From Candidatus Sulfotelmatobacter sp. (GTDB lineage Bacteria; Acidobacteriota; Terriglobia; Terriglobales; Acidobacteriaceae), in assembly GCA_036500765.1 (NCBI GenBank), contig DASYBM010000017.1:1-64000 (forward strand): a DNA stretch of 64,000 nucleotides, written 5' to 3'. A program made the position numbers and the translations under genes. Shown here piece after piece: positions 1 through 64,000 of the stretch. Under the pieces are notes generated by a model. That model made no database searches. It was not told the DNA's origin and saw only the letters and a list, made by a program, of their open reading frames with translations. How positions within the stretch are numbered: the stretch's first letter is position 1; each line of letters opens with the position of its first letter.

Positions 1-333
<333 letters not shown>

Positions 334-335
334 AA

Positions 336-370
336 CTCAGCTCTTAGCTCCTAGCTCTTAGCTTCTAGCT
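336..370. repeat. Heptamer array, five units of YYYAGCT
   Basis: Five uninterrupted 7-bp units (CTCAGCT, CTTAGCT, CCTAGCT, CTTAGCT, TCTAGCT) lie 2 bp upstream of the tuf start codon. Read on the minus strand they give AGCTAGGAGCTAAGAGC, so they contain purine-rich Shine-Dalgarno-like sequence. Similar arrays occur at 42797-42831 and inside dnaG. Confidence 0.85.
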
Positions 371-388
371 CAAACCAACCCCACCCCT

Positions 389-431
389 TGTCATTCCGAA
401 CCCGCCGCTAAGGCGGGTGAGGAACCTGCTG
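389..431. repeat. Dispersed intergenic element, TGTCATTCCGA type
   Basis: The element starts TGTCATTCCGAACC, contains the short hairpin CCCGCC-GCTAA-GGCGGG and ends GAGGAACCTGC. It is a distant relative of the TGTCATCCTGAGCG elements at 4841, 5527 and 59957. It lies between tuf and the preceding gene. Confidence 0.6.
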
Positions 432-451
432 TTTTCTGAACACCGCTGGAT

Positions 452-790
452 TCAGTAATACTGATACAGCTTTTTAAACTTGTGCCGCAGCGCCGGATCT
501 ACCGTTTCGAGCTTCGACAGATAAAACTCCCGCATCTGCGCCTGGTCCGACACCGGCAGCGATTCATATAGATGCTTCGCGCCCAGTTCCGCTTCGCCCA
601 CCACAGCCTCAAGCAACCGCTGCGCCAGTACCGCGTCAAAATCCCGGACGCGAATTCCCTTGCGATCGAGCTGCTTCAGGAAGCGCTCGACTCTCTCGGG
701 CAAGAACGCCTGCTCGACCGCCGCTTGCAGCTTGGCGAACTCGTGCGCCTTCTCGACCTTGATGGCAGCCTGCTCGAAATTCACTGTCAT
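452..790 (-). CDS. Conserved-looking unknown protein between tRNA-Gly and tuf
   Basis: I do not recognise this 112-residue protein. It begins MTVNFEQAAIKVEKAHEFAK, is rich in Leu, Glu, Lys and Arg, and looks wholly alpha-helical and soluble, with no signal peptide. The open frame continues upstream into tRNA-Gly, so the start must lie after the tRNA: the ATG at 790 follows the tRNA 3' end by 17 bases. A GAGGA sequence sits very close to that ATG. A GTG two codons further on (784) would be better spaced and is an alternative. Its place between tRNA-Gly and tuf suggests co-transcription with the translation operon, perhaps with a translation-related role (inference only). Confidence 0.7.
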   Translation of the reverse strand: MTVNFEQAAIKVEKAHEFAKLQAAVEQAFLPERVERFLKQLDRKGIRVRDFDAVLAQRLLEAVVGEAELGAKHLYESLPVSDQAQMREFYLSKLETVDPALRHKFKKLYQYY

Positions 791-807
791 CGTCCTCGCT
801 AGATCCA

Positions 808-882
808 TGGAGCGGGAGACGGGAATCGAACCCGCGACCAACAGCTTGGAAGGCTGTGACTCTACCACTGAGTTACTCCCGC
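808..882 (-). tRNA. tRNA-Gly(TCC)
   Basis: Reading the minus strand, the acceptor GCGGGAG pairs with CTCCCGC. The anticodon loop CTTCCAA gives anticodon TCC, the T loop GGTTCGATTCC is canonical, and CCA is encoded. It is the last tRNA before the tuf end of the operon. Confidence 0.97.
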
Positions 883-889
883 CAAAACC

Positions 890-950
890 AGCTGTCAGCT
901 ATCAGCCCCTTCGCCATACGGCTCAGGGCAAGCTAAAAACAGCTCTCAGC
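890..950. repeat. Composite repeat: heptamers, CTCAGGGCA element, heptamers
   Basis: AGCTGTC and AGCTATC (890-903) are followed by CCCCTTCG ... GCTCAGGGCAAGC (906-934) and then AGCTCTC (941-947). The same order of modules, heptamers of the AGCTNTC type beside a CTTCG...GCTCAGGGCA element, is found inside dnaG at 55647-55778. Confidence 0.8.
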
Positions 951-985
951 CAAACTGCTGCGGCTAAAGCCGCTCGTTATACGAC

Positions 986-1019
986 GCTTTACGGCACGGC
1001 TAAAGCCGCGCCCTTCCAC
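986..1019. repeat. Palindromic repeat, ACGGCTAAAGCCG type
   Basis: The core is GGCACGGCTAAAGCCGCGCC, a near-perfect inverted repeat, followed by CTTCCAC. Three tandem copies of the same element occur at 44868-45000. A shorter GGCTAAAGCC lies just before it at 962-971. Confidence 0.75.
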
Positions 1020-1039
1020 TATCCTTCCAACTCAAACTC

Positions 1040-1115
<76 letters not shown>

Positions 1116-1160
1116 CCAAAACCAGCCGTCAGCCCTTGGGCGTCAGGCGTCAGCAAACCC

Positions 1161-1337
1161 TTACTCGGCGTCGCTCTTGTCCGCGTGAAGAACGTCGTTG
1201 CGCCGCAACACCGACTTCACCGCGAAAAATGCCAGGACCACCAGGGTCCCCGCCCTTAACTTCGCGTCGGTCAGCGTCGTCCAGGCCAACGCTCCCAACA
1301 CCACGTAACACACCAGCGCAATGGACAATCTGCTCAC
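1161..1337 (-). CDS. Possible 58-residue single-span membrane protein inside the tRNA operon
   Basis: A minus-strand frame starting at a GTG (1337) and ending in TAA encodes VSRLSIALVCYVVLGALAWT, continues with a second hydrophobic run (GTLVVLAFFAV) and ends in a charged tail (RRNDVLHADKSDAE). An in-frame TGA lies two codons upstream of the GTG, so the frame is well bounded. The pattern of one or two hydrophobic segments followed by a charged tail looks like a real small membrane protein. However, the start codon is not ATG and no strong ribosome site is visible. A TTG four codons later is an alternative start. It lies between tRNA-Tyr and tRNA-Thr(GGT). Confidence 0.5.
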   Translation of the reverse strand: MSRLSIALVCYVVLGALAWTTLTDAKLRAGTLVVLAFFAVKSVLRRNDVLHADKSDAE

Positions 1338-1389
1338 AAATCAGCTGCTCTCAAATCAGCGATTCACAGCTTCAGCGATTCAGAAGTCA

Positions 1390-1478
1390 TGGTGCACAGG
1401 GAAGGATTCGAACCTTCGTACCTCGCTAGGAGGGACAGATTTACAGTCTGTTGGCTTTAACCACTCACCCACCTGTGC
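1390..1478 (-). tRNA. tRNA-Tyr(GTA)
   Basis: An 89-base class II tRNA with acceptor GCACAGG/CCTGTGC, anticodon loop ACTGTAAA (GTA), a long variable arm (CCCTCCTAGCGAGG region) and encoded CCA. Confidence 0.97.
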
Positions 1479-1774
1479 AAAAACTTTCGGGCGATGCGGC
1501 TGGAAAGCACTTGCTATACCCGCAGACCAAACGCAGCAAAGCCACGCACTTCGATTTCACAATACAAGATTCGCTAAACAGGGAAACCAAGGCTCGCGCT
1601 AAGAAAACCGCGAAGATCACAGCACGCCGGAAAAGTACCGAATGGAGTGCGTTGGAAAAACCTGTTGCGCCACTACCGAGTCCGCCAGAACTGCCGCAAA
1701 TTCACGTCTTAATTCTTTGCTACGATCTTTACTGCGATTCTTTTGCTTGCGATTCCGTTCCCGCGATTCATTTC

Positions 1775-1850
1775 TGGAGCTGGCGAAGGGATTTGAACCC
1801 CTGACCCTCTGATTACAAATCAGATGCTCTACCGACTGAGCTACGCCAGC
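1775..1850 (-). tRNA. tRNA-Thr(TGT)
   Basis: Acceptor GCTGGCG pairs with CGCCAGC, the anticodon loop ATTTGTAAT gives TGT, and CCA is encoded. It is the first gene of the minus-strand translation operon. The 296 bases between it and tRNA-Tyr hold nothing I can identify. Confidence 0.97.
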
Positions 1851-1924
1851 AAATTCGGGAGAAAAACAAGCCTTCGCCCAAACTTATCCCTCTGATCCTT
1901 ACCAGATGTCCGGGACAATTGTTT

Positions 1925-1954
1925 ACGATATCACAAGGCCAAGATGGGGCGCAA
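1925..1954 (-). promoter_or_regulatory. Candidate promoter for the tRNA-tuf operon
   Basis: On the minus strand TTGCGC (-35-like) is followed after 18 bases by TATCGT, preceded by TGA, which gives an extended -10 (TGnTATCGT). It sits about 75 bases upstream of tRNA-Thr(TGT). The match is moderate and based on sequence inspection only. Confidence 0.35.
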
Positions 1955-2056
1955 CCGGAGATAGTTGCGTTCTGCCTGACCATCACGACCGGGCTAAACT
2001 TCCAGCCGCACGTCTCCGACCCTTTGCTGCTATCATTTCATTCCTGACCTGCATTC

Positions 2057-3118
2057 ATGCGAATTAGGCGCACTTTTCCTATCGCTCTGGCGGTTGTAGC
2101 GGTTGCCGCGGCGGTGACGTTTGCCGTCCAGTTACGGAAGCATGCGCCCCCGGAGCCGGCGCGGCTGCTGCCCGGCGCCGACGCCTTTATCTATGCCGAT
2201 TTCGGCTGGGCCCGGAAGATGAATGGCGGAAAGCTGCTCCTGCCGGGGGCGCATAGTCCGGAGCACGATCCGGACTATGACCGCTTCATTCAGGACACGG
2301 GATTCGACTTCGAGCGCGATCTGGACGCCGTGGCCTTCGCCGTCCACTATCCGGCGAGTTGGCCGGGCGGAGGAACCGGGGGGGCCGCGCCGGAGCCGCG
2401 ATTTTCCGAGGTCTTCACCGGCAAGTTCGACGGCACCCGGTGTCTCGCCTATCTGAAGAAGACCGCGAAGTCGGTCGAGAATTACCAGTCGATCGACATC
2501 TTTACGATTCCACTCTACGGACGATCCTTCCGCATTGCGATTCTCGGCGTCGATACGGTCGCGGCCTCGAATCATGACGACCCAGCGGTGATCCGCGGCA
2601 TGGTCGACCGTTCGCGGCGGCTGGCTTCACCTTTTGGCGGTCCGGCCTTGCTGCGCCGCTTTTACAAGCGTGTGCAACTGGCCAGTCCGGTGTGGATGGT
2701 GGCACGGGTCGAGCCATCGTCACCGGGATTTGACGCGTGGTCTTCGATATTTCCCAAGCCTGCCGACCTGGTCGTTTCCGCGAGCTACAATCCGCTCCAT
2801 CTGCCGTTGCGCACCGGGGTGCTGCATTTGCGCGCCGAGGCCGAAGCAGCCACTGACGACGACGCTCGTAGCATCGTCGACAAGGCCAATGTATTCCTGG
2901 CAATGTTTCGCAGCGCAGAAATATCGGTGGGCGCGCCGGGCAGCGACGCCGACGTGAAGGCGGCTTTTGACAGCCTGCACGTGCGCCAGGAGGGTTCGCG
3001 AGCAATACTCTCGGCAATCTTGCCCAGCGGAGTCCTCCGCAAGCTGGGCGAGACTTCGGATCAGACAACGGAAATGGGGGCACCCGCAGCCAATGCGAAG
3101 CCGGGGAAATCGCGCTGA
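2057..3118 (+). CDS. Secreted or membrane-anchored protein of unknown function
   Basis: This 353-residue protein has an N-terminal hydrophobic segment (about residues 7-24, after MRIRR). It looks like an uncleaved anchor or signal peptide and is followed by an export-type domain. I see no catalytic motif. Visible features are GADAFIYADFGWARK near the start and a Gly/Pro-rich stretch around residues 98-112. The C-terminus is low complexity (GAPAANAKPGKSR). It stands alone, divergent from the tRNA operon and 130 bp before the ccdA-type gene in the same direction. It may be an acidobacterial lineage-specific envelope protein (inference). Confidence 0.75.
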   Translation: MRIRRTFPIALAVVAVAAAVTFAVQLRKHAPPEPARLLPGADAFIYADFGWARKMNGGKLLLPGAHSPEHDPDYDRFIQDTGFDFERDLDAVAFAVHYPASWPGGGTGGAAPEPRFSEVFTGKFDGTRCLAYLKKTAKSVENYQSIDIFTIPLYGRSFRIAILGVDTVAASNHDDPAVIRGMVDRSRRLASPFGGPALLRRFYKRVQLASPVWMVARVEPSSPGFDAWSSIFPKPADLVVSASYNPLHLPLRTGVLHLRAEAEAATDDDARSIVDKANVFLAMFRSAEISVGAPGSDADVKAAFDSLHVRQEGSRAILSAILPSGVLRKLGETSDQTTEMGAPAANAKPGKSR

Positions 3119-3250
3119 GAATGCGGTCGGGTATCTGAACTTGCCATTAAGACCCGCAACTGCTGAAACTAAATCCTTCGCTGAGCGTCTGATCAATATG
3201 ATCGCATGCGGTCAGATCGCATCCAGCAGGTACAATAAAAGCTAAGTAAA

Positions 3251-4792
3251 ATGTCGAGCTCTCTCTCCAGTCTGCCGCTTCCTCTGGCCGCGTTCGTCGC
3301 GGGGCTGATTTCGTTTCTCTCGCCCTGCGTGCTGCCGCTGGTGCCGGGGTATGTTTCCATGATCTCGGGAGCCGCCCTGGACGAGCTCAAGGCGGCAAGC
3401 GGCGATCTCCGGCGGCGAGTCCTCATCAACTCCGTCGCATTTATTCTAGGTTTTTCGGTTGTTTTCATCGCGCTTGGCGCCGCCGCTACCGAGGTCGGCC
3501 AGGCGCTCGGACAATACCGATCGATCCTGGCTCGCGAAGCCGGAATATTAATCATCCTGTTCGGCCTGCACATGACCGGATTGGTCACTATCAAGGCCCT
3601 TTACACCGATGCTCGCCTGCACAACGTAAAGGGTGGCAGCACGATGCGCGGGTCGTTCGCCATCGGCTTCGCCTTCGCCTTCGGCTGGACGCCCTGCGTG
3701 GGCCCGATTTTGTCCGTGATTCTCGGATTCGCCAGCGCTGAGGCCTCAGCCCTCAAAGGTATTCTCTTGCTGGCGGCATACTCGCTGGGGCTGGCTGTGC
3801 CGTTCATGATCACGTCGCTGGGCCTTGAACAGTTCCTTAGCTTTTACAGCCGCTTCCGTCGCCACATGCACATCATGGAGGTCGCGAGCGGAGCGATTCT
3901 GATCGCCCTCGGACACCTGCTCGTTTTTGATCGCTTCACTTTAATCTCAAGCCAGCTTTCGTTCCTGGGCCGCTTCGAGACATGGCTCGAGGGAGTGGTC
4001 ACCCACAGCAGCGTTACCGGAATCATTCTCGTGACGGCTGCGGTTGCCCTGGTGCTGTACCTCGCTTTGCGCCCGGGACGACGCGCAATCGCGCCGACGC
4101 CGGCAACACCAAGCGTGACAACCGATGCCGGCGCAACGCAGGATGCCAGCGATGCAACGGTTCCAAATTCCCTGCCAGAGTCGGCACCTTCGCAAATCGC
4201 AAGAGGCCGCAATCCTCTCGCCCTAGTCGCAGCGGCGCTGGTCGCAGCCGGGATGATTTACTTTGGCGTGCACATGGCGCGCCGCCCGTCGCCGCCGCAA
4301 GCCGCAGCGCAAGCCTCGCCCGCGCCCGACTTCACCCTCGAATCGCTCGATGGCAAGAATCTCAGCCTATCCGACTTGCGCGGCAAAGCCGTTCTGCTGA
4401 ATTTCTGGGCAACCTGGTGCGGTCCGTGCAAAATCGAAACTCCGTGGCTGGTGGAATTGCAGAACAAATACGGAGCGCAGGGACTTCAAGTCATCGGCGT
4501 CGCCATGGATGATTCCGGCAAAGACGACATCGCCAAGTTCGCCAAAGATATGGGCATGAATTATCCCGTGCTGCTCGGTAAGGAAGCCGTAGGCGACGCC
4601 TATGGCGGCGTTCCCGCGCTGCCGGAGAGTTTCTTCATCGGGCGCGATGGCAAGATCGTCGACAAAATCGTCGGCTTGAGAGGGAAGGCTGAAATCGAGG
4701 ACTCGATCAAGATGGCGCTCGGGACGCAGTCGGGCAACGCGAAAGACCAGAATGACGCCGCGCCACTAGCCGCGGCGCAGCCTCAGAACTGA
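3251..4792 (+). CDS. CcdA-type membrane thiol transporter fused to a TlpA-like thioredoxin
   Basis: This 513-residue protein moves reducing power across the inner membrane. The N-terminal half (to about residue 275) is a CcdA/DsbD-beta domain with several membrane spans. It carries the two paired cysteines of that family, in FLSPCVLPLVPG (Cys26) and GWTPCVGPILS (Cys149). After a Pro/Ala/Thr-rich linker and a further membrane span (about 318-340), the C-terminal 150 residues form a TlpA/AhpC-TSA-type thioredoxin domain with active site WCGPC at 389-393. The domain order equals DsbD without its N-terminal domain. A DsbD-alpha-like protein is encoded separately just downstream. A role in cytochrome c maturation or periplasmic disulfide reduction is inferred. 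Confidence 0.9.
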   Translation: MSSSLSSLPLPLAAFVAGLISFLSPCVLPLVPGYVSMISGAALDELKAASGDLRRRVLINSVAFILGFSVVFIALGAAATEVGQALGQYRSILAREAGILIILFGLHMTGLVTIKALYTDARLHNVKGGSTMRGSFAIGFAFAFGWTPCVGPILSVILGFASAEASALKGILLLAAYSLGLAVPFMITSLGLEQFLSFYSRFRRHMHIMEVASGAILIALGHLLVFDRFTLISSQLSFLGRFETWLEGVVTHSSVTGIILVTAAVALVLYLALRPGRRAIAPTPATPSVTTDAGATQDASDATVPNSLPESAPSQIARGRNPLALVAAALVAAGMIYFGVHMARRPSPPQAAAQASPAPDFTLESLDGKNLSLSDLRGKAVLLNFWATWCGPCKIETPWLVELQNKYGAQGLQVIGVAMDDSGKDDIAKFAKDMGMNYPVLLGKEAVGDAYGGVPALPESFFIGRDGKIVDKIVGLRGKAEIEDSIKMALGTQSGNAKDQNDAAPLAAAQPQN

Positions 4793-4840
4793 CACTAGGA
4801 ACCGGTGTGCGCTCGCTCTACCATTGATCCAGACCGCAGT

Positions 4841-4885
4841 TGTCATCCTGAGCGAAGCCGTTTTTCAGGCGGAGGGAAGGATCTC
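4841..4885. repeat. Dispersed TGTCATCCTGAGCG element
   Basis: The element starts TGTCATCCTGAGCGAAGCCG, has the insert GTTTTTCAGGCGGAG and ends GGAAGGATCTC. Near-identical copies lie at 5527-5572 and, inverted, at 59957-60002. Its core CCTGAGCGAAG is the complement of the CTTCG...CTCAGG element found inside three genes. Confidence 0.85.
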
Positions 4886-4943
4886 AAGTCCGCGGGCGCG
4901 TCGCGTGAGCCCGAGTGCACGACTTTAGACGATCGCATTCGAA

Positions 4944-5486
4944 ATGATTTCGCCAAGGCATAGCTCGAACCTGATCGTCATCCTGGCGCTGCTCGCGGTC
5001 ACGGCATCCGCGCAGACCGGCAAAGCGCCATCGGTTTCCTTCGCGCCAGTGGCGCTGGTGACGGCCCCCCGCGCAGCGCAGACGATGGTGAGCCTAAATT
5101 TCCGCGTGGCCTCCGGTTTTCACATCAACTCCAACACGCCGAAGGACGAGTATTTAATTCCAACCAGCCTGAAGATGGACCTGCCCACCGACATCATTCT
5201 TGGAAAGATCAATTATCCCGAAGGCAAAGACTTGACCTTCCCTTTTTCTCCCGACGAAAAGCTAAACGTGTACAGCGGAGATTTTACGATCGCGGTGGCC
5301 GTGCATCCGCTGCACGCGGTAACGCCGGGAAAGTACGTGATGCACGGCGTCCTGCGCTACCAGGCCTGCGACAACGCGCAGTGCTTCCCACCGAAAACTC
5401 TGCCGGTAAGCTTCGATGTCAAAGTCGTCAAGGAACCGCCGGGACCACACAAAAATCCGGCCCAGAGCCCGCACGTGCATAACTAG
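4944..5486 (+). CDS. DsbD N-terminal (alpha) domain-like periplasmic protein
   Basis: The 180-residue protein has a signal peptide (hydrophobic run about 9-22, ending TASAQ). The mature domain resembles the immunoglobulin-like N-terminal domain of DsbD. The key evidence is YQACDNAQCFPP with Cys142 and Cys147, which mirrors the redox-active Cys pair and flanking aromatic and Pro residues of that domain. DsbD-alpha normally receives electrons from the thioredoxin-like DsbD-gamma domain. Here the partner is probably the fusion protein encoded 150 bp upstream on the same strand. The start is the first ATG after a repeat-filled gap. Confidence 0.8.
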   Translation: MISPRHSSNLIVILALLAVTASAQTGKAPSVSFAPVALVTAPRAAQTMVSLNFRVASGFHINSNTPKDEYLIPTSLKMDLPTDIILGKINYPEGKDLTFPFSPDEKLNVYSGDFTIAVAVHPLHAVTPGKYVMHGVLRYQACDNAQCFPPKTLPVSFDVKVVKEPPGPHKNPAQSPHVHN

Positions 5487-5491
5487 ATGTC

Positions 5492-5572
5492 GGCTTTCAG
5501 CTGTCAGCAACACCCGTAAACCGCGTTGTCATCCTGAGCGTAGCCGTTTTTCAGGCGAAGCGAAGGATCTCA
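5492..5572. repeat. Composite repeat: heptamers followed by TGTCATCCTGAGCG element
   Basis: GGCTTTC and AGCTGTC (5492-5505) precede a full TGTCATCCTGAGCG ... GAAGGATCTCA element (5527-5572). This again couples heptamers with the CCTGAGCG module, directly after a stop codon. Confidence 0.75.
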
Positions 5573-5683
5573 CACTTAATCGGCTCGGCGCGTAAGCCAA
5601 CTGCACCACTACCGCTCTCTCAGTAACCTTGACTTCGAATTTCAATCTGCCGATAATTGAGTTGTAGCTGGACAGGCTTACGC

Positions 5684-5715
5684 CCCGAGTGCAGTTTAGC
5701 TCGGGTTTCGTTTTT
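5684..5715 (+). terminator. Rho-independent terminator after the DsbD-alpha-like gene
   Basis: CCCGAG and CTCGGG form a 6-bp stem around a 10-base loop, followed by TTTCGTTTTT. It lies between two convergent genes and reads in the plus direction. Confidence 0.65.
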
Positions 5716-5749
5716 CGGTTCCAGCCGAAAGATTAATCCGCGTTAGCTA

Positions 5750-7474
5750 CTATTTCCCGCCCTGTCTCTTCTCGGTTCTCGCCCAAGCATCTTTCAACGC
5801 GACAGTACGGTTGAACACCGGCCTGCCTGACTTAGAGTCGGGATCGACACAAAAATATCCCAGACGTTCGAACTGATAGCGGGTTCCCGCCTCAGCGTTG
5901 GCTAGCGACGGTTCAAGCTTCGCGTCGGCAATAATTTCCAGCGAGTTTGGATTCAGATTGTCGAGCACATCCTCGCCTTCCTCTACATCGCTGGGATCTT
6001 CTTTCAGAAAAAGATTTTCGTACACGCGCACTTCGCCCTCCACCGCGTGCACGGCCGAGACCCAGTGGATCGTCGCCTTCACCTTGCGGCCGTCGGGAGC
6101 ATTGCCGCCACGCGTCGCAGGATCATACGTACAGTGAACCTCGACCACTTCGCCGTTCTCGTTTTTCACGACGCTCGTGCAGGTAATGAAATATCCATAG
6201 CGCAGGCGAACCTCGCGTCCCGGCGACAGCCGGTAATACTTCGGCGGAGGCACCTCGCGAAAATCATCCTGCTCGATATAGAGCACGCGCGAGAACGGCA
6301 CTTTGCGCGAACCGGCGCTTTCATCTTCGGGATTGTTCACCGCATCCATCTCCTCACTCTGTCCCTCGGGATAGTTGTCGATCACAACTTTCAACGGACG
6401 CAGCACCGCCATCACGCGCAGGGCGCGCTTGTTCAAGTCCTCGCGCACAAAATGTTCGAGCATCGCAAGCTCGATCGAGCCGGTGGTTTTCGATACGCCA
6501 ATCGCTCCGCAGAAATTGCGGATCGCTTCCGGCGTGTACCCGCGGCGTCGAATGCCGCTCAGCGTCGGCATGCGCGGATCGTCCCATCCCCGCACGCGCC
6601 CTTCCTGCACCAGTTGCCGCAATTTGCGTTTACTCAGCAGCGTGTGCGTCAGGTTGAGCCGGTCGAACTCGATCTGCTGCGACGGAAAAATGCCCAGTTG
6701 CTGGATGAACCAGTTGTAGAGCGGGCGATGATCTTCAAACTCCAGCGTGCACATCGAATGCGTAACTTTTTCGAGCGAGTCCGACTGGCCGTGGGCAAAG
6801 TCGTACATCGGATAGATGCACCACTTGTTGCCGGTGCGGTGGTGCTCGGCGTGCAGAATGCGATACATCACCGGATCGCGCATATTCAAGTTCGGCGACG
6901 CCATGTCGATCTTGGCCCGCAGCACGCGCGAGCCGTCGGGAAATTCTCCCGCCTTCATGCGCTGAAACAGATCGCGATTCTCCTTCACCGACCGATTGCG
7001 ATGCGGACTGTCCTTGCCCGGCTCGGTGAGCGTGCCGCGATACTTGCGAATTTCTTCCGCCGAGAGGTCGTCGACGTAGGCCTTGCCATCGCGAATCAAT
7101 TTCAGCGCCCACTCATAGAGCTGGTCGAAATAATCCGACGCGTAAAAAAGTCCGTCCCAGTGAAAGCCCAGCCACTTCACGTCCTCCATGATGGAGTCGA
7201 CGTATTCGGTCTCTTCTTTCTCAGGATTGGTGTCGTCGAAGCGGAGATTCGTGTGTCCGCCGAACTCGTCGGCGAGCCCAAAGTCGAGGCAGATCGCCTT
7301 AGCGTGCCCGATGTGGAGATATCCGTTGGGCTCGGGAGGAAATCGCGTCTGCACCCGCCCGGCGAACTTATTAGTCTTCAGGTCGTCAAAAATAATGTCG
7401 CGCATGAAGTTAGACGGTCGAAGCTCGGGCGCGGCCTTTTCGCCGGTCTCTGCCTCGGCATTGGACGTTTTCAT
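5750..7474 (-). CDS. glnS: Glutaminyl-tRNA synthetase
   Basis: This 574-residue class I synthetase charges tRNA-Gln with glutamine. The signature HIGH appears in [12 protein letters not shown] near residue 50, and the KMSKS-equivalent is [21 protein letters not shown] and the C-terminal anticodon-binding beta-barrels (for example VHWVSA-type region, YFCVDPDS) fit bacterial GlnRS, and the length is close to the E. coli enzyme. The N-terminal 20 residues ([15 protein letters not shown]) are an unstructured extension. The genome also carries gltX (11205-12689). A large antisense open frame over this gene is a codon-bias shadow. Confidence 0.97.
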
Positions 7475-7770
7475 ACTGTGATCTTACCGCAAAGAAAGGC
7501 GCCCTCGCCCGCGCCGCTTGCTCGGGAAACCAAGCGGCGAACACGAACCGCAATCGGCACAACGGGGACAACGAGGTAGGCGGGAAAAAAAGAATTGCGA
7601 CAATGAGATATCACATCTCCCTCTCCTTCCAACAAGCTGCCGACAAACGACATCCGTTGCCCTTGACAGGGTGGTTGGGCGCTTTGATAATGTTTTCCCC
7701 CGCGCTGGGCTCCCCCGTCTTACAACCTACTTTCCGAAGTGTCTCCACGACCCTTCACGAGGACAAATGT

Positions 7771-9114
7771 ATGACTCTCACTCTCGCTAGACTACGCACC
7801 TTGGCAGCCTTGCTATTGGCTTTACTCGTAGCGGCGTGCGCCTTCGGGCAAGGCAACACATTAGATCGACCCGCGGCAGTTCGCGGCGCCCTGGCTTCCA
7901 CATCCTCGCCTCGCATATCGAAACCTCCCATATCGGCGATGGACCAGATCGCGGAATTGACAGCTTCGGACGAGCAACAATTCAGCTACCTGGGAACATC
8001 GGTGGCAGTGAGCGGCAACACCGTTGTAGTCGGCGCACCTGGCACCGATGGCCAGGGCAATTTCGTTTCAGGAGCCGCTTACGTTTACGTGAAGCCGTCC
8101 ACAGGATGGGGGAATATGACCCAAGTCGCGAAGCTGACAGCTTCCGACGCTGGCGGAACGGCCGGATTTGGTCTCTCGGTGGCCATCAGCGGAAAGACGA
8201 TCGTAGTCAATTCGAATCTTCCGGAACTATATGTTTTCGAAGAACCGGCCGGTGGCTGGACCGATATGACCGAAACCGCGATCCTGAGCGTTTCCCCCGT
8301 CGGCCTGGGTCCGTGCCTTTGCGGCCAGTTGGGGATTGACGGAGACACCCTCATCGTCGGGTCGCCGCTCGACGCCTTCGGTAATTTTGGTTCAATCGAG
8401 GTTTACGTCAAACCGGCCACTGGCTGGCAGAACACTTCCCAACCCAATGCCACGCTGATCCAGGCCGATGCACAATACGAGGAGCAGTCCTTCCGGTCGG
8501 TTGCCATTAGCGGCGGCACGGTCGTCGGGGAAGGTCTCGTTTTCGCCAATAACACGGCAGAGAACTCCGTTTTCCTGTTTACCAAGCCAGCGAATGGTTG
8601 GAACGGGGACTACACTCCGCAGGCCGTGCTGTCCTCCACGCAAGCGTTGAATTACTTTGGCGGGGGCACCGTCTCCATCAGCGGCAATACTGTCGTCGCC
8701 GGCTCGAACAGTCCTAACTTAACTAATTTTCCGCCGCCCTTTGTCGACGTGTGGGTCGAGCCCACCTCGGGTTGGAGCGACATGACGGAAACGGCTCAAC
8801 TCAGCGATGGCAACACTACCTTCGCTGACGAATTCGGCACCTCCACGGCGATCGTCGGCAACCGAATCCTGGTAGGCACGCCCGCTGCCTACGCTGTCAA
8901 AGCCGGCTCGGCCTACCGCGGAACGGTGTTCTCATTCACCAAACCAGCGAACGGCTGGAAAACCACCACCACCCCGAACGGCCGCTTGCTCAATTCCGAC
9001 GCCACTAACAACGACGGATTCGGTTCCAGCCTCGCGGCAGCCGGAACCACCACAGTGGTAGGCGCTCCCTACGGCCCCACCTCCAGTTACAATGGCAGAG
9101 CTTACGTTTATTGA
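7771..9114 (+). CDS. FG-GAP/integrin-alpha-type beta-propeller protein, exported
   Basis: The start is the ATG at 7771 after AGGA, giving 447 residues. The open frame extends further upstream, but without a signal peptide. The N-terminus MTLTLARLRTLAALLLALLV is a signal sequence followed by AAC, which could be a lipobox. The body contains repeated units of about 60 residues of the form SVAVSGNTVVVGAP, each followed by a YVYVKP- or FTKP-type line, as in FG-GAP propellers. About six or seven repeats are visible. These proteins fold as seven-bladed propellers on the cell surface. Ligand and role are unknown. The C-terminus RAYVY ends inside a repeat-like strand, which is normal for a closed propeller. 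Confidence 0.85.
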   Translation: MTLTLARLRTLAALLLALLVAACAFGQGNTLDRPAAVRGALASTSSPRISKPPISAMDQIAELTASDEQQFSYLGTSVAVSGNTVVVGAPGTDGQGNFVSGAAYVYVKPSTGWGNMTQVAKLTASDAGGTAGFGLSVAISGKTIVVNSNLPELYVFEEPAGGWTDMTETAILSVSPVGLGPCLCGQLGIDGDTLIVGSPLDAFGNFGSIEVYVKPATGWQNTSQPNATLIQADAQYEEQSFRSVAISGGTVVGEGLVFANNTAENSVFLFTKPANGWNGDYTPQAVLSSTQALNYFGGGTVSISGNTVVAGSNSPNLTNFPPPFVDVWVEPTSGWSDMTETAQLSDGNTTFADEFGTSTAIVGNRILVGTPAAYAVKAGSAYRGTVFSFTKPANGWKTTTTPNGRLLNSDATNNDGFGSSLAAAGTTTVVGAPYGPTSSYNGRAYVY

Positions 9115-9567
9115 ACGAAAACTGGGCTGGCCCATCCCTTGCAGTCAGCATGTAATGTGGTTGCCCCATCCTTCCCGCGTTTTGTGCGGAAGGGTGGGCC
9201 GCCACGAACGTCGCAGCGTTCCTTCTTGCCTCCATCATGCGCGTTACCGGCGCCTGGCGCATCCCACCCTTGTTTCCGCAAAGTACAAACGCAGACAAGG
9301 GTGGGGGTGCTTCCCGAATCGGAAGACTTAGGATCGTTTGCATCCAGCCTATAAAGTCAAGTCCACTTTCGTAGACATTGACCGTCCACGAAAGTAGACA
9401 TTTCTTCCACAGCCTAACTAACTCAAAACAAACCGCTGCGAAAATGCCTCGTAACAGAATCAATGACTTGGGGCCCGCGATTCCGTGCTTTTCCACAGTG
9501 TTCCCGCAGGAACATTTGTACATACAAGGGCCGTCGAGTCCCCGGCGGAATTTTCTCCCTCCGGCCG
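9115..9567. other. Intergenic region with three inverted repeats, no gene seen
   Basis: Between the FG-GAP gene and the convergent radical SAM gene lie three hairpins. CCCATCCTTCC pairs with GGAAGGGTGGG (9165-9198, one G-T pair). CCCACCCTTGT pairs perfectly with ACAAGGGTGGG (9263-9305). GTCCACTTTCGTAGAC and GTCCACGAAAGTAGAC form an imperfect 16-bp inverted repeat (9361-9399). The first two may act as terminators, although neither has a T run. Short open frames here have no protein-like features. Confidence 0.6.
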
Positions 9568-11112
9568 TTAAACCCCGGCCGACACAACTTGCCCCGGTGC
9601 CACGGCCGCAGACGCCTCTCGCTGCGCCAATCGGCGGCGAAAATGCACGTGACGCAAGCGCGTCATCTCGACCAGCGGCTTCCAGACCGGATTCACCAGG
9701 TCGTGCTTGATCAGCAGATGCCAGAAGCGGTTCGATCTTTTATACAAATAGGACATTGCCAGGTAGAGGGGGATCGCCTGCCAGTCTTCCGGCCGGCGAC
9801 GCCAAATCGAGGCGTGTGAAAACAGCCGCTGGTAGATCCAGGCATAGCCCTGCTCGAGTTCTTCGGGCGTCATGTGTTTCGGCTGAAAAACAGCGTGGCC
9901 TGTGTCATAAAGCGTCCAGTCACGATGCAGGATTCGGCGTTGCTCTTCCATTTGACGAAACAAAGGTGTGGCCGGGTAGGGCGTAAGAATGTGGAACGTG
10001 GAGCACTCCAGTCGATTTTCTTCGATCCATTCGGCGGTGCGGGCGAAAACGTCTTTGCGGTCGTGATCGAAGCCAAGGACGAACGATCCGTTCACCTGAA
10101 TTCCGTAGTCGTGCAGGATGCGGACGCGCCGCGCGTAGTCTGAGGTCTTCGGCGTTTTCTTATGCGAGTCGGCGAGATTGTCGTCGGAGAGCGATTCGAA
10201 GCCGACGAAGACGCCGGTGCATCCTGCAAGGGCCATGTTGCGGATCAGGCTGAGATCGTCGGTTACGTCAATCGTGACGGCGGCGCTCCATATTTTATCG
10301 AGCGGACGCAGCGCGGCGCAGAGCTGGTGCAGATAGTCGCGGCGTGAGCCGAGATTGTTATCGATGAAAACCGCGTACGGCTGGTCATCCTCTCGAAAGT
10401 CATCCACCACCTGCTGCGGATGCCGCATGCGATAGGGCATGCGCAGGCCGTCCGTGGCGAGATAGCAGAAGCCGCAGCGATTGTGGCATCCTCGCGTGGC
10501 GATCAGGCTGGTCGTTGTCAGAAAGCTGCGGCGCGGCAGAATCGAGCGCCGCGGCGAGGGGTCGTCGCAATAATCGTTCTCATAGGTGGCGACATAGCGC
10601 GCTTGCAGGCGGTTTGCTTCCACGTCTTTTAAAATGCGAGGCCACAATTGCACGCCGTCGCCGAGCGCGAGCGCATCCGCATGCGGCGCGCATTCATCGG
10701 GGCATGACAGCACGTGCAGTCCGCCGAAAATCACTTTTGATCCGCGGGCACGGTACCAATCCGCCAGTTCGTATGCACGTTGCGCAAAAGTCAGATGCAC
10801 GGTGATGCCCACGACCTGCGGCATGGGACGAAACGGCGGACGGCCGTCGAGCAGATTTTCGTCCCAGTAGTCGACGCGCCAGTGTTCGGGGGTCGTCGCC
10901 GCAAAGCTCGTCAGAGCCAGGCTCGGCGTGAGGACGTGCTTGCCGAAGCTGGCATTCGCATCCTTGGGATAGAACGGATTGATCAGCAGGGCGTAATGTT
11001 TTTCGCTCGGGATCGCGGGTTGGTTGCGATCGAGCGCGGGCGCGACGGTCATCTCGCGAGGAATCCAACGCTTTGGGACGGGGCGAAGGAAGGGTCTGTC
11101 GGGTGCGATCAT
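9568..11112 (-). CDS. Radical SAM enzyme with N-terminal B12-binding-type domain
   Basis: The 514-residue protein has a Rossmann-like N-terminal domain (about 38-165; ALLINPFYP, VGITVHLTF, VIFGGLHV), as in B12-dependent radical SAM enzymes. A radical SAM domain follows with the cluster motif CxxxCxxC at Cys209, Cys213 and Cys216 (RGCHNRCGFCYLAT). FVGFESL and NGSFVLGFDHD are further radical SAM strands. A C-terminal helical region follows TPYPATPLFRQM. The architecture is that of class B methyltransferases and hopanoid-type enzymes (HpnP/HpnJ relatives), but I cannot assign a substrate. No hopanoid gene is nearby. A perfect inverted repeat sits just upstream of the start. Confidence 0.85.
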   Translation of the reverse strand: MIAPDRPFLRPVPKRWIPREMTVAPALDRNQPAIPSEKHYALLINPFYPKDANASFGKHVLTPSLALTSFAATTPEHWRVDYWDENLLDGRPPFRPMPQVVGITVHLTFAQRAYELADWYRARGSKVIFGGLHVLSCPDECAPHADALALGDGVQLWPRILKDVEANRLQARYVATYENDYCDDPSPRRSILPRRSFLTTTSLIATRGCHNRCGFCYLATDGLRMPYRMRHPQQVVDDFREDDQPYAVFIDNNLGSRRDYLHQLCAALRPLDKIWSAAVTIDVTDDLSLIRNMALAGCTGVFVGFESLSDDNLADSHKKTPKTSDYARRVRILHDYGIQVNGSFVLGFDHDRKDVFARTAEWIEENRLECSTFHILTPYPATPLFRQMEEQRRILHRDWTLYDTGHAVFQPKHMTPEELEQGYAWIYQRLFSHASIWRRRPEDWQAIPLYLAMSYLYKRSNRFWHLLIKHDLVNPVWKPLVEMTRLRHVHFRRRLAQREASAAVAPGQVVSAGV

Positions 11113-11116
11113 GAAC

Positions 11117-11137
11117 GTACTTTATACTACAAAGTAC
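11117..11137 (-). promoter_or_regulatory. Inverted repeat overlapping a likely -10 box
   Basis: GTACTTT and AAAGTAC form a perfect 7-bp inverted repeat with a 7-base spacer, ending 5 bp before the radical SAM start codon. On the minus strand it contains TATAAA, with TTTACA 15 bases further upstream, so a repressor bound here would block the promoter. If this is the promoter, the transcript would be nearly leaderless or translation would start downstream. Confidence 0.5.
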
Positions 11138-11204
11138 TTCGTGTAAAGAGGAATATGACCCCTGAACGCTTGGGTTCTTAATTTTAATGAGCGGTGTCCG
11201 GGAC

Positions 11205-12689
11205 CTATTGAATTCGGTCGATCGCTTGCCCAATCCTTGCCAGCGTGGTCTCTTTCCCCAACACTTCCAGCGTTTCGAACAATGGCGGCGCGTTCTTGCG
11301 GCCGCAGACGGCGACGCGGATCGGCTGAAACATCTGTCCAGCCTTCACGCCCAATTCCTGCGCTGCGGCGCGCAGCGCCTGATCGAGAGGATCGTGTTTA
11401 AATTCGACATTGGGCAGAACTTCCTTCGCGCGCCGTAGAACTTTCAGCGCCATGGCTGCGTCTCCCTTTTGCGGGATCAGTTCGGCCGGATCGTAGGGCG
11501 GCAACTGCTCTGCAAAAAAGAAGTCGGCGGCTGTGAGCACGTCGCGCAGCAGCTTAATGCGCTCGCGGATGAGCGGCGTGATGCGCAGCATTTTCTCGGC
11601 TGTCGCAGTGAAGCCGGCGGCGTGCACGATCGGCAGAAGGCGCTGACTGAGGTCTTCGACGTTCAGGCCGCGAATATGCTCGGCATTGAGCCAAACCGCT
11701 TTGGGATCGAATGTTTCCTCCGGCGTGGCCGCTGGCTCTTTGAAGTTCACCACTGCGTTCGAGCGGTTGATGCCTTGCAGCGAGAATGCGTCTCGCAGTT
11801 CTTGCAGCGACATATTCTCGCGATCGTTTTTTGGCGACCAGCCCAGCAGGCACAGAAAATTGATGAAAGCTTCGGGAAGAAATCCAGCGTCGCGATAGGT
11901 TGTAACGCTTACGACCGGGCCATGGCGGCGTTTCGAGAGCTTGGTTCCATCGGGCGCGACCAGCAAGGGCAGATGCGCGAACTGTGGGGGCGAGAAGCCC
12001 GCGGCCTCGAAAATCAATACGTGCTTGTAAGTGTTCGACAGATGATCCTGACCGCGAATGATATGGCTGATGCGCAGGTCGGCATCGTCCGCGCACGAGG
12101 CGAGGTGATACGTCGGCATGCCATCGGATCGCAAAAGGGCAAAATCTTCAATGTCGGCGCCTGCCTTCACCTGTTTGCCGTAAACGGCGTCGCTGAAGCG
12201 CACGATCCGGCCGTTGTCGCGCGGAACGCGAAAGCGCAGCGCAAACGATTCACCGGCGGCGGCGCGGCGGTCGCTTTCCTCGCGGGAGAGTTCCCGCATC
12301 CCGGTATTGAAGAGCCAGGTACCCTGCGCGCCCGATCTCTCACTATCCCCGGTATGGGCGGGAGTGAAATCGCGGTAGGCCAAACCTTTTTCAAAAATCG
12401 TCTCGGCCATCCGGCGATGCAGTTCGCCGCGCTCGGACTGTTTATATTCTTCGTCCCAACCCAGGGCCAGCCACTTCAGGCCATCGAAAATGGAATTGAC
12501 CGAGGCGTCTGTGTTGCGTTCCACATCCGTATCGTCGAGCCGCAGGATCATCGTGCCCCCATTTCGGCGGGCGTACAGCCAGTTGAAAATGAAGGTGCGG
12601 GCGCTGCCCACATGGAGGAACCCGGTTGGCGAAGGCGCAAAGCGCACTCGCGGCCGGTTTTGCGAAAGTGAGGTCATTTGTTCGGGCAT
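11205..12689 (-). CDS. gltX: Glutamyl-tRNA synthetase
   Basis: This 494-residue class I synthetase attaches glutamate to tRNA-Glu. [20 protein letters not shown] holds the HIGH-type motif (HVGS), and KLSKRRHG is the KMSKS motif. The usual cysteine zinc site after the first motif is absent, as in many bacterial GluRS. The C-terminal helical anticodon-binding domain is present. The start could be at 12689 or four codons later ([13 protein letters not shown]). Together with glnS this indicates direct charging of glutamine. Confidence 0.96.
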
Positions 12690-12892
12690 AGAATCGGGTT
12701 AGGCAATGCAGAGTCAAGCAAAAGCGCCATAACGATTTGGCGTTCACCCTCGATGCAAAAGCGTAATCGTCGAAGTTGGCCACTGTACTTAAATCTTATT
12801 GTGTTTTTCAGGCCTGATGTGAAAACATTGCTGCACTGTTTCCCCCCCGAAACTGCGCCGCCGGTTTTGGCCAGAAGTGTGCTTCCCGACCT

Positions 12893-15800
12893 ATGAACAG
12901 TATAGTCACTACGACAACGGTACTCGTCCCGGGTTTTGTCTCGGTTCTGTTGTTCCTCGTCTTTACTTATCTGCACGAACAAAGCCGGCAGCCTTACTTC
13001 CGCGCGTGGCAGCTGGCGTGGGCCGCTTATTCCCTGCACTACGTTGTGGATGCGTTCCCGTCGTCTCCGTTCTCCTTCCTGCTGAGTGAACTCTTCCTGG
13101 TGGCGATGGTACTGTGCATCTTCGTTTCCACCCGGCTGATGCGTGGCCCGGATCACCTGCGTTGGTACGATGCAGCGGTTGGCGGTGCGGGCGTTGTCCT
13201 CGCCGGCATCACATTGAGCCAGCACATTGTAGATGGCGCCTTTCGTCCCGACGTACAACCCAGCATTCGTTTGGGTGTAGGCCTGGCCGTCATTCTGCTG
13301 TATAGCTCGTGGTGCTTTTATGTGAACGGCCACAAGCGGGGATCGCTGGCCTTCCAGGTGCTCGGAATCTCGCTGGCGCTGTGGGCTGCGCTCTGGGCAG
13401 TGGGGCAAGTGCAGAGTCCGTTGGGAGAAATGTTTGGCAGCGCCAGCCGTTTATTTGGCGCAGTGCCGCAGATGCTCCTGGGCATTGCGATGGTGATGGT
13501 GCTGTTTGAGAACCAGCGCAATGCGGTGCAGGAGAATACGCTGGCCTTGTCAACGTTAGGGGTGGACCCCCGCCGTCTGCTTTTCGCCGAAGATCTCGTC
13601 CCCAGTATGCAAGCCGCGCTGGAGCGCCTGCGTAGCGCCCTGGCCATGGAACGAGCCGCGATCGTGATCACCGAGCGCTGGCGTAGTCTGTTGCCTTCGG
13701 TGCAGCAAGGTTTCTCTCCGGGATTTCTGGAGGCGATGGAAAAAAGCGGCGCCGGAGATTACATCTGCGAACTGGCTTACCGGCAGAGTGGAATTTATAC
13801 CGTGCAGGGGCTGGCCGAAATGACGGAGCCTCTTCCGGTCGCGCCACTGGGGACTTTCGCCGAATTCAAGCGAATTCTCACGGAGGCGGACGTCCGTAAT
13901 CTGACCGCAGTCAACCTGCGGACGCGCGAACACAATTTCGGCGTGATTCTGTTTCCGCACGCGGAACGCCGAGGGTTCGGTTCGTCAGGCCCGCATTTGA
14001 TGGTCGGTCTGGCGTTACAGCTCGGGCTCACGCTCGAAAATTACGCCATCAGCCACGACGCTCATCGGCGGACGAAAGAGTACGAATTGCTGACCGAGAT
14101 TGGAAAGGCCATCAGTTCGCGCCTCGATCAGGACGAAATCCTGCGCACGATCCAAATCGAACTGGGACAGATTTTCGATACCAGCCACTTCTATATTGCG
14201 TTTCAGGAAGGCGACCGGATCGAATTCGAACTCGAAGTCCGAGAAAACCGGGTTCTGCCCAAGCGCACCCGCGAACTGCGCAACGCCTTCACCGAGTACG
14301 TCATCCGCAGCGGCGAACCGCTTCTCATCCGCTCCGATCTTGAGACCACGCGGAGCAACCTCGGCATCTCACATATTCCAAGCCGTCCGGCGAAATGCCT
14401 GATCGCGGCTCCGATTTTCCTGAACAACAAGGCCTACGGAATCATGGTCGCGATGAATCCGGAATGCGAATTCGTCTTCGAGCAGCGCGATCTCGATGTT
14501 CTGGTCACTGCCGCCGGTCAGGTTTCAGTGGCGGTAGAGAATGCCCGATTGTTTGCCGAAGAGCAGCGCCGCTCGCGCCAGCTCGCCTTTCTTAACAATG
14601 TCTCGCGCACGGCCATCTCCAGCGACGATCCGGTCCACATGCTGGGCCAGATCGTGAGTGAGATCCAAAAGAATTTCAGTTTCGATCACATCGGAATCGG
14701 ACTGCTCGACTACGGAACCAAAGAAATCGAGATCAAGGCCGAGGCGGGTGCAACGGCGCACGCCATGGGAAAGCGCATCCCGGTGGGCAGCGGTATTCTG
14801 GGCCGCGTAGCCCGCACCGGGGAACGCGCGCTGGTGCAGAACGCGTTACCGGGCAATCTAACGGGAATTCTTCCGGACTCCCGTGCGGTCCTATGCATTC
14901 CCATCACCTACGGCGAGTCGCTGCTGGGCGTTCTCAACATCGAAAGCCGCAACGAGAACGCGTTCTCTCCGCAGGACGTTCTCATTCTCAACACCCTGGC
15001 TGACTTGCTGGCCACAGCGCTGCACAATGCTTTCGTCTTCCAGAAACTGCAACAGCAGTCCATCACCGACGGCCTGACCGGAATCAAGACGCGGCGTTTT
15101 TTCTGGGAAGCCTTGTCGGCAGAGTGGAAACGCGCGTCGCGCTCCGGACGCCCGTTCTCGGTGGTGCTCATCGACCTCGACAAATTCAAAGAAGTCAACG
15201 ACACCATGGGCCACTTCGAGGGCGATCTCGTGCTGGCTCGGGTGGGCCGCTTGCTCGAACAAAAATCGCGGCAATCGAACGTCGTGGCCCGCTATGGCGG
15301 CGATGAGTTCATAATTCTGATGCCGGAGACCGGTTCCGAACAGGCCCAGGTGCTGGCTGAACGCCTGCGCCAATGGCTGGCAACGGATCCCATGCTGAGC
15401 GAACACAAGATCACCGGCAGCTTCGGAGTCGCAAGTTTTCCCATGCACGGCTTCTCGATCGAAGACATTATTCGCGTGGCCGACGCTGGCATGTATGTCT
15501 CCAAGCGCTCGGGAGGGAATTCCGTCTCGACGGCGCAGGAATTTGTCGAGGGCCAGGACTTCGCCCGCCAACGCCAGCAAATCTCCGCGTATATCGAAGG
15601 ATTTCTGCAACGCGAACACACCGGACCTGAGCATCTGGAAGAATTGACGTCGACCCTGTTCAAACTTTGCTGCGGTGACGAGGGCTGCAATGTGCCCGTG
15701 CTGAAAGAAGCGATTGAATCGCTGAGCCGCGCCGCCGAGTCGCGGGAGTTACAGGCCGCTGGGCATGGCGATCTGGTCGCGCGCTATACCGAGGTGATTG

Positions 15801-16276
15801 CACGGTCCCTGGGCTTATCCTCGGAAGAAACCGCCGATTTGGTGTATGCGGCCCGGATTCACGACGTAGGCAAGATTTTCGTTCCCGAGCGCATTCTGAA
15901 TAAACCAGGCCCCCTCGCCGACGACGAATTTCAACTGGTCAAAATGCATGCGCACGTGGGCGCGGTGATGGTCGGAACCATTCCGTACAGCGACATGATG
16001 CGAGAGGCGATCGAGCATCATCACCAACGCTTTGACGGCTCGGGGTATCCCGATGGCTTGCGGGGTGAGCAGATTCCGCTGTGGGCGCGAATTATCGCAC
16101 TCACCGACTCCTACGCCAATATGGTCACTGAGCAATCCTTCTCGGCCGCGAGAACGCCGGAGCAAGCCCTCGAGGAACTGTCGAAGATGAGCGGAATCCG
16201 CTTCGACGGCATGCTGGTAAGACTGCTGCTGCGCAGCCTGAAGTCAGAGCGCATGTCGTCGGGCTCGGGACACTGA
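12893..16276 (+). CDS. Membrane sensor with GAF domains, GGDEF and HD-GYP domains
   Basis: The 1127-residue protein has about seven membrane spans in residues 1-215, then two or three GAF-type domains (about 235-385, 400-555 and 565-725). A diguanylate cyclase domain (about 735-895) has the intact active site GGDEF at 802-806. Its inhibitory site reads RQSN instead of RxxD, so product inhibition may be lost. The C-terminal HD-GYP domain has HDVGK at 990-994 and HHQRFDGSGYP at about 1043-1053. The usual HHE is HHQ; the other ligands look present. One protein could therefore both make and degrade c-di-GMP. GGDEF joined to HD-GYP is much less common than GGDEF-EAL. Confidence 0.9.
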   Translation: MNSIVTTTTVLVPGFVSVLLFLVFTYLHEQSRQPYFRAWQLAWAAYSLHYVVDAFPSSPFSFLLSELFLVAMVLCIFVSTRLMRGPDHLRWYDAAVGGAGVVLAGITLSQHIVDGAFRPDVQPSIRLGVGLAVILLYSSWCFYVNGHKRGSLAFQVLGISLALWAALWAVGQVQSPLGEMFGSASRLFGAVPQMLLGIAMVMVLFENQRNAVQENTLALSTLGVDPRRLLFAEDLVPSMQAALERLRSALAMERAAIVITERWRSLLPSVQQGFSPGFLEAMEKSGAGDYICELAYRQSGIYTVQGLAEMTEPLPVAPLGTFAEFKRILTEADVRNLTAVNLRTREHNFGVILFPHAERRGFGSSGPHLMVGLALQLGLTLENYAISHDAHRRTKEYELLTEIGKAISSRLDQDEILRTIQIELGQIFDTSHFYIAFQEGDRIEFELEVRENRVLPKRTRELRNAFTEYVIRSGEPLLIRSDLETTRSNLGISHIPSRPAKCLIAAPIFLNNKAYGIMVAMNPECEFVFEQRDLDVLVTAAGQVSVAVENARLFAEEQRRSRQLAFLNNVSRTAISSDDPVHMLGQIVSEIQKNFSFDHIGIGLLDYGTKEIEIKAEAGATAHAMGKRIPVGSGILGRVARTGERALVQNALPGNLTGILPDSRAVLCIPITYGESLLGVLNIESRNENAFSPQDVLILNTLADLLATALHNAFVFQKLQQQSITDGLTGIKTRRFFWEALSAEWKRASRSGRPFSVVLIDLDKFKEVNDTMGHFEGDLVLARVGRLLEQKSRQSNVVARYGGDEFIILMPETGSEQAQVLAERLRQWLATDPMLSEHKITGSFGVASFPMHGFSIEDIIRVADAGMYVSKRSGGNSVSTAQEFVEGQDFARQRQQISAYIEGFLQREHTGPEHLEELTSTLFKLCCGDEGCNVPVLKEAIESLSRAAESRELQAAGHGDLVARYTEVIARSLGLSSEETADLVYAARIHDVGKIFVPERILNKPGPLADDEFQLVKMHAHVGAVMVGTIPYSDMMREAIEHHHQRFDGSGYPDGLRGEQIPLWARIIALTDSYANMVTEQSFSAARTPEQALEELSKMSGIRFDGMLVRLLLRSLKSERMSSGSGH

Positions 16277-16375
16277 TCTCGTCGGCTTGAATTCTATCGG
16301 TGGCGAGCTTCGATTGAGGGCCGCCTTCAGGCGTGACCGTACAGACCACGAACAGCGGCTAACGCTTTCCACTTC

Positions 16376-16407
16376 CTTCGACTTTAACGGGCTTCGACTT
16401 TAACGGG
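16376..16407. repeat. Perfect tandem duplication of 16 bp
   Basis: CTTCGACTTTAACGGG occurs twice in direct succession, about 100 bp upstream of the SDR gene. It is probably a small slippage duplication. Confidence 0.8.
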
Positions 16408-16509
16408 CACCGCTGAAAGCGATGCCCTGTGACGCACCTTCGCAAAACGAGACCGTTACCGCACTCTTCGACTTGCAAGCGTGCAAAGGAAGCTCGAAAC
16501 TAGTCAGTC

Positions 16510-17292
16510 ATGTCGATCCCTCTTTCTCTTTCGGGCAAAGTTGCACTCATCTCCGGTGGTTCGCGCGGCATTGGCGCGGCCACGGTGCGCATGTTCGCGG
16601 CGGCGGGCGCGAAGGTGGCTTTCGGTTATCGCAGCGCCCGCGCGCAGGCGGAAGCGCTGGCCAAAGAATGTGGCTCCGCCGTCTGCCATCCCATTGCTTC
16701 CGATCTCAATCATCCGGATGCGGCGCGGGCACTGGTTGCCGAAACCGTCCGGCATTTCGGACGGCTCGATATTCTTGTCGCCAACCACGGCGTCTGGGCC
16801 GCCGCAGACGTGCCGATCGAGAACATGTCGGATGAACAATGGCGTTCCACTATGTCGATTAATCTCGATGGCGTATTCGGGCTGGTGAAACACGGCGTCG
16901 CGCAGATGAAAGCCCAGCCTCGCACCAACGCGCCAGCCGGACACATTGTGCTGATCAGTTCTACCAGCGGCCAGCGCGGCGAAGCCTTTCACTGCGACTA
17001 CTCCGCGACCAAGGGCGCTCTCATCAGCATGGTCAAGGGACTGTCGACCGAGTTGGCGCCGGCCGGCATCTATGTAAATTGCGTGGCCCCGGGATGGGTC
17101 GATACGGAGATGAGCGCCGGGACCCTCGCGGACCCCAAAAGTGGCGACGAAATCCGCAGCACGATTCCGCTCGGCCGCGTCGGCCGTCCCGAGGAGATTG
17201 CCGCCCCGGTGCTGTTCTTGTGCACCGAGCACGCCGCCTTCATCACTGGAGAGGTCTTCAATGTCAACGGCGGCGCGGTTCTCGCAGGATAG
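16510..17292 (+). CDS. Short-chain dehydrogenase/reductase, FabG-like
   Basis: This is a 260-residue Rossmann-fold oxidoreductase using NAD(P)H. The cofactor motif is SGGSRGIGAATVRMF (residues 16-30, TGxxxGxG type), the structural motif is VANHGVW (NAG variant) and the catalytic residues are Ser in LISSTSGQ and YSATK. The C-terminus FNVNGGAVLAG is typical of FabG-like enzymes. The gene is not in a fatty acid cluster, so the substrate cannot be named from context. The next gene starts about 180 bp downstream. Confidence 0.9.
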   Translation: MSIPLSLSGKVALISGGSRGIGAATVRMFAAAGAKVAFGYRSARAQAEALAKECGSAVCHPIASDLNHPDAARALVAETVRHFGRLDILVANHGVWAAADVPIENMSDEQWRSTMSINLDGVFGLVKHGVAQMKAQPRTNAPAGHIVLISSTSGQRGEAFHCDYSATKGALISMVKGLSTELAPAGIYVNCVAPGWVDTEMSAGTLADPKSGDEIRSTIPLGRVGRPEEIAAPVLFLCTEHAAFITGEVFNVNGGAVLAG

Positions 17293-17469
17293 ATTTACCT
17301 GCCATGAGCGGCCGGAAACGGACAAAAACCAGGCCCTCCGCTTGCAATCCGCTCTTTTCCTGCATCCAAGGAACGAAAGGAGCTTTTCGTAGTGGGAACA
17401 CTGCTGCGGGCGGAACGTCCACAAGAAACGCTACAATTCTGATTGCGCGCGATCACGCCCTCAAGTGGA

Positions 17470-18423
17470 ATGAAACAGTTTCTTCCGATACTAGTTTTGG
17501 TGTGCTCGACCTGGGCTCAGGCGGGAGCGGAGCCTCGCGGAGTAACGCGACAGGCGTCTGCGCCGGCGACTTCCCAGTCATCTGCTCAGTCATCCCTCCA
17601 GGCGGCCAGCGATGCGGCCAAGACCGCAACCTCGCCGATGCAGAATTCGGCGAATCAGATTTCTCCGAAGCAGCCTTCTGCCGATCAGATTCCTCCGGAT
17701 CAGGAGAATGCCCGCAAGGCCAAGGCTGTGATCGAGCAAGGGATTCAAGCGTTGGGCGGTCAGGCCTTCCTGACCATTCGCGACCGGGAACAGCAGGGAC
17801 GCGGCTACAGCTTTCACCATGGCCGCGAAAGCGGCGGCGGAGTTTTCTGGAGTTTCACCGAGTTCCCCGACAAGGAGCGCGTGGAACTTACCAAAGAGCG
17901 CGACATCGCGGAGCTGTACGTCGGCGATAAGGCATACGAGCTTACCTACAAGGGCGCTCACCCCATTGACGAAAAAGAGCGTAGCGCCTACGTGCGGCGA
18001 CGCCGATTGTCGCTCGACACGATTCTTCGCACTTGGATCGACGATCCCAGTGTGGTGATGCTGTTTGAGGGATTTGCCATTGCCGCGCAACATCCGGCGC
18101 AGCAGGTAACGCTGATCGACGCACAAGACGAGAGCGTCACGCTCTATTTCGATTCCGATACGCACTTGCCGATCAAAAAGACCTTCCAATGGCGGGATCC
18201 GGTGGACAGGCAGAAGAATCTCGAAGAGGAAATTTACGAAAACTATCGTTCCGTCTCCGGAGTGATGGCCCCCTACAACATCAGCCGATATTTCAACGGC
18301 GACATTGCGGCCCAGCGTTTTCTGAACTCCGTCACCATCAATCAGGGCCTGGACCAAGCCATGTTCGACCCTAATTCCGGCTACAACCCCAACAAGGTAC
18401 CGGAGAAGAAGAGCAAGCGCTGA
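17470..18423 (+). CDS. Secreted protein of unknown function
   Basis: The ATG at 17470 places a signal peptide at the start (MKQFLPILVLVCSTWAQAGA). An ATG nine codons upstream is less likely because it would bury it. The 317-residue product has a Ser/Gln/Ala-rich spacer (about 25-85), then a folded domain beginning ENARKAKAVIEQGIQALGGQ, resembling outer-membrane lipoprotein carrier-type beta domains (GYSFHHGRESGG, LYFDSDTHLPIKKTFQW). This resemblance is structural intuition, not a family match. The C-terminus is basic (VPEKKSKR). It precedes lpxC by about 190 bp. Confidence 0.75.
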   Translation: MKQFLPILVLVCSTWAQAGAEPRGVTRQASAPATSQSSAQSSLQAASDAAKTATSPMQNSANQISPKQPSADQIPPDQENARKAKAVIEQGIQALGGQAFLTIRDREQQGRGYSFHHGRESGGGVFWSFTEFPDKERVELTKERDIAELYVGDKAYELTYKGAHPIDEKERSAYVRRRRLSLDTILRTWIDDPSVVMLFEGFAIAAQHPAQQVTLIDAQDESVTLYFDSDTHLPIKKTFQWRDPVDRQKNLEEEIYENYRSVSGVMAPYNISRYFNGDIAAQRFLNSVTINQGLDQAMFDPNSGYNPNKVPEKKSKR

Positions 18424-18616
18424 ACCGCTCGGGCCCGATCAGATCTCAAGTTCCGCAGCAATTCATTTATCAACCTGGAGTTACGCGACTCGACTGTAGA
18501 ATCGAAGGCGCTTACGAGATCGACTGACCGCGACGGACTGTGGCTTTTTTGCCACATACGACTTTTGTAACATTGCCGTAATCTAATGCATTCACTGCGA
18601 CATAGCTGATTCATTC

Positions 18617-19528
18617 TTGACCCACGAGCAGACAATTCGCTCCGCAGTCGAGTGCAGCGGCGTCGGTCTGCACAGCGGGGCTCCGGTCGCCATGCGAATG
18701 CTGCCGGCCCCGTCGAGCACTGGTATTGTTTTTCGCCGTACTGATCTCGACGGTTTCGAAATCGAAGCCGTTAGCCGGAACGTTGCCCGCGTCAGCTACG
18801 CCACCAGCCTGATGAAGAAAGGCGTGCTCATTTCTACCACCGAGCACGTTCTTTCCGCCTTCATCGGGATGGGCATCGATAATGCCATCGTCGAGCTCGA
18901 CAATCTGGAATTGCCCATCCTCGACGGCAGCGCCAAGCCGTTTGTCGAGATGATTCGCAAGGCGGGCATCCGCAAGCAGCGCCGCACGCGAAAGTATTTG
19001 AGAATTTGCCGCGAGGTCGAGATGCGTGAGGGCAACAAATTCATAGCCGTCTATCCCTCGCACACCTATTCCGTTTCCTACGCGATCAACTTTCCGCATC
19101 CCCTCATCGGCAAAGAAACTTTTCAGGTGGAATTGACCAACGGAAGTTACTTGAAGCATATTGCCGCCGCGCGCACCTTTGGTTCGCGCCAGGACGAGCA
19201 GGCCATGCGCAATATGGGATTGATTCGCGGCGCGTCCAGCGAGAATTGCATCGTGCTGACTCGAGACGGCATCGAGAATGGCCCCCTGCGCTTCCCCGAC
19301 GAATTCGTTCGCCACAAAGTTCTGGATCTGGTTGGCGATCTGGCTCTGCTGGGAAAGCAGATTCTGGGAAAGGTAGTCGCCGATCGTGCGGGTCACGCCA
19401 TGCACACGGCGCTGGTCTCGCGCATCCTGCGCGATAAAACGCTCTGGGAGGAAGTGACTTTCCCCGGCGAAGACGCCGACAGCGCTGTAACCCAAAGCGC
19501 CGAGGCCGCTGCCGGTTCGTCGCTCTAA
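18617..19528 (+). CDS. lpxC: UDP-3-O-acyl-N-acetylglucosamine deacetylase
   Basis: LpxC catalyses the committed step of lipid A synthesis and is a zinc amidase. The 303-residue protein begins at a TTG codon, and the next residues THEQTIRSAVECSGVGLHSG align with the LpxC N-terminus, so TTG is the likely start. Zinc ligands appear in STTEHVLSAFIGMGIDNA (first His) and RHKVLDLVGDLALLG (second His and Asp). SYAINFPHPLIG and the GHAMHTAL region (catalytic His) also fit. Its presence shows that the organism has a lipopolysaccharide-type outer membrane. The gene is monocistronic here. Confidence 0.96.
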   Translation: MTHEQTIRSAVECSGVGLHSGAPVAMRMLPAPSSTGIVFRRTDLDGFEIEAVSRNVARVSYATSLMKKGVLISTTEHVLSAFIGMGIDNAIVELDNLELPILDGSAKPFVEMIRKAGIRKQRRTRKYLRICREVEMREGNKFIAVYPSHTYSVSYAINFPHPLIGKETFQVELTNGSYLKHIAAARTFGSRQDEQAMRNMGLIRGASSENCIVLTRDGIENGPLRFPDEFVRHKVLDLVGDLALLGKQILGKVVADRAGHAMHTALVSRILRDKTLWEEVTFPGEDADSAVTQSAEAAAGSSL

Positions 19529-19667
19529 GTCTCTTTGACGGGACTCTCTTCAGCTGAACTTCCCCGCCTTCACTTTAATCCGTCATTCCCATCGGAGCCG
19601 GAGCGCCGCCGTGGAGGGATCTGCCGTTTGCATCCACGTCCCGCAAATTCTCTTAGTCGGCGGGCCC

Positions 19668-19904
19668 TTAGTCGGCGGGCTCGCAGTTCGCTTCGCCGGA
19701 ATCCTGCGCATCGTGCGGCTGCGCCTGAAGCAGTCGTTGCAACTCGGCTCTCGTCTCGTCAATCACGGCTTCGGCAAATTTGCGGGCCGCCTCCTGCCGC
19801 TCTTTCGATAGCTCCTTCACCCGCATATTGAGCAAGGGGATATCTTCCTCAAACCTGCGCAAGGTGTTTTGCACTTTGGCAATGCGAAATTCGTTCGTCA
19901 ACAT
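19668..19904 (-). CDS. Small coiled-coil protein of unknown function
   Basis: The start at 19904 (MLTNEFRIAKVQNTLRRFEE) is preceded by GGGAG and gives 78 residues. The open frame runs further upstream but without protein character. The sequence is almost entirely a charged amphipathic helix (VKELSKERQEAARKFAEAV), ending in an acidic tail. It is convergent with lpxC and upstream-oriented like the REC-PilZ gene behind it. No family is recognised. Confidence 0.55.
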   Translation of the reverse strand: MLTNEFRIAKVQNTLRRFEEDIPLLNMRVKELSKERQEAARKFAEAVIDETRAELQRLLQAQPHDAQDSGEANCEPAD

Positions 19905-20104
19905 TCTGGCGCTCCCGGGTGTGAAGATGGGGTGAAAATAAAGATGGCGTGAAAAATAATCATCGCGCGAATCGCGATCTCTCAGATTGCCACGCATAAA
20001 TACGAATCGCAATTGTAAGAAGAGATACCTCTTGGCAAGAAGGAGAAAGGACAAAGGAGAAAGTTCGAGGAATGACTTCGACGAGTCGAGCTGCGGGAGT
20101 GCGC

Positions 20105-20836
20105 TTAGCGGGGCGTTTCGGATTCCGCGGCAGCCACGCGCTCTTTTGTGCCCGGAAATTTCTGTTCGATCTGATCGTCAAGCCACTTTTCCAGTTTTTG
20201 TTTGGAACTTTCAGCGAAGTCGTGAAAACGGAAGCCAGCCAGACCTTTCACGTCCACCCAGGCTACCTCCGCCGCCACATCGATATGAATGCTGGAGTTG
20301 GGGAGAGTGAACTTCAGATGCGGCGCCGCGCCTTTTGGGGGAGCCTCTCGCAACATCAGCGCCAGGCCGCCTTCGCTGATGTTGGTGCTGGTCGCATTCA
20401 GAGTTTTCCCTTCGTAGACCAGTTTCACCAGCATTTTTACCGGCTGGCGGAAGTAGCGGCGACGCTCCTTGATCATGAAATTCAGCGCTGCGTGAAAGCA
20501 ACGGGCCGCGTTGATCGAGCTGATCGGTTTCTGAAGAACAAAATTTGCACCCATGCCGAAGGCGTCCTGCATGGTGGTTCGATGCCCGTTCAGCACAGCG
20601 AAGGCGACGGAGTTCCTGTTGCTGGGCGTGCTTCGCAAACCCTGCAACACCGCCAGCCCCCCGTTGAGATCGTCGCAATCCACAATCACCGCATCGAACT
20701 TGTCGGTAATCAGAATGTCGGCGCCTGCTCGGGCCTCATGACAGATCTCTACATCGATCGACAGTTGCTCGAGGGTCGGCCGGATCACGCGCACCAATTC
20801 CGGGTCTTGGCTCAAGATGAGGGAGTCCAGCGTCAT
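20105..20836 (-). CDS. REC-like plus PilZ domain protein, c-di-GMP effector
   Basis: The 243-residue protein has a receiver-like domain (1-120) with Asp53 at the phosphorylation position and Lys103 in LQKP. A PilZ domain follows (about 122-220). The c-di-GMP motifs are visible as R126xxxR130 in ERRRYFRQ and NxSxxG at 152-157 (NISEGG). Such proteins link phosphorylation and c-di-GMP to motility or envelope functions. The receiver lacks the usual acidic pair near its N-terminus (SQDPE), so phosphorylation is uncertain. A GGDEF/HD-GYP protein is encoded 4 kb upstream and could supply the second messenger. Confidence 0.88.
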   Translation of the reverse strand: MTLDSLILSQDPELVRVIRPTLEQLSIDVEICHEARAGADILITDKFDAVIVDCDDLNGGLAVLQGLRSTPSNRNSVAFAVLNGHRTTMQDAFGMGANFVLQKPISSINAARCFHAALNFMIKERRRYFRQPVKMLVKLVYEGKTLNATSTNISEGGLALMLREAPPKGAAPHLKFTLPNSSIHIDVAAEVAWVDVKGLAGFRFHDFAESSKQKLEKWLDDQIEQKFPGTKERVAAAESETPR

Positions 20837-21004
20837 AGCGCAATTTTAAAGTTCAACCCCGATGAACGATAGTGACCAAGGTCATGGACCCTTCGTCGAC
20901 CACACCAGTTCTAAATGCCAGGATCCCGAAACCCAATATTGTGCGGAGTAAAGGGAGCGGAGTACAACGGAACAGCGTGCCCAAACTTTCGGGCCTAACC
21001 TTTG

Positions 21005-21499
21005 ATGACAAGCTGCGTCTTGTATCTTTCGCTCGGTTCGAACATGGGAGATCGCCGAGCCCACCTGCGCGAGGCCCTGGAACGGCTGCAAACGATCGGT
21101 CGTATTGTTTTGGTTTCTTCGTTCTATGAAACCGAACCGGTCGAAGTCACCGATCAGGCTTGGTTCTTGAACTGCGCCGTGGCTTTCGAAACGATCGAAA
21201 ATCCCGGGCATTTGATGGCGAGGATTCTCCACATCGAGCAGCAGATGGGGCGGGGACGAGTCCGGAGCAAAGGCCCGCGCACCATCGACATTGACATCTT
21301 GCTGGCTGGCGACATGGTAATCGACACGCCCGACTTGAAAATTCCCCACCCCGCAATGCACCACCGCCGTTTTGTCCTGGAGCCTCTGGGCGAAATCGCT
21401 CCGGACGTCGTTCACCCGCTACTGAAGAAAACAATTCAGGAACTGCTCGATAGATTGCCCCCGGGGCAGACCGTTCGCCGCGTACGGGCCAACGACTAA
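21005..21499 (+). CDS. folK: 6-hydroxymethyl-7,8-dihydropterin pyrophosphokinase
   Basis: FolK transfers pyrophosphate from ATP to 6-hydroxymethyl-dihydropterin in folate synthesis. From the ATG at 21005 it has 164 residues; a TTG one codon upstream is an alternative. Family motifs are YLSLGSNMGDRRAHL (start), SSFYETEPV, FLNCAVAFET and the signature KGPRTIDIDILLAGD. Zinc or magnesium ligands are the two Asp of IDIDI. The last codons (AND, stop) fall inside a heptamer array that starts at 21491, so the C-terminus has been shaped by a repeat. Confidence 0.95.
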   Translation: MTSCVLYLSLGSNMGDRRAHLREALERLQTIGRIVLVSSFYETEPVEVTDQAWFLNCAVAFETIENPGHLMARILHIEQQMGRGRVRSKGPRTIDIDILLAGDMVIDTPDLKIPHPAMHHRRFVLEPLGEIAPDVVHPLLKKTIQELLDRLPPGQTVRRVRAND

Positions 21500-21537
21500 C
21501 AAATAACGACTAACGACCGACGACGGCTCAGGGCAGG
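21491..21537. repeat. Composite repeat: AACGACT heptamers plus GCTCAGGGCAGG
   Basis: Units AACGACT, AACAAAT, AACGACT, AACGACC and GACGACG (21491-21525) are followed directly by GCTCAGGGCAGG (21526-21537). The array contains the folK stop codon, and the GC-rich part contains the stop codon of the convergent gene. The same two modules occur inside dnaG. Confidence 0.8.
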
Positions 21538-22205
21538 ATAATCCGGCTCCCCGTCTCTGCGGGTACGACGACCGCCTCTTCTCTTTCAGGGAACTGGGCA
21601 AACAGAAACTCGACAAACGCTCGCGATTTTGGCCGCCCCGTCGTATGCCCTTGCGCCAGTCGCACCAGAAACACCAGCGCCTTCAGCACATCTGAATCAC
21701 GCAAGCTCGAATAACCGGCGTGCTTCTGCTCCGCCTCGCGATACTCCTTCACCATGGTCTCAACCTCACCCGCAACTCTGCGCTGAGCATTGTTGGTCAG
21801 CGGTTGCTCGTAGTGCAATCCTGAATTCGCCAGCCGCTCATAGCGTTTTACCAATGCCGAAAGCGTGGCGATCAAGTCCTGATCGTGCACCCCGCGATCC
21901 GACCGCGCGGCCTTGGCCAGCGCATAGGTCAGCCCCAGCAGCAGATGTTCTTTCTCATACATGAACTGGTCGGAAATTTCGATCTGTAGAAATAGTCCTG
22001 AGGGGTCTACCTGGTCGGCAGTGCGCGGCTTCTCGTGTGCGCGCGCCTGCACCAGATAAGGGCAGTCGCTCGGACAATCCAGCGTTACCTCGCGCTGCTC
22101 GCCACAGCATTGGGCGCAAATGCGTCCGTGCACTGCGGGACAAAAGCGTTTCTCTTTGCGAATCTCACAAATCGCGCAGACCAAAATCGAGGCTCCTGCA
22201 AGCAT
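21528..22205 (-). CDS. Unknown protein with cysteine-rich N-terminal zinc site
   Basis: The 225-residue protein starts MLAGASILVCAICEIRKEKR. Within the first 50 residues there are nine cysteines and one His (CAIC, FCPAVHGRICAQCCG, CPSDCPYL), which suggests one or two treble-clef or zinc-ribbon-like sites. The rest is helical (EKEHLLLGLTYALAKAARSD, VETMVKEYREAEQ). No catalytic family is recognised. It is convergent with folK, and its last codons and stop lie in a composite repeat. The start codon ATG lies 14 residues before a second Cys-free possible start, so ATG at 22205 is preferred. Confidence 0.7.
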   Translation of the reverse strand: MLAGASILVCAICEIRKEKRFCPAVHGRICAQCCGEQREVTLDCPSDCPYLVQARAHEKPRTADQVDPSGLFLQIEISDQFMYEKEHLLLGLTYALAKAARSDRGVHDQDLIATLSALVKRYERLANSGLHYEQPLTNNAQRRVAGEVETMVKEYREAEQKHAGYSSLRDSDVLKALVFLVRLAQGHTTGRPKSRAFVEFLFAQFPEREEAVVVPAETGSRIILP

Positions 22206-22220
22206 TATGGCACCCCAGCG

Positions 22221-22312
22221 GATTTTCAGATTGAAGATTGCGGATTTCAGATTGAGAATCGTGCTTCATTTTTCAATCTGCAATCCGAACTCGCCAAATC
22301 TGAAATCGCTTT
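22221..22312. repeat. Two opposed heptamer arrays (RGATTKM type) able to fold back
   Basis: GATTTTC, AGATTGA, AGATTGC, GGATTTC, AGATTGA (22221-22255) are followed after a short gap by complementary units such as TCAATCT, GCAATCC and AATCTGA (22273-22309). The arms are inverted relative to each other and could form a long imperfect hairpin in the divergent region before the HU gene. Confidence 0.65.
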
Positions 22313-22502
22313 TCCCGGTTACCACGTTGGTACGCATCCTATGCGCCTGCCGCCATTAGCATGCAAAGAAAGTGCTGTAGACATGCCCGCTTCCGCGTCT
22401 ACCACTAAGAAAACCCTTATAAAATAAGGTGATTTCCACAGCCGTTAAGGTATAAGATAAGCCCCGCTGGTATTAAACCGATTTTTGTCGAGGAGAACAC
22501 AT

Positions 22503-22796
22503 ATGGCAGCAGGATTGACCAAGACCCAGCTCATTCGGCATCTCGCCGAGAAAACCGAGCTTCCCAACAAGACCGCGGCTTCGTTCCTGGAGCATCTGGC
22601 CGACACCGCGATCAAAGAAACCAAGAAGAACGGCATCTTCGTTGTGCCCGGCCTCGGCCGTCTGGTTAAGGCGCACCGCAAGGCTCGCGTGGGACGCAAC
22701 CCGCAGACCGGCGAACCGATCCAGATCAAGGCGAAGACCGTTGTGAAATTCCGTGTCGCCAAAGCCGCAAAAGACGCAATCGCGCCGAAGAAGTAG
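22503..22796 (+). CDS. HU-family DNA-binding protein
   Basis: This 97-residue histone-like protein is part of the bacterial nucleoid. A clear GAGGAG ribosome site precedes the ATG at 22503. The fold is HU/IHF: an N-terminal helix pair (GLTKTQLIRHLAEKTELPNK), the beta-arm region GRNPQTGEPIQIKAKTVVKF with the intercalating Pro, and a basic C-terminus. The GLGRLVKAHRKARVGRNP segment differs a little from E. coli HU (usually GFGTF...). Heptamer repeats fill the upstream region, and a strong terminator follows. Confidence 0.93.
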   Translation: MAAGLTKTQLIRHLAEKTELPNKTAASFLEHLADTAIKETKKNGIFVVPGLGRLVKAHRKARVGRNPQTGEPIQIKAKTVVKFRVAKAAKDAIAPKK

Positions 22797-22817
22797 TTGT
22801 GCGTTGAAAGTGATTCG

Positions 22818-22841
22818 AGGCCGGCGTAAAGCCGGCCTTTG
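22818..22841 (+). terminator. Rho-independent terminator after the HU gene
   Basis: AGGCCGGC and GCCGGCCT pair around GTAAA, followed by TTGTTATTT. It starts about 20 bp after the stop codon. Confidence 0.8.
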
Positions 22842-22858
22842 TTATTTACTTTCGTAGT

Positions 22859-22899
22859 GCCGGCATCTTGCCGGCTGTCCGGCGGGCGTCTCGCCCGCC
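22859..22899. repeat. Two adjacent GC-rich palindromes
   Basis: GCCGGC-ATCTT-GCCGGC is followed by GGCGGGCG-TCT-CGCCCGCC. The second has the same shape (GGGCG-TCT-CGCCC core) as the hairpin at 30387-30407. Confidence 0.8.
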
Positions 22900-22960
22900 G
22901 CGTCGAAAGCTGCATGAGTCTTCGCAGTTCTTGTAGCGATAGTCGTTTCAAAAAGGCGTC

Positions 22961-23941
22961 ATGCTCAACTGGCTCGTAGTCGGAATCGGCGACATCACGA
23001 TCCGCCGGGTCATCCCGGCGATTCAAGCCGAGCCGCGCAGCCGCCTCTACGGCCTCGTAACCCGCGATCCCGCGAAGGCGGCGCCCTACATTTCCTCTGA
23101 TGACGTGCGCGTCTGGCCGACTCTCGACCAAGCTCTCGCCGACAATGCCGTCCAAGCCGTCTACGTCGGCACTCCGGTCTTCCTGCACGCGCCTCAAACA
23201 ATCCAGTCGCTACGAGCCGGCAAGCACGTACTCTGCGAAAAGCCGCTGGCGATGAACGAGCCCGAGGCTCGCACAATGCTGCAAGCCGCCAAAGAAAGCG
23301 GTAAGACTTTCGGAGTAGCGTACTACCGTCGCTGCTATCCCAAAGTCCAGCGTGCGAAAACGTTGCTCGCAGCGGGCGTAATCGGCAAACCAGTTCTCGC
23401 CGAACTCTCCTGCCACATGTGGTTCGACGGACGAGGCAGCCGCAGTTGGCTGGTCGATCCCGCGAAAGCCGGAGGCGGACCTCTATTCGACATCGCCTCG
23501 CACCGCATCGACGTTCTGAATTTTCTATTCGGCCAGCCGCTGCGGGCCAGCGGACAGCTCTCGAACGTGGTCCATCATTACGCGGTGGAAGACAACGCGA
23601 CTGTCATGATCGAATACGCAGGCGGGGTCCGCGGGATCGTCGACGTTCGCTGGCATTCAAAAGTGCCGCGCGATGAATGCCGCATCCGCGGCACCGATGG
23701 CGAGATGGAACTGAGCCCGCTGAATGGCCCCGATCTCATCCTTTCCACCGACCTCGGGTCCAACGCCAGCCGGTCCAGCACCAGCGAGCCTGGCAGCCGA
23801 GAAACTCTCCCGACGCATACCAACCTGCACTATCCCATGCTGGAAAATTTTGTAGATGCGGTAGAAGACAAGGCAGAGTTACTCTCCAGCGGCGCCTCCG
23901 CCTACTGGACAGACTGGGTCACCGAGCAGGCGAAGCGATAG
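22961..23941 (+). CDS. Gfo/Idh/MocA-family oxidoreductase
   Basis: The 326-residue NAD(P)-dependent sugar-type dehydrogenase has the N-terminal Rossmann motif VVGIGDITIRRVIPAI, followed by the family motifs GTPVFLHAP, AGKHVLCEKPLAMN (with the conserved Lys) and SHRIDVLNFLFG. The C-terminal domain provides the substrate pocket, but the substrate cannot be named. It is followed at 24009 by a secreted protein gene in the same direction. Confidence 0.92.
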   Translation: MLNWLVVGIGDITIRRVIPAIQAEPRSRLYGLVTRDPAKAAPYISSDDVRVWPTLDQALADNAVQAVYVGTPVFLHAPQTIQSLRAGKHVLCEKPLAMNEPEARTMLQAAKESGKTFGVAYYRRCYPKVQRAKTLLAAGVIGKPVLAELSCHMWFDGRGSRSWLVDPAKAGGGPLFDIASHRIDVLNFLFGQPLRASGQLSNVVHHYAVEDNATVMIEYAGGVRGIVDVRWHSKVPRDECRIRGTDGEMELSPLNGPDLILSTDLGSNASRSSTSEPGSRETLPTHTNLHYPMLENFVDAVEDKAELLSSGASAYWTDWVTEQAKR

Positions 23942-24008
23942 CCAAGCCGTCGCTGATGAGATACCTTGGTGGCAAAGTTGGGCCCTCGCGATGACCGTGG
24001 AGGTTCTT

Positions 24009-25349
24009 ATGGCGTTGGCCAGTATGCTTCAAAGATCGCGCTGTCTTCTCGCTGTCTTTCTAACTGTTCTGCCGATTTGCACTCGACCCTCGCTGGCGCA
24101 GGGTGCGCCGGCAGACCTTCCACGCGTGACCCTGCCGGATGCCCCGAGTCTGATCTATTCGAGGCGGCCCGACGATCCCTGGAACCAGATCTTCTATTTT
24201 CTTTTTTCGCGACGCCTGGCGGTTCGCCTCTCGCCGGATTTTCCGGAAGGCGCGCCTTTCCTTGACCCAGGCGAACGCATTTCGGTCAGCCGACAGGTGT
24301 TCGAAAAGGATGAAATCGGCGATCGCGCCATCGAGCCGTTGTATCCAACTTTTTTTGTGGGTTTCGGCGGCATGCTGGTGTTGCGCGACCCGGCGTATTC
24401 GAGATTCACGAAGTCCCTGAAAGCCGCTCTCGACGATGACTCTCCTCGCAGCGCGGTGGCGCGGGCGTTGATGCAGAATGATTTATGGGGAGCGTATGAC
24501 GAGTTTTTCTTCCCACTGCTCCCCGATGATGAGAAACTTCTGGGCGTAAGAAGGATGTCAGCGCTCGATCTGATCGGGCATTTCATCCGAAAGATCGCTC
24601 TCACTCCCGCCGAGATCGGCGCACTGCCGGAAAACTACTCTGCCGTGGCACGGCGACAATCGTTGCCCGATGTATTCGGGAAAGATAGCGGATGGACGGA
24701 GATCGAGTGGTTCATGCCGCGGGCGCACGATGACGCGGCCGGATTTCGAAAAGTCAGTCGAGTGTTTCTGAAACCGGACCATCCACCGCGCAATATGAAG
24801 AAGTTTCTGAACTCCCTGGCCGACGATCCCCAGAATGTAACCAGTCTGGCAGGCGTGGCGCTCGTCATCCAACTGCTCTTGGTCGACTCGCACGGCGATC
24901 TGCGGCCAACTAGGCTTGTCGTCGATGCTCAGACAAGACTCTTCGAACGGACTCCCGAAGGCAAAATCAAAGCCAGCGTCAAAGAGGCCGAAATCAGCCG
25001 CAAATTGTATAGCGAAGACCCGAACTCAGGCGGTCTGGTACTGGAAGACGAGCGGACTCCGGCATACCTGAGCAATGGTGGCAGCTACGAGTTTGCGGAA
25101 GGCCAGATAATGCCAGGGCAAAAACCCGAAATCCGGGAGCCGGTGCAAGTCCGGCTGCGAACGCGGTGCGCACTTTGCCATGGCGAAGATCTCCAGCAGT
25201 TGATGACCTTCTCCATCGCCAGACCGCCTCATCACAAGGGTCCCCCGATCAGGCAATTGGACCGCGAGGCAACCGAAGCCGCAGATGTCGACATTGGAGC
25301 CAAGCGTAAGCAGGAAACGTTCAAAGCTTTGCTCGAGTATTTCCGCTGA
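24009..25349 (+). CDS. Secreted protein with a single CxxCH motif
   Basis: The ATG at 24009 follows GGAGG at ideal spacing and gives 446 residues; an ATG six codons upstream also exists. The N-terminus (MLQRSRCLLAVFLTVLPICT region) is a signal peptide. No enzyme family is recognised. Near the C-terminus lies RTRCALCHGEDLQQLMTF, containing CxxCH, the c-type haem attachment motif. The surrounding 60 residues are short for a cytochrome c domain, and no distal Met is certain. The rest (LPDAPSLIYSRRPDDPWNQIFYFLFSR) is aromatic and charged. A haem protein of the envelope is possible but unproven. Confidence 0.75.
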   Translation: MALASMLQRSRCLLAVFLTVLPICTRPSLAQGAPADLPRVTLPDAPSLIYSRRPDDPWNQIFYFLFSRRLAVRLSPDFPEGAPFLDPGERISVSRQVFEKDEIGDRAIEPLYPTFFVGFGGMLVLRDPAYSRFTKSLKAALDDDSPRSAVARALMQNDLWGAYDEFFFPLLPDDEKLLGVRRMSALDLIGHFIRKIALTPAEIGALPENYSAVARRQSLPDVFGKDSGWTEIEWFMPRAHDDAAGFRKVSRVFLKPDHPPRNMKKFLNSLADDPQNVTSLAGVALVIQLLLVDSHGDLRPTRLVVDAQTRLFERTPEGKIKASVKEAEISRKLYSEDPNSGGLVLEDERTPAYLSNGGSYEFAEGQIMPGQKPEIREPVQVRLRTRCALCHGEDLQQLMTFSIARPPHHKGPPIRQLDREATEAADVDIGAKRKQETFKALLEYFR

Positions 25350-25361
25350 AGCGCGCGAGGC

Positions 25362-26663
25362 TTACTTCCCGTACTCGTTCTTCACCACCTCGCCGCCCTT
25401 CATCACAAACTTCACGTGCTCGAGGGTCGTCACGTCCTTCACCGGATCGCCATCTACGGCGACGATATCGGCCCACGCGCCCGGCTCCAGGCTGCCAACC
25501 TTGCCCGTCCATCCCAGCAGATCGGCGGCATTCACGGTCGCGGCCTGAATCGCCTGAAGAGGCGTTAGACCCAGCCGCACCATTACCGCGAATTCGTGCG
25601 CGTTCAGGCCATGCGGATACACCGCCGCATCCGTTCCAAACGCAACTTTCACTCCGCTGGCAAACGCGTGCGCAATATTCTTGCGCGCGGCCGGAATTAC
25701 CTCTTTCGCCTTGGCCAGCAGCGGCGGGGGTAGGCGCGTCAACCCTGCATTGTCGATCATCCAGTCGCCCAGATACAGAGTCGGCACCAGATACGTGCCG
25801 TGCTCCTTCATCGCCGCGATACCGGCATCGTCAATGTAAGACCCGTGTTCGATGGAATCCACACCGGCCTCTGTTGCCCAGAGAATTCCCTGCGCCCCAT
25901 GGGCGTGCGCAGCCACTTTGCGGCCCAACCGGTGCGCGTCGGCCACAATCGCCTTCATTTCCTCCAGCGTATATTGCGAGGCCTGCGGATTGTCACCCAG
26001 TGACAGCACGCCTCCCGTCGCGCAAATCTTGATCAGATCCGCTCCATACTTGATGTTCTCGCGAACTTTGTGTTGCACCTCTGCGATGCCGTCGGCGACG
26101 CCATCGCCCACGGCGTGATATTCGTAAGGCAACATATTGTTGTCGCAATGTCCGCCGGTAATGCCGATGAGAGGGCCGCTGACCAACATTCTGGGTCCGG
26201 GCACGTCCCCGGCATTGATGGCGTCGCGCAGGGCGACATCCGTGAAGCCGCTCGCTCCCACATTACGGACCGTGGTGAATCCCGCCAGCAGCGTGACTCG
26301 CGCGTTCCTGGCGCCGATCAGAGCCTCCCGCGGAATTGAAATCGCCAGCGTTTCGTAGCCGAACTTCGGTTCCATGGTCAGGTGAGTGTGCGCGTCGATC
26401 AACCCCGGCAGCACGGTCGCACCGGGCAGATCGATGCGGAATGCATCCGCGGGAATCCTGGCGTCGGCGGCAGCACCGGAGCCGACGATTCGGCCGTCTT
26501 CAATCAGGAGCGTCTGATCGGGCAGCAGCTTTCCTGTCTTCAGGTCGAGCAGATACCCCGCATGAACCGCCACGTGGCGTGGAGTCTGGGCGATTGCCGC
26601 CGTTCCCAAAAAAACCAACGCGACGGCAGCCATCACGTTCCTGATGCTCACACCCATGCTCAT
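25362..26663 (-). CDS. Exported amidohydrolase (imidazolonepropionase/Xaa-Pro dipeptidase-like)
   Basis: The 433-residue metal-dependent hydrolase has a signal peptide (to about residue 25, AAIAQTP). Amidohydrolase motifs are [16 protein letters not shown] (first two His), [12 protein letters not shown] and IEHGSYIDD (metal His), and [10 protein letters not shown] (catalytic Asp). The family includes exported amidases and dipeptidases with broad substrates. An AAGGGA ribosome site lies just upstream. The start at 26663 (MSMGVSIRN) has a second ATG two codons in. The gene follows the CBS protein in the same direction with a gap of 20 bp, suggesting an operon. Confidence 0.9.
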
Positions 26664-26683
26664 GAAGTCCCTTTCTTGAGGCC

Positions 26684-27127
26684 CTAGCCCCCCGGCCCAT
26701 CATTGGAAACATACTGCTCGAGCGCATCGAGTTCGTGGCTGAGATCGTCCACTCGCCACTCCAGCAGATTTCGTATGGAGAGAATCCCCAGAAGCTTGCC
26801 GTTGTCGTCAGCCACGGGCAGATGGCGAAAGTGCCGCTCCAGCATAATGCTGAGCGCCTCGCCGGCTCCGGTGGCGCGCGTGGCCATCTCAACCGGAGTG
26901 GTCATCAGCTCGCGCACCGAAGTTAGCTTTGGATCCACATGACTGAGCGCCATTTTTCGCAGGACATCGCGCTCGGTGAAGATTCCCGCTACCCGGTACT
27001 CGCTATCGACCACGGCGACCGCGCCCACATGATGGTCCAGCATTTTATGAATCGCATCGGCGACGGTAGCTTCCAGACCTACCGCGGCAATTTCCCGATC
27101 ACAAAGATCCAGCACGCTCATAAACAC
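26684..27127 (-). CDS. CBS-pair domain protein
   Basis: The 147-residue protein consists of two CBS motifs ([20 protein letters not shown] and [20 protein letters not shown] regions), each with the I-T-E-R-D-V-L- or I-R-N-L-L-type end. CBS pairs bind adenosine nucleotides and usually regulate other proteins. A GGAGGTG ribosome site precedes the start. It probably shares a transcript with the downstream amidohydrolase. Confidence 0.9.
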
Positions 27128-27266
27128 CTCCGTCGCTTAAACGGGATTGACGCATTATGATCGCGGCCCGGCGCTTGTCAAGGAAATTTATGAAACAACA
27201 GATTCGCCTCAGTTCGGAAGGTCCGCAGTCGCCGGGCATGATGAGAAGCCACACTCTGAAGTTGAG

Positions 27267-27671
27267 TTAGTCCCCCACCACCGCATCGGCCTCAATCTCC
27301 ACCAGAATCTCCGGGGAGATCAGCGCGCTCACCTCGACCATCGACGTCGCCGGTCGGATATCGCGAAAAAATTCTCCATGCGCCTTTCCCACCTTTTCCC
27401 ATTCCGCGATATTGATCACATACATCCGCGTTCGCACCACGTCTTTCATGCCGGCGCCCGCTTTCTGAAGCGCACTCTCAATGTTTTTCAGCGTCTGCAC
27501 CGCCTGCGTATATACATCGCCATCGCCTACGATCTTTCCGTCGACACCGGTGGCGGTCGTCCCCGACACGTGCACATAAGAGCCGACTTTCACCGCACGA
27601 GAGTAACCGACAATGGGTTCCCACTTGGTGCCGCTGGAAATCTTCTGCCGCTGCAACTTTTGGGCTGGCAT
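27267..27671 (-). CDS. ridA: RidA-family enamine/imine deaminase
   Basis: RidA hydrolyses reactive enamine intermediates from PLP enzymes. The start at 27671 ([10 protein letters not shown]) is set by a strong GGAGGAG six bases upstream; an upstream ATG (27698) is less likely. The 134-residue protein carries the family pattern [20 protein letters not shown], the TRMYV segment with the key Arg, and the C-terminal [17 protein letters not shown] 25-bp tandem duplication lies just upstream of the gene. Confidence 0.92.
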
Positions 27672-27699
27672 AGAAAACTCCTCCGTAACGGTGTTCATT

Positions 27700-27749
27700 T
27701 TATACGCGGAAAGTGTTCATCGACTTATACGCGGAAAGTGTTCATCGAC
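27700..27749. repeat. Tandem duplication of a 25-bp unit upstream of ridA
   Basis: Two perfect copies of a 25-bp unit beginning TTATACGCGGAAAGTG lie 30-80 bp upstream of the ridA start. On the minus strand each copy carries TATAA, so the duplication may double a -10 element. A partial copy (GTGTTCAT) precedes it. The remaining 230 bp up to the next gene hold nothing I can identify. Confidence 0.85.
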
Positions 27750-27979
27750 GGGCGGGTATTGGCAGCCGGCCACTCCGAGTGCCAGCAAATACAGCTAATC
27801 CCTCAGCGCTCTAATCGTTTCCGTGCACAACGCCCTCGCCCTTCGCTCTCTTCTAATTGATTGGAAAAACGAATCATGCCGATAAACAGAAGTCACTTGC
27901 GTAACACATCGACATGAGATATCACTCACGCAGGTGACTGAAAGTCCGTGTCCGCTAGGGAGTTCAGGGGAGGTCGAAA

Positions 27980-28531
27980 ATGATTCCGGAATCGCATCCG
28001 CTGCAAGAATTGTTTCAGGATCTCGTAGGGCGCCATTACGCGGAGGAGATCGGCATTCGCGATCCGCAGATCGTCGCCTACGTTTCTCATTTGCTGGCGG
28101 AGTTCTGCGAAGCCGACCAGTTCTACAAGATTCACGGTGCGCAGGATCGTCCATTATCGGATGTCGGCGAGATGCTGCTCGAATCCGATCCCGTCTATGG
28201 CCCCGCGCCGTCCTTTGACCGCGAGCGCCAGGTACGCAAACACATCGGCGACTACGCGCTGTTCCTGGCGGGCATGTTTCCCGAAAGCATCAATCATTTT
28301 CGGCTGCGGCGCCAGCGTCTGGAAAGTTTCGTCGAATGGGTCAAGGCCGGCAAGGAAAGTTACTACATCGTTTCCAAGTTCGAGCACTTCGAATACGCGA
28401 AAGTCGCGCCCCTGTTCGCCACTCTCTCCCGCAACTTCGAGGAATGTGTATATGGCTTGAACATGGTGAAAAACGACCTGCAAGAGATGCAGCACCCGAT
28501 CGTGCGGCGGTCCGACGATTTAATCATGTAG
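27980..28531 (+). CDS. Conserved-looking soluble protein of unknown function
   Basis: The 183-residue protein begins MIPESHPLQELFQDLVGRHY, with a perfect GGGAGG ribosome site 7 bp upstream. It is helical and rich in aromatic residues and Glu, with no signal peptide or membrane span. Notable segments are RQVRKHIGDYALFLAGMFPE and YYIVSKFEHFEY. I do not recognise a family. It is convergent with rsmD. Confidence 0.75.
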   Translation: MIPESHPLQELFQDLVGRHYAEEIGIRDPQIVAYVSHLLAEFCEADQFYKIHGAQDRPLSDVGEMLLESDPVYGPAPSFDRERQVRKHIGDYALFLAGMFPESINHFRLRRQRLESFVEWVKAGKESYYIVSKFEHFEYAKVAPLFATLSRNFEECVYGLNMVKNDLQEMQHPIVRRSDDLIM

Positions 28532-28552
28532 CCCGTAATCGCAATTCGCGCT

Positions 28553-29140
28553 TCACACGCGTAAATCGCCCGCACTGCCCATGCGGTAGAAGCTCAAGGC
28601 CGCACCACCCTGCGCCAAATGGCGAAACCTGCGCAGCGGGCCGAATTCCTCTCCGGGATCGAATTTCTTTTCGTGTTCGGCAATCACCACTGACATCGCC
28701 CATACCAGCGAGGAATCAGCCAGCGCCCTCAGCGTTTGCATATAGGAATCCTGCAAGCGATATGGAGGGTCGATAAATACCACGTCGGCCGCGACATGCT
28801 GCCGCTCCATCCGCCAGAAGGCGCGCGGCAGTTCCTCCTGCAAAATCTTGAACCCAGCGGAAACCCCCAGACTTTCCAGATTGCGCCGTATCGCGTCCGC
28901 CGCCGCCATCGTGTGCTCCACGAAATACACTTCTTTCGCGCCGCGGCTCAGGGCTTCGATTCCGACCGCTCCGGTTCCTGCGAACAAATCCAGCCACACG
29001 CTGCCCTCGAGCGCAGCCGGGTTTCCGGCCGTCAGCACATTGAACAATGTTTCCCGCAGCTTGTCCGACGTGGGGCGCACATCCATCCCGCGTAGAGCCC
29101 GCAACGGCCGGCTTCGATATTTTCCCGCGATCACTCGCAT
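28553..29140 (-). CDS. rsmD: 16S rRNA (guanine-966 N2)-methyltransferase
   Basis: The start at 29140 (MRVIAGKYRSRPLRALRGMD) matches the RsmD N-terminus; the frame extends upstream only weakly. The 195-residue SAM-dependent enzyme carries the SAM-binding motif LDLFAGTGAVGIEALSRGA and the catalytic DPPY in FIDPPYRLQDS. RPTSDKLRETLFNVL is the typical N-terminal RNA-binding segment. It is divergent from the M50 peptidase gene. Confidence 0.94.
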   Translation of the reverse strand: MRVIAGKYRSRPLRALRGMDVRPTSDKLRETLFNVLTAGNPAALEGSVWLDLFAGTGAVGIEALSRGAKEVYFVEHTMAAADAIRRNLESLGVSAGFKILQEELPRAFWRMERQHVAADVVFIDPPYRLQDSYMQTLRALADSSLVWAMSVVIAEHEKKFDPGEEFGPLRRFRHLAQGGAALSFYRMGSAGDLRV

Positions 29141-29206
29141 GGAGCTGTACTTTGGGTCCCCACACTCACTATATCCATCCATGTAGAATAAGAGTAGCTA
29201 AGGCCG

Positions 29207-30364
29207 ATGCGAAGCTGGTCCATCCCGATTGGACGACTGTTGGGCGTTGAAGTCCGCATTCATTTCACGTTCCCGCTACTGGCCCTATTTATCTTCTGGA
29301 CCGATTACGCAGCCCATGCCGGGAATGCGACCGGGCCTCGCGACCTAGCCATCGTCGCAATCCTTCTGGCCTGCGTGGGCGCCCATGAATGTGGACACAT
29401 GGTGGCCGCACGGCGCTTCGGTATGATTCCGAAAGCCGTGATCCTGTTGCCGCTCACTGGCGTGGTGGTCTACGACGAATCGCGCGCCGACAAAAGTGAG
29501 GGGGGCAATAGCACTAACAATGAAAAGCCGCAAACGGCGCTGGCCTGGAAGCGTGAAATTCGCCTGGCCCTGGTGGGACCGCTGGTGAGCCTTGCCCTTG
29601 CCTGTCTTGCCGCATCCGCCGTAACCGCCTCCGGAAACGATATTGAACTGTGGAAGTGGCCATTTTTGCAGGCCCGCAACCTGCCCCGCAGCCTGGTGTG
29701 GGCCAACCTTTATCTGGCAGTTTTGAATCTCATGCCCGCTTATCCTCTCGATGGCGGCCGCATCCTGCGCGCTCTGTTCTCGCGCAAGCTGGATCTTTCC
29801 GCGGCCACCCAGCGTGCCGTCTCCATCAGCAACGCCATCGCCATGGTCCTGATGATCGCCGGCCTGTTCAGCGATAACTGGCTGACGATGGTCGGCGTCA
29901 TCGTCTTCTCGGCCGCTCAGCTAGAAGAACGCGCCCTGGTATTCCAATCCGTACTCGATAATGTTCGCCTGGAAGAAGTGATGCTCACCGATTTCGCCAC
30001 GCTCTCTCCCGCCGACACTCTGGAAGACGCGCTCGAAAAGGCTGTCCACTCTTTGCAGGATGATTTCCCGGTAGTTCGCGGCAGCGATATGGTGGGCGTG
30101 ATTTCGAAGCAGCGAATCCTCGACGCCCTGCGCGCGGAAGGCAATGGGTATGTACAGGCTGTGATGAATAAGATTTTTGAAGTTTCGCTTCGCCAGGACT
30201 CGCTCGGCTCGGCCTTCCGTAAGCTTACGTCCCGCAATTCCAGCATCATTCCGGTCGTCGAAGACCAGCGACTGATCGGCATCGTCACCCTGCAAAACCT
30301 GATGCACTCCATGGCCCTGCTGGCCGAAACCCGCAAACTGCGGCGGGAAGAATCGGAGTCGTAG
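29207..30364 (+). CDS. Site-2-protease-type M50 metallopeptidase with CBS pair
   Basis: The 385-residue membrane zinc protease has the HExxH motif in GAHECGHMVAARRFG (about residue 63) and the second metal motif NLMPAYPLDGGRILRAL (Asp ligand). Several membrane spans surround them. The C-terminal 150 residues contain two CBS motifs (MLTDFATLSPADTLEDAL and FEVSLRQDSLGSAF regions), which probably sense nucleotides. Proteins of this SpoIVFB/Rip-like architecture occur in many bacteria without known substrate. It converges with serA across a strong hairpin. Confidence 0.93.
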   Translation: MRSWSIPIGRLLGVEVRIHFTFPLLALFIFWTDYAAHAGNATGPRDLAIVAILLACVGAHECGHMVAARRFGMIPKAVILLPLTGVVVYDESRADKSEGGNSTNNEKPQTALAWKREIRLALVGPLVSLALACLAASAVTASGNDIELWKWPFLQARNLPRSLVWANLYLAVLNLMPAYPLDGGRILRALFSRKLDLSAATQRAVSISNAIAMVLMIAGLFSDNWLTMVGVIVFSAAQLEERALVFQSVLDNVRLEEVMLTDFATLSPADTLEDALEKAVHSLQDDFPVVRGSDMVGVISKQRILDALRAEGNGYVQAVMNKIFEVSLRQDSLGSAFRKLTSRNSSIIPVVEDQRLIGIVTLQNLMHSMALLAETRKLRREESES

Positions 30365-30386
30365 CTCCGCCGTCTCGGCGGCTGTC

Positions 30387-30407
30387 GCGAGGGCGTCTCG
30401 CCCTCGC
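30387..30407. terminator. Bidirectional hairpin between the M50 and serA genes
   Basis: GCGAGGGCG and CGCCCTCGC form a perfect 9-bp stem with loop TCT. It lies between convergent genes and could stop transcription from both sides, although no T run follows. Confidence 0.55.
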
Positions 30408-30411
30408 ATTT

Positions 30412-32025
30412 CTAGAACAGCCGCACCGCCTTCGCCTCCTGCACCGCCGGAATCGTCCGCAGCTTGGCCAGCACTTCCTCCGACACACGTCCGTCGACGT
30501 GGACCACCGCAATCGCCTCACGCGGCTGATCGGATTCTGCCTGAGGATCTTTTTCTACAGAACGCCGCCCCAGCGAAAAGTCGGCAATGTTGATCGACTC
30601 CTCACCCAGAATCGTTCCCACTCTGCCAATCACTCCGGGCACATCGCGATTGCGCAGATAAATCAGACTGCGCTGCAGCGGAGCTTCTACGTCGATGCCA
30701 TCCACGTGCAGCAACCGCGGCGCTTCCCCATGGAGCACCGCTCCCTTCACGATGTGTTCTTCGGTAGCCGTCTTCAGAAAAATCGAGAGCACGCTGCCCG
30801 CGCCGCCAGTCGAGGCTTTCGCCTTATGCGATTCCAGGACGCGCAGTCCGCGCTCGTCCGCAATCGTGGCCGCGTTCACCAGGTTCGCCTTTTCCTCCAG
30901 CGCCTGATTCAGAATGCCTTTGATCGCGCCATTGCGGATCAGTTCCGTCTTCCACTCGGCAATGTGTCCGCCGTAGCGGATCGAAATTTCCTCGATGCTT
31001 CCCTCCGATACCTGCGCCAGAAATCCTCCCATGCGCTCCGCCAGCACAATGTAAGGCGACATCGCCGCATATTCTTCGGCCGAGACCGATGGCACGTTCA
31101 CGGCATTCTGAATCACGCCGTGTTTCAGATACTCCTTCACCTGCTGCGCAATCTGCACTCCGACGGCTTCTTGCGCTTCAGCCGTTGACCCGCCCACGTG
31201 TGGAGTGAGCAATACATTCTCCAGCGCGGTGAGGGGGGAATTTGTCGGCGGCTCCTCGGCAAATACGTCGATCGCCGCCGCTGCCACGTGCTTCGACTGA
31301 AGCGCCTGCGCGAGAGCGGATTCATCCACCAACTCGCCGCGCGCGCAATTCACCAGCCGCACACCCTTCTTCATTTTCGCGATTGACGCTGCATTGATCA
31401 TCCCGGCGGTCTGCGGAGTCAGCCCCACGTGCAGCGAAATATAGTCGGCAACCGCGTACACCTCGTCGAGCCCCGCCAGCCGAATGCCCTGCTCCTTCGC
31501 GACGGCCACCGACACAAACGGATCGTGCCCCAGAAGTTCCATGCCGAACGCGCGTGCGCGCCGCGCCACTTCCATGCCCACGCGCCCCAGCCCGATAATG
31601 CCCATAGTCTTCCCGCGCAGTTCCGTCCCCTGCAATGATTTCTTCTCCCACCTGCCGGCGTGCATCAGGGCGTTGGCCCGGCACAAATGCCGTGCCATGG
31701 CCAGCATCATCCCCAGCGTCTGCTCCGCCACCGCGACCGCATTGGCCCCCGGCGTATTCATCACCGCGATGCCTTTGTGCGTAGCCGCTTCGAGGTCGAT
31801 GTTGTCCACTCCGACGCCTGCTCGCCCAATCACGCGTACCTTCTTCGCATGCTCCAGCAGCTTGGCATCGGCCTGGACCGCAGACCGCACAATGAGCGCA
31901 TCCGCGTCTTCGAGTTGCTGCTCCAACTTGCCGTCGAGCTGATCCGGAGTCAGAACGGTCCATCCCGGTTCCTGTAGTTCGGCCACGGCTGATGCTGAAA
32001 TCTTTTCCGCCACGATGATCTTCAC
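30412..32025 (-). CDS. serA: D-3-phosphoglycerate dehydrogenase
   Basis: SerA oxidises 3-phosphoglycerate in the first step of serine synthesis. The 537 residues match the long bacterial form: a substrate-binding domain, a Rossmann NAD domain with GIIGLGRVGMEVARRAR, catalytic segments NCARGELVDESAL and TPHVGGSTAEAQ (Arg and His), then an intervening domain and a C-terminal ACT domain (LIYLRNRDVPGVIGRVGTIL). The ACT domain would allow feedback control by serine. A class V aminotransferase 700 bp away may catalyse the next step. Confidence 0.96.
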   Translation of the reverse strand: MKIIVAEKISASAVAELQEPGWTVLTPDQLDGKLEQQLEDADALIVRSAVQADAKLLEHAKKVRVIGRAGVGVDNIDLEAATHKGIAVMNTPGANAVAVAEQTLGMMLAMARHLCRANALMHAGRWEKKSLQGTELRGKTMGIIGLGRVGMEVARRARAFGMELLGHDPFVSVAVAKEQGIRLAGLDEVYAVADYISLHVGLTPQTAGMINAASIAKMKKGVRLVNCARGELVDESALAQALQSKHVAAAAIDVFAEEPPTNSPLTALENVLLTPHVGGSTAEAQEAVGVQIAQQVKEYLKHGVIQNAVNVPSVSAEEYAAMSPYIVLAERMGGFLAQVSEGSIEEISIRYGGHIAEWKTELIRNGAIKGILNQALEEKANLVNAATIADERGLRVLESHKAKASTGGAGSVLSIFLKTATEEHIVKGAVLHGEAPRLLHVDGIDVEAPLQRSLIYLRNRDVPGVIGRVGTILGEESINIADFSLGRRSVEKDPQAESDQPREAIAVVHVDGRVSEEVLAKLRTIPAVQEAKAVRLF

Positions 32026-32275
32026 GAATGATTTCCTTTAAACGACTTTGGATTCGTTTGATACCGGCCCGCCGGCCCGCCGATTTTTCTCGGCGACCTT
32101 TGCAGCATTTCTCAGCGTCCTTCGCGCTTTTGGAATTTCGGAAAAAGGACCGCAATACGCCCACGAAACGGAGAATCTGCCTGACAACCAAATGACGGGA
32201 AAATGACGAGTCGCTGACATTCCTCCCAACCAACGTTTCTAAGCTTGTTCTCGCTGGACCCCAGGGAGAACAACT

Positions 32276-32719
32276 ATGAACAAAACCATGAAAACTTTAC
32301 CAATGCTGAAACCCGTCAAGACAACCGCGCTCGTCGCCGCACTCCTGGCACAGATCACCCTCACATTCGCCTGCGGTTATAGCTCCAAGACTACGCCGCC
32401 AGTCGCTGGAACCATGCCCACCATCGCCGCACTCGCGCCCAACAGCGCCACCGCAGGCGGTGCGGCCTTCACCTTGACCGTCAACGGAACCAACTTCGGG
32501 ACCCAAGCGGTGGTGAACTGGAATGGCACCGCGCAAACCGCGAACACAACTTTCGTGAGTGCCAGTCAACTCATGGTTGCAGTTCCCGCGTCGGCCATCG
32601 CCGCCTCGGGGACTATCAGCGTGACCGTTACGAACCCGGGCACCGCGGGAACAGGCATATACGGAACCGGCGGGACGTTGGCCGAGACTTCGATGCCGAT
32701 GGACTTCACGGTCAACTAG
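32276..32719 (+). CDS. Small exported IPT/TIG-domain protein, probable lipoprotein
   Basis: The 147-residue protein has a signal peptide ending in a lipobox-like LTFAC at about residues 29-33, after a GGGAG ribosome site. The mature part is one IPT/TIG domain ([20 protein letters not shown] ... VTVTNPG), an Ig-like fold found in surface proteins. A Gly/Thr-rich end follows. It lies between serA and the aminotransferase, on the opposite strand. Confidence 0.85.
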
Positions 32720-32761
32720 TTCGGGCCCAGCGCTACGCGAATAGGGCTCGATATGCGGGCT

Positions 32762-33967
32762 TCAGGCGCCGACCAATTGTCGCTTCCCCGGCTGGGTGCG
32801 GGCATAGACTTGCTGTGCTGCCCGCACCGCCACGCCATACTCCACGCTTTGGTCGGTAACTTTCGCAAGCACATGTTCGAGCGCGCCCAGAATGCCGATG
32901 GTGTCGAGATAGTCGTAATACCCGATGTGCGCGACGCGAAATAGCTTGCCTTTCATTTCGCCCTGACCGTTGGCGACGACAGCGTCGAACGATTCACGGA
33001 ACTCTTTCACGATCTTGCCGGAATCGACTCCCTCCGGCGCGCAGATCGCAGTCAGCGCCGCCGCCGGGGACGACGCATAGAGTTTCAATCCCAGCGCCTT
33101 CGCGCCGGCACGGGTCATCTCAGCGCAAAGCTCGGCATTGTTGACCAATTCTTCGCGTCCCTTGGCCAGATCGCCCTTCCCCATGCCGCGCACAAATTCC
33201 AGCGCCGCTCCCAACGCCGCGAACAACGACGTTGCTGGAGTGTACGCTGTCTCGCCCTTCGCTGCCGACTTCCGCTCCTTGCGCAGATCGAAATAATATC
33301 GCGGTGAAGTCGTCTTCTCCATCGTCTTCCATGCCCGCTCACTCACCGCGCAATACGCCAGCCCCGGAGGCATCATCAGCGCCTTTTGCGATCCGCCAAT
33401 AATCACGTCCACGCCCCAGCCATCGACATCGAGATGGGTTGTGCCTAGCCCCGTGATTGCATCCACGACCAGCAGGGTTTCGTTTTCTGAACCCGCGCCG
33501 TGAGCCCGCACAATCTTCGCGATCCCCTCAATGTCATGCCGGGCCCCAGTGGAACTCTCCGTCGCCTGCACGAAGACAGCGCGGGTGGCGTTATTTACGC
33601 GCGCTCGAACGTCATCGAGATTGAACGTCTCGCCATACGGCACTTCCAGCACTTCCACATGGCAGCCAAAAGCCTTGGCCAGTCCCGTCCAGCGCTCACC
33701 GAACTTACCGGCGGTCAGCACTAGCACGTTGTCTCCCGGCGACGTCAAATTCGATACCGAAGCCTCCATCACGCCCGTGCCCGAACAAGCCAGCACCAGC
33801 ACATCGTTCTTCGTGCCAATGAATTCCTTCATGTCGGCCAGTACCCGTTGAAACAGCGCCTTGAAGTCGGCAGTCCGATGATGCGCCGTAAACGAAGCCA
33901 TAGCCGTCTGCGCCGCCGGCAACAGCGGCGTTGGTCCCGGAGTAAAAAGACGATTCTTACGCAACAT
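32762..33967 (-). CDS. Class V aminotransferase (alanine-glyoxylate/serine-pyruvate type)
   Basis: The 401-residue PLP enzyme resembles alanine-glyoxylate aminotransferases. The start LRKNRLFTPGPTPLLPAAQT carries the family's TPGPTPL, and the PLP lysine is in IIGGSQKALMMPPGL. In several bacteria such enzymes replace SerC as phosphoserine aminotransferase, and the location beside serA suggests a role in serine synthesis. This is inference; glyoxylate or purine use is the alternative. The start at 33967 is the first Met of the frame (reading MLRKNRLF). Confidence 0.9.
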   Translation of the reverse strand: MLRKNRLFTPGPTPLLPAAQTAMASFTAHHRTADFKALFQRVLADMKEFIGTKNDVLVLACSGTGVMEASVSNLTSPGDNVLVLTAGKFGERWTGLAKAFGCHVEVLEVPYGETFNLDDVRARVNNATRAVFVQATESSTGARHDIEGIAKIVRAHGAGSENETLLVVDAITGLGTTHLDVDGWGVDVIIGGSQKALMMPPGLAYCAVSERAWKTMEKTTSPRYYFDLRKERKSAAKGETAYTPATSLFAALGAALEFVRGMGKGDLAKGREELVNNAELCAEMTRAGAKALGLKLYASSPAAALTAICAPEGVDSGKIVKEFRESFDAVVANGQGEMKGKLFRVAHIGYYDYLDTIGILGALEHVLAKVTDQSVEYGVAVRAAQQVYARTQPGKRQLVGA

Positions 33968-34053
33968 ATTCGAGGAAGCCCCTATGAGTGAAGTCCGGCG
34001 TGAGGAATGCGTTTACTTCAGTAGTTTAGCGGAAGGCGGCCATAAGGGCACGC

Positions 34054-34081
34054 CCCGCCTGCATCGTGAAGAGCAGGCGGG
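34054..34081. repeat. Perfect 9-bp hairpin, terminator-like
   Basis: CCCGCCTGC and GCAGGCGGG pair around ATCGTGAAGA, followed on the plus strand by AGTTCTTTT. No plus-strand gene precedes it, so it is more likely one of the dispersed palindromes. Two 15-bp near-repeats (GTTAAGGTCAAGCGT and GTTAACGTCGAGCGT) follow. Confidence 0.5.
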
Positions 34082-34125
34082 AGTTCTTTTCGTGTTAAGG
34101 TCAAGCGTGTTAACGTCGAGCGTGC

Positions 34126-34419
34126 TTATTTCGAGGCAAGGATCTCGGGCTTACCGATCTCGGGGGGTTTAGCCAAAAGCTCTCCCGCCTTGGCAAACAG
34201 AGCCTTGGCGATTTCGCCATTCAGATGAGCGTTGCGGCCATTCTCGTCGGCAAAGGTATCGAAGATCCCATACTTTCCCGGCCCCATCTTGATGGCATAC
34301 CAGGTAAGAGTCTCCGGCTCGGCTTCGGCCAGCGGTTGCGCGGACTTCAGGAATGCCTCTACTTCTTTTTCTTTGCCGGGCTTGGCTTCGAGTTGCGCCC
34401 AAATCGATACTTTTCCCAT
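34126..34419 (-). CDS. Antibiotic biosynthesis monooxygenase (ABM) domain protein
   Basis: The 97-residue dimeric alpha-beta barrel protein resembles putative quinol monooxygenases: MGKVSIWAQLEAKPGKEKEV, then ETLTWYAIKMGPGKYGIFDT and LNGEIAKALFAKAGELL. A well-placed GGAGGAG ribosome site precedes the start. ABM proteins act on quinones or polyketides; the substrate is unknown. Confidence 0.9.
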   Translation of the reverse strand: MGKVSIWAQLEAKPGKEKEVEAFLKSAQPLAEAEPETLTWYAIKMGPGKYGIFDTFADENGRNAHLNGEIAKALFAKAGELLAKPPEIGKPEILASK

Positions 34420-34530
34420 GGATTTCTCCTCCTAGGCATCTGATGCACGAGATTCGCTTTTGGTACTGACTAAGAAGTAAGAATCGACATCAATTCTGTC
34501 TCGAAACCACTCCGCTATAATTGCGCCATC

Positions 34531-34989
34531 ATGACTCTTGTAGAACAGATCCAGAAAGACATCGTCACCGCCATGAAGGCCAAGGACGAAGCGCGCCTAT
34601 CCACGCTGCGCATGGTGAAGAGCGCGCTGATGAACCGCAAAGTCGAGAAAATGGCCGAACTCGACGACAAAGAATCGCAAGCAGTGCTGGCCACGCTGAT
34701 CAAGCAGCGCAAAGAATCCGTCGAACAATTCACCAAAGGCGGACGCCAGGAAATGGCCGACAAAGAAGCCGCCGAAATCGTCGTGATCGAGAGCTACCTC
34801 CCGAAAGCCGCCGGAGAAGCAGAAGTAATCGCGGGCGTAAAAGCCGCCATCGCCGAAATGGGCTCTCCAACCATGAAAGATATGGGCACAGTCATGAAGA
34901 ACGCCATGGCCAGATTCAACGCCGCCGGCATGCGCGTGGACGGGAAGATGGTCAGTGAGATTGTGAAGAGAGAGCTAGCGGGGAAATAA
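34531..34989 (+). CDS. GatB/YqeY domain protein
   Basis: The 152-residue protein matches the YqeY family: MTLVEQIQKDIVTAMKAKDE, then RLSTLRMVKSALMNRKVEK, VLATLIKQRKESVEQF, EIVVIESYLPKA and the C-terminal VKRELAGK. The family shares the C-terminal tRNA-binding tail domain of GatB, but its own role is unsettled. Confidence 0.94.
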   Translation: MTLVEQIQKDIVTAMKAKDEARLSTLRMVKSALMNRKVEKMAELDDKESQAVLATLIKQRKESVEQFTKGGRQEMADKEAAEIVVIESYLPKAAGEAEVIAGVKAAIAEMGSPTMKDMGTVMKNAMARFNAAGMRVDGKMVSEIVKRELAGK

Positions 34990-34997
34990 CTCTGCGC

Positions 34998-35657
34998 TTG
35001 CGGACTCGAGTTGAGGTGAACCTTACGAAAGCACAGATCGACCGAATGGGCCCACTCAAGGCTAAATGGGATGACCTCAGTCTGAAGGTGTTGGGCGAGC
35101 TCGAACTCCCTCCGTCTCGAGTTCTTTGCTGGTTCGATGACAAACTCGATTCGGAGCACCTGTGTTGTCCGTCAGTTCCAGCCGTATTCCTCCCCCTCAA
35201 GGGAAATAAGGGAAATCGTGAGCGTCGTCCTCGCGATGTGAAAGAGCACGTTTGCGACGAAGATGGCGAAATGCGCGACGCGTTGGTCTATCTCTCCGGA
35301 TATGCGTGCTTACCTAGGGATGACGTTTTCTTTGTGATGACTTTCGCGCACGAACTCCAGCATTTCGTGCAGTGGGGGCATTCGCCAGAGAGTTGGAAAC
35401 AATGTTTGCACGGCTTTCCCGGAACCGGTCGTTGGGATGTTCCTACGGAACGCGACGCCTTGATCGCGTCAAGACGCATCACGATCAAAGTCATCGCCCC
35501 GGACGCGGTCGCAGCATACGCCCAGATGAAGATCGACAAAGGAGCCGACACAGCGTACTGGTCGCTTTTTCAAAGCATCTCGCCATTCGAGCAATACGAC
35601 TGGGTCGGAGAAACGGAGCGTCTGACGACTCAAAACCGATCCCAAGCTTCTCGCTAG
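34998..35657 (+). CDS. Unknown protein with HExxH metalloprotease-like motif
   Basis: The 219-residue protein is open from a TTG at 34998 (8 bp after the YqeY gene); a GTG at 35016 (VNLTKAQIDRM) after GAGTTGAG is an alternative start. The central FVMTFAHELQHFVQWGHSPE contains HELQH, followed about 25 residues later by PTERDA, whose Glu could be the third zinc ligand. This is the layout of small metallopeptidases. No signal peptide is seen, so it would be cytoplasmic. The stop codon overlaps that of the convergent antitoxin gene. No family is recognised. Confidence 0.7.
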   Translation: MRTRVEVNLTKAQIDRMGPLKAKWDDLSLKVLGELELPPSRVLCWFDDKLDSEHLCCPSVPAVFLPLKGNKGNRERRPRDVKEHVCDEDGEMRDALVYLSGYACLPRDDVFFVMTFAHELQHFVQWGHSPESWKQCLHGFPGTGRWDVPTERDALIASRRITIKVIAPDAVAAYAQMKIDKGADTAYWSLFQSISPFEQYDWVGETERLTTQNRSQASR

Positions 35658-35971
35658 CGAGAGGTCTGCCGCTTCACTTTTTTCACCGGCCGCCGTAGCT
35701 CGGCTAGGAATTCGCTTGCGTCGCGCACATTGCCAGCCAGGTAGTCCCGATGGCCAGTCTTGATTTGTTCCTTCAACGCGCCATCCTGCTGGTCCAAATA
35801 ATCTTCCAGGTCATCGACGTGCATGATCCCTGCGACGGGAATGCCGTCCTTCTCAAGAATAAAATACTCGCGGTTGATATGAGCACGCCGTACGACCTGG
35901 CCGAGATTAATGCGCGCTTTCGTGAGTGGAATTCGATGTACTACGCTCTTCGTCGACTTTGAAACAGTCAT
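35654..35971 (-). CDS. Phd/YefM-type antitoxin without an adjacent toxin
   Basis: The start at 35971 (MTVSKSTKSVVHRI) is set by a GGAGGG ribosome site, giving 105 residues. The N-terminal domain has the Phd/YefM pattern (IPLTKARINLGQVVRRAHIN, then YFILEKDGIPVAGIMHVDDL). The C-terminal part, normally toxin-binding, is long and basic (LAELRRPVKKVKRQTSR). No RelE-, Doc- or PIN-type toxin gene lies on either side, so this is an orphan antitoxin or regulator. A perfect 18-bp palindrome lies just upstream. Confidence 0.85.
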   Translation of the reverse strand: MTVSKSTKSVVHRIPLTKARINLGQVVRRAHINREYFILEKDGIPVAGIMHVDDLEDYLDQQDGALKEQIKTGHRDYLAGNVRDASEFLAELRRPVKKVKRQTSR

Positions 35972-35989
35972 TATGGCCCTCCGAGTTAA

Positions 35990-36007
35990 TTGATTAACGT
36001 TAATCAA
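35990..36007 (-). promoter_or_regulatory. Palindromic operator candidate upstream of the antitoxin
   Basis: TTGATTAACGTTAATCAA is an 18-bp perfect palindrome, 19 bp upstream of the start codon at 35971. Phd-family antitoxins bind palindromes in their own promoter, so this is a likely autoregulatory site. Confidence 0.65.
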
Positions 36008-36050
36008 CTTCAATTATCTCATGAGTGGGGCGAGGTTCAGCACAGTCGCC

Positions 36051-36965
36051 TCACTTGCTCCTCTGCCATTCCCGGTAAGCCTCGCTCTTCGAAACTCCCC
36101 GCTCCTTCGCCACTTTTTTCAGCGCCGCCTTCTCATCGACTTTCTCTTCCGCCATGATCTGCTCCACCCGCTGCCGCACCGACGGACGGACCCTTCGACT
36201 TTGCTCAGGGCAAGCTGCGTCCGTCCCTACGCGAGCCACTTCTTCTTCGGCTTTGCCGATCAGCAGCGTGATCTCGCCTTTCACCGCTGCGCGCGCCTTC
36301 AAGTTTTCCAGCACTTCACCCGCGAATCCGCGTAGAAACTCTTCATGCAGCTTGGTCACCTCGCGCGCGATCACCACCTGCCGGGCGTTTCCCATCACTT
36401 CGCAAATATCTTCCAAAGTCTCGACCACCCGGTGCGGAGCCTCATAAAATACCTGCGTCCGCGGAGAATTCTTGACCGCCTCCAGCGCCGCGCGACGCTC
36501 ACCGCGCTTCGCGGGAAGAAATCCACTGAAGCGAAATGAATCCGTCGGCAAACCGCTCGCGACCAGCGCAGAGAGAAATGCTGATGCCCCCGGAATCGGC
36601 ACCACCGACACATGATGCCGAATCGCCAGCGCAATCAGCCTGTACCCGGGATCCGAGATTCCCGGCATCCCCGCATCCGTTACCAGCGCCACGCTCGCGC
36701 CCTCCTGCATATCCTTGACCAGTTCCGCCGATTTCGTCATCTCGTTATGTTCGTGGTAACTCGTCGTGCGGGTCGCGATCGCGTAATGATTGAGCAGCTT
36801 CTGCGTCTGCCGCGTGTCCTCGCAGGCAATCACGTCGACTTCTTTCAGCACGCGCAGCGCGCGCAGCGTGATGTCCTCCAGATTCCCGATCGGCGTCCCC
36901 ACCACATAAAGCGCCGGCCCGGAAGACTTCAGGGTCGCGCGGATTTCTGCGTCAGCGTCGTTCAT
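36051..36965 (-). CDS. rsmI: 16S rRNA (cytidine-1402 2'-O)-methyltransferase
   Basis: RsmI methylates the ribose of C1402 in 16S rRNA. From the likely start at 36965 (MNDADAEIRATLKSSG) it has 304 residues; an ATG eight codons upstream is possible. Family motifs are ALYVVGTPIGNLEDIT, VIACEDTRQTQKLL, ALVTDAGMPGISDPG and FEAPHRVVETL-type segments, as in tetrapyrrole-methylase-like folds. Near the C-terminus, between VARVGTDA and RPSVRQRV, lies the peptide ACPEQSRRV, encoded by a dispersed repeat element (36191-36215). It is absent from usual RsmI and sits outside the conserved core. Confidence 0.93.
   Translation of the reverse strand: MNDADAEIRATLKSSGPALYVVGTPIGNLEDITLRALRVLKEVDVIACEDTRQTQKLLNHYAIATRTTSYHEHNEMTKSAELVKDMQEGASVALVTDAGMPGISDPGYRLIALAIRHHVSVVPIPGASAFLSALVASGLPTDSFRFSGFLPAKRGERRAALEAVKNSPRTQVFYEAPHRVVETLEDICEVMGNARQVVIAREVTKLHEEFLRGFAGEVLENLKARAAVKGEITLLIGKAEEEVARVGTDAACPEQSRRVRPSVRQRVEQIMAEEKVDEKAALKKVAKERGVSKSEAYREWQRSK
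36191..36215. repeat. CTTCG...GCTCAGGGCA element inside rsmI
   Basis: CCCTTCGACTTTGCTCAGGG followed by CAAGC; on the coding strand it encodes ACPEQSRRV in frame. It shares its core with the elements at 906, 53084 and 55692. Confidence 0.85.
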
Positions 36966-36993
36966 GGCGGGAAGTCTACCACTGGTCATGTGG

Positions 36994-37015
36994 GGACAGC
37001 CGCCCCCGGCTGTCC
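36994..37015. repeat. Perfect 9-bp palindrome in a divergent promoter region
   Basis: GGACAGCCG and CGGCTGTCC pair around CCCC, directly followed by CGAGC-GAA-GCTCG. It lies between the divergent rsmI and MmcQ/YjbR genes. Confidence 0.75.
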
Positions 37016-37105
37016 GGTCGAGCGAAGCTCGACGGTATGCGGCGGCCGTAACTTTCCAAGCGCACGGGCAGTTATGTTAATGTACGTTTCCTTGGAGGCC
37101 TCTAC

Positions 37106-37435
37106 ATGACCGCCAACAACTTCCGCGAAATAGCCCTCGCACTCCCCGAAACCGAAGAGCGCCAGCACATGGACCATCCTGACTTTCGCGTAGCCGGAAG
37201 GATTTTCGCGACACTCGGCTATCCCGATAAATCCCGAGGCATGGTAAAGCTCTCGCCGGAAGATCAGCACAACTTTGCCAAGGATTATCCCGAAGTATTC
37301 ACTCCGGTGAACGGCGCTTGGGGACGCCGCGGGGCGACCAGCGTCCTTCTTAAGCCGGGGAAAAAAGAAGTTCTCGGCAAAGCCATCGAAGCCGCCTGGC
37401 GCAATACCGCACCAAGGCGTTTAATCGCAAAGTAA
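37106..37435 (+). CDS. MmcQ/YjbR-family protein
   Basis: The 109-residue protein matches the MmcQ/YjbR DNA-binding-like fold: MTANNFREIALALPETEERQ (note the A-L-P-x-x-E motif), DHPDFRVAGRIFATLGYPD and the C-terminal AWRNTAPRRLIAK. Its cellular role is not established. Confidence 0.92.
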   Translation: MTANNFREIALALPETEERQHMDHPDFRVAGRIFATLGYPDKSRGMVKLSPEDQHNFAKDYPEVFTPVNGAWGRRGATSVLLKPGKKEVLGKAIEAAWRNTAPRRLIAK

Positions 37436-37504
37436 ACCAACCGTGACTCGACCCAAAACAACGGCAGCTACCGCCGCGACCCAATTTTGCATCCAAGCAA
37501 GGCG

Positions 37505-38062
37505 ATGCGGCTCGCTCCAAAACCCGCCACGGTAGCCCTGTTCTGCGGGTTGACACTATGCGTCTGCCCGGCGCAACAGGCCTCGCAGCAACGCGAAAAT
37601 GCGAGCGCCACTCGCCCGCGGACAAATGAGAATTATGCACGACGGTCCGATAAGACCTTGACTGCCGACGAGGGCCTCGCCGTAATTTCCGCCGCGCTTG
37701 ACCGCAGAGTGCGCCGCTATTCTGGACAGGACTGTTCTCATCTGGTTCACGCGATTTACGAACGGGCCGGGTTCCCCTACCAGTACGCAACCTCCGACGA
37801 TCTTTATGACGGAGTCCCGAAGTTTCAGCGCGTAGCCGAGCCGCAGCCCGGCGATTTGATCGTCTGGCACGGCCACGCAGGAATTGTGGTGCGGCCCTCG
37901 CGCCATGTCTTCTTCAGCTTCATGAGCGCAGGCCCGGGCATCGACAACTACGAAAGCCGCTATTGGAGCCGCCGCGGACACGCCCGCTTTTATCGCTACA
38001 TCAAAAATGAAAGGTGCCCAGGATGCACCGCGGTCAGCAAAAACGTTCGGACGAGACGATAA
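37505..38062 (+). CDS. NlpC/P60-type cysteine peptidase, exported
   Basis: Starting at the ATG at 37505, the 185-residue protein has a signal peptide (VALFCGLTLCVCPAQQ). The NlpC/P60 domain carries the catalytic Cys in SGQDCSHLVHAIYERAG and the catalytic His in WHGHAGIVVRP, with EPQPGDLIVW before it. Such enzymes cut D-Glu-linked bonds in cell-wall peptides. The C-terminal tail is basic and contains a CPGC motif. A TTG upstream (37487) is an alternative start. Confidence 0.88.
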   Translation: MRLAPKPATVALFCGLTLCVCPAQQASQQRENASATRPRTNENYARRSDKTLTADEGLAVISAALDRRVRRYSGQDCSHLVHAIYERAGFPYQYATSDDLYDGVPKFQRVAEPQPGDLIVWHGHAGIVVRPSRHVFFSFMSAGPGIDNYESRYWSRRGHARFYRYIKNERCPGCTAVSKNVRTRR

Positions 38063-38197
38063 GAGAACGAGACGATAAGAGAAGACGATAAACCGTGCAG
38101 CTCCCAGAGTCGCCGCTATTTCGCAAATTGACGCGATCGCTCCCCAGCCCCTAAAATCAATAGGAATCTGATTGTTCCTCGCAACCGTCTCACACTC

Positions 38198-38581
38198 ATG
38201 CCCCTTTACGAATACGAATGCAAGAAGTGCGGCCACCGCTTCGAGAAAATCCAGAAATTCTCCGACAAGATGGTCAAGAAGTGCCCCGAGTGCGGAGGCG
38301 TGGTTGAGCAGATGATCTCCGCTCCCGCCGTCCAATTCAAAGGCTCAGGCTGGTACGTCACCGACTACGCCAAGAAACCCGCATCCTCAGGCAGCAGCAG
38401 CGGAGAGTCGAGAGAGAAAAAGGACGACAAATCCAAGTCCGACGGCGGCGCTAAAGAAACATCGTCAAAAGATAGCTCGACGAAAGATAACTCGCCAAAG
38501 GAGAGCTCCTCGAAAGAGTCCAGCTCGAAGGACAGCTCCTCTAAGGAAACGTCGCGCAATGGTTCGGGCAGACATAAATAA
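38198..38581 (+). CDS. FmdB-family zinc ribbon protein with Ser/Lys-rich tail
   Basis: The 127-residue protein starts MPLYEYECKKCGHRFEKIQK, the hallmark of FmdB-type zinc ribbons, with CKKC and CPEC as the metal sites (residues 8-11 and about 30-33). The GSGWYVTDYAKK segment is typical of this family. The last 60 residues are a low-complexity repeat of SSK, DSS and KES units (for example KDSSTKDNSPKESSSKESSS), longer than in most relatives. Confidence 0.93.
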   Translation: MPLYEYECKKCGHRFEKIQKFSDKMVKKCPECGGVVEQMISAPAVQFKGSGWYVTDYAKKPASSGSSSGESREKKDDKSKSDGGAKETSSKDSSTKDNSPKESSSKESSSKDSSSKETSRNGSGRHK

Positions 38582-38649
38582 AGCGGCTCCGATTCGTCGA
38601 GGCCGCCGAAATCTCCATCCGCGCATTCGCCACTAATCACTGACCACTG

Positions 38650-40884
38650 CTACTTCAGCTCCCGCTCAAAGTGCTCTTCAATCATCGTGAACAGATGCAC
38701 CCGCGCATCTTTCCCCGCAATGCTGTGCGTCTTGTTGGGATAAATCATCAGCCGGAACTGCTTCCCCGCCTTGATCAGCGCATCAATCATCTGAATGCTG
38801 TTCTGGAAATGCACATTGTCGTCGCTCGTGCCATGCACGAGCAGCAGCGCCCCGTGCAACTTGTCCGCATCCCTCGTGACGTCAGATTGTTCGTACCCTT
38901 GCTTGTCGTCCTTAAGCAGCCCCATGTAGCGCTCGGTATATATCGAATCGTAGTTCACCTGATCCGTCACCGGAGCCACCGCGACGCCGGCGCGAAAGCG
39001 GTCGGAATGCGTCATCGCGTACAGCGTCATCGACCCGCCATTCGACCATCCCCAAATCGCCACCCGATCCTTATCAAGCTGCGGATACTGCGCCAGCAAC
39101 TGATCCAAAGCGGTCAGCTGATCTTTCAATTCGATTGCACCAAACTCGTGCCGGATAGCCGTCTGGAATTTTCGGTCGCGCCCCGGAGTACCGCGGTTGT
39201 CCACCGAAAAAATCGCGAACCCTTTCCGCGCCAGAATTTCGTCAAACGGATCTGGCGGCCCTTTTCTTACCGTCTGCGCCGCCGGACCTCCGTAGATGTT
39301 CACGATCACCGGAATCTTGCCGCTCGCAGCGTCCGGCGGAAGCAACAGCCGCCCATAGAGCACCGTTCCATCGTCAGCTTTAAACTCCAGGTACTTCGGC
39401 GCCCGCAACCCATATTCTGCGATTGCGTTGTGTGCCTGCCACACCGGGCTACACGCAGCTCCCACCGTGCACAACGAGAGGCTGGGCGAATTCTGCGGAC
39501 CAGAATGCATGTGCGTATAGTGCTTGCCGTCGTCGCTGAAATTTCCAGAATGCATTCCCTCTTCCGGTGTGAGATTCTTGAAATCCGATCCATCCAACCT
39601 CACGGAATAAATGTGCACTTCCCGCGGATCATCCTTATTCGCTGCAAGAAACACCGTGCCCGCGGCTTCGTCCGCACCCAAAATCCCCAGCACCGCGTAG
39701 TCGCCCTTCTCCAACTGCCGTTCCAACTTGGCATCAGCGGCCATCGGATTCTGCTTGTCAAAGCTGTAAAGATAAATATGCATGTTGCCGTCGCGCCAGC
39801 TTGGCCAGAGGAACTGTCCGCCGGATTTCAGAAAACGAACCTCGACATGCTCGAAGTCGATCCATGCTCCCGGCGTAGTCTCAGTCAATACGATCCGCGA
39901 CTTGCCGGTTTTCGCATCGATGAAATACAGGTCCGACTTATCTTCTGTTCGATTTAGCACCTGGGCCCAGATCACGCCTTCGCGCACCCAGCCGAATCTT
40001 GGAATGTAGGAATCCTCGTCGCTGGTCGGCGAAATCCAACGCACTTTCCCCTTCTCCGTGTCCACCACCCCCAACTTCACCACCGGATTGGGATCGCCCA
40101 CCTTGGGATATTTCTCGTTGTCTACATTAGGATGTGTCGGCATCCAGTCGGTGATGGGATAAGTGGGCACCTTGGTTTCATCCATGTGCATGAACACGAT
40201 CTCTTTGCTATCAGGCGACCAGAAATAATTGCTGCGCACGCCCAACTCTTCGGCATAAACCCAGTCAATATCGCCGTTGAAGAGACTATCGCCCGTGTCT
40301 TTGGTCAGCGCCTTTTCGTCTTTGCCGCTGATCGGGCGGACATACAAATTGTGTTTGCGTACATAAGCCAGTTGATTGCCGTTGGGCGAAAACTTCGGAT
40401 CGCCGCTGGGGTCGCCTGCCGACGTAAACGCCACCGCCGTCTCCGTTCCCAAATCGTAAAGCCAGAGCTGACCCTGCGAATCGAAAATCAAATGTTTCGA
40501 ATCCGGCGCCCACAAATACGACGCCACGCGATAGCGCGTTAGGCGTTCTTTCTCGCGCTCGTTCTTGACTTTATTCACGTCAGGGTCGAGCGACGCCAGT
40601 TTGGCCGCGCTCACCAGCACCTTCTTCTCGCCCGTGGCCGTGTCCACATACCACAACTCACCCTTCTCGCCCTTTTCGTCGCGCTGCACGAAGGTGAGCT
40701 TGGTTCCGTCCGGACTCCACTCGATCGTCTCTGGCCCGCGTCCGTTGAGGCCTCCGGTCTGATAAATGGCTTCAATCGTCAACGGCTTGGTAGGCGCGGT
40801 TTGCGCGGGAGCCGGGGTTAAAAAGCCGAGAACAACAATAAGTGCGAGCAGGGAAAAGCATGCCAACGAAATCTGTCTTTTCAC
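38650..40884 (-). CDS. Dipeptidyl-peptidase-IV-type S9 serine peptidase
   Basis: The 744-residue exported peptidase has a signal peptide (to about residue 28, PAPAQTAP), an eight-bladed beta-propeller domain (DPP-IV N-terminal type; IEWSPDGTKLTFVQRDEKGE, FSPNGNQLAYVR) and an alpha/beta hydrolase domain. The catalytic triad is visible as Ser in GWSNGGSMTLYAM, Asp in GTSDDNVHFQNS and His in NKTHSI. FDWVYAEELGVR-type residues (here DWVYAEELG) supply the Glu pair that binds the peptide N-terminus. It would release N-terminal dipeptides, often X-Pro, in the periplasm. Confidence 0.95.
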   Translation of the reverse strand: MKRQISLACFSLLALIVVLGFLTPAPAQTAPTKPLTIEAIYQTGGLNGRGPETIEWSPDGTKLTFVQRDEKGEKGELWYVDTATGEKKVLVSAAKLASLDPDVNKVKNEREKERLTRYRVASYLWAPDSKHLIFDSQGQLWLYDLGTETAVAFTSAGDPSGDPKFSPNGNQLAYVRKHNLYVRPISGKDEKALTKDTGDSLFNGDIDWVYAEELGVRSNYFWSPDSKEIVFMHMDETKVPTYPITDWMPTHPNVDNEKYPKVGDPNPVVKLGVVDTEKGKVRWISPTSDEDSYIPRFGWVREGVIWAQVLNRTEDKSDLYFIDAKTGKSRIVLTETTPGAWIDFEHVEVRFLKSGGQFLWPSWRDGNMHIYLYSFDKQNPMAADAKLERQLEKGDYAVLGILGADEAAGTVFLAANKDDPREVHIYSVRLDGSDFKNLTPEEGMHSGNFSDDGKHYTHMHSGPQNSPSLSLCTVGAACSPVWQAHNAIAEYGLRAPKYLEFKADDGTVLYGRLLLPPDAASGKIPVIVNIYGGPAAQTVRKGPPDPFDEILARKGFAIFSVDNRGTPGRDRKFQTAIRHEFGAIELKDQLTALDQLLAQYPQLDKDRVAIWGWSNGGSMTLYAMTHSDRFRAGVAVAPVTDQVNYDSIYTERYMGLLKDDKQGYEQSDVTRDADKLHGALLLVHGTSDDNVHFQNSIQMIDALIKAGKQFRLMIYPNKTHSIAGKDARVHLFTMIEEHFERELK

Positions 40885-40950
40885 GAAGTGACCCTCACAG
40901 GAAAATTCTCACAGGAAGAATTTAGAGTGTACACCGACCCAGCTCATGGA

Positions 40951-40973
40951 GGGGCGGACGCCTCGCCCGCCCC
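40951..40973. repeat. GC-rich palindrome
   Basis: GGGGCGG and CCGCCCC pair around ACGCCTCGC. It belongs to the same style of GC-rich intergenic palindrome as 22881, 30387 and 47044. Confidence 0.7.
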
Positions 40974-41116
40974 GAAGTGTGGCGCAGACATGGCCTGCGG
41001 CCATCCCGGACGAGGCGTCCGGGGCTCCACTAAGTTTTCTTGCTATCGAGGCCGCGGCAGCCGTCGCAACCACCGCAATTCGCCCCCCGCCGCATGCTAG
41101 AATCATGAGAGGGTCA

Positions 41117-42244
41117 ATGCTTCCCGACATCGAAAATCTGCTGAAACTGCAAGACACCGACAAAGAAATCCGCCGTCTGCAGGACGAAGTCGCCGAGTTC
41201 CCCAAACGCGTCGCCGTCATCGAGCAGAAGCTGGCTGGCACCAAGGCTCAACTGGAAAAAGCTCAGACTGCCGTCAAGGCCGACGAAGCCAGCCGCCGCA
41301 AGTACGACAGCGCCATCAACGACCTGCGCGGCAAGATTTCGAAGTATCGCGATCAGTCTCTCGACGTCAAAACCAACGATCAGTACAAGGCGCTGCTGCA
41401 CGAAATTGAGTTCGCCGAAAAAGAAATCGCGGCCAACGAAGACAAGATTCTCGAGCTGATGGTCAATGCCGACGCCCGCGATAAAGAAGTCAAAACCGCG
41501 CAAGCCGAACTGAAAGCCGAAGCCGCCGAGATCGAAGCCGAAAAAGAACAGGCCCGCCAGACCACGGCCGCCGACGAAAAGCTTCTCACCGAGTGGCGCG
41601 GCAAGCGCGATCAGATTCGCACCGGCATCAACGAAGACCTGCTGCGCCATTTCGAGCGCGTTTCAAAGTTCCGAGGCAGCGGCATCTCAGAAGTTCGCGA
41701 TCAAAAATGCATGGCCTGCCGCGTGATGCTGCGGCCGCAGACCTACAACGAAATTCGCTCCGGCCAGCAAGTCATCGTCTGTGACTCGTGCCAGCGCATT
41801 CTTTATTTCAATGCCGCGGATGAACTCGTGGACCAGGTTCCCTCCACGCATCGGCCAAAACGCCATCACCCTAAAATCGACGCGCCCCAGGCCTGGTACT
41901 ATCGTCCCGAGTTCCAGGACATCGGCGAAGTATTTCTGTGCCTGACGAATTCGCGAGGCCAAGCCACCCGCCGCGTCTACGACGTCCACACCGGCCGCCT
42001 CATCGGCGACATTCTCACGCGGGAAGGCGACTACCGCCAAGCCTTTCCTGAAGACATCGCCGGCGCGACGCGCCTAAACGGCAGTTGGACCGAAGACGAA
42101 CTTGATGCCTTCGGCGCCGAACTTCCCATGGTCGCCCTGGACTCGCTAAGATTCGATCTAGACCACGCCCGCCATGAAGCCGCCACCGGCTCGCACGTAA
42201 AACAACCCGCCCCCGCAGCCTCGACCGAACAAGCCGCCAGCTAA
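41117..42244 (+). CDS. Coiled-coil protein with C-terminal zinc ribbon (C4 type) and extra domain
   Basis: The start at 41117 (MLPDIENLLKLQDTDKEIRR) is preceded by GAGAGGG; an ATG four codons upstream is also possible. Residues 1-180 are a long coiled coil, rich in Ala, Glu and Lys. A zinc ribbon follows with CMACRVMLRP and CDSCQRILYF (about 201-235), as in the PF02591-type proteins. A C-terminal region of about 130 residues (WYYRPEFQDIGEVFLCLTNS ... TGRLIGDILTREGDY) is not usual for that family. The stop overlaps the stop of the convergent Cys/His gene. Confidence 0.88.
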   Translation: MLPDIENLLKLQDTDKEIRRLQDEVAEFPKRVAVIEQKLAGTKAQLEKAQTAVKADEASRRKYDSAINDLRGKISKYRDQSLDVKTNDQYKALLHEIEFAEKEIAANEDKILELMVNADARDKEVKTAQAELKAEAAEIEAEKEQARQTTAADEKLLTEWRGKRDQIRTGINEDLLRHFERVSKFRGSGISEVRDQKCMACRVMLRPQTYNEIRSGQQVIVCDSCQRILYFNAADELVDQVPSTHRPKRHHPKIDAPQAWYYRPEFQDIGEVFLCLTNSRGQATRRVYDVHTGRLIGDILTREGDYRQAFPEDIAGATRLNGSWTEDELDAFGAELPMVALDSLRFDLDHARHEAATGSHVKQPAPAASTEQAAS

Positions 42245-42792
42245 GCTCTCGTGGGGACGCAGGTTTTGGTCTTGACTTCGACTTCGGCTTCTTCTTCTCC
42301 TTCTTCGTCTTCTTCTTCTTCCTCTTCTTCTTCCTCTTCTTCTTCGAAATCAGAGTCGTCCCAGATGTGCTCGCCCAGGAGATTTTCGCCGAGGGCGCGA
42401 GGATCGACGATGACGTCGCGAATATAGGGCTCGAAGGTGGTGCGACTGAGATTGGCGCTGGCGGTTTGCAGAGCGTAGAGCAGGAGTCCGGCGGTTTTGT
42501 GATCGATTTGGCCGGAGACGAGGTAGCGCATGATCTGCATGAGGGAGACCTGGATGGAGTTGGCATCCTCAAGCACGGGGAGTGCGAGCGTGGCTGGGGC
42601 AAGCGGGCCGTGGCCGGCTTCGATGCGAGCGGCGTTCAGCGCATTTTGCCGGAGGCGATCGAGGCTGAGTTCGAGTCGCTCCTCGTGATGGCGTTTGTGA
42701 AAGTAACAGAATTTGTTGCGGCGCAGGGCGGGCGATCCGCACTGCGTGCCGTTGACTTTGATGTGCTGACAGCGATTGGGAAACGAATCCAT
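42241..42792 (-). CDS. Cys/His zinc-type protein with poly-glutamate tail
   Basis: The 183-residue protein starts MDSFPNRCQHIKVNGTQCGS and continues to NKFCYFHKRHH. The spacing C-x9-C-x10-C-x2-H suggests a small zinc-binding module. The middle (about 40-145) is helical and conserved-looking (LDRLRQNALNAARIEAGHG, ISYLVSGQ-type). From about residue 148 the sequence becomes almost pure Glu (EEEEEEEEEEEEDEEGEEE), encoded by a CTT/CTC microsatellite, and ends CVPTRA. An AGGAG inside a heptamer repeat provides the ribosome site. Function unknown; a nucleic acid-binding or regulatory role is possible (inference). Confidence 0.8.
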   Translation of the reverse strand: MDSFPNRCQHIKVNGTQCGSPALRRNKFCYFHKRHHEERLELSLDRLRQNALNAARIEAGHGPLAPATLALPVLEDANSIQVSLMQIMRYLVSGQIDHKTAGLLLYALQTASANLSRTTFEPYIRDVIVDPRALGENLLGEHIWDDSDFEEEEEEEEEEEEDEEGEEEAEVEVKTKTCVPTRA

Positions 42793-43166
42793 TTCTTTAA
42801 GCTCCTGGCTCCTAGCTACTAGCTTCTAGCTAACATCGAACTTCTGACTCGGGCTGCGGGTTCCTTCGATGTGGTACCCCTCCCCCTCCCCTCCCCCCTC
42901 CTTGATCCCGATCTATTGGAATCACGGAGTTGGCGGGATTTTGCGAATTGATCCTTGGGCTGCAATAAGTTAGGGGGAAAATCTTGAGTCCCTTGGACTT
43001 AAGTGCGGCGGAAGAATCTATTTTTGTTTTGTGCTGGCCGAGTATTCAACAGCTAGATTTCTCAGTCAAGGTTGGATGAACATTGGGAGGGTGTGGAAAA
43101 GGTCGGGTTGGAAAGGTTGGAACTAAGGACGCGCGCTTGCGTTAAGATAGCCCGAGTGAGGGGCAC
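42793..43166. other. Intergenic region with heptamer array and C-rich tract, no gene seen
   Basis: Five CCTAGCT-type heptamers (42797-42831) lie directly upstream of the start codon of the Cys/His gene. A run of C with T interruptions follows near 42876-42902. The remaining AT-rich 250 bp presumably contains the promoter of the toxin-antitoxin pair, but no element is clear enough to mark. Confidence 0.7.
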
Positions 43167-43415
43167 ATGGCACAGATGACACCGCAGGTTTCCGAGTTGC
43201 TGGAGCGCGCTCTGTCGCTCTCGATTGAGGAGCAGGAGGCATTGGCGGAATCTCTGATCTCCTCTTTAGGCGGCAAGGTAGATGAGGGCGTACAAGCGGC
43301 CTGGGAGTCCGAGATTGGAAAGCGCATCGCGGATTTGGATTCGGGACAGGCCAAGACTACCTCATGGGCAGAAGTGCGAAGACGCAATTTAGCGAAGTTA
43401 CCTCGTGCCCAGTGA
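43167..43415 (+). CDS. Addiction-module antitoxin
   Basis: The 82-residue protein resembles the putative addiction module component family: PQVSELLERALSLSIEEQEA, then LAESLISSLG, AAWESEIGKRIADLDSG and a C-terminal SWAEVRRRNLAK. It overlaps the start of the toxin gene by 11 bp, which implies translational coupling. It probably binds the toxin through its C-terminal helix. Confidence 0.88.
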   Translation: MAQMTPQVSELLERALSLSIEEQEALAESLISSLGGKVDEGVQAAWESEIGKRIADLDSGQAKTTSWAEVRRRNLAKLPRAQ

Positions 43416-43707
43416 GCCAGTCGAGTTTCACGACGAAGCTACCGCCGAATACGATGCGGCGTTCGATTGGTATCTGGAACGAAGTCCTGACTCCGCTCTG
43501 CGCTTCGACGCGGAAGTTGAACGAGCTCTAGCAGAGATCGTGGCTGCTCCTCGACGTTGGGCCATGGGCCCGTACTCTACGCGCAAGTTCCTGCTGCGAC
43601 GGTTTCCCTTCATTCTGATTTATCGCGAGCGACCGTCGGGGAGCATTCAGATTGTCGCGGTCGCTCATACCAGCCGCAAGCCGGGATATTGGAAGGGACG
43701 ACTGTAG
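43405..43707 (+). CDS. RelE/ParE-family toxin
   Basis: The 100-residue protein starts at a GTG inside the end of the antitoxin gene. VEFHDEATAEYDAAFDWYLE is the ParE/RelE start, RRFPFILIYRERPSGSIQIV the core strands and AVAHTSRKPGYWKGRL the C-terminal segment. ParE types poison gyrase; RelE types cut mRNA. The family alone cannot decide. The catalytic residues of RelE (Arg/Lys/Tyr set) are only partly visible. Confidence 0.9.
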   Translation: MPSEPVEFHDEATAEYDAAFDWYLERSPDSALRFDAEVERALAEIVAAPRRWAMGPYSTRKFLLRRFPFILIYRERPSGSIQIVAVAHTSRKPGYWKGRL

Positions 43708-43876
43708 GTCGAGATGCGCGGCCAGGGTCCGTGCCCCCATGTTTCGAGGTTCTGAGTGAGCTTTGCGACGGATCTCTTGCTGGCCTTGTTGCTTCAGCAG
43801 AACGGAGGTATGATCGCCGTTTCAAAGAGCTGCCGCGATGCACGAGCGACTGACGCTCGGCGTTAGGGAAAAAGCT

Positions 43877-44476
43877 ATGTGGATTTTCCTCGGCCTTGCA
43901 AGTTTTCTTTTGTTCTACAAGCTGTTCATCTCCTACTATCTCGGAAACGCAGGTCGGGGCCCACTAGACAGCCCTCCAGTATTCGCTCGAAGTTGGTTTC
44001 ATCGCGTCGTTTGGTCTCTGGCCTTGCTGCTCCTCGGCCTGTCGGCGCTCTTTTCCTACGCTGTGAGCGGCTGGCTCGTTCCGGTTCCGCTGATATTAGC
44101 TCTTATTCTCCCGGGCTGGAAGGCCTTTAGGCGCGACGCCGAACTAGATGCGACGATCAAGAAAAGCATCGTGACTCACTATGAGTTGAAGGGGCAAGGC
44201 GTCCCTGAACCAGAGATTTTCAAGCGTGTTGTGACCATCGTCGCGGGAGCCGAGGCAGAAGATTACGAATTTCTGTGGGAATCGGCTGATTATGATTGGG
44301 ATTTGGAGCGCGTGATTCAGTACATAATCCTTCCTGCCAAAAAGCTCCACTCAAACCACCCAGGACAGGGTGTACACGGCGTTGAGGCGAGTGTAGAAGT
44401 CAGGAACCGCATCAGAGGATTCGTGGCCTCCTTTGAGCGCCTGAGGGTCGGCCATGAGGAGCGAGACTCGAAGTAA
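43877..44476 (+). CDS. Two-span membrane protein of unknown function
   Basis: The ATG at 43877 (MWIFLGLASFLLFYKLFISY) is preferred over one 13 codons upstream, because it places the first membrane span at the start. A second span pair lies at about 45-90 (VVWSLALLLLGLSALFSYAV, VPVPLILALILPG). A soluble C-terminal domain of about 105 residues follows, rich in Glu and Lys. No family is recognised. It follows the toxin-antitoxin pair with a gap of 170 bp. Confidence 0.7.
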   Translation: MWIFLGLASFLLFYKLFISYYLGNAGRGPLDSPPVFARSWFHRVVWSLALLLLGLSALFSYAVSGWLVPVPLILALILPGWKAFRRDAELDATIKKSIVTHYELKGQGVPEPEIFKRVVTIVAGAEAEDYEFLWESADYDWDLERVIQYIILPAKKLHSNHPGQGVHGVEASVEVRNRIRGFVASFERLRVGHEERDSK

Positions 44477-44723
44477 GCGACAACGGAGTTGAATCGGGGC
44501 CGCCGCTCCTCTCCGACTATCCAGTGTATCCGCCAAGATTACCTGATATCGGACAACTCGCAGCGCGTCTTTGCGGATCTCGTGGAGTTGCGCTTAGCTC
44601 CTCCACGCACTCTTCTTGATGGGTCTCGCAGAAGAATTTCGATCTTCTGCCGTCTGGATTGTTTACGACGATGCATTGTTCGCGGGCCACGATTTCTTAC
44701 CTCCTGGGAATTATTCTAAACCC
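44477..44723. other. Intergenic stretch, nothing identified
   Basis: Between the membrane protein gene and the 5S-like terminator no gene or repeat could be supported. Short open frames lack protein character. Confidence 0.6.
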
Positions 44724-44759
44724 AAAAGAAAAGGCCATCAGATCTCTCTGACCGGCCTT
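44724..44759 (-). terminator. Rho-independent terminator, probably of a former rRNA operon
   Basis: On the minus strand AAGGCC and GGCCTT pair, with an inner TCAGA/TCTGA stem, followed by TTTCTTTT. It lies directly downstream of the 5S-like fragment and has no intact minus-strand gene to terminate. Confidence 0.7.
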
Positions 44760-44766
44760 CATTAAT

Positions 44767-44818
44767 GCCGGCGACGACCCGCTCCCGCACACTTTCGCGC
44801 GCAGTACAATCGGCCGAG
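44767..44818 (-). pseudogene. 3' end fragment of a 5S rRNA gene
   Basis: On the minus strand the sequence reads GCCGATTGTACTGCGCGCGA, then GCGGGAGCGGGTCGTCGCCG. This matches the 3' half of bacterial 5S rRNA (GCCGATGGTACTGC and GTGGGAGAGTAGGTCGTCGCC types). The 5' half expected at 44819-44885 is missing and replaced by a GGGGCTAAAGCCC-type repeat and the palindrome array. A terminator follows at the right distance. No 23S or 16S sequence is nearby. Confidence 0.65.
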
Positions 44819-44867
44819 CGAAAATCCCTGCGGCCCTCAGGGGCTAAAGCCCGCGATCTCTTGGGCG

Positions 44868-45000
44868 CTTTACGGTACGGCTGAAGCCGTACCCTTCCAC
44901 GAACCGGATTCAACCCTTACGGTACGGCTAAAGCCGCACCCTTCCACGGGCCCGGATTCAACCTTTACGGTACGGCTGAAGCCGCGCCCTTCCACGAACC
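44868..45000. repeat. Three tandem copies (period 47-48 bp) of the GTACGGCT palindrome
   Basis: Each copy has the core TACGGTACGGCTGAAGCCGT or a close variant followed by ACCCTTCCAC and about 15 bp spacer (ACCGGATTCAACC). GGTACGGCT pairs with AGCCGTACC in the first copy. One related copy lies at 986-1019. It ends about 50 bp before the start of the rRNA methyltransferase gene. Confidence 0.85.
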
Positions 45001-45049
45001 TGGTCCACGGACCCGGATGCAAAAGAGTTCCAGGCATTAGTATGGGCGG

Positions 45050-46321
45050 ATGTCTCCATCTGCCCATTCGACTCTCCCCACCGTCAAGATCTCCCCGCGC
45101 GGCGCCGGCCGGCTCAAGTCTGGACACGTCTGGGTCTACCGCTCCGACATCGTTTCCACCGATGGAGTCGAGCCCGGTTCGTTGGTCCGCGTCGTCGACC
45201 ACCGCGGCAAGTTCCTCGGTACTGCCCTCTACTCCAGTTCCTCGCAAATTGCGATCCGGATGATTTCGCAGGATCCCGTGGCTGACTTCCCGGCACTCCT
45301 CCGTCAGCGCATCGCCGACGCCATCGCCTATCGCGCGTCGATCATCGGTCAAGGCAGCGGCGAACGCAGCGTCCGCGACAACGGAGCCTACCGCGTTATT
45401 TTCAGCGAAGCCGATTTCCTTCCCGGCCTTATCGTCGACCGCTACAACGACATTCTTTCTCTGCAAATCCTCACCCAGGCAATGGACGCCAACCTTTGCC
45501 GCGAAACTGTCATCTCTGAACTGACCGAACAGTTCCATCCTGCCGCGATCGTTGAGCGGGTTGACCCGCGGGTTCGCGAACTCGAAACTCTTCCACCTCG
45601 CACCTCTGGCCTGTTGCACGGCGAAAAGTCCGCCACCACTTTCACCATGAACGGCATTCAGTTCAAATTCGACGCCCTCGAAGGCCAGAAGACCGGAGCC
45701 TTTCTCGACCAGCGCGAAAATTATGCCGCCGCCGCGCAGTACGCCCACGGTGACGCCCTCGACATGTTCTGCTATCAGGGCGGATTCGCTCTTCACCTGG
45801 CTCCGCGCTGCTCGCAAGTCACAGGCGTTGACAGTTCGCGCCCCGCTCTCGAAACCGCCGAGCAGAACGCGGCGCTGAACGCTACTGGGAACGCTTCTGG
45901 GGCGAACAAGACTGGGGTGAATAAAAACGAGATCGAATGGATCGAGGCCAACGCCTTCGACCTGCTGAAGGACTATGCTTCGTCAGCTCGCCCGGGCGAA
46001 GCTCAGCGCTACGACACCATCGTCTTAGACCCGCCCGCGTTCGCCAAATCCAAACGCGATCTCGACGCCGCCCTTCGCGGCTACAAGGAACTGAATCTCC
46101 GCGCCCTCAAGATGCTGCGTCCCGGCGGCATCCTGGTTACTTGCTCCTGCTCTTACCACATCAGCCAGTCGAATTTCCTCGAAATGCTGGCTTCGGCGGC
46201 TCTTGACGCTCACCGCATCCTTCGCCTGATCGAAGTGCGCGGACAAGCAAAAGATCATCCCGTCCTGCTGAATGTCCCCGAGACTGCCTACCTGAAGTGC
46301 GTAATTGCGTATGTAAACTAA
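45050..46321 (+). CDS. RlmI-like class I rRNA (cytosine-C5) methyltransferase
   Basis: The 423-residue protein has an N-terminal PUA domain (ISPRGAGRLKSGHVWVYRSD, GSLVRVVDHRGKFLGTALYS), then the RlmI-type catalytic domain: DRYNDILSLQILTQAMD, GAFLDQRENYAAAAQYAHGD and DMFCYQGGFALHLA (SAM-binding), LDPPAFAKSKRDL (DPPAF) and LVTCSCSYHIS (catalytic Cys). The E. coli relative methylates C1962 of 23S rRNA. An upstream GGGCGG is a weak ribosome site. Confidence 0.93.
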   Translation: MSPSAHSTLPTVKISPRGAGRLKSGHVWVYRSDIVSTDGVEPGSLVRVVDHRGKFLGTALYSSSSQIAIRMISQDPVADFPALLRQRIADAIAYRASIIGQGSGERSVRDNGAYRVIFSEADFLPGLIVDRYNDILSLQILTQAMDANLCRETVISELTEQFHPAAIVERVDPRVRELETLPPRTSGLLHGEKSATTFTMNGIQFKFDALEGQKTGAFLDQRENYAAAAQYAHGDALDMFCYQGGFALHLAPRCSQVTGVDSSRPALETAEQNAALNATGNASGANKTGVNKNEIEWIEANAFDLLKDYASSARPGEAQRYDTIVLDPPAFAKSKRDLDAALRGYKELNLRALKMLRPGGILVTCSCSYHISQSNFLEMLASAALDAHRILRLIEVRGQAKDHPVLLNVPETAYLKCVIAYVN

Positions 46322-46344
46322 TGAAAATGCGGGCAATCTAATAC

Positions 46345-46373
46345 TTGACAACAATACACTAAGCTTTTATGAT
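46345..46373 (+). promoter_or_regulatory. Sigma-70-type promoter for hsp20
   Basis: TTGACA (46345-46350) and TATGAT (46368-46373) are separated by 17 bp, close to consensus. The predicted transcript has a leader of about 140 bases before hsp20. Confidence 0.7.
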
Positions 46374-46486
46374 TCTTTTACGCTAACGTTGCGTCTAATG
46401 AAGTGACCGCCGCTCTAATGCTCGCGTAGCTCCGGATGCATTCGTCCGGGATCAGCCAGCAGAGCCGGTCGCAATTCAAAGTCTCT

Positions 46487-46518
46487 GACTTAACCAAAAT
46501 CTGAAGGAGGATTTAGTC
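46487..46518 (+). promoter_or_regulatory. Candidate hairpin masking the hsp20 ribosome site
   Basis: AAATC (46497-46501) can pair with GATTT (46510-46514), and GACT (46487-46490) with AGTC (46515-46518). The Shine-Dalgarno sequence GAAGGAGG would lie in the loop and lower stem. Hsp20 genes are often controlled by RNA thermometers of this sort. The stem is short, so this is a candidate only. Confidence 0.35.
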
Positions 46519-47028
46519 ATGACCGTTTTAGCCCGTTTTGAGCCTTTCCGTGAGTTTGCCACCTTGCAGGACCGCATCAATCGCGTTTTTCGCGATTCCT
46601 ACAGCGGCGCCGGCCAGGGGGATGACTCTCTGACCACATCGAGCTTCGCCCCGGCGGTGGACGTCTATGAAGACGAGCACCAGGTCACTCTGAAGATCGA
46701 AGTGCCCGGAATCGAGGAGAAGGACATCGACGTCCGCGTAGAGAACAACACGCTCACCGTGCATGGCGAGCGCAAGATCGAGAAGGAAGAGAAAGAAGAG
46801 AACTATCGCAGGGTCGAGCGCCAGTATGGCAGCTTCACCCGTAACTTCACTCTGCCCCAGACCGTAGACACCGAGAACGTTTCGGCAACCTACGACAAAG
46901 GCGTGCTGAAGATCTCTTTGCCCAAGAAAGCCGAAGCCAAACCCAAGCAGATCAAGGTAAACGTGGGCAGCGGGAAGTCCCTCGAAGCCAGGACCTCGGA
47001 AGGCAAAGCCCCCAGCAAGGCCGCGTAA
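46519..47028 (+). CDS. hsp20: Small heat shock protein, Hsp20/alpha-crystallin family
   Basis: The 169-residue chaperone holds unfolding proteins. A strong GAAGGAGG site precedes the start. The alpha-crystallin domain spans about 45-145: APAVDVYEDEHQVTLKIEVP, GIEEKDIDVRVENNTLTVHG and the signature YDKGVLKISLPKK. The C-terminal tail contains IKVNV, close to the IxI anchoring motif. Its expression may be controlled by the upstream promoter and leader. Confidence 0.95.
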   Translation: MTVLARFEPFREFATLQDRINRVFRDSYSGAGQGDDSLTTSSFAPAVDVYEDEHQVTLKIEVPGIEEKDIDVRVENNTLTVHGERKIEKEEKEENYRRVERQYGSFTRNFTLPQTVDTENVSATYDKGVLKISLPKKAEAKPKQIKVNVGSGKSLEARTSEGKAPSKAA

Positions 47029-47043
47029 GCGGGAACTGGTGGA

Positions 47044-47113
47044 GGGCGGACGCTTTCGTCCGCCCGAGAAGCTCAATGCTTTTTGCGGGAGGCGGCCGAA
47101 AATCCGCCTCCCG
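47044..47113. repeat. Two strong palindromes between hsp20 and lemA
   Basis: GGGCGGACG-CTTT-CGTCCGCCC (47044-47065) is a perfect 9-bp stem. CGGGAGGCGG and CCGCCTCCCG (47086-47113) form a perfect 10-bp stem. One may end hsp20 transcription, but neither is followed by a clean T run. Confidence 0.7.
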
Positions 47114-47160
47114 TAACCCCGTCTGCCACTTGCTTCCGCAGCGCTCTGCTGGCACCTTGA

Positions 47161-47763
47161 ATGTTGACAGCCGAGGTGGCGATGGACGGCAGCATTATTA
47201 CGGGCTTCGCGTTTTTTCTGTTCGCGGCTGGCGTGCTCCTCTATGCCGTCATCATTTACAACGGCCTGGTGCGGCTGCGCAATGGGAACGACCGCGCGTG
47301 GGCAAACATCGATGTGCTGCTCAAAGAGCGCCACGATGAAATTCCCAACCTAGTCGAGACCGTCAAAGGATACATGCAGCACGAACAGCAGACGCTGCTT
47401 GCCGTGACCCAGGCTCGGACGGCGTCGGCGGACGCGGCGAGCATCGGCCAGAAGGCCGTCGCCGACCTGAAGATGGCCAGCGCGCTGCGCGGCTTGTTTG
47501 CTGTGGCAGAAAGTTATCCGCAACTGAAGGCCAACGACAATTTTCTGAAACTACAAAACCGCATCAGCGAGATCGAGGAGCGCATTGCCGACCGCCGCGA
47601 GTTTTTCAACGACGATGTCAACATCTATAACACGCGCATCGGCCAGATCCCCGAAGTGCTAGTGGCCAGCTTTCTAAGCCTGAAGCCGCGCCAGTTGTTC
47701 GAGGTCTCTGAAGAAGATCGCAGGCAGGGGGAAGTGAGCTTTGCCAGCGGGCAAGGGGCATAG
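47161..47763 (+). CDS. lemA: LemA-family membrane protein
   Basis: The 200-residue protein has one N-terminal membrane span (GFAFFLFAAGVLLYAVIIYN), then the LemA helical domain (NGLVRLRNGNDRAWANIDVL, LLKERHDEIPNLVETVKGYM, and NRISEIEERIADRREFFND). LemA proteins are membrane-anchored with unsettled function. A second ATG at 47182 after GAGGTGG is an alternative start. Confidence 0.93.
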   Translation: MLTAEVAMDGSIITGFAFFLFAAGVLLYAVIIYNGLVRLRNGNDRAWANIDVLLKERHDEIPNLVETVKGYMQHEQQTLLAVTQARTASADAASIGQKAVADLKMASALRGLFAVAESYPQLKANDNFLKLQNRISEIEERIADRREFFNDDVNIYNTRIGQIPEVLVASFLSLKPRQLFEVSEEDRRQGEVSFASGQGA

Positions 47764-47881
47764 CTGCTTGTGGGGCGGACACCCCTGCCCACCGCATTTT
47801 GCTTCTGCATCGACGGGTTCCGTTCGGGCTAAGTCAAAGTCATAGGCTGCGAACAGGAGTGTCGATCCGAGACAGCGGCCA

Positions 47882-48760
47882 TTATTTCCAGGCCGATAAG
47901 CTACGATTCAAGAGGGCTTCGAGTTCAACCACGTCAGGGCGGAAGAGTTGGCGCAATTTCTCCCGCTGCGCCGAGGATAATTCCGCAAACGCGGGTCCGC
48001 CGCCGACGAATAGTTTCAGCGCTCCGAACCTTTTGGCAGTGGCCACGAGTGAGTCGAGCTGGCGCGTCTTCGCCCACTCCGCCAGCCGAAAACCAGCGCG
48101 AGTCCAGTAATAATTGCGCGGCTCCGACATGTCTTCCGAGGTCAGGACACGACGAATCTGAGGCGGGCGCAGGGTAATCCGCGGCACTCCCACAAAGTCG
48201 ACCAGCTTGTCCAGATAGGACTGCGGATCGTTTTGGATGTCGTCATGCACGGTTACCATGACCTGATCGTTTCCGAAAGTCCGCTTCCACTCCTTCAGGT
48301 GAGCCGCGTACCGGCTTGATTCCATCAGTTCCGGATCGCGGGCCAGGGCTTCGTCGAAGCTCCACGGGATCAAGCCGTAGGCGCGTTTCAGCCGGTAGAG
48401 CGACACGACACGATCCACGGGGTTGCGGAAGGTGCACACAATTTTGGCGTGCGGGATGAGCCGAGCGATCCGTTCGCGCGCTTCGGGCGAGGCGAAATAA
48501 GTGGGAGCAACTTCCCCGATGGCGCGTCCGTCGCACACTTTACGGTAGTGCGAGCCGTACCAGCTCAGTCCGCGGTCAAAATATTTATCGAAAAACCTGG
48601 TCTCTTTCGTGGGATGGGAGAGCCAGGCCCCCTTACTCAGGACGGTATGCAGCCAGCTCGTTCCGGTGCGCGGAGGACCGACGACGAAGAAAGAGGGCAA
48701 GGGCGAAACGGCGCTTTTGACAGCAGCTCCAGCCGCTATCGCGAAGCTGTTGGTGGACAT
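47882..48760 (-). CDS. Sulfotransferase-family protein
   Basis: The 292-residue enzyme has the PAPS-binding P-loop-like motif VVGPPRTGTSWLHTVLSKGA at the N-terminus and the 3'-phosphate motif FRNPVDRVVSLYRLKRAYG, as in carbohydrate and lipid sulfotransferases. The catalytic general base is not assigned with certainty. The context gives no substrate. Its C-terminal region is basic and hydrophobic. Confidence 0.85.
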   Translation of the reverse strand: MSTNSFAIAAGAAVKSAVSPLPSFFVVGPPRTGTSWLHTVLSKGAWLSHPTKETRFFDKYFDRGLSWYGSHYRKVCDGRAIGEVAPTYFASPEARERIARLIPHAKIVCTFRNPVDRVVSLYRLKRAYGLIPWSFDEALARDPELMESSRYAAHLKEWKRTFGNDQVMVTVHDDIQNDPQSYLDKLVDFVGVPRITLRPPQIRRVLTSEDMSEPRNYYWTRAGFRLAEWAKTRQLDSLVATAKRFGALKLFVGGGPAFAELSSAQREKLRQLFRPDVVELEALLNRSLSAWK

Positions 48761-48946
48761 TCCGAACGTTCCTTAGTTAGAAATACGCCGTTCCTGCCGG
48801 GTGCGCGGCATAGCAACGACGGTCGGGCCCCATGCGACAGAAAAGGAGCCTGAGAATCATTTTTAACGGGTGGCCGCTAGTAGATGCGCGGCGCCACGAG
48901 TGGGTTGTCCAGATAAGTATGGCCTGCCGGGCAGCCGACCCGACTG

Positions 48947-50059
48947 TCAGCCCAGCAACCTGGCGGCGTCCTTGGCGTAGTAGGTCAGGATGATGCTGGC
49001 GCCTGCGCGGCGGATGCTTAGGAGGCTCTCCATCATGACGCGGTCGTGGTCGATCCAGCCATTTTGGGCGGCGGCTTCCATCATGGCGTATTCGCCGGAG
49101 ACTTGATAGGCGGCGAGCGGCAGGTCGAAGCGCTGGCGGGCGGCGGCGATCACGTCGAGGTATGGCAGGGCGGGCTTGACCATGATCATGTCGGCGCCTT
49201 CTTCGATGTCGGCTGCGATTTCGCGCAGGGCCTCGCGGAGGTTGGCCCCGTCCATCTGATACGACCGGCGGTCGCCGAATTGAGGGGCGGAGTCGGCGGC
49301 TTCGCGGAAGGGGCCGTAGTATCCGGAGGCGAATTTGGCGGCGTAGGAAAGAATGGGCGTGTTGGTGAAATCGGCTTCGTCAAGGGCGCGGCGGATGGCG
49401 GCGACGCGGCCGTCCATCATGTCGGAGGGAGCGATGATGTCGATGCCGGCTCTGGCCAGGGAGACGGAAGTGCGGGCCAGGAGTTCGAGTGTGGCGTCGT
49501 TGAGGATTTCGAACGTCGCTTCAGAGGCTCGGATGGCGACGGCGGCCAGCGCTTCGATAGCTCTTTCTTTTTCGTCACCGTTTTTTACTGCGACCGCGCG
49601 CACTGAGTTCGTTGCGTCGCGCGCGGCCGCGCCCAGAGACTGCGGCGTCAGGGCGGCCTTCACGATTCCACAATGGCCGTGCGACATGTATTCGCAGAGG
49701 CAGACGTCGCCTATCAAGAGCAGGCCGGGGACTTCGCGTTTCATGGCGCGGGCAGCTTGCTGCACAATTCCATCGTCGGACCAGGCGCCGGTGGCGACGT
49801 CGTCTTTTTTGTCGGGCAGGCCGAATAAAATCACGGCGGGCACGCCGAGGGAGTAGACTTCCTGCGCTTCTTTCACCGCTTCGTCCACCGACAGATTGAA
49901 TACGCCGGGCATGGAGCGGACTTCTTTGCGGATACCTTCTCCGGGACAAACGAACATGGGATAAACCAAAGCATCGGGAGTTAAGCGAGTCTCCGAGACC
50001 AGGTTGCGCAGTTGGGCAGTGCGGCGGAGGCGGCGAAGGCGGGTTACGGGGAATGCCAT
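48947..50059 (-). CDS. hemB: Porphobilinogen synthase (delta-aminolevulinic acid dehydratase)
   Basis: HemB condenses two 5-aminolevulinates in haem synthesis. The start at 50059 ([20 protein letters not shown]) gives 370 residues, against about 325-340 in most bacteria. Zinc-site cysteines appear in [12 protein letters not shown], and the two Schiff-base lysines in [14 protein letters not shown] and [13 protein letters not shown]. Between HGHCGI and NDATLELLA lies an insertion of about 45 residues ([20 protein letters not shown] region), where other HemB proteins have a short loop. The catalytic residues on both sides are intact. Confidence 0.95.
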
Positions 50060-50283
50060 TGGATGATCACCAAGGGAAAGCTGGAAGTGCTTCCTGATTG
50101 ATTCTAAGATCAAACTGGCCGCTCTGTCTCGCCAAAGGGACGGCGGTGGTGTCGTAATTTGAATTAGGACAGTACCGGACGGCGACAGAAGGACGAAGCA
50201 GCCAGCCCGGGGTGACCAAAGTAATTGGAAGCGTTCCCATCGGTCCTCGGATTCCCGGATCGAAGCTCATAGAATGGGGACGG

Positions 50284-52038
50284 ATGAGTCTGTTCCAACG
50301 TTACCGTTGGTTTGCCGGAGCGATCGGAGTCACTCTGATCTTTGCGGCGGTGTGCCTGACCGGGCACAAGAGCGCTGGACTGACCGCCTTCGCCGATATC
50401 ACAGGTCTGGTGTTGATGGCGGCGGTCGCGGGAATCACGCTAGCGAACACATTTTGGCGGCCGGCCCAGGAGCGCAGTTTCTGGGCGTTGCTGTCGCTGG
50501 GGTTCTCGCTTTGGGCGGCCAACTGGGCCGCCTGGGCTTGGTTAGAGGTTGGACTGCATCGAGAAATCCCCGATCCGTTCGTCTTCGATATCGTTTTGTT
50601 TTTTCATGTGGTGCCGGTGTTCGCGGCGGTGGCATGGCGTCCCGATCTGAAGAACAATAAAGAGGGAAAAGTCCTGCTTAGCCTGCTGAATTTCCTGATG
50701 CTGGTGGGCTGGTGGCTGTTTCTTTACGCCTTCATCGTCTTCCCTCATCAATATGTGTCTATAGAGAAAGCCACGTACAACAGCTATTACGACGCGCTCT
50801 ATGGCGTCGAAAATGTTCTTCTCGCCGGAGTTCTGTGCCTGGCCGCATGGACCAGTTCGGGGGGGTGGCGGCGGTTCTACCTGCATTTTCTCGGCGTGTT
50901 CGTTGTGTACTCGATCGATGCGCAATTTGTCGACCAGGCGACGGCGAACAACTCCTACTATTCGGGAAGCCTGTATGACATCCCTCTGATCGGAACGGTG
51001 GCATGGACAGCGGCGGCGGCTTTGTCGGCCCGCGAATGGAACCTTGAAAGCGTCGAGTCTCGGTTTAGTCCGCGCTGGAAAAGTGCAGTGCCGCGGCTCG
51101 CTACGATGGCGCTGCTGTCGCTGCCGGTCCTGGGAATCTGGACGATATTGCTGGACAATTCAGCCGGGCCTTCCCGGGCATTCCGCGTTTTTACTGTGCT
51201 GGGTGCGATGTTGTTGCTGGGAACATTTGTATTCCTGCGCCAATATCTACAGGACCGTGCATTGGTCGCGGTGCTACAGGAGTCGCGCCGGGGATACGAA
51301 AGCCAGAAGCGTCTGCAAACCCAATTAGTCCAGAAAGAGAAGCTGGCGACGCTGGGAAATCTGGTGGCGGGAGCGGCCAACGAGATTAATCATCCTCTCG
51401 ACTCCATCATGAATTATTCGGAACAACTCTGGGGGAAGGAGGGTCTGACGGAGGAGCAGAACCAATTGGTGCGCAAGATTGTGAACCAGGCCCGGCGGAC
51501 TCGCGATCTGGTTTCGGACCTGCTGCGATTTGCCCAGCAGTCGCCCGGAGAAAAAATTCTGGTCGACCTCAGCGTGCTGCTGCACCGCGCCACCCAAATG
51601 CTGGAATTGCGGCATCCTGGCGGTAAAATTCGTATCACGGTTTCAGTTGCGCCGGATGTACCGCGTGTGCAGGGCAATGCCAACCAATTGTTCCAGGCCT
51701 TCGTTGAGATCATTGACAACGCGATGGACGCTCTCGAAGAGGCTGGCGGGGGCGCTCTGGACATCACGGCCCAACGCCAGGGAAAAGACGTCATGCTGCA
51801 ATTTTCCGATACCGGACCGGGAATCCGCGAGCCACTGCGAGTCTTCGATCCGTTTTACACGACCAAGCCTGTCGGCAAGGGCACGGGTCTGGGTTTAAGC
51901 GCGGTATACGGCGTGATCCATGAACACAATGGGCAAATCACCTGCCTGAACAAACCGCAAGGCGGAGCCGTGTTCGCAGTAAGGATCCCCTTGGCCATTG
52001 AATCGGTGGCGCAGGTTGCCGGTGCCGGCGGCGATTGA
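50284..52038 (+). CDS. Membrane sensor histidine kinase with altered H-box
   Basis: The 584-residue protein has about eight membrane spans in residues 1-310, a coiled-coil linker and a HisKA/HATPase core. The kinase ATP-binding motifs are intact: EIIDNAMDAL (N box), DTGPGI (G1) and GKGTGLGLSAVYGVI (G2). In the H box, where HEINNPL is expected, the sequence is ANEINHPLDSIMNY, with Asn366 in place of the phospho-accepting His and a His four residues later (370). ATG 50284 (MSLFQRYRW) is preferred over 50212 because the earlier part lacks a membrane-protein character. No response regulator lies beside it. Confidence 0.88.
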   Translation: MSLFQRYRWFAGAIGVTLIFAAVCLTGHKSAGLTAFADITGLVLMAAVAGITLANTFWRPAQERSFWALLSLGFSLWAANWAAWAWLEVGLHREIPDPFVFDIVLFFHVVPVFAAVAWRPDLKNNKEGKVLLSLLNFLMLVGWWLFLYAFIVFPHQYVSIEKATYNSYYDALYGVENVLLAGVLCLAAWTSSGGWRRFYLHFLGVFVVYSIDAQFVDQATANNSYYSGSLYDIPLIGTVAWTAAAALSAREWNLESVESRFSPRWKSAVPRLATMALLSLPVLGIWTILLDNSAGPSRAFRVFTVLGAMLLLGTFVFLRQYLQDRALVAVLQESRRGYESQKRLQTQLVQKEKLATLGNLVAGAANEINHPLDSIMNYSEQLWGKEGLTEEQNQLVRKIVNQARRTRDLVSDLLRFAQQSPGEKILVDLSVLLHRATQMLELRHPGGKIRITVSVAPDVPRVQGNANQLFQAFVEIIDNAMDALEEAGGGALDITAQRQGKDVMLQFSDTGPGIREPLRVFDPFYTTKPVGKGTGLGLSAVYGVIHEHNGQITCLNKPQGGAVFAVRIPLAIESVAQVAGAGGD

Positions 52039-52132
52039 GTTCCGAATTTTTCTTGTCCTCGCCCGCTCCGTTCCACGCTCCCAACTGGCGGCCTCCGTTA
52101 CATCAAGCCGCTCCTGCTACCATGAAATTGCG

Positions 52133-54652
52133 ATGGCTGGCGAACTGATTCACAATTCCGCGCGGGTGCTGGAGTTCGACGCTTTGCGCGAACTGCTGCG
52201 GGGATACGCCTCTTCGCCTCTAGGCCAGGAGCGTATTGCGGCGCTGCTTCCCTCGACCGATCGCGACTGGATTGAGAGCCAACAAGCGCTGGCCCAGGAA
52301 ATCCGGGAGTTTCGTCGCGTAGGCGGAAGGTTCGATTTTTCCGGCTTGCTGGAGATTGGTCAGTTGGTCGAGAAGGCGCGCATTGTGGGCGTGGCGCTTG
52401 AGACCACGGAGATTCGCGACGTGATCCTGGTGGTCGATCGGGCGGCGGAGTGGCGTGAGATTGCGTTGCATCCTCCGGCGAATATGCGAACGGATTGGCA
52501 GTGGGTGCGGCCGCTCTCGGACCAAATTTCGGACTTCACCGAGTTCCTGCGCGGCTTCCGCAACAAGATTCAGCCCGACGGCACGCTGGAGGATAAGGCA
52601 TCTCCGGAGTTGGGGCGCATTCGACGTGAGATTGAAAAGCAGCGGCGATCGATTCAAGAGTCATTGCGCGGATATCTGCGGCGGCTGGCCGAGGGCGGCG
52701 CCGTGCAGGAGGAGCTCGTCACGATCCGCGGCGAACGCTTCGTAATTCCGGTAAAGGTTGAGCAGAAGCGGCGCGTGCAGGGCGTGGTGCATGGCGCGAG
52801 TTCGAGCGGCCAGACGGTGTTCGTGGAACCGCTGGAGACGATCGAACAGAACAACGAACTGGTGCGGTTGCTGGAAGAGGAGACGGCGGAGATTCATCGC
52901 ATCTTGCTCGAAATGACGCAGCGCATCGGGGCCCATGCTGTCGACATTCGAACTGCCGTAGATGTGCTGAGAGAATTGGAGCTACAGTTCGCCAAAGCGC
53001 GGTTTGCGGAAGAATACAACTGCGTGCAGGCGAAGTTGAGTGAGACTCAACCAGAGCCACGTGGCGAAGGACGCATTCATGAGCCTGTCCTGAGCGAAGT
53101 CGAAGGGTCAGCGAGCGCAGCGAGTCTGGTGTTGGACAATGCCCGCCATACTCTTCTGGAGCGTAATCTAAAGCTCAAGGGCGTCCCAGTCGTCCCCGTC
53201 AGCGTGGAACTGGAAGGCAAACGGCGCCAACTCATCATCACAGGCCCGAACACCGGCGGCAAGACGGTCACCCTAAAGACTGTCGGCCTTCTGGCTCTGA
53301 TGGCGCAGGCGGGGCTGCCGGTTCCCGCGGATCGGGCGGAGCTTCCCGTATTCGATGCTGTGCTCGCCGACATCGGCGACTACCAGTCAATCGAACAGAA
53401 TCTCTCGACCTTTTCGGCGCACGTCACAAATATCGATTTCATCTCGCGTACCGCGACGGCGCATTCGCTGGTGCTGCTGGACGAACTGGGTTCTGCGACC
53501 GATCCCGAAGAGGGTGCTGCCCTGGCGGTGGCCATTGCTGGACACTTTGGAATGATCGGATGCATGACTGTGATCTCGACTCATCACACCTCGCTCAAGG
53601 TCTACGCCGCGAATACGCCGGGCGTGGTGAACGCTTCGGTGGGCTTTGATGAGGCGACGTTGCAGCCGACTTACGAATTGAAAGTCGGGGTGCCGGGAGC
53701 GTCGGCGGGCATTAACATCGCGCGGCGCCTGGGATTGAATCCGGAGATCATCGACAGCGCGCGGGCGAAGTTGGGAACGCAGGCGCGCGATGTTGGAAAA
53801 TTCCTCGACAAGCTGCATGCCGATCTGCGCGAGGCTGAAAACGAACGGCTGCGCCTCAAAGCAGGCCAGCAAGATCTTGAAGAAGAAAAGAAACGTCTAA
53901 CGGTTTTCGGAAAAAACGAACAGCAGGCCAAAGTTCGCGAGATGGAGAAAAAGCTGGAAAGCCTGCTGCGCGATTTCGAATATCATGCGCGCGAGGCGGT
54001 CAGCGCCGTGCAGGATCGCGCTGCCGCGCAGAAGGTGTCGAAAGAGGCGGAACGCCGCATCGCCAAGTTGCGGCGCGAGTTCCGCGACCAGTTTGACTCG
54101 ACCGTAGTCGCACACTCCACGGGCGCTGACCGGAACGATCCGCACGCGCAGCCGCAGATCGTGAAGCACGTTGCCGAGGGGGACACGGTGAAACTGAAGT
54201 CGACCGGACGCGGCGCACGCGTGGTACGCAAGCTGGACGACCATCATTACGAAGTCGAGATGGGCGCGATGAAGATGAAAATTGCGCGCGACGACATTGC
54301 AGAAGTGCTGGCAAGTGCGCAGGGTCAGGACCCAGGCGGACAGACTCCGGTGAAAGCGGCGCGCTCTCGGGGGATTTCCGTGTCGCTCGAAAACGAAAGC
54401 GCGAATGTGCCCACGGAGATCAACGTGATCGGGCGGACGGTCGACGATGCATCGCGCGAAGTCGAAAAGTTCGTGGACCGCGCATTTCTAGCAGGACTGG
54501 CCCGGGTGCGGGTTGTACACGGCAGCGGCATGGGCATCCTGCGCAAAGCGCTTCGTCAGTTGCTTCAGCAGCATCCGCATGTGGAATCCGTGGTTGAGCC
54601 TCCGCAGAACCAGGGCGGGGGCGGGGCGACGGTGGTGGAGTTGAGGGTATGA
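52133..54652 (+). CDS. mutS2: MutS2-family ATPase with Smr domain
   Basis: The start at 52133 (MAGELIHNSARVLEFDALRE) gives 839 residues. MutS2 has no mismatch-recognition domain. It acts in recombination control and, in some bacteria, splits collided ribosomes. The ATPase has the Walker A GPNTGGKTVTLKTVG, Walker B LVLLDELGSATDPEEGAAL and the STHHTSLK switch. A coiled coil follows, and the C-terminal Smr nuclease-type domain has VHGSGMGILRKALRQ. An in-frame repeat element at 53084-53109 adds the peptide EPVLSEVEGSAS between the helical core and the ATPase. Confidence 0.95.
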   Translation: MAGELIHNSARVLEFDALRELLRGYASSPLGQERIAALLPSTDRDWIESQQALAQEIREFRRVGGRFDFSGLLEIGQLVEKARIVGVALETTEIRDVILVVDRAAEWREIALHPPANMRTDWQWVRPLSDQISDFTEFLRGFRNKIQPDGTLEDKASPELGRIRREIEKQRRSIQESLRGYLRRLAEGGAVQEELVTIRGERFVIPVKVEQKRRVQGVVHGASSSGQTVFVEPLETIEQNNELVRLLEEETAEIHRILLEMTQRIGAHAVDIRTAVDVLRELELQFAKARFAEEYNCVQAKLSETQPEPRGEGRIHEPVLSEVEGSASAASLVLDNARHTLLERNLKLKGVPVVPVSVELEGKRRQLIITGPNTGGKTVTLKTVGLLALMAQAGLPVPADRAELPVFDAVLADIGDYQSIEQNLSTFSAHVTNIDFISRTATAHSLVLLDELGSATDPEEGAALAVAIAGHFGMIGCMTVISTHHTSLKVYAANTPGVVNASVGFDEATLQPTYELKVGVPGASAGINIARRLGLNPEIIDSARAKLGTQARDVGKFLDKLHADLREAENERLRLKAGQQDLEEEKKRLTVFGKNEQQAKVREMEKKLESLLRDFEYHAREAVSAVQDRAAAQKVSKEAERRIAKLRREFRDQFDSTVVAHSTGADRNDPHAQPQIVKHVAEGDTVKLKSTGRGARVVRKLDDHHYEVEMGAMKMKIARDDIAEVLASAQGQDPGGQTPVKAARSRGISVSLENESANVPTEINVIGRTVDDASREVEKFVDRAFLAGLARVRVVHGSGMGILRKALRQLLQQHPHVESVVEPPQNQGGGGATVVELRV
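53084..53109. repeat. CCTGAGCGAAG element inside mutS2
   Basis: CCTGTCCTGAGCGAAGTCGA followed by AGGGTC encodes PVLSEVEGS in frame. It is the reverse orientation of the elements at 36191 and 55692. Confidence 0.85.
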
Positions 54653-55073
54653 CCTGCTGGCATCGGACCTCAGTCCACGGCGTGGAGTTGAAAATATGGA
54701 TAAGAAATTATTAGGCTACGAGAATCGCCAACGGTCGCCGCTGACACGTCTGCCTATTTTGCCAATATGACCGAGGAAGACGCGGTCGAGCACCACTAGG
54801 TCGAACACCACTAGAGGAAGCGCCAGAGTGCTGCCGAGATCGACTTCGATCAATCCAGCGCCTCCGGTGAAGGTTCCTGGAATCACCACTTTTCCTCCGA
54901 ACTCAACCGGAAATCGGATAATTCCACAGTTTTTCCGCAACAAACTCCAGGCTGTATAGTCGAGGCGGGCCTTTCTTACCTCACAATCCTTACGGAGAAC
55001 TCCGTTCCGAGACTGGCGGACGGACGAATGTCGTCCTAAAGTAATAGCGAATTGAAGATTGGCGAGCTAAAGA
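54653..55073. other. Intergenic region before dnaG, no supported gene
   Basis: A minus-strand frame of about 75 codons (54716-54943) starts at TTG after CTGGAG and contains FPVEFGGKVVIPGTFTGG. It could be a fragment of an exported protein, but lacks a complete domain and is not annotated as a gene. No RNA gene or repeat was recognised. Confidence 0.5.
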
Positions 55074-57110
55074 ATGGCGAACCCTGGCGATTTCGCGTAC
55101 ACGCTGAAGCAGCAGGCGGATATTGTCCGCATTGTGGGCGACTACATCAAGCTGAGGAAGGCTGGGGGGCAGAACTATTCGGGGCTGTGTCCATTTCACC
55201 AGGAGAAGACGCCGTCGTTTTCAGTGCATGCGACGAAGCAGTTTTATTACTGCTTTGGCTGCCAGGAAAAAGGCGACGTGTTCAACTTTGTCCAGAAAAT
55301 CGAAAACGTCAGCTTTCCTGAAGCGGTACGACTGGTGGCGCAAAAGCTAGGGATTCCGGTGCCTAAGGCCAGTTTTTCGACTCCTGGCGAAGCCAAAGAG
55401 GCGCGACTGCGCGGGCAGTTGCTCGATGTGCATGAGCGGGCGGTCGCTTTTTTTCAGGAATGCCTGCGGCGTCCGGAGGGCGCGCGGGCGCGGGAATATC
55501 TGAAAGAACGCGGACTCGACGAAGAGATGATTGCGCGCTTTCGCATCGGATACGCGCCGGATTCCGGCTTTCTCTTGCGCGACCGACTGAGGGGCGAATT
55601 CAACGAAGAGGTGCTGCGGGAGAGCGGGCTTTTTTCGTGGAAGGAGAGCTCTCAGCTTTCAGCTATCAGCTCTCAGCAAAACAGCAGGTCCTCTTCGACA
55701 GGCTCAGGGCAGGCTCTTGACTCCGCTCCGGATAACAAGGCGGGAGAGCCAACGACCGACGACCAACGACCGACGACCGCGTCCATGTACTCCAAATTCC
55801 GCAACCGCGTCATGTTTCCCATATCCAGCGATGCGGGGAAGGTGATTGCGTTTACCGGGCGCACGCTGACTGCGGATGAAAAGTCTGGACCGAAATACTT
55901 GAATTCACCCGAGACCGGAATTTATTCCAAGAGCAAAGTGCTGTTCAATCTCGATCTTGCGAAGGAGTGGATCAAGAAATTCGATTACGCGATTCTGGTC
56001 GAGGGGCAGATGGATTGCATCTCCGTCTATGCCGCTGGGTTTCACAACGTGATCGCCAGCTCGGGCACTGCGTTCACGGAATTGCAAGCCAAGCTGCTGG
56101 GTCGCTTCAGCAAGAACGTCGTCGTGAACTTCGATCCCGACACCGCGGGCGCGAAGGCGACGGAGCGCACCCTCGGTTTGCTGGTCGGAGAAGAATTCAC
56201 CATCAAAGTGCTGACGCTTGAGCAGGGATTCGATCCCGATCTTTACATCCGGCGCAAGGGCAAAGAAGCGTATGGGACCGCGCTGAAGAATTCGCAGAAA
56301 TATTTCGACTATCTCATCGAGCGTGCGCGCGCGCAGTTTCCGGTGCGCAGTGCCGACGGGAAGAAGAATGCAGTCAACTATTTGTTGCCTCATATCCAGC
56401 GCGTGCCCAGCCGCATCGTGCGCGACGAACTGGCGCAGGAAATTTCACAGAAGCTGGGAATCGATTCGGCGGTGTTGCGGCAAGAACTACGGCACGCCGC
56501 TGGGACGCGCGCGACCTCAGCGGTGAAGGCTCCGGCAGAGGCGCAGGTCACCGAGGCGGAAAAAGTTTTGATTCGCGCGCTGGCTTCGGTGGGCCAGATC
56601 CAGCCGGGCACGCATCTTTCTGAGCCCGATGGCGCCGGGTTTACGGAGGCCGGATTTACGGAGGCGGCGTTTACGAAAGAAGAAGAATTCGATCCGGCAC
56701 GCCAGGCTCAGTTCGTCCTCCAGAACGAAGGATTACATCACGGGCTGGCCACGGAATCGCTCGTTGAGTCTCTGCTCAATGTGGGCAGCGAATTTGCCGA
56801 TATCCTCGAAGTGCCGGCGACGGAGACCGATCGCCGTATGCTGGCTCTAATTCTGCTCAAGGAAGACGAAGCCATGACCGCAGAGGTGCTCGAAGCCGCC
56901 GTTCGAGCGCTCCGGCGCGTTCATCTCCGGCGCCGGCAGGAAGAAGTGCAGCAGGAGCTTAAAAAGCCGGGCCTTGCCGCCGACAACGCACGCTTGCGCG
57001 GGATGCTGACGGAATTGGAACGAATCAGCCGGGCGCTGCGCGATCCGAGTTTGGCGGAAATCGGTTTAAAGGCAGGGACTAAAACCGAAGGAAACCAGAA
57101 AAGCGCTTGA
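55074..57110 (+). CDS. dnaG: DNA primase with repeat-derived insertion
   Basis: DnaG lays RNA primers at the replication fork. The 678-residue protein starts at ATG 55074. The N-terminal zinc domain shows CPFHQEKTPSFSVHATKQFY and YYCFGCQEKGD. The RNA polymerase domain follows, and the TOPRIM core is FDYAILVEGQMDCISVYAAG and VVNFDPDTAGAKAT. A C-terminal DnaB-binding-type helical part ends EGNQKSA. Residues about 192-237, between the zinc-linked helical region (LFSWKE) and YSKFRNRVMFPI, are encoded by composite heptamer and CTCAGGG repeats, giving a Ser/Gln/Asp/Pro-rich insert. The frame and all core motifs are preserved. Confidence 0.95.
   Translation: MANPGDFAYTLKQQADIVRIVGDYIKLRKAGGQNYSGLCPFHQEKTPSFSVHATKQFYYCFGCQEKGDVFNFVQKIENVSFPEAVRLVAQKLGIPVPKASFSTPGEAKEARLRGQLLDVHERAVAFFQECLRRPEGARAREYLKERGLDEEMIARFRIGYAPDSGFLLRDRLRGEFNEEVLRESGLFSWKESSQLSAISSQQNSRSSSTGSGQALDSAPDNKAGEPTTDDQRPTTASMYSKFRNRVMFPISSDAGKVIAFTGRTLTADEKSGPKYLNSPETGIYSKSKVLFNLDLAKEWIKKFDYAILVEGQMDCISVYAAGFHNVIASSGTAFTELQAKLLGRFSKNVVVNFDPDTAGAKATERTLGLLVGEEFTIKVLTLEQGFDPDLYIRRKGKEAYGTALKNSQKYFDYLIERARAQFPVRSADGKKNAVNYLLPHIQRVPSRIVRDELAQEISQKLGIDSAVLRQELRHAAGTRATSAVKAPAEAQVTEAEKVLIRALASVGQIQPGTHLSEPDGAGFTEAGFTEAAFTKEEEFDPARQAQFVLQNEGLHHGLATESLVESLLNVGSEFADILEVPATETDRRMLALILLKEDEAMTAEVLEAAVRALRRVHLRRRQEEVQQELKKPGLAADNARLRGMLTELERISRALRDPSLAEIGLKAGTKTEGNQKSA
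55647..55778. repeat. Composite repeat inserted in frame in dnaG
   Basis: Units AGCTCTC, AGCTTTC, AGCTATC, AGCTCTC (55647-55674) are followed by CTTCGACAGGCTCAGGGCAG (55694-55713) and then by AACGACC, GACGACC, AACGACC, GACGACC (55751-55778). All three modules also occur in intergenic regions of this window. Confidence 0.9.
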
Positions 57111-57334
57111 AACAAAAAGCCGTTAATTGCCATCTAAGTATTTAAGGGAATTGAAGATAGCGGCGGGTGCGAGGTTTTTGAGGCAGGCAACCGATAGACG
57201 GCGCAGCACTTATGTGCTAAACTCTGTAAGTTTGTGCGATACGCACGGCCCCGCACCACCTACATTCCCACCTTTAAGGAACATTATCACACGCTCCTGC
57301 GGGAGCGGAACTAGCAATTTCGAGGACATACCTT

Positions 57335-59026
57335 TTGGCTCTTGACGACAAGTTCGAAGATATCAAAAAGCTGATCGATACAGGCAAGGAGAAGGGATAT
57401 CTGACCTACGACCAGGTCAACGATCTGATCCCGCACGACGTGCATTCTCCCGAAGACCTGGACGATCTGCTGACCACGATTGGTACGCAGGGAATCGACG
57501 TGCTGGAGGGGCCGAAGCTGCCCTCGGCTGCGCTCGACAAAAAATTCGATGAGTCCGAGGAAGGCGAGGACGTGGAACTCGACCTGACCCCGGGCGCTCT
57601 GGAAAAAACCAACGATCCCGTTCGCATGTATTTGCGCGAGATGGGAACGGTGCCGCTGCTCACGCGGGAAGGCGAAGTAGAGATTGCGAAGAGGATCGAG
57701 CGCGGACAAATTCGGGTGCTCAAGGCCTTGTCGCGGTCGCCGATTGTGATCCGCGAGTTGCTGGCCATGGGCGAAGACCTCACCAAAGGCGTGCGCTCAA
57801 TCAAGGAAGTGGTCACCTTCGACGAAGAAGAGATCACCGACGAGATTCTTCAGAATCGGCTGAACGAATTCACGGGCAAGATTGACGACATGGCCAAGCT
57901 GTATAAAAAGGCCGCGTTGCTCGAAGAGAAATATCTCGAAGTTTCGAAGACGAAGAAGCCCAAGGACCATCGCCGGGCGCGGCGCAAGCTGGCTCGCGCC
58001 ATCGTTGCCACGTCGAAGGCGGTGCGCCGGCTGGGATTCACGAACAATGAACGCAAGCGGCTGATCGAACGGCTGAACAAAACCGTCGACGGCATGCGTT
58101 CGCTCGACCGCCAGACGCAAAATCTGGAACGCAAGGCTGACGCTACCCGCAGCGAAGAGCAGAAGAAAGAATATCGCAGGCAGGCGCGCGCGATTCGCGG
58201 CGAAGTCGAAAAGCTGGAACTTGAAACCGGCGTGTCGTTTCAGGAACTCAAGCGCACCCAGCGCGAGATCATCCAGGGCGACATGGACGCGGAGCAGGCC
58301 AAGAGAGAGCTAATCGAGGCCAACCTGCGTCTCGTGGTTTCGATCGCGAAGAAATATACCAACCGCGGATTGCAATTCCTCGACCTGATTCAGGAAGGCA
58401 ATATTGGACTGATGAAGGCTGTCGATAAATTCGAATACCGCCGCGGCTACAAATTTTCGACGTATGCGACGTGGTGGATTCGGCAGGCGATTACGCGCGC
58501 GATTGCGGACCAGGCGCGTACGATCCGCATTCCGGTGCACATGATCGAGACGATTAACAAGCTGATCCGCACCTCGCGGCAACTTGTCCAGGAACTGGGA
58601 CGCGAACCGACCTCCGAAGAAATCGCCAAGCGCATGGACATTCCGGTGGCGAAAGTGCGCAAAGTGCTGAAGATCGCACAGGAACCGATCTCGCTCGAAA
58701 CGCCGATTGGCGAAGAAGAAGATTCGCATCTGGGCGATTTTATCGAAGACCGCGGCGTGGTTTCTCCGGCTGAGGCGGTGATCAATGTGAACCTGAAGGA
58801 TCAGACCGGACAGGTGCTGCGGACGCTGACCCCGCGCGAAGAAAAAGTCATCAAGATGCGCTTCGGTCTCGAAGACGGCAGCGAGCACACGCTGGAAGAG
58901 GTCGGGCAATCGTTCGCCGTCACGCGCGAACGCATCCGCCAGATCGAAGCCAAAGCGCTGCGGAAATTGCGGCATCCGTCGAGGTCGCGGAAGCTGCGTG
59001 CGTTCATGGATGGGGTGCGGGACTAG
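57335..59026 (+). CDS. rpoD: Primary sigma factor RpoD (sigma-70)
   Basis: The 563-residue housekeeping sigma factor starts at a TTG codon, 8 bp after GAGGA. Region 1.1-like sequence (residues 1-85), region 1.2 ([20 protein letters not shown]), the non-conserved region with coiled coil, region 2 ([40 protein letters not shown]) and region 4 ([20 protein letters not shown]) are present. It directly follows dnaG, the classic dnaG-rpoD arrangement. The rpsU gene often found in front is absent. Confidence 0.97.
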
Positions 59027-59101
59027 ACCCATGGCCACGGATTGCGCGGACCTTCACGGATTCAAAAACTGCCAACGCTAGAATGGCGCGAGAAACTGAG
59101 G

Positions 59102-59866
59102 TCAGTAGGACTTCCAGAAGAAATAGACCGTCATGCCTGCGCCGACCAGCACAACGAAGATGCGGATGGAGGCGGGCGGTAATTTCTGGGCGTAGTGCGC
59201 GCCCAGGTAGCCGCCGGCGATTCCTCCGGCGATCATCACCAGGCCGGGTTTCCAATAGACGGCGCGGGCGACGATGAAGGTGAGGACCGCGACTCCGTTG
59301 ATGACGAATCCCATGACGCTCTTGAGGGCATTCATGGCGTGAATGTTGGTCATGCCGAGCGCGGCCAGCATAGCGAGCATGACGATCCCCACGCCGCCAC
59401 CGAAATATCCGCCATAGATTGCAACTGCCAACTGAAAGAAAGTCGTCGCTGCCAGCGCCGAGGTTGAGGCCTCGTGCTCCATTACCGAGCCACGCCCGCC
59501 GGCGACTTTCTTACCGAAGGCAAAGAGCAGAGTTGCGACCAGAGTCAGCCACGGCAGCACGCGCATGAAGGTTTGAGCGGGAGTTTTCAACAGCAGCAGA
59601 GCGCCGAGCAGTCCGCCGACCAGACTTGCGGTCAGCAGCGGAATCATGACACGGCGGGAAACGTCGAGGTGCTTACGGTAGGCGCCTCCGCTGGCTGCCG
59701 CAGCGGTCCACAGAGCGATGGTGTTGGTGGCGTTAGCGGGGATCGGGGGGACGCCCGTAAACAGGAGCGCGGGAAAAGCGATAAAACTGCCGCCACCAGC
59801 GACGGAGTTCAACGCTCCGCCGAGCACGCCGGCGACGAAGAGGAAGGTGGCGAAGGCGAGGGTCAA
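59102..59866 (-). CDS. TauE/SafE-family membrane permease
   Basis: The 254-residue protein has about seven or eight hydrophobic spans. The family motif appears in the N-terminal GGALNSVAGGGSFIAFPALL and, in the second half, GYFGGGVGIVMLAMLAALG. TauE/SafE proteins export sulfite or related anions; the actual substrate is unknown. It is convergent with rpoD, with a gap of 75 bp. Confidence 0.93.
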   Translation of the reverse strand: MTLAFATFLFVAGVLGGALNSVAGGGSFIAFPALLFTGVPPIPANATNTIALWTAAAASGGAYRKHLDVSRRVMIPLLTASLVGGLLGALLLLKTPAQTFMRVLPWLTLVATLLFAFGKKVAGGRGSVMEHEASTSALAATTFFQLAVAIYGGYFGGGVGIVMLAMLAALGMTNIHAMNALKSVMGFVINGVAVLTFIVARAVYWKPGLVMIAGGIAGGYLGAHYAQKLPPASIRIFVVLVGAGMTVYFFWKSY

Positions 59867-59956
59867 GCTGATAGGTGTATCAGAAAGCGTGTGGCGAGGC
59901 CAAACGGCGGAGAGTCTGGTGGATGGTTTGGCTTACGCGCCGGGTCCGCTGAGCCT

Positions 59957-60002
59957 GAGATCCTTCACTCCGCCTGAAGAACGGCTCCGTTCAGGATGAC
60001 CA
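59957..60002. repeat. Dispersed TGTCATCCTGAGCG-type element, inverted
   Basis: Reading the minus strand, TGGTCATCCTGAACGGAGCC is followed by GTTCTTCAGGCGGAGTGAAG and GATCTCA. It is a copy of the elements at 4841 and 5527. Confidence 0.85.
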
Positions 60003-60132
60003 TGCGGTCTAAACTGCGGGTCGGAGCTGAGACTCCCGATTACTTCTGTAATCGCTGGTAACGTGAGAACTCTTGCAGAAACATCGGGTCGGAGGCAGGG
60101 TTAATATCAGATGAGATCGTGGGGGATTATTT

Positions 60133-60966
60133 ATGCGTAACCGATTTTTGATTTTCGTTTTTGCCGTGATGATGTGCAACGTGGCCTGGGGACAGGCGCA
60201 GAATCCTTCGCCCGCTACCGCTCCGAGCAGCAATTCGCAGAGCATGCCGGGGATGGATATGTCGGGACACGACATGTCGCATATGAAGGACATGGATCTC
60301 GGCTCGGACAAGATGGGCGGCGATAAGGATGATAGCGATGCCAGCGCACATGCCATGCATTCCATGGAAGGGCACATGGACATGGGGCCGCACATGAAGA
60401 TGACGGCGCTGCGGCCGCCGAAAGCGGGCGATGCCAAACGCGCGCAGGAAGTGGCGGAAGAAGCGCGCAAGGCTTCCGAAAAATACCTGGACTATCACAC
60501 GGCGCTGGCCGAGGGGTTCAAGATCTTTCATCCGGAGCTTCCGCAGAAGATCTACCACTTCACGAGTTATCAATATGCTTTTGAGGCGGCTTTCCGGTTT
60601 AATCCGGAGCATCCGACCTCGCTGCTGTATGAAAAGCATGGCGACGACTACAAGTTGGTTGGCGTGATGTATACCGCGCCCAAGCGTTTCACGGAAGAGC
60701 AACTCGACGAACGCATTCCGCTGAGCGTGGCGCAGTGGCACGAGCATGTTAATTTCTGCAAAGCCCCAGCGGAGCGCAGAGGAGAAGGGTTGTTGCCACA
60801 TCCGCAATTTGGCTTGCGCGGATCGATTACCACGCAGGAAGCGTGCGACGCGGCGGGCGGGACTTTCCTTCCCGTGGTCTTCAACTGGATGGTGCACGTG
60901 TATCCGTTCGAGAAAAATGCGGCGGATATGTGGTCGGTCGAGCGCCAGCACGGGGATGCCGATTAA
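60133..60966 (+). CDS. Exported Met/His-rich protein of unknown function
   Basis: The 277-residue protein has a signal peptide (MRNRFLIFVFAVMMCNVAWG). Residues about 38-95 are very rich in Met, His and Asp (MPGMDMSGHDMSHMKDMDLG, HAMHSMEGHMDMGPHMKM), a composition found in copper-binding proteins. A folded domain of about 175 residues follows (KYLDYHTALAEGFKIFHPEL, QKIYHFTSYQYAFEAAFRFN, FNWMVHVYPF), rich in His and aromatic residues. I cannot name its family. A GGGGGA ribosome site precedes it, and a strong terminator ends the gene. Copper or haem binding is inferred from composition only. Confidence 0.8.
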   Translation: MRNRFLIFVFAVMMCNVAWGQAQNPSPATAPSSNSQSMPGMDMSGHDMSHMKDMDLGSDKMGGDKDDSDASAHAMHSMEGHMDMGPHMKMTALRPPKAGDAKRAQEVAEEARKASEKYLDYHTALAEGFKIFHPELPQKIYHFTSYQYAFEAAFRFNPEHPTSLLYEKHGDDYKLVGVMYTAPKRFTEEQLDERIPLSVAQWHEHVNFCKAPAERRGEGLLPHPQFGLRGSITTQEACDAAGGTFLPVVFNWMVHVYPFEKNAADMWSVERQHGDAD

Positions 60967-61028
60967 ATTGTTCTGTTGATTTGGTGGGCTGCTGCATCCT
61001 CACACAAAACATATCTCGGATGTTCTCA

Positions 61029-61061
61029 TCGCGCGCGAATAAAATGCGCGCGAATTTTTTT
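61029..61061 (+). terminator. Rho-independent terminator after the Met/His-rich gene
   Basis: TCGCGCGC and GCGCGCGA pair around GAATAAAAT, followed by ATTTTTTT. It is the clearest terminator of the window. Confidence 0.9.
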
Positions 61062-61469
61062 GCCTCCGGAACTTTGCTATCCGAAGCAGGAACGCAGCGT
61101 CAAAGAAGGTACAAAGCTTAAAGCGCGACGCCAAATAAAAATTTAAAGAGAAATGAAACTTCGACAGGAGTGAATTCGTAATCGTAAGAGTAAGCGAGGG
61201 GCCGGCATAGAGGTGACGCTGGCCGGATCGATACGAAATATTTTGCGGGGTCTGGGGATTCTCTCACACTCGGTTTGGCGGCCCAGGTGAGAAAACCCCC
61301 ATCGCGGCAGACACGCTTGCGGCTTGTGGGCCCAAACTTGCCTGCACAACCCCGGCGGCAGCATTGTAGGCGATCGGCGGGAAAACGCAAGAGTTTTCTC
61401 TCGCGGTTCGCGAGCCGGGCCGCCCTAACCGCTTCCCGACGTTTTTTCGGGAAAGAAAATGGAGCAGCT
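61062..61469. other. Gene-free leader region with small hairpins
   Basis: No gene is supported between the terminator and the next start. GAAAAC-GCAAGA-GTTTTC (about 61381-61398) and CCCGA-CGTTTTT-TCGGG (about 61436-61452) are hairpins near the next gene. An open frame in phase with the next gene lacks protein character before its ATG. Confidence 0.5.
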
Positions 61470-61865
61470 ATGAAGTTCGCGACAGTTTCCAGAAATTCAG
61501 TGATGAAGAATCTAGTGATGGGGTTGGCGCTGCTGCTGGCCTCGAGCGCGTTCGCCGCAACGAAGGCCAACGTGACGTTATTGAATCCGGCGACGATCAA
61601 CGGCGCCAAGCTCAAAGCCGGCGACTACAAATTGCAATGGGAGGGCAGCGGCCCGAACGTGGAAGTGAGCATCATGCAGGGCAAGACGGTGCTCGCCAAA
61701 GTGCCGGCGAAAGTAGTGGACCTGAGTTCGCCCGCGCGAAACAGCGCCGTCACGGTGAAGCGCAACGACGACGGAAGCAACACGCTCACCGGCGTCCGCT
61801 TTGAGGGCAAGAGGTTCGAACTGGCGTTGGGTGAGTCGAGCGATGGGATGGAAGCGAGCAAGTAG
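61470..61865 (+). CDS. Small exported protein of unknown function
   Basis: Starting at ATG 61470 after GGAG, the 131-residue protein has a signal peptide (SVMKNLVMGLALLLASSAFA, cleavage near AFAATK). The mature 95 residues are beta-rich: KANVTLLNPATINGAKLKAG, DYKLQWEGSGPNVEVSIMQG, KTVLAKVPAKVVDL and GVRFEGKRFELALGESS. It resembles small acidobacterial exported beta-barrel or Ig-like proteins, but no family is assigned. Confidence 0.8.
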   Translation: MKFATVSRNSVMKNLVMGLALLLASSAFAATKANVTLLNPATINGAKLKAGDYKLQWEGSGPNVEVSIMQGKTVLAKVPAKVVDLSSPARNSAVTVKRNDDGSNTLTGVRFEGKRFELALGESSDGMEASK

Positions 61866-61920
61866 TTCGCGGATCGGATGAGGAAGGGGGAGCACGCGGG
61901 TGCTCCCCGGTTCACTAGAG

Positions 61921-64000
61921 TTAGTTGGGCGAGGCCAGGACGTCGTCGTAGTAGTTCGCCACGACTGTTCGCGGCTTGCCCTTCAATCCTTTCAGCGGAA
62001 CTTTCTGATCCACCGAGGAGTTGCCCACAAGCCTTGCTCGTCCGAGGAAAATGACGTTTCCGTCGTCCATCTCCAGGTAGAGAGGAACCAACATGCGGAA
62101 CTTATCATCGACATTCGACTGACTCAACTTCAAGCTAAGTACGAGGTCTCCATCCGCCCCTTTGTCGAATGTAGTATCCACTTTGTAAGTCGGTAGTTGG
62201 GTTCCGTAAATGTATTCGTTAAAAAACCAATCCATTTTGTGATTCCCCTCGGCGTCCATCTCCGGGGACATATGTTTCTCAACCATCGCTTTGAAATCTT
62301 CAGTGGTGGCGGCTTTGCCTCGATAAGTATTTACGAAGTCCTGCATCATCTCCTTGAAGCGTTGATCTCCGCTTTGGCGATCATGCATCATCATCCGAAT
62401 CATGTGGAGAACATATGCGCCCTTAGGATAGATGAGTCGACGGGTAGTCTCGAAACCGGTTCGAGAGTTGCTCGTGCGGTAACCCATCGTCAACGCTCCG
62501 GCATCGATAGCCCGGAAACCCTGCGCATCACGCTCCAGCAACAGTTCCCGCTCGTCATTCCAGAAAGTAATGAACTTCTTCGGATTTTTTTCGATCATTG
62601 AGAGATAGAGAGAGGCCGACATGTCCGCAAAGCCTTCGCTCATCCACTGATCTCGGTATGAACCGAATCCGACTGTGTGTCCCCACCACTGGTGCGCAAC
62701 TTCATGCGGCGTCACTACCTTCCAATACCCGCGGTCGCCCCAATCCATGCCCAGTTGATGACGAACCGTGCTGTCGAAGTAATAGCAGATCGGAATCCAC
62801 ACCAGTTCCGGCCACGACTGTCCGAAGTTGCACGCGGTCTGCTGGGTAAGCTGAAGATGCTTAAATGAGGACGGTCCGAAGTAATCGGTATAAAGCTGAA
62901 CTGCTAATTGCCCTTCTGCGAGGGCTTTCTTGTTGAGCGCAGTAGTACTCAACGTCCCCAGTGCACCTTGTGGAGTATCGTGCAGTGCGCCGAACATGCC
63001 TCCTCCAGAACTGGGAGAGTCGCCCTGGGCCGTATGTTGCAGTTCCTGTACCCAGCCCGGCGAATCCACGTTGGCATACGACTGCACCTGATATTCCGGT
63101 TTCTCGAGTTTCGCTTCTTCCATCTTTAATTTGCCGAAGCTAAAGCCGGCCTCGGTTTGGGGTGCTTCGCTCTTCCATACGGTCACGTTTTGGCTGCCGT
63201 CATTATTGTCGCTCACTCGCACACCCGTTGCCGCGATTTGCATCCCCTTAGGGATGCGGAACGTCATGTCATATGTTACATAACTTCCAAACCTGCTTCC
63301 GGGATTGCTCGGGTACCAGTTCTCGCGGGCCACGGGATAATAATTGCCGCCACCTTCGTTGATGACAGCCTCTTTACCTTCGTACTGGGTTACGATTGTG
63401 AACTGCTCACCACGCCCCAGAGCCTTCGGCAGGATCACCGCGAACTCCGCGTCATCGTTCTTATCTTCCTGAATGAACGACAGCGGCTGGCCATCGGTTG
63501 TGGTTACCTGCCGGACTCTAAGTGTGCGGAACAGATTCAGGGGCACTACCCGCACGTCATTCAGTCGTGCCGTAAATGTGGTTGTGGCTTTGCCGATTAA
63601 ATTTGCGCTCTTCTCCAGCGTCGTATCGAGTTGCTGGTGGTCGATACTGATCGGTTGCCCTAAGGATTCCTTCTTGTGCTCTTCTGAAATGGGGAACGAA
63701 GCCCAATCTCCATATTTGTTCTCGTCATAGGTCATGAAGTCGACCTGATCCCGTGCCGCATGTGGGTCTATCTCGAATAGCTCTCGGGAATCGTAACGTT
63801 TACCATGGATGAAAGCGACGAACAACCCACCCGGCTCCGGGTTCAGTAGGTCTTCGAGGATGCGAGTCTCAAGGTTGTATTTCAGTTCGCGATTGTGGCG
63901 GGTGGTATGTTGGCTTTCTTTGAGCAGGCCGGCATCGCAACTGGAAGGAGCGGCGTTGCCACCTCTCTTAATATCGTCATAGGACGAGTCTGTAAATCGC
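61921..64000 (-). CDS. M1-family (gluzincin) metallopeptidase, 5' end outside the window
   Basis: The minus-strand frame stays open to the window edge at 64000, so the protein is incomplete; at least 693 residues are visible. The zinc motif is THEVAHQWWGHTVGF (HExxH), followed by SEGFADMSASLYL with the third ligand Glu, the M1 layout. The N-terminal part is a beta-sheet domain typical of M1 (YPVARENWYPSNPG, VTYDMTFRIPKGMQIAATGV). The exopeptidase motif GxMEN usual in M1 aminopeptidases is not visible in the expected place (TQQTACNFGQSWPELVWIPI), so activity as a classical aminopeptidase is uncertain. Confidence 0.9.
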   Translation of the reverse strand, partial: RFTDSSYDDIKRGGNAAPSSCDAGLLKESQHTTRHNRELKYNLETRILEDLLNPEPGGLFVAFIHGKRYDSRELFEIDPHAARDQVDFMTYDENKYGDWASFPISEEHKKESLGQPISIDHQQLDTTLEKSANLIGKATTTFTARLNDVRVVPLNLFRTLRVRQVTTTDGQPLSFIQEDKNDDAEFAVILPKALGRGEQFTIVTQYEGKEAVINEGGGNYYPVARENWYPSNPGSRFGSYVTYDMTFRIPKGMQIAATGVRVSDNNDGSQNVTVWKSEAPQTEAGFSFGKLKMEEAKLEKPEYQVQSYANVDSPGWVQELQHTAQGDSPSSGGGMFGALHDTPQGALGTLSTTALNKKALAEGQLAVQLYTDYFGPSSFKHLQLTQQTACNFGQSWPELVWIPICYYFDSTVRHQLGMDWGDRGYWKVVTPHEVAHQWWGHTVGFGSYRDQWMSEGFADMSASLYLSMIEKNPKKFITFWNDERELLLERDAQGFRAIDAGALTMGYRTSNSRTGFETTRRLIYPKGAYVLHMIRMMMHDRQSGDQRFKEMMQDFVNTYRGKAATTEDFKAMVEKHMSPEMDAEGNHKMDWFFNEYIYGTQLPTYKVDTTFDKGADGDLVLSLKLSQSNVDDKFRMLVPLYLEMDDGNVIFLGRARLVGNSSVDQKVPLKGLKGKPRTVVANYYDDVLASPN

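What the first reader, a model, noticed from the sequence alone, without database searches (positions are those of the whole stretch)
50284..52038. Histidine kinase whose phospho-accepting His is replaced and shifted by one helix turn
The H box reads ANEINHPL: Asn366 at the normal His position, and His370 four residues on. ATP-binding boxes are intact. Either the His at 370 is used, which would be a new geometry, or the protein is a pseudokinase that binds ATP for signalling.
Basis: seen in the sequence. Interest (0 to 1): 0.52.

Follow-up and report, generated by a model that had tools for sequence, protein, structure and literature searches.

The report
Catalytic half of a split kinase
This soil bacterium's sensor kinase has lost the amino acid it would normally phosphorylate but kept its ATP-binding part, while a sister protein elsewhere in the genome has kept the amino acid and lost the ATP-binding part, so the two probably work only as a mixed pair.

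Summary
In detail: the phospho-accepting His of the HisKA kinase at 50284-52038 is Asn366, His370 lies four residues on, and the ATP-binding boxes are intact. The "shifted His" reading is not supported: His370 also occurs in orthologues that keep the normal His, is absent from others, and sits where HisKA kinases carry their phosphatase Asn/Thr. Among 35 orthologues of the genus, residue 366 is His 21, Gln 7, Asn 4, Arg 2, Lys 1, while the ATP boxes are conserved. A full-length paralogue (B, beside rlmN) shows the reverse: all 42 genus sequences read keep the H box, and none keeps the G1 ATP motif. The same reciprocal pattern is seen in a second genus (12 of 12 genomes with matches), and in a third, more distant genus six genomes carry it as adjacent genes, one with the ATPase and a broken H box, one with the H box and no ATPase domain. 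Best explanation: a split, heterodimeric histidine kinase in which the window protein phosphorylates B's His in trans. The complementarity is shown from sequence; heterodimer and phosphotransfer are inferred. Split kinases are known (CheA3/CheA4); my searches found no HisKA pair made by reciprocal decay.

The parts
50284..52038 (+). protein A: membrane HisKA histidine kinase without phospho-accepting His (584 aa)
   Evidence: orthologues at E<=1e-112 in 35 of 45 genus genomes, own included
50284..51270 (+). N-terminal multi-helix membrane domain (aa 1-329), no Pfam match; shared with paralogue B and with a GGDEF paralogue
51238..51381 (+). stretch from Arg319 to residue 366, exactly 48 residues in every A, B and tandem-pair protein measured
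51337..51543 (+). DHp (HisKA) domain, aa 352-420
51379..51381 (+). Asn366 in place of the phospho-accepting His
51382..51384 (+). Glu367, kept in A even where His is lost
   Evidence: 33 E + 2 D of 35
51391..51393 (+). His370, at the position of the phosphatase Thr/Asn
51670..52008 (+). intact CA (HATPase_c) domain: N479, G1 509-513, F 521-528, G2 533-538
48947..50113 (-). hemB open frame, divergent neighbour that marks the A locus
52133..54652 (+). mutS2, downstream neighbour that marks the A locus

Best explanation
The window protein (A) is the ATP-binding, catalytic half of a split histidine kinase. It forms a heterodimer, through the shared membrane domain, equal-length linker and DHp helices, with paralogue B (own genome G000:C16:279037-280794), which has the intact His, Glu and phosphatase Asn but no working ATP site. 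A's CA domain phosphorylates B's His in trans, and B then passes the phosphoryl group to, or removes it from, an unidentified response regulator. After an ancestral duplication B lost its ATP site and became dependent on A; A's own His then became dispensable and was lost repeatedly. Shown from sequence: reciprocal loss, conservation of the complementary halves, synteny, equal linker length. Inferred: heterodimer, trans-phosphorylation, response regulator, order of losses.
For: A in the genus: ATP-box residues kept (Asn479 35 of 35; the G1, F and G2 residues tested 34 or 35 of 35, the miss being a frameshifted draft), His366 kept in only 21 of 35. B in the genus: His, Glu+1, Asn+3, Asn+4 in 41 of 41 aligned; none of the 41 has the N-box Asn plus G1 D-G-G set; a 42nd (L319) keeps its H box and has no G1 motif. 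Pairwise identity of the G1-F-G2 stretch is 0.81 in A and 0.36 in B; of the H-box helix 0.74 and 0.85. Second genus g33: among 12 genomes with matches, A has Ser/Gly for His in 12 (one from a gene split over two contigs) and B keeps His and has lost G1 in 12. A third case in family f7, genus g12: six tandem pairs, gene 1 with CA and a broken H box, gene 2 with an intact H box and no CA; Pfam agrees for the two pairs scanned. His loss in A (25 of 65 rows, at least 9 changes) is seen only where the B copy, when found, has lost the N/G1 set (22 of 22, plus G065 and G493 and G445); in the other genera read, where both copies exist and B keeps N/G1, A keeps His in 11 of 11. Linker length 48 in every protein measured. 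CA of A under purifying selection (dN/dS 0.06-0.13 over 8 chosen pairs, rough, several dS near or above 1). Among the 30 own-genome HisKA proteins read, A alone lacks His and B alone lacks a G1 motif.
Against: No interaction or phosphorylation data. A and B lie at unlinked loci in the window's family. 21 of 35 genus A proteins keep His, so A may also act alone there. Two genomes (G386, G389) combine an A with His and a B without N/G1 set. Relatives with Arg at the His position and intact CA exist where no partner paralogue was found (G167, G265, at E<=1e-45); two more (G223, G171) were not searched for partners. Glu367, needed for kinase activity on its own helix in CrdS, stays conserved in A without His, which the model does not explain. 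The best B tree has three ATP-site losses, but a single loss is not rejected (p-AU 0.15), so the association rests on few independent events. One His-less A genome (G020, 84% complete) has no B found. The AlphaFold DHp regions are of low confidence.
Confidence: 0.64

Rival explanations
1. A is an allosteric pseudokinase of the DivL kind: it binds ATP or a regulator and controls another kinase or response regulator without any phosphoryl transfer.
For: No phospho-acceptor at 366 in 14 of 35 genus orthologues; DivL (4q20) is among the solved structures matched by sequence and by fold; Arg-for-His relatives without a visible partner paralogue.
Against: The ATP boxes, including F and G2, are kept; for DivL the ATPase domain is said to be unnecessary (passage in PMC9491836). 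It does not explain why B loses its ATP site in the same genomes, nor the tandem pairs.
Confidence: 0.17
2. B is a histidine phosphotransferase (Spo0B, ChpT or PhyT kind) or a RetS-like phosphatase that works through receiver domains, and A is functionally unrelated to it.
For: B combines an intact H box HExxN with a degenerate ATP site, as RetS has HExxT with a degenerate HATPase and PhyT a DHp with a degenerated ATPase domain (PMC5992135, PMC5898713, passages); B is divergently linked to a HisKA_3 kinase and NarL-type regulator.
Against: Leaves A's repeated His loss unexplained; A and B share the whole membrane domain and the linker length; tandem pairs put the two halves side by side on one strand.
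Confidence: 0.12
3. His370 is the phospho-acceptor, a shifted geometry.
For: His370 is present in the window protein and in 26 of 35 orthologues.
Against: In 19 of those 26 it occurs together with the normal His; of the 14 genus orthologues without His366, 7 also lack His at 370; in g33 it is Tyr or Phe in 10 of 11 rows; it is the phosphatase position.
Confidence: 0.02
4. A is a kinase gene in decay.
For: Two draft genomes have a frameshift near residue 504 (G036, G386).
Against: dN/dS of the CA domain 0.06-0.13 over 8 chosen pairs, and the frame is open through CA in 34 of 35 genus orthologues.
Confidence: 0.04

Closest known systems
Split CheA kinases (CheA3/CheA4 of Rhodobacter sphaeroides; Hik36/Hik43 of Synechocystis)
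   Same: ATP-binding and phospho-accepting functions on two proteins; neither CheA3 nor CheA4 autophosphorylates alone (PMC3591291, passages and discussion section); Hik36 and Hik43 interact in a two-hybrid assay (PMC7656254, passages)
   Different: Those are CheA proteins lacking whole domains; here both are full-length membrane HisKA kinases (shorter B only in the tandem form) with reciprocal loss of active-site residues
RetS/GacS, Pseudomonas aeruginosa
   Same: One partner has a degenerate HATPase and an intact H box, and the kinases act on each other (PMC5992135, passages; PDB 7n0e among fold matches)
   Different: RetS downregulates GacS, which autophosphorylates; A here lacks the His
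DivL pseudokinase
   Same: Acts without a phospho-accepting His; CA fold present (4q20)
   Different: Part of the CckA network, with Tyr at the site (Tyr recalled); A's ATP boxes are conserved and it has a reciprocal paralogue
Spo0B / ChpT / PhyT phosphotransferases (compare B)
   Same: Phospho-accepting His on kinase-like dimerisation helices with a degenerate catalytic domain (PMC5898713, passages)
   Different: PhyT takes phosphate from a receiver protein (the same for Spo0B and ChpT is recalled); B shares its membrane domain with an ATP-competent sister
ZraS, AtoS, CckA
   Same: Nearest sequence and structure relatives of the DHp-CA core
   Different: Complete kinases with His (recalled)

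Membership tests
Canonical HisKA histidine kinase | phospho-accepting His in the H box | tested here: not met
   Asn366
Canonical HisKA histidine kinase | HATPase_c with N, G1, F, G2 boxes | tested here: met
Canonical HisKA histidine kinase | HisKA dimerisation domain | tested here: met
   Pfam 42 bits, cut-off 26.9
Canonical HisKA histidine kinase | phosphatase Thr/Asn at +4 | tested here: not met
   His370
Split histidine kinase | catalytic and phospho-accepting residues on separate proteins of one genome | tested here: met
   A and B in G000; 22 of 22 His-less A genomes with B in hand, plus G065, G493
Split histidine kinase | neither half autophosphorylates; the mixture does | not testable with these tools
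   needs biochemistry
Split CheA (CheA3/CheA4) | CheA P1-P5 domain set | tested here: not met
   Pfam finds HisKA + HATPase_c in A and HisKA only in B
DivL-type pseudokinase | no phospho-accepting His with CA fold present | tested here: met
DivL-type pseudokinase | acts by binding a response regulator and controlling a second kinase | not testable with these tools
   none
Spo0B/ChpT/PhyT phosphotransferase (for B) | intact H box with degenerate CA | tested here: met
Spo0B/ChpT/PhyT phosphotransferase (for B) | phosphoryl group comes from a receiver domain | not testable with these tools
   none

The most novel reading that the evidence does not exclude
A natural obligate heterodimeric HisKA sensor kinase, made by complementary decay of duplicated full-length kinases, has arisen more than once in one class of Acidobacteriota. 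Loss of the ATP site in one copy acts as a ratchet that frees the other copy's His to be lost many times, with a tandem-gene version as an end state.
Probability: 0.57. Interest if true: 0.75.

Novelty: new variant of a known kind. Interest (0 to 1): 0.6.

Why it matters
Histidine kinases are usually taken to be homodimers, and paralogues are thought to be kept from mixing (general knowledge, not from a call). A kinase pair in which each copy has lost the other's essential part would be a natural case of a homodimer turned obligate heterodimer, with less degenerate relatives, two genus-level end states and a tandem-gene form available for comparison. It also warns that single-gene annotation would call A a dead kinase and B a defective one.

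Tried and rejected
Shifted phospho-acceptor at His370: rejected. Decay of A: rejected on selection and conservation. Absence of A in some genus genomes as evidence against the pair: of the 10 genus genomes without a full A match, hemB, the usual neighbour of A, was not found at E<=1e-60 in 5, and in the other 5 its contig ends within or just beyond hemB on the A side; one of these (G010) has a piece of A on another contig. So absence of A cannot be claimed. Presence and absence of A and B across the genus was too incomplete to use as a test. A single origin of the ATP-less B proteins could not be rejected, so I do not claim three independent losses in the window's family. A response regulator partner was sought by context only: none among the hemB and mutS2 neighbours of A; a HisKA_3 kinase and NarL-type regulator lie divergently beside B and were not tested further. 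The scan of genome contigs gave 21 loci: 3 acidobacterial orthologues and 18 loci of other phyla matching only the kinase core at 21-30% identity, not read further. Literature searches for a comparable HisKA pair listed none that I recognised from titles and abstract openings; the library holds open-licence papers only. AlphaFold models were monomers, so neither the heterodimer nor the cis or trans handedness of the DHp loop was tested. Not all family-level matches were fetched and read.

Errors of mine: the mutS2 marker was translated out of frame; one search repeats it in frame and replaces it. The script stopped with an error after residue 386; the rows before that are used. In the genome table, the A of G445 and the B of G065 and G493 are listed as 'none'; they exist.

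Full report
What is there. The window (G000:C17, a genome of 5.04 Mb in 17 contigs; its named relatives are MAGs labelled Acidobacteriaceae or Acidobacteria) holds at 50284-52038 a 584-residue protein with a membrane domain, a HisKA domain and a HATPase_c domain. The H box reads AGAANEINHPL, with Asn366 where the phospho-accepting His belongs and His370 four residues on. The ATP-binding boxes are complete. Of the 34 HisKA matches in this genome I read 30; 29 have His at the site, and the window protein is the exception.

His370 is not a moved His. Among 35 orthologues from the 45 genomes of the genus, residue 366 is His in 21, Gln in 7, Asn in 4, Arg in 2 and Lys in 1, and residue 370 is His in 26, Gln in 6 and Asn, Tyr or Glu in one each. 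Orthologues with AHEINHPL have both; others (AQEIDQPL) have neither. On the tree of 65 rows (63 A and 2 outgroup rows), His is lost in 25, with at least 9 changes of state; Asn versus another residue at 370 takes at least 4. Position +4 is the Thr/Asn position that CrdS and other HisKA kinases need for phosphatase activity, separate from kinase activity (PMC3510030, passages). So A has lost the phosphatase residue as well as, in this species, the phospho-acceptor. No other His stands in the phosphorylation position.

The paralogue. The same genome carries B at G000:C16:279037-280794, 35% identical to A over residues 4-576, beside rlmN. Pfam sees HisKA but no HATPase_c in B. B was found in 42 of 45 genus genomes. 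In the 41 aligned, His, Glu+1, Asn+3 and Asn+4 are present in 41 of 41, while no sequence has the full N-box Asn and G1 D-G-G set; the 42nd (L319) keeps its H box and also lacks the G1 motif. The G1-F-G2 stretch is 81% identical on average among A proteins and 36% among B proteins; the H-box helix 74% and 85%. dN/dS of the CA region (Nei-Gojobori, pairs chosen by me, several dS near or above 1) is 0.06-0.13 over 8 A pairs and 0.13-0.62 over 8 B pairs. AlphaFold keeps CA-like secondary structure in B with the lid region (511-528) under pLDDT 50, and a more confident CA domain in A; the DHp region is of low confidence in both.

The pattern recurs. In another genus of the same family (g33, 12 genomes with matches) A has Ser or Gly for His in 12 of 12 (one of them, G445, from a gene split over two contigs) and B keeps HEINNPL and has lost its G1 motif in 12 of 12. 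In the other family genomes that I fetched, 11 hold A with His and B with the N and G1 residues kept; two (G386, G389) hold A with His and B without that set; 4 show A alone, all with His; 9 show B alone, all with the N and G1 residues. In all 20 of those N/G1-keeping B proteins the Asp three residues after the N-box Asn is already another residue, so erosion may have begun there. Every His-less A with a B sequence in hand has a B without the N/G1 set: 22, plus G065 and G493 and G445; the remaining His-less A genome is G020 (no B found, 84% complete). In family f7, genus g12, I examined second copies at 12 further loci; six hold two adjacent genes on one strand with overlapping open frames: gene 1 with a complete CA and a broken H box (no His in 5 of 6; the sixth keeps His but has Ser-Ala for the Asn-Pro that follows), gene 2 with an intact H box and no CA domain. 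The other six loci are single copies. Pfam agrees for the two pairs scanned.

How it most likely works. The reciprocal loss, the shared membrane domain and the exact 48-residue spacing from Arg319 (or its counterpart) to the phosphorylation position in 35 A, 41 B, 11 + 11 g33 and 12 tandem-pair proteins make a heterodimer the simplest reading: A's CA domain binds ATP and phosphorylates B's His in trans, and B, which also keeps the phosphatase Asn, deals with the response regulator. An order in which B lost its ATP site first and A's His became free to vary fits the data, because A keeps His in 11 of 11 genomes where B keeps N/G1, and in 21 genus genomes where B has lost them. The dimer, the reaction, the regulator and the signal are inferred, not shown.

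What speaks against it. A and B are unlinked in this family. Many A proteins keep His. Two relatives with Arg at the site (G167, G265) have no partner paralogue at E<=1e-45, and two more Arg-for-His relatives (G223, G171) were not searched for partners. Glu367 stays Glu or Asp in all 35 genus A proteins, His or not. The number of independent ATP-site losses in B is three on the best tree but one is not rejected (p-AU 0.15). A DivL-like or RetS/PhyT-like arrangement remains possible.

Orthology. Of the 35 genus A loci, 31 have hemB and 32 have mutS2 within the flank held. Two of the three without mutS2 are cut by a contig end; the four without hemB (L010, L011, L013, L025) have a full 1,500-base flank, and L025 shows neither gene. 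The g33 A genes lie beside hemB in all seven genomes whose flanks were read (L058, L173, L174, L176, L177, L258, L281), without a mutS2 match there. In the 10 genus genomes without a full A match, hemB was not found at E<=1e-60 in 5 and its contig ends on the A side in the other 5, so A is not shown to be absent.

Known and new. Split histidine kinases are known: CheA3/CheA4 (PMC3591291, passages and discussion section; the authors also count 1556 of 42417 HisKA proteins in SMART without HATPase) and Hik36/Hik43 (PMC7656254, passages). HisKA-type kinases with degenerate ATP domains are known as inhibitors or phosphotransferases (RetS PMC5992135, PhyT PMC5898713, passages). A laboratory-evolved ChrS pseudokinase has an effect that depends on the paralogue HrrS; native ChrS and HrrS heterodimerise in a two-hybrid assay, the truncated form was not seen to (PMC9491836, passages). 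I recognised no report of a natural HisKA pair with reciprocal active-site loss in searches, which cover open-licence papers only. I therefore file it as a new variant of a known kind.

Noticed in passing
G000:C4, L084:1559-3436 (-): A third protein with the same membrane domain carries a GGDEF diguanylate cyclase domain instead of a kinase. Matches limited to the membrane domain are listed for about 32 of 37 genus genomes; only the own-genome one was checked.
   Followed up: partly
L322:10967-13472 (+); also L288, L284, L282: Divergently beside B lies a HisKA_3 kinase with a NarL-type response regulator; also present at the three other B loci with long flanks tested, the regulator 72-90% identical.
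   Followed up: partly
L269, L270, L271, L272, L277, L278: Tandem gene pairs in family f7: CA-bearing protein with broken H box plus CA-less protein with intact H box. In G207 (L270) the first gene has His one residue after the usual place.
   Followed up: partly
L065, L074, L279, L280: Arg at the phospho-acceptor position with intact CA boxes; no partner paralogue found in the two genomes searched (G167, G265).
   Followed up: partly
window 51382-51384: Glu367 next to the lost His stays Glu (33) or Asp (2) in 35 of 35 genus orthologues; unexplained.
   Followed up: no
L029 and L287: A of draft genomes G036 and G386 is frameshifted near residue 504; assembly error or pseudogene not told apart.
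   Followed up: no
window 53090-53105 (inside mutS2) and 36193-36208: A 16-base motif occurs twice with up to one mismatch where shuffles give none, once in frame inside mutS2 (VLSEVEG); possibly a dispersed repeat.
   Followed up: no
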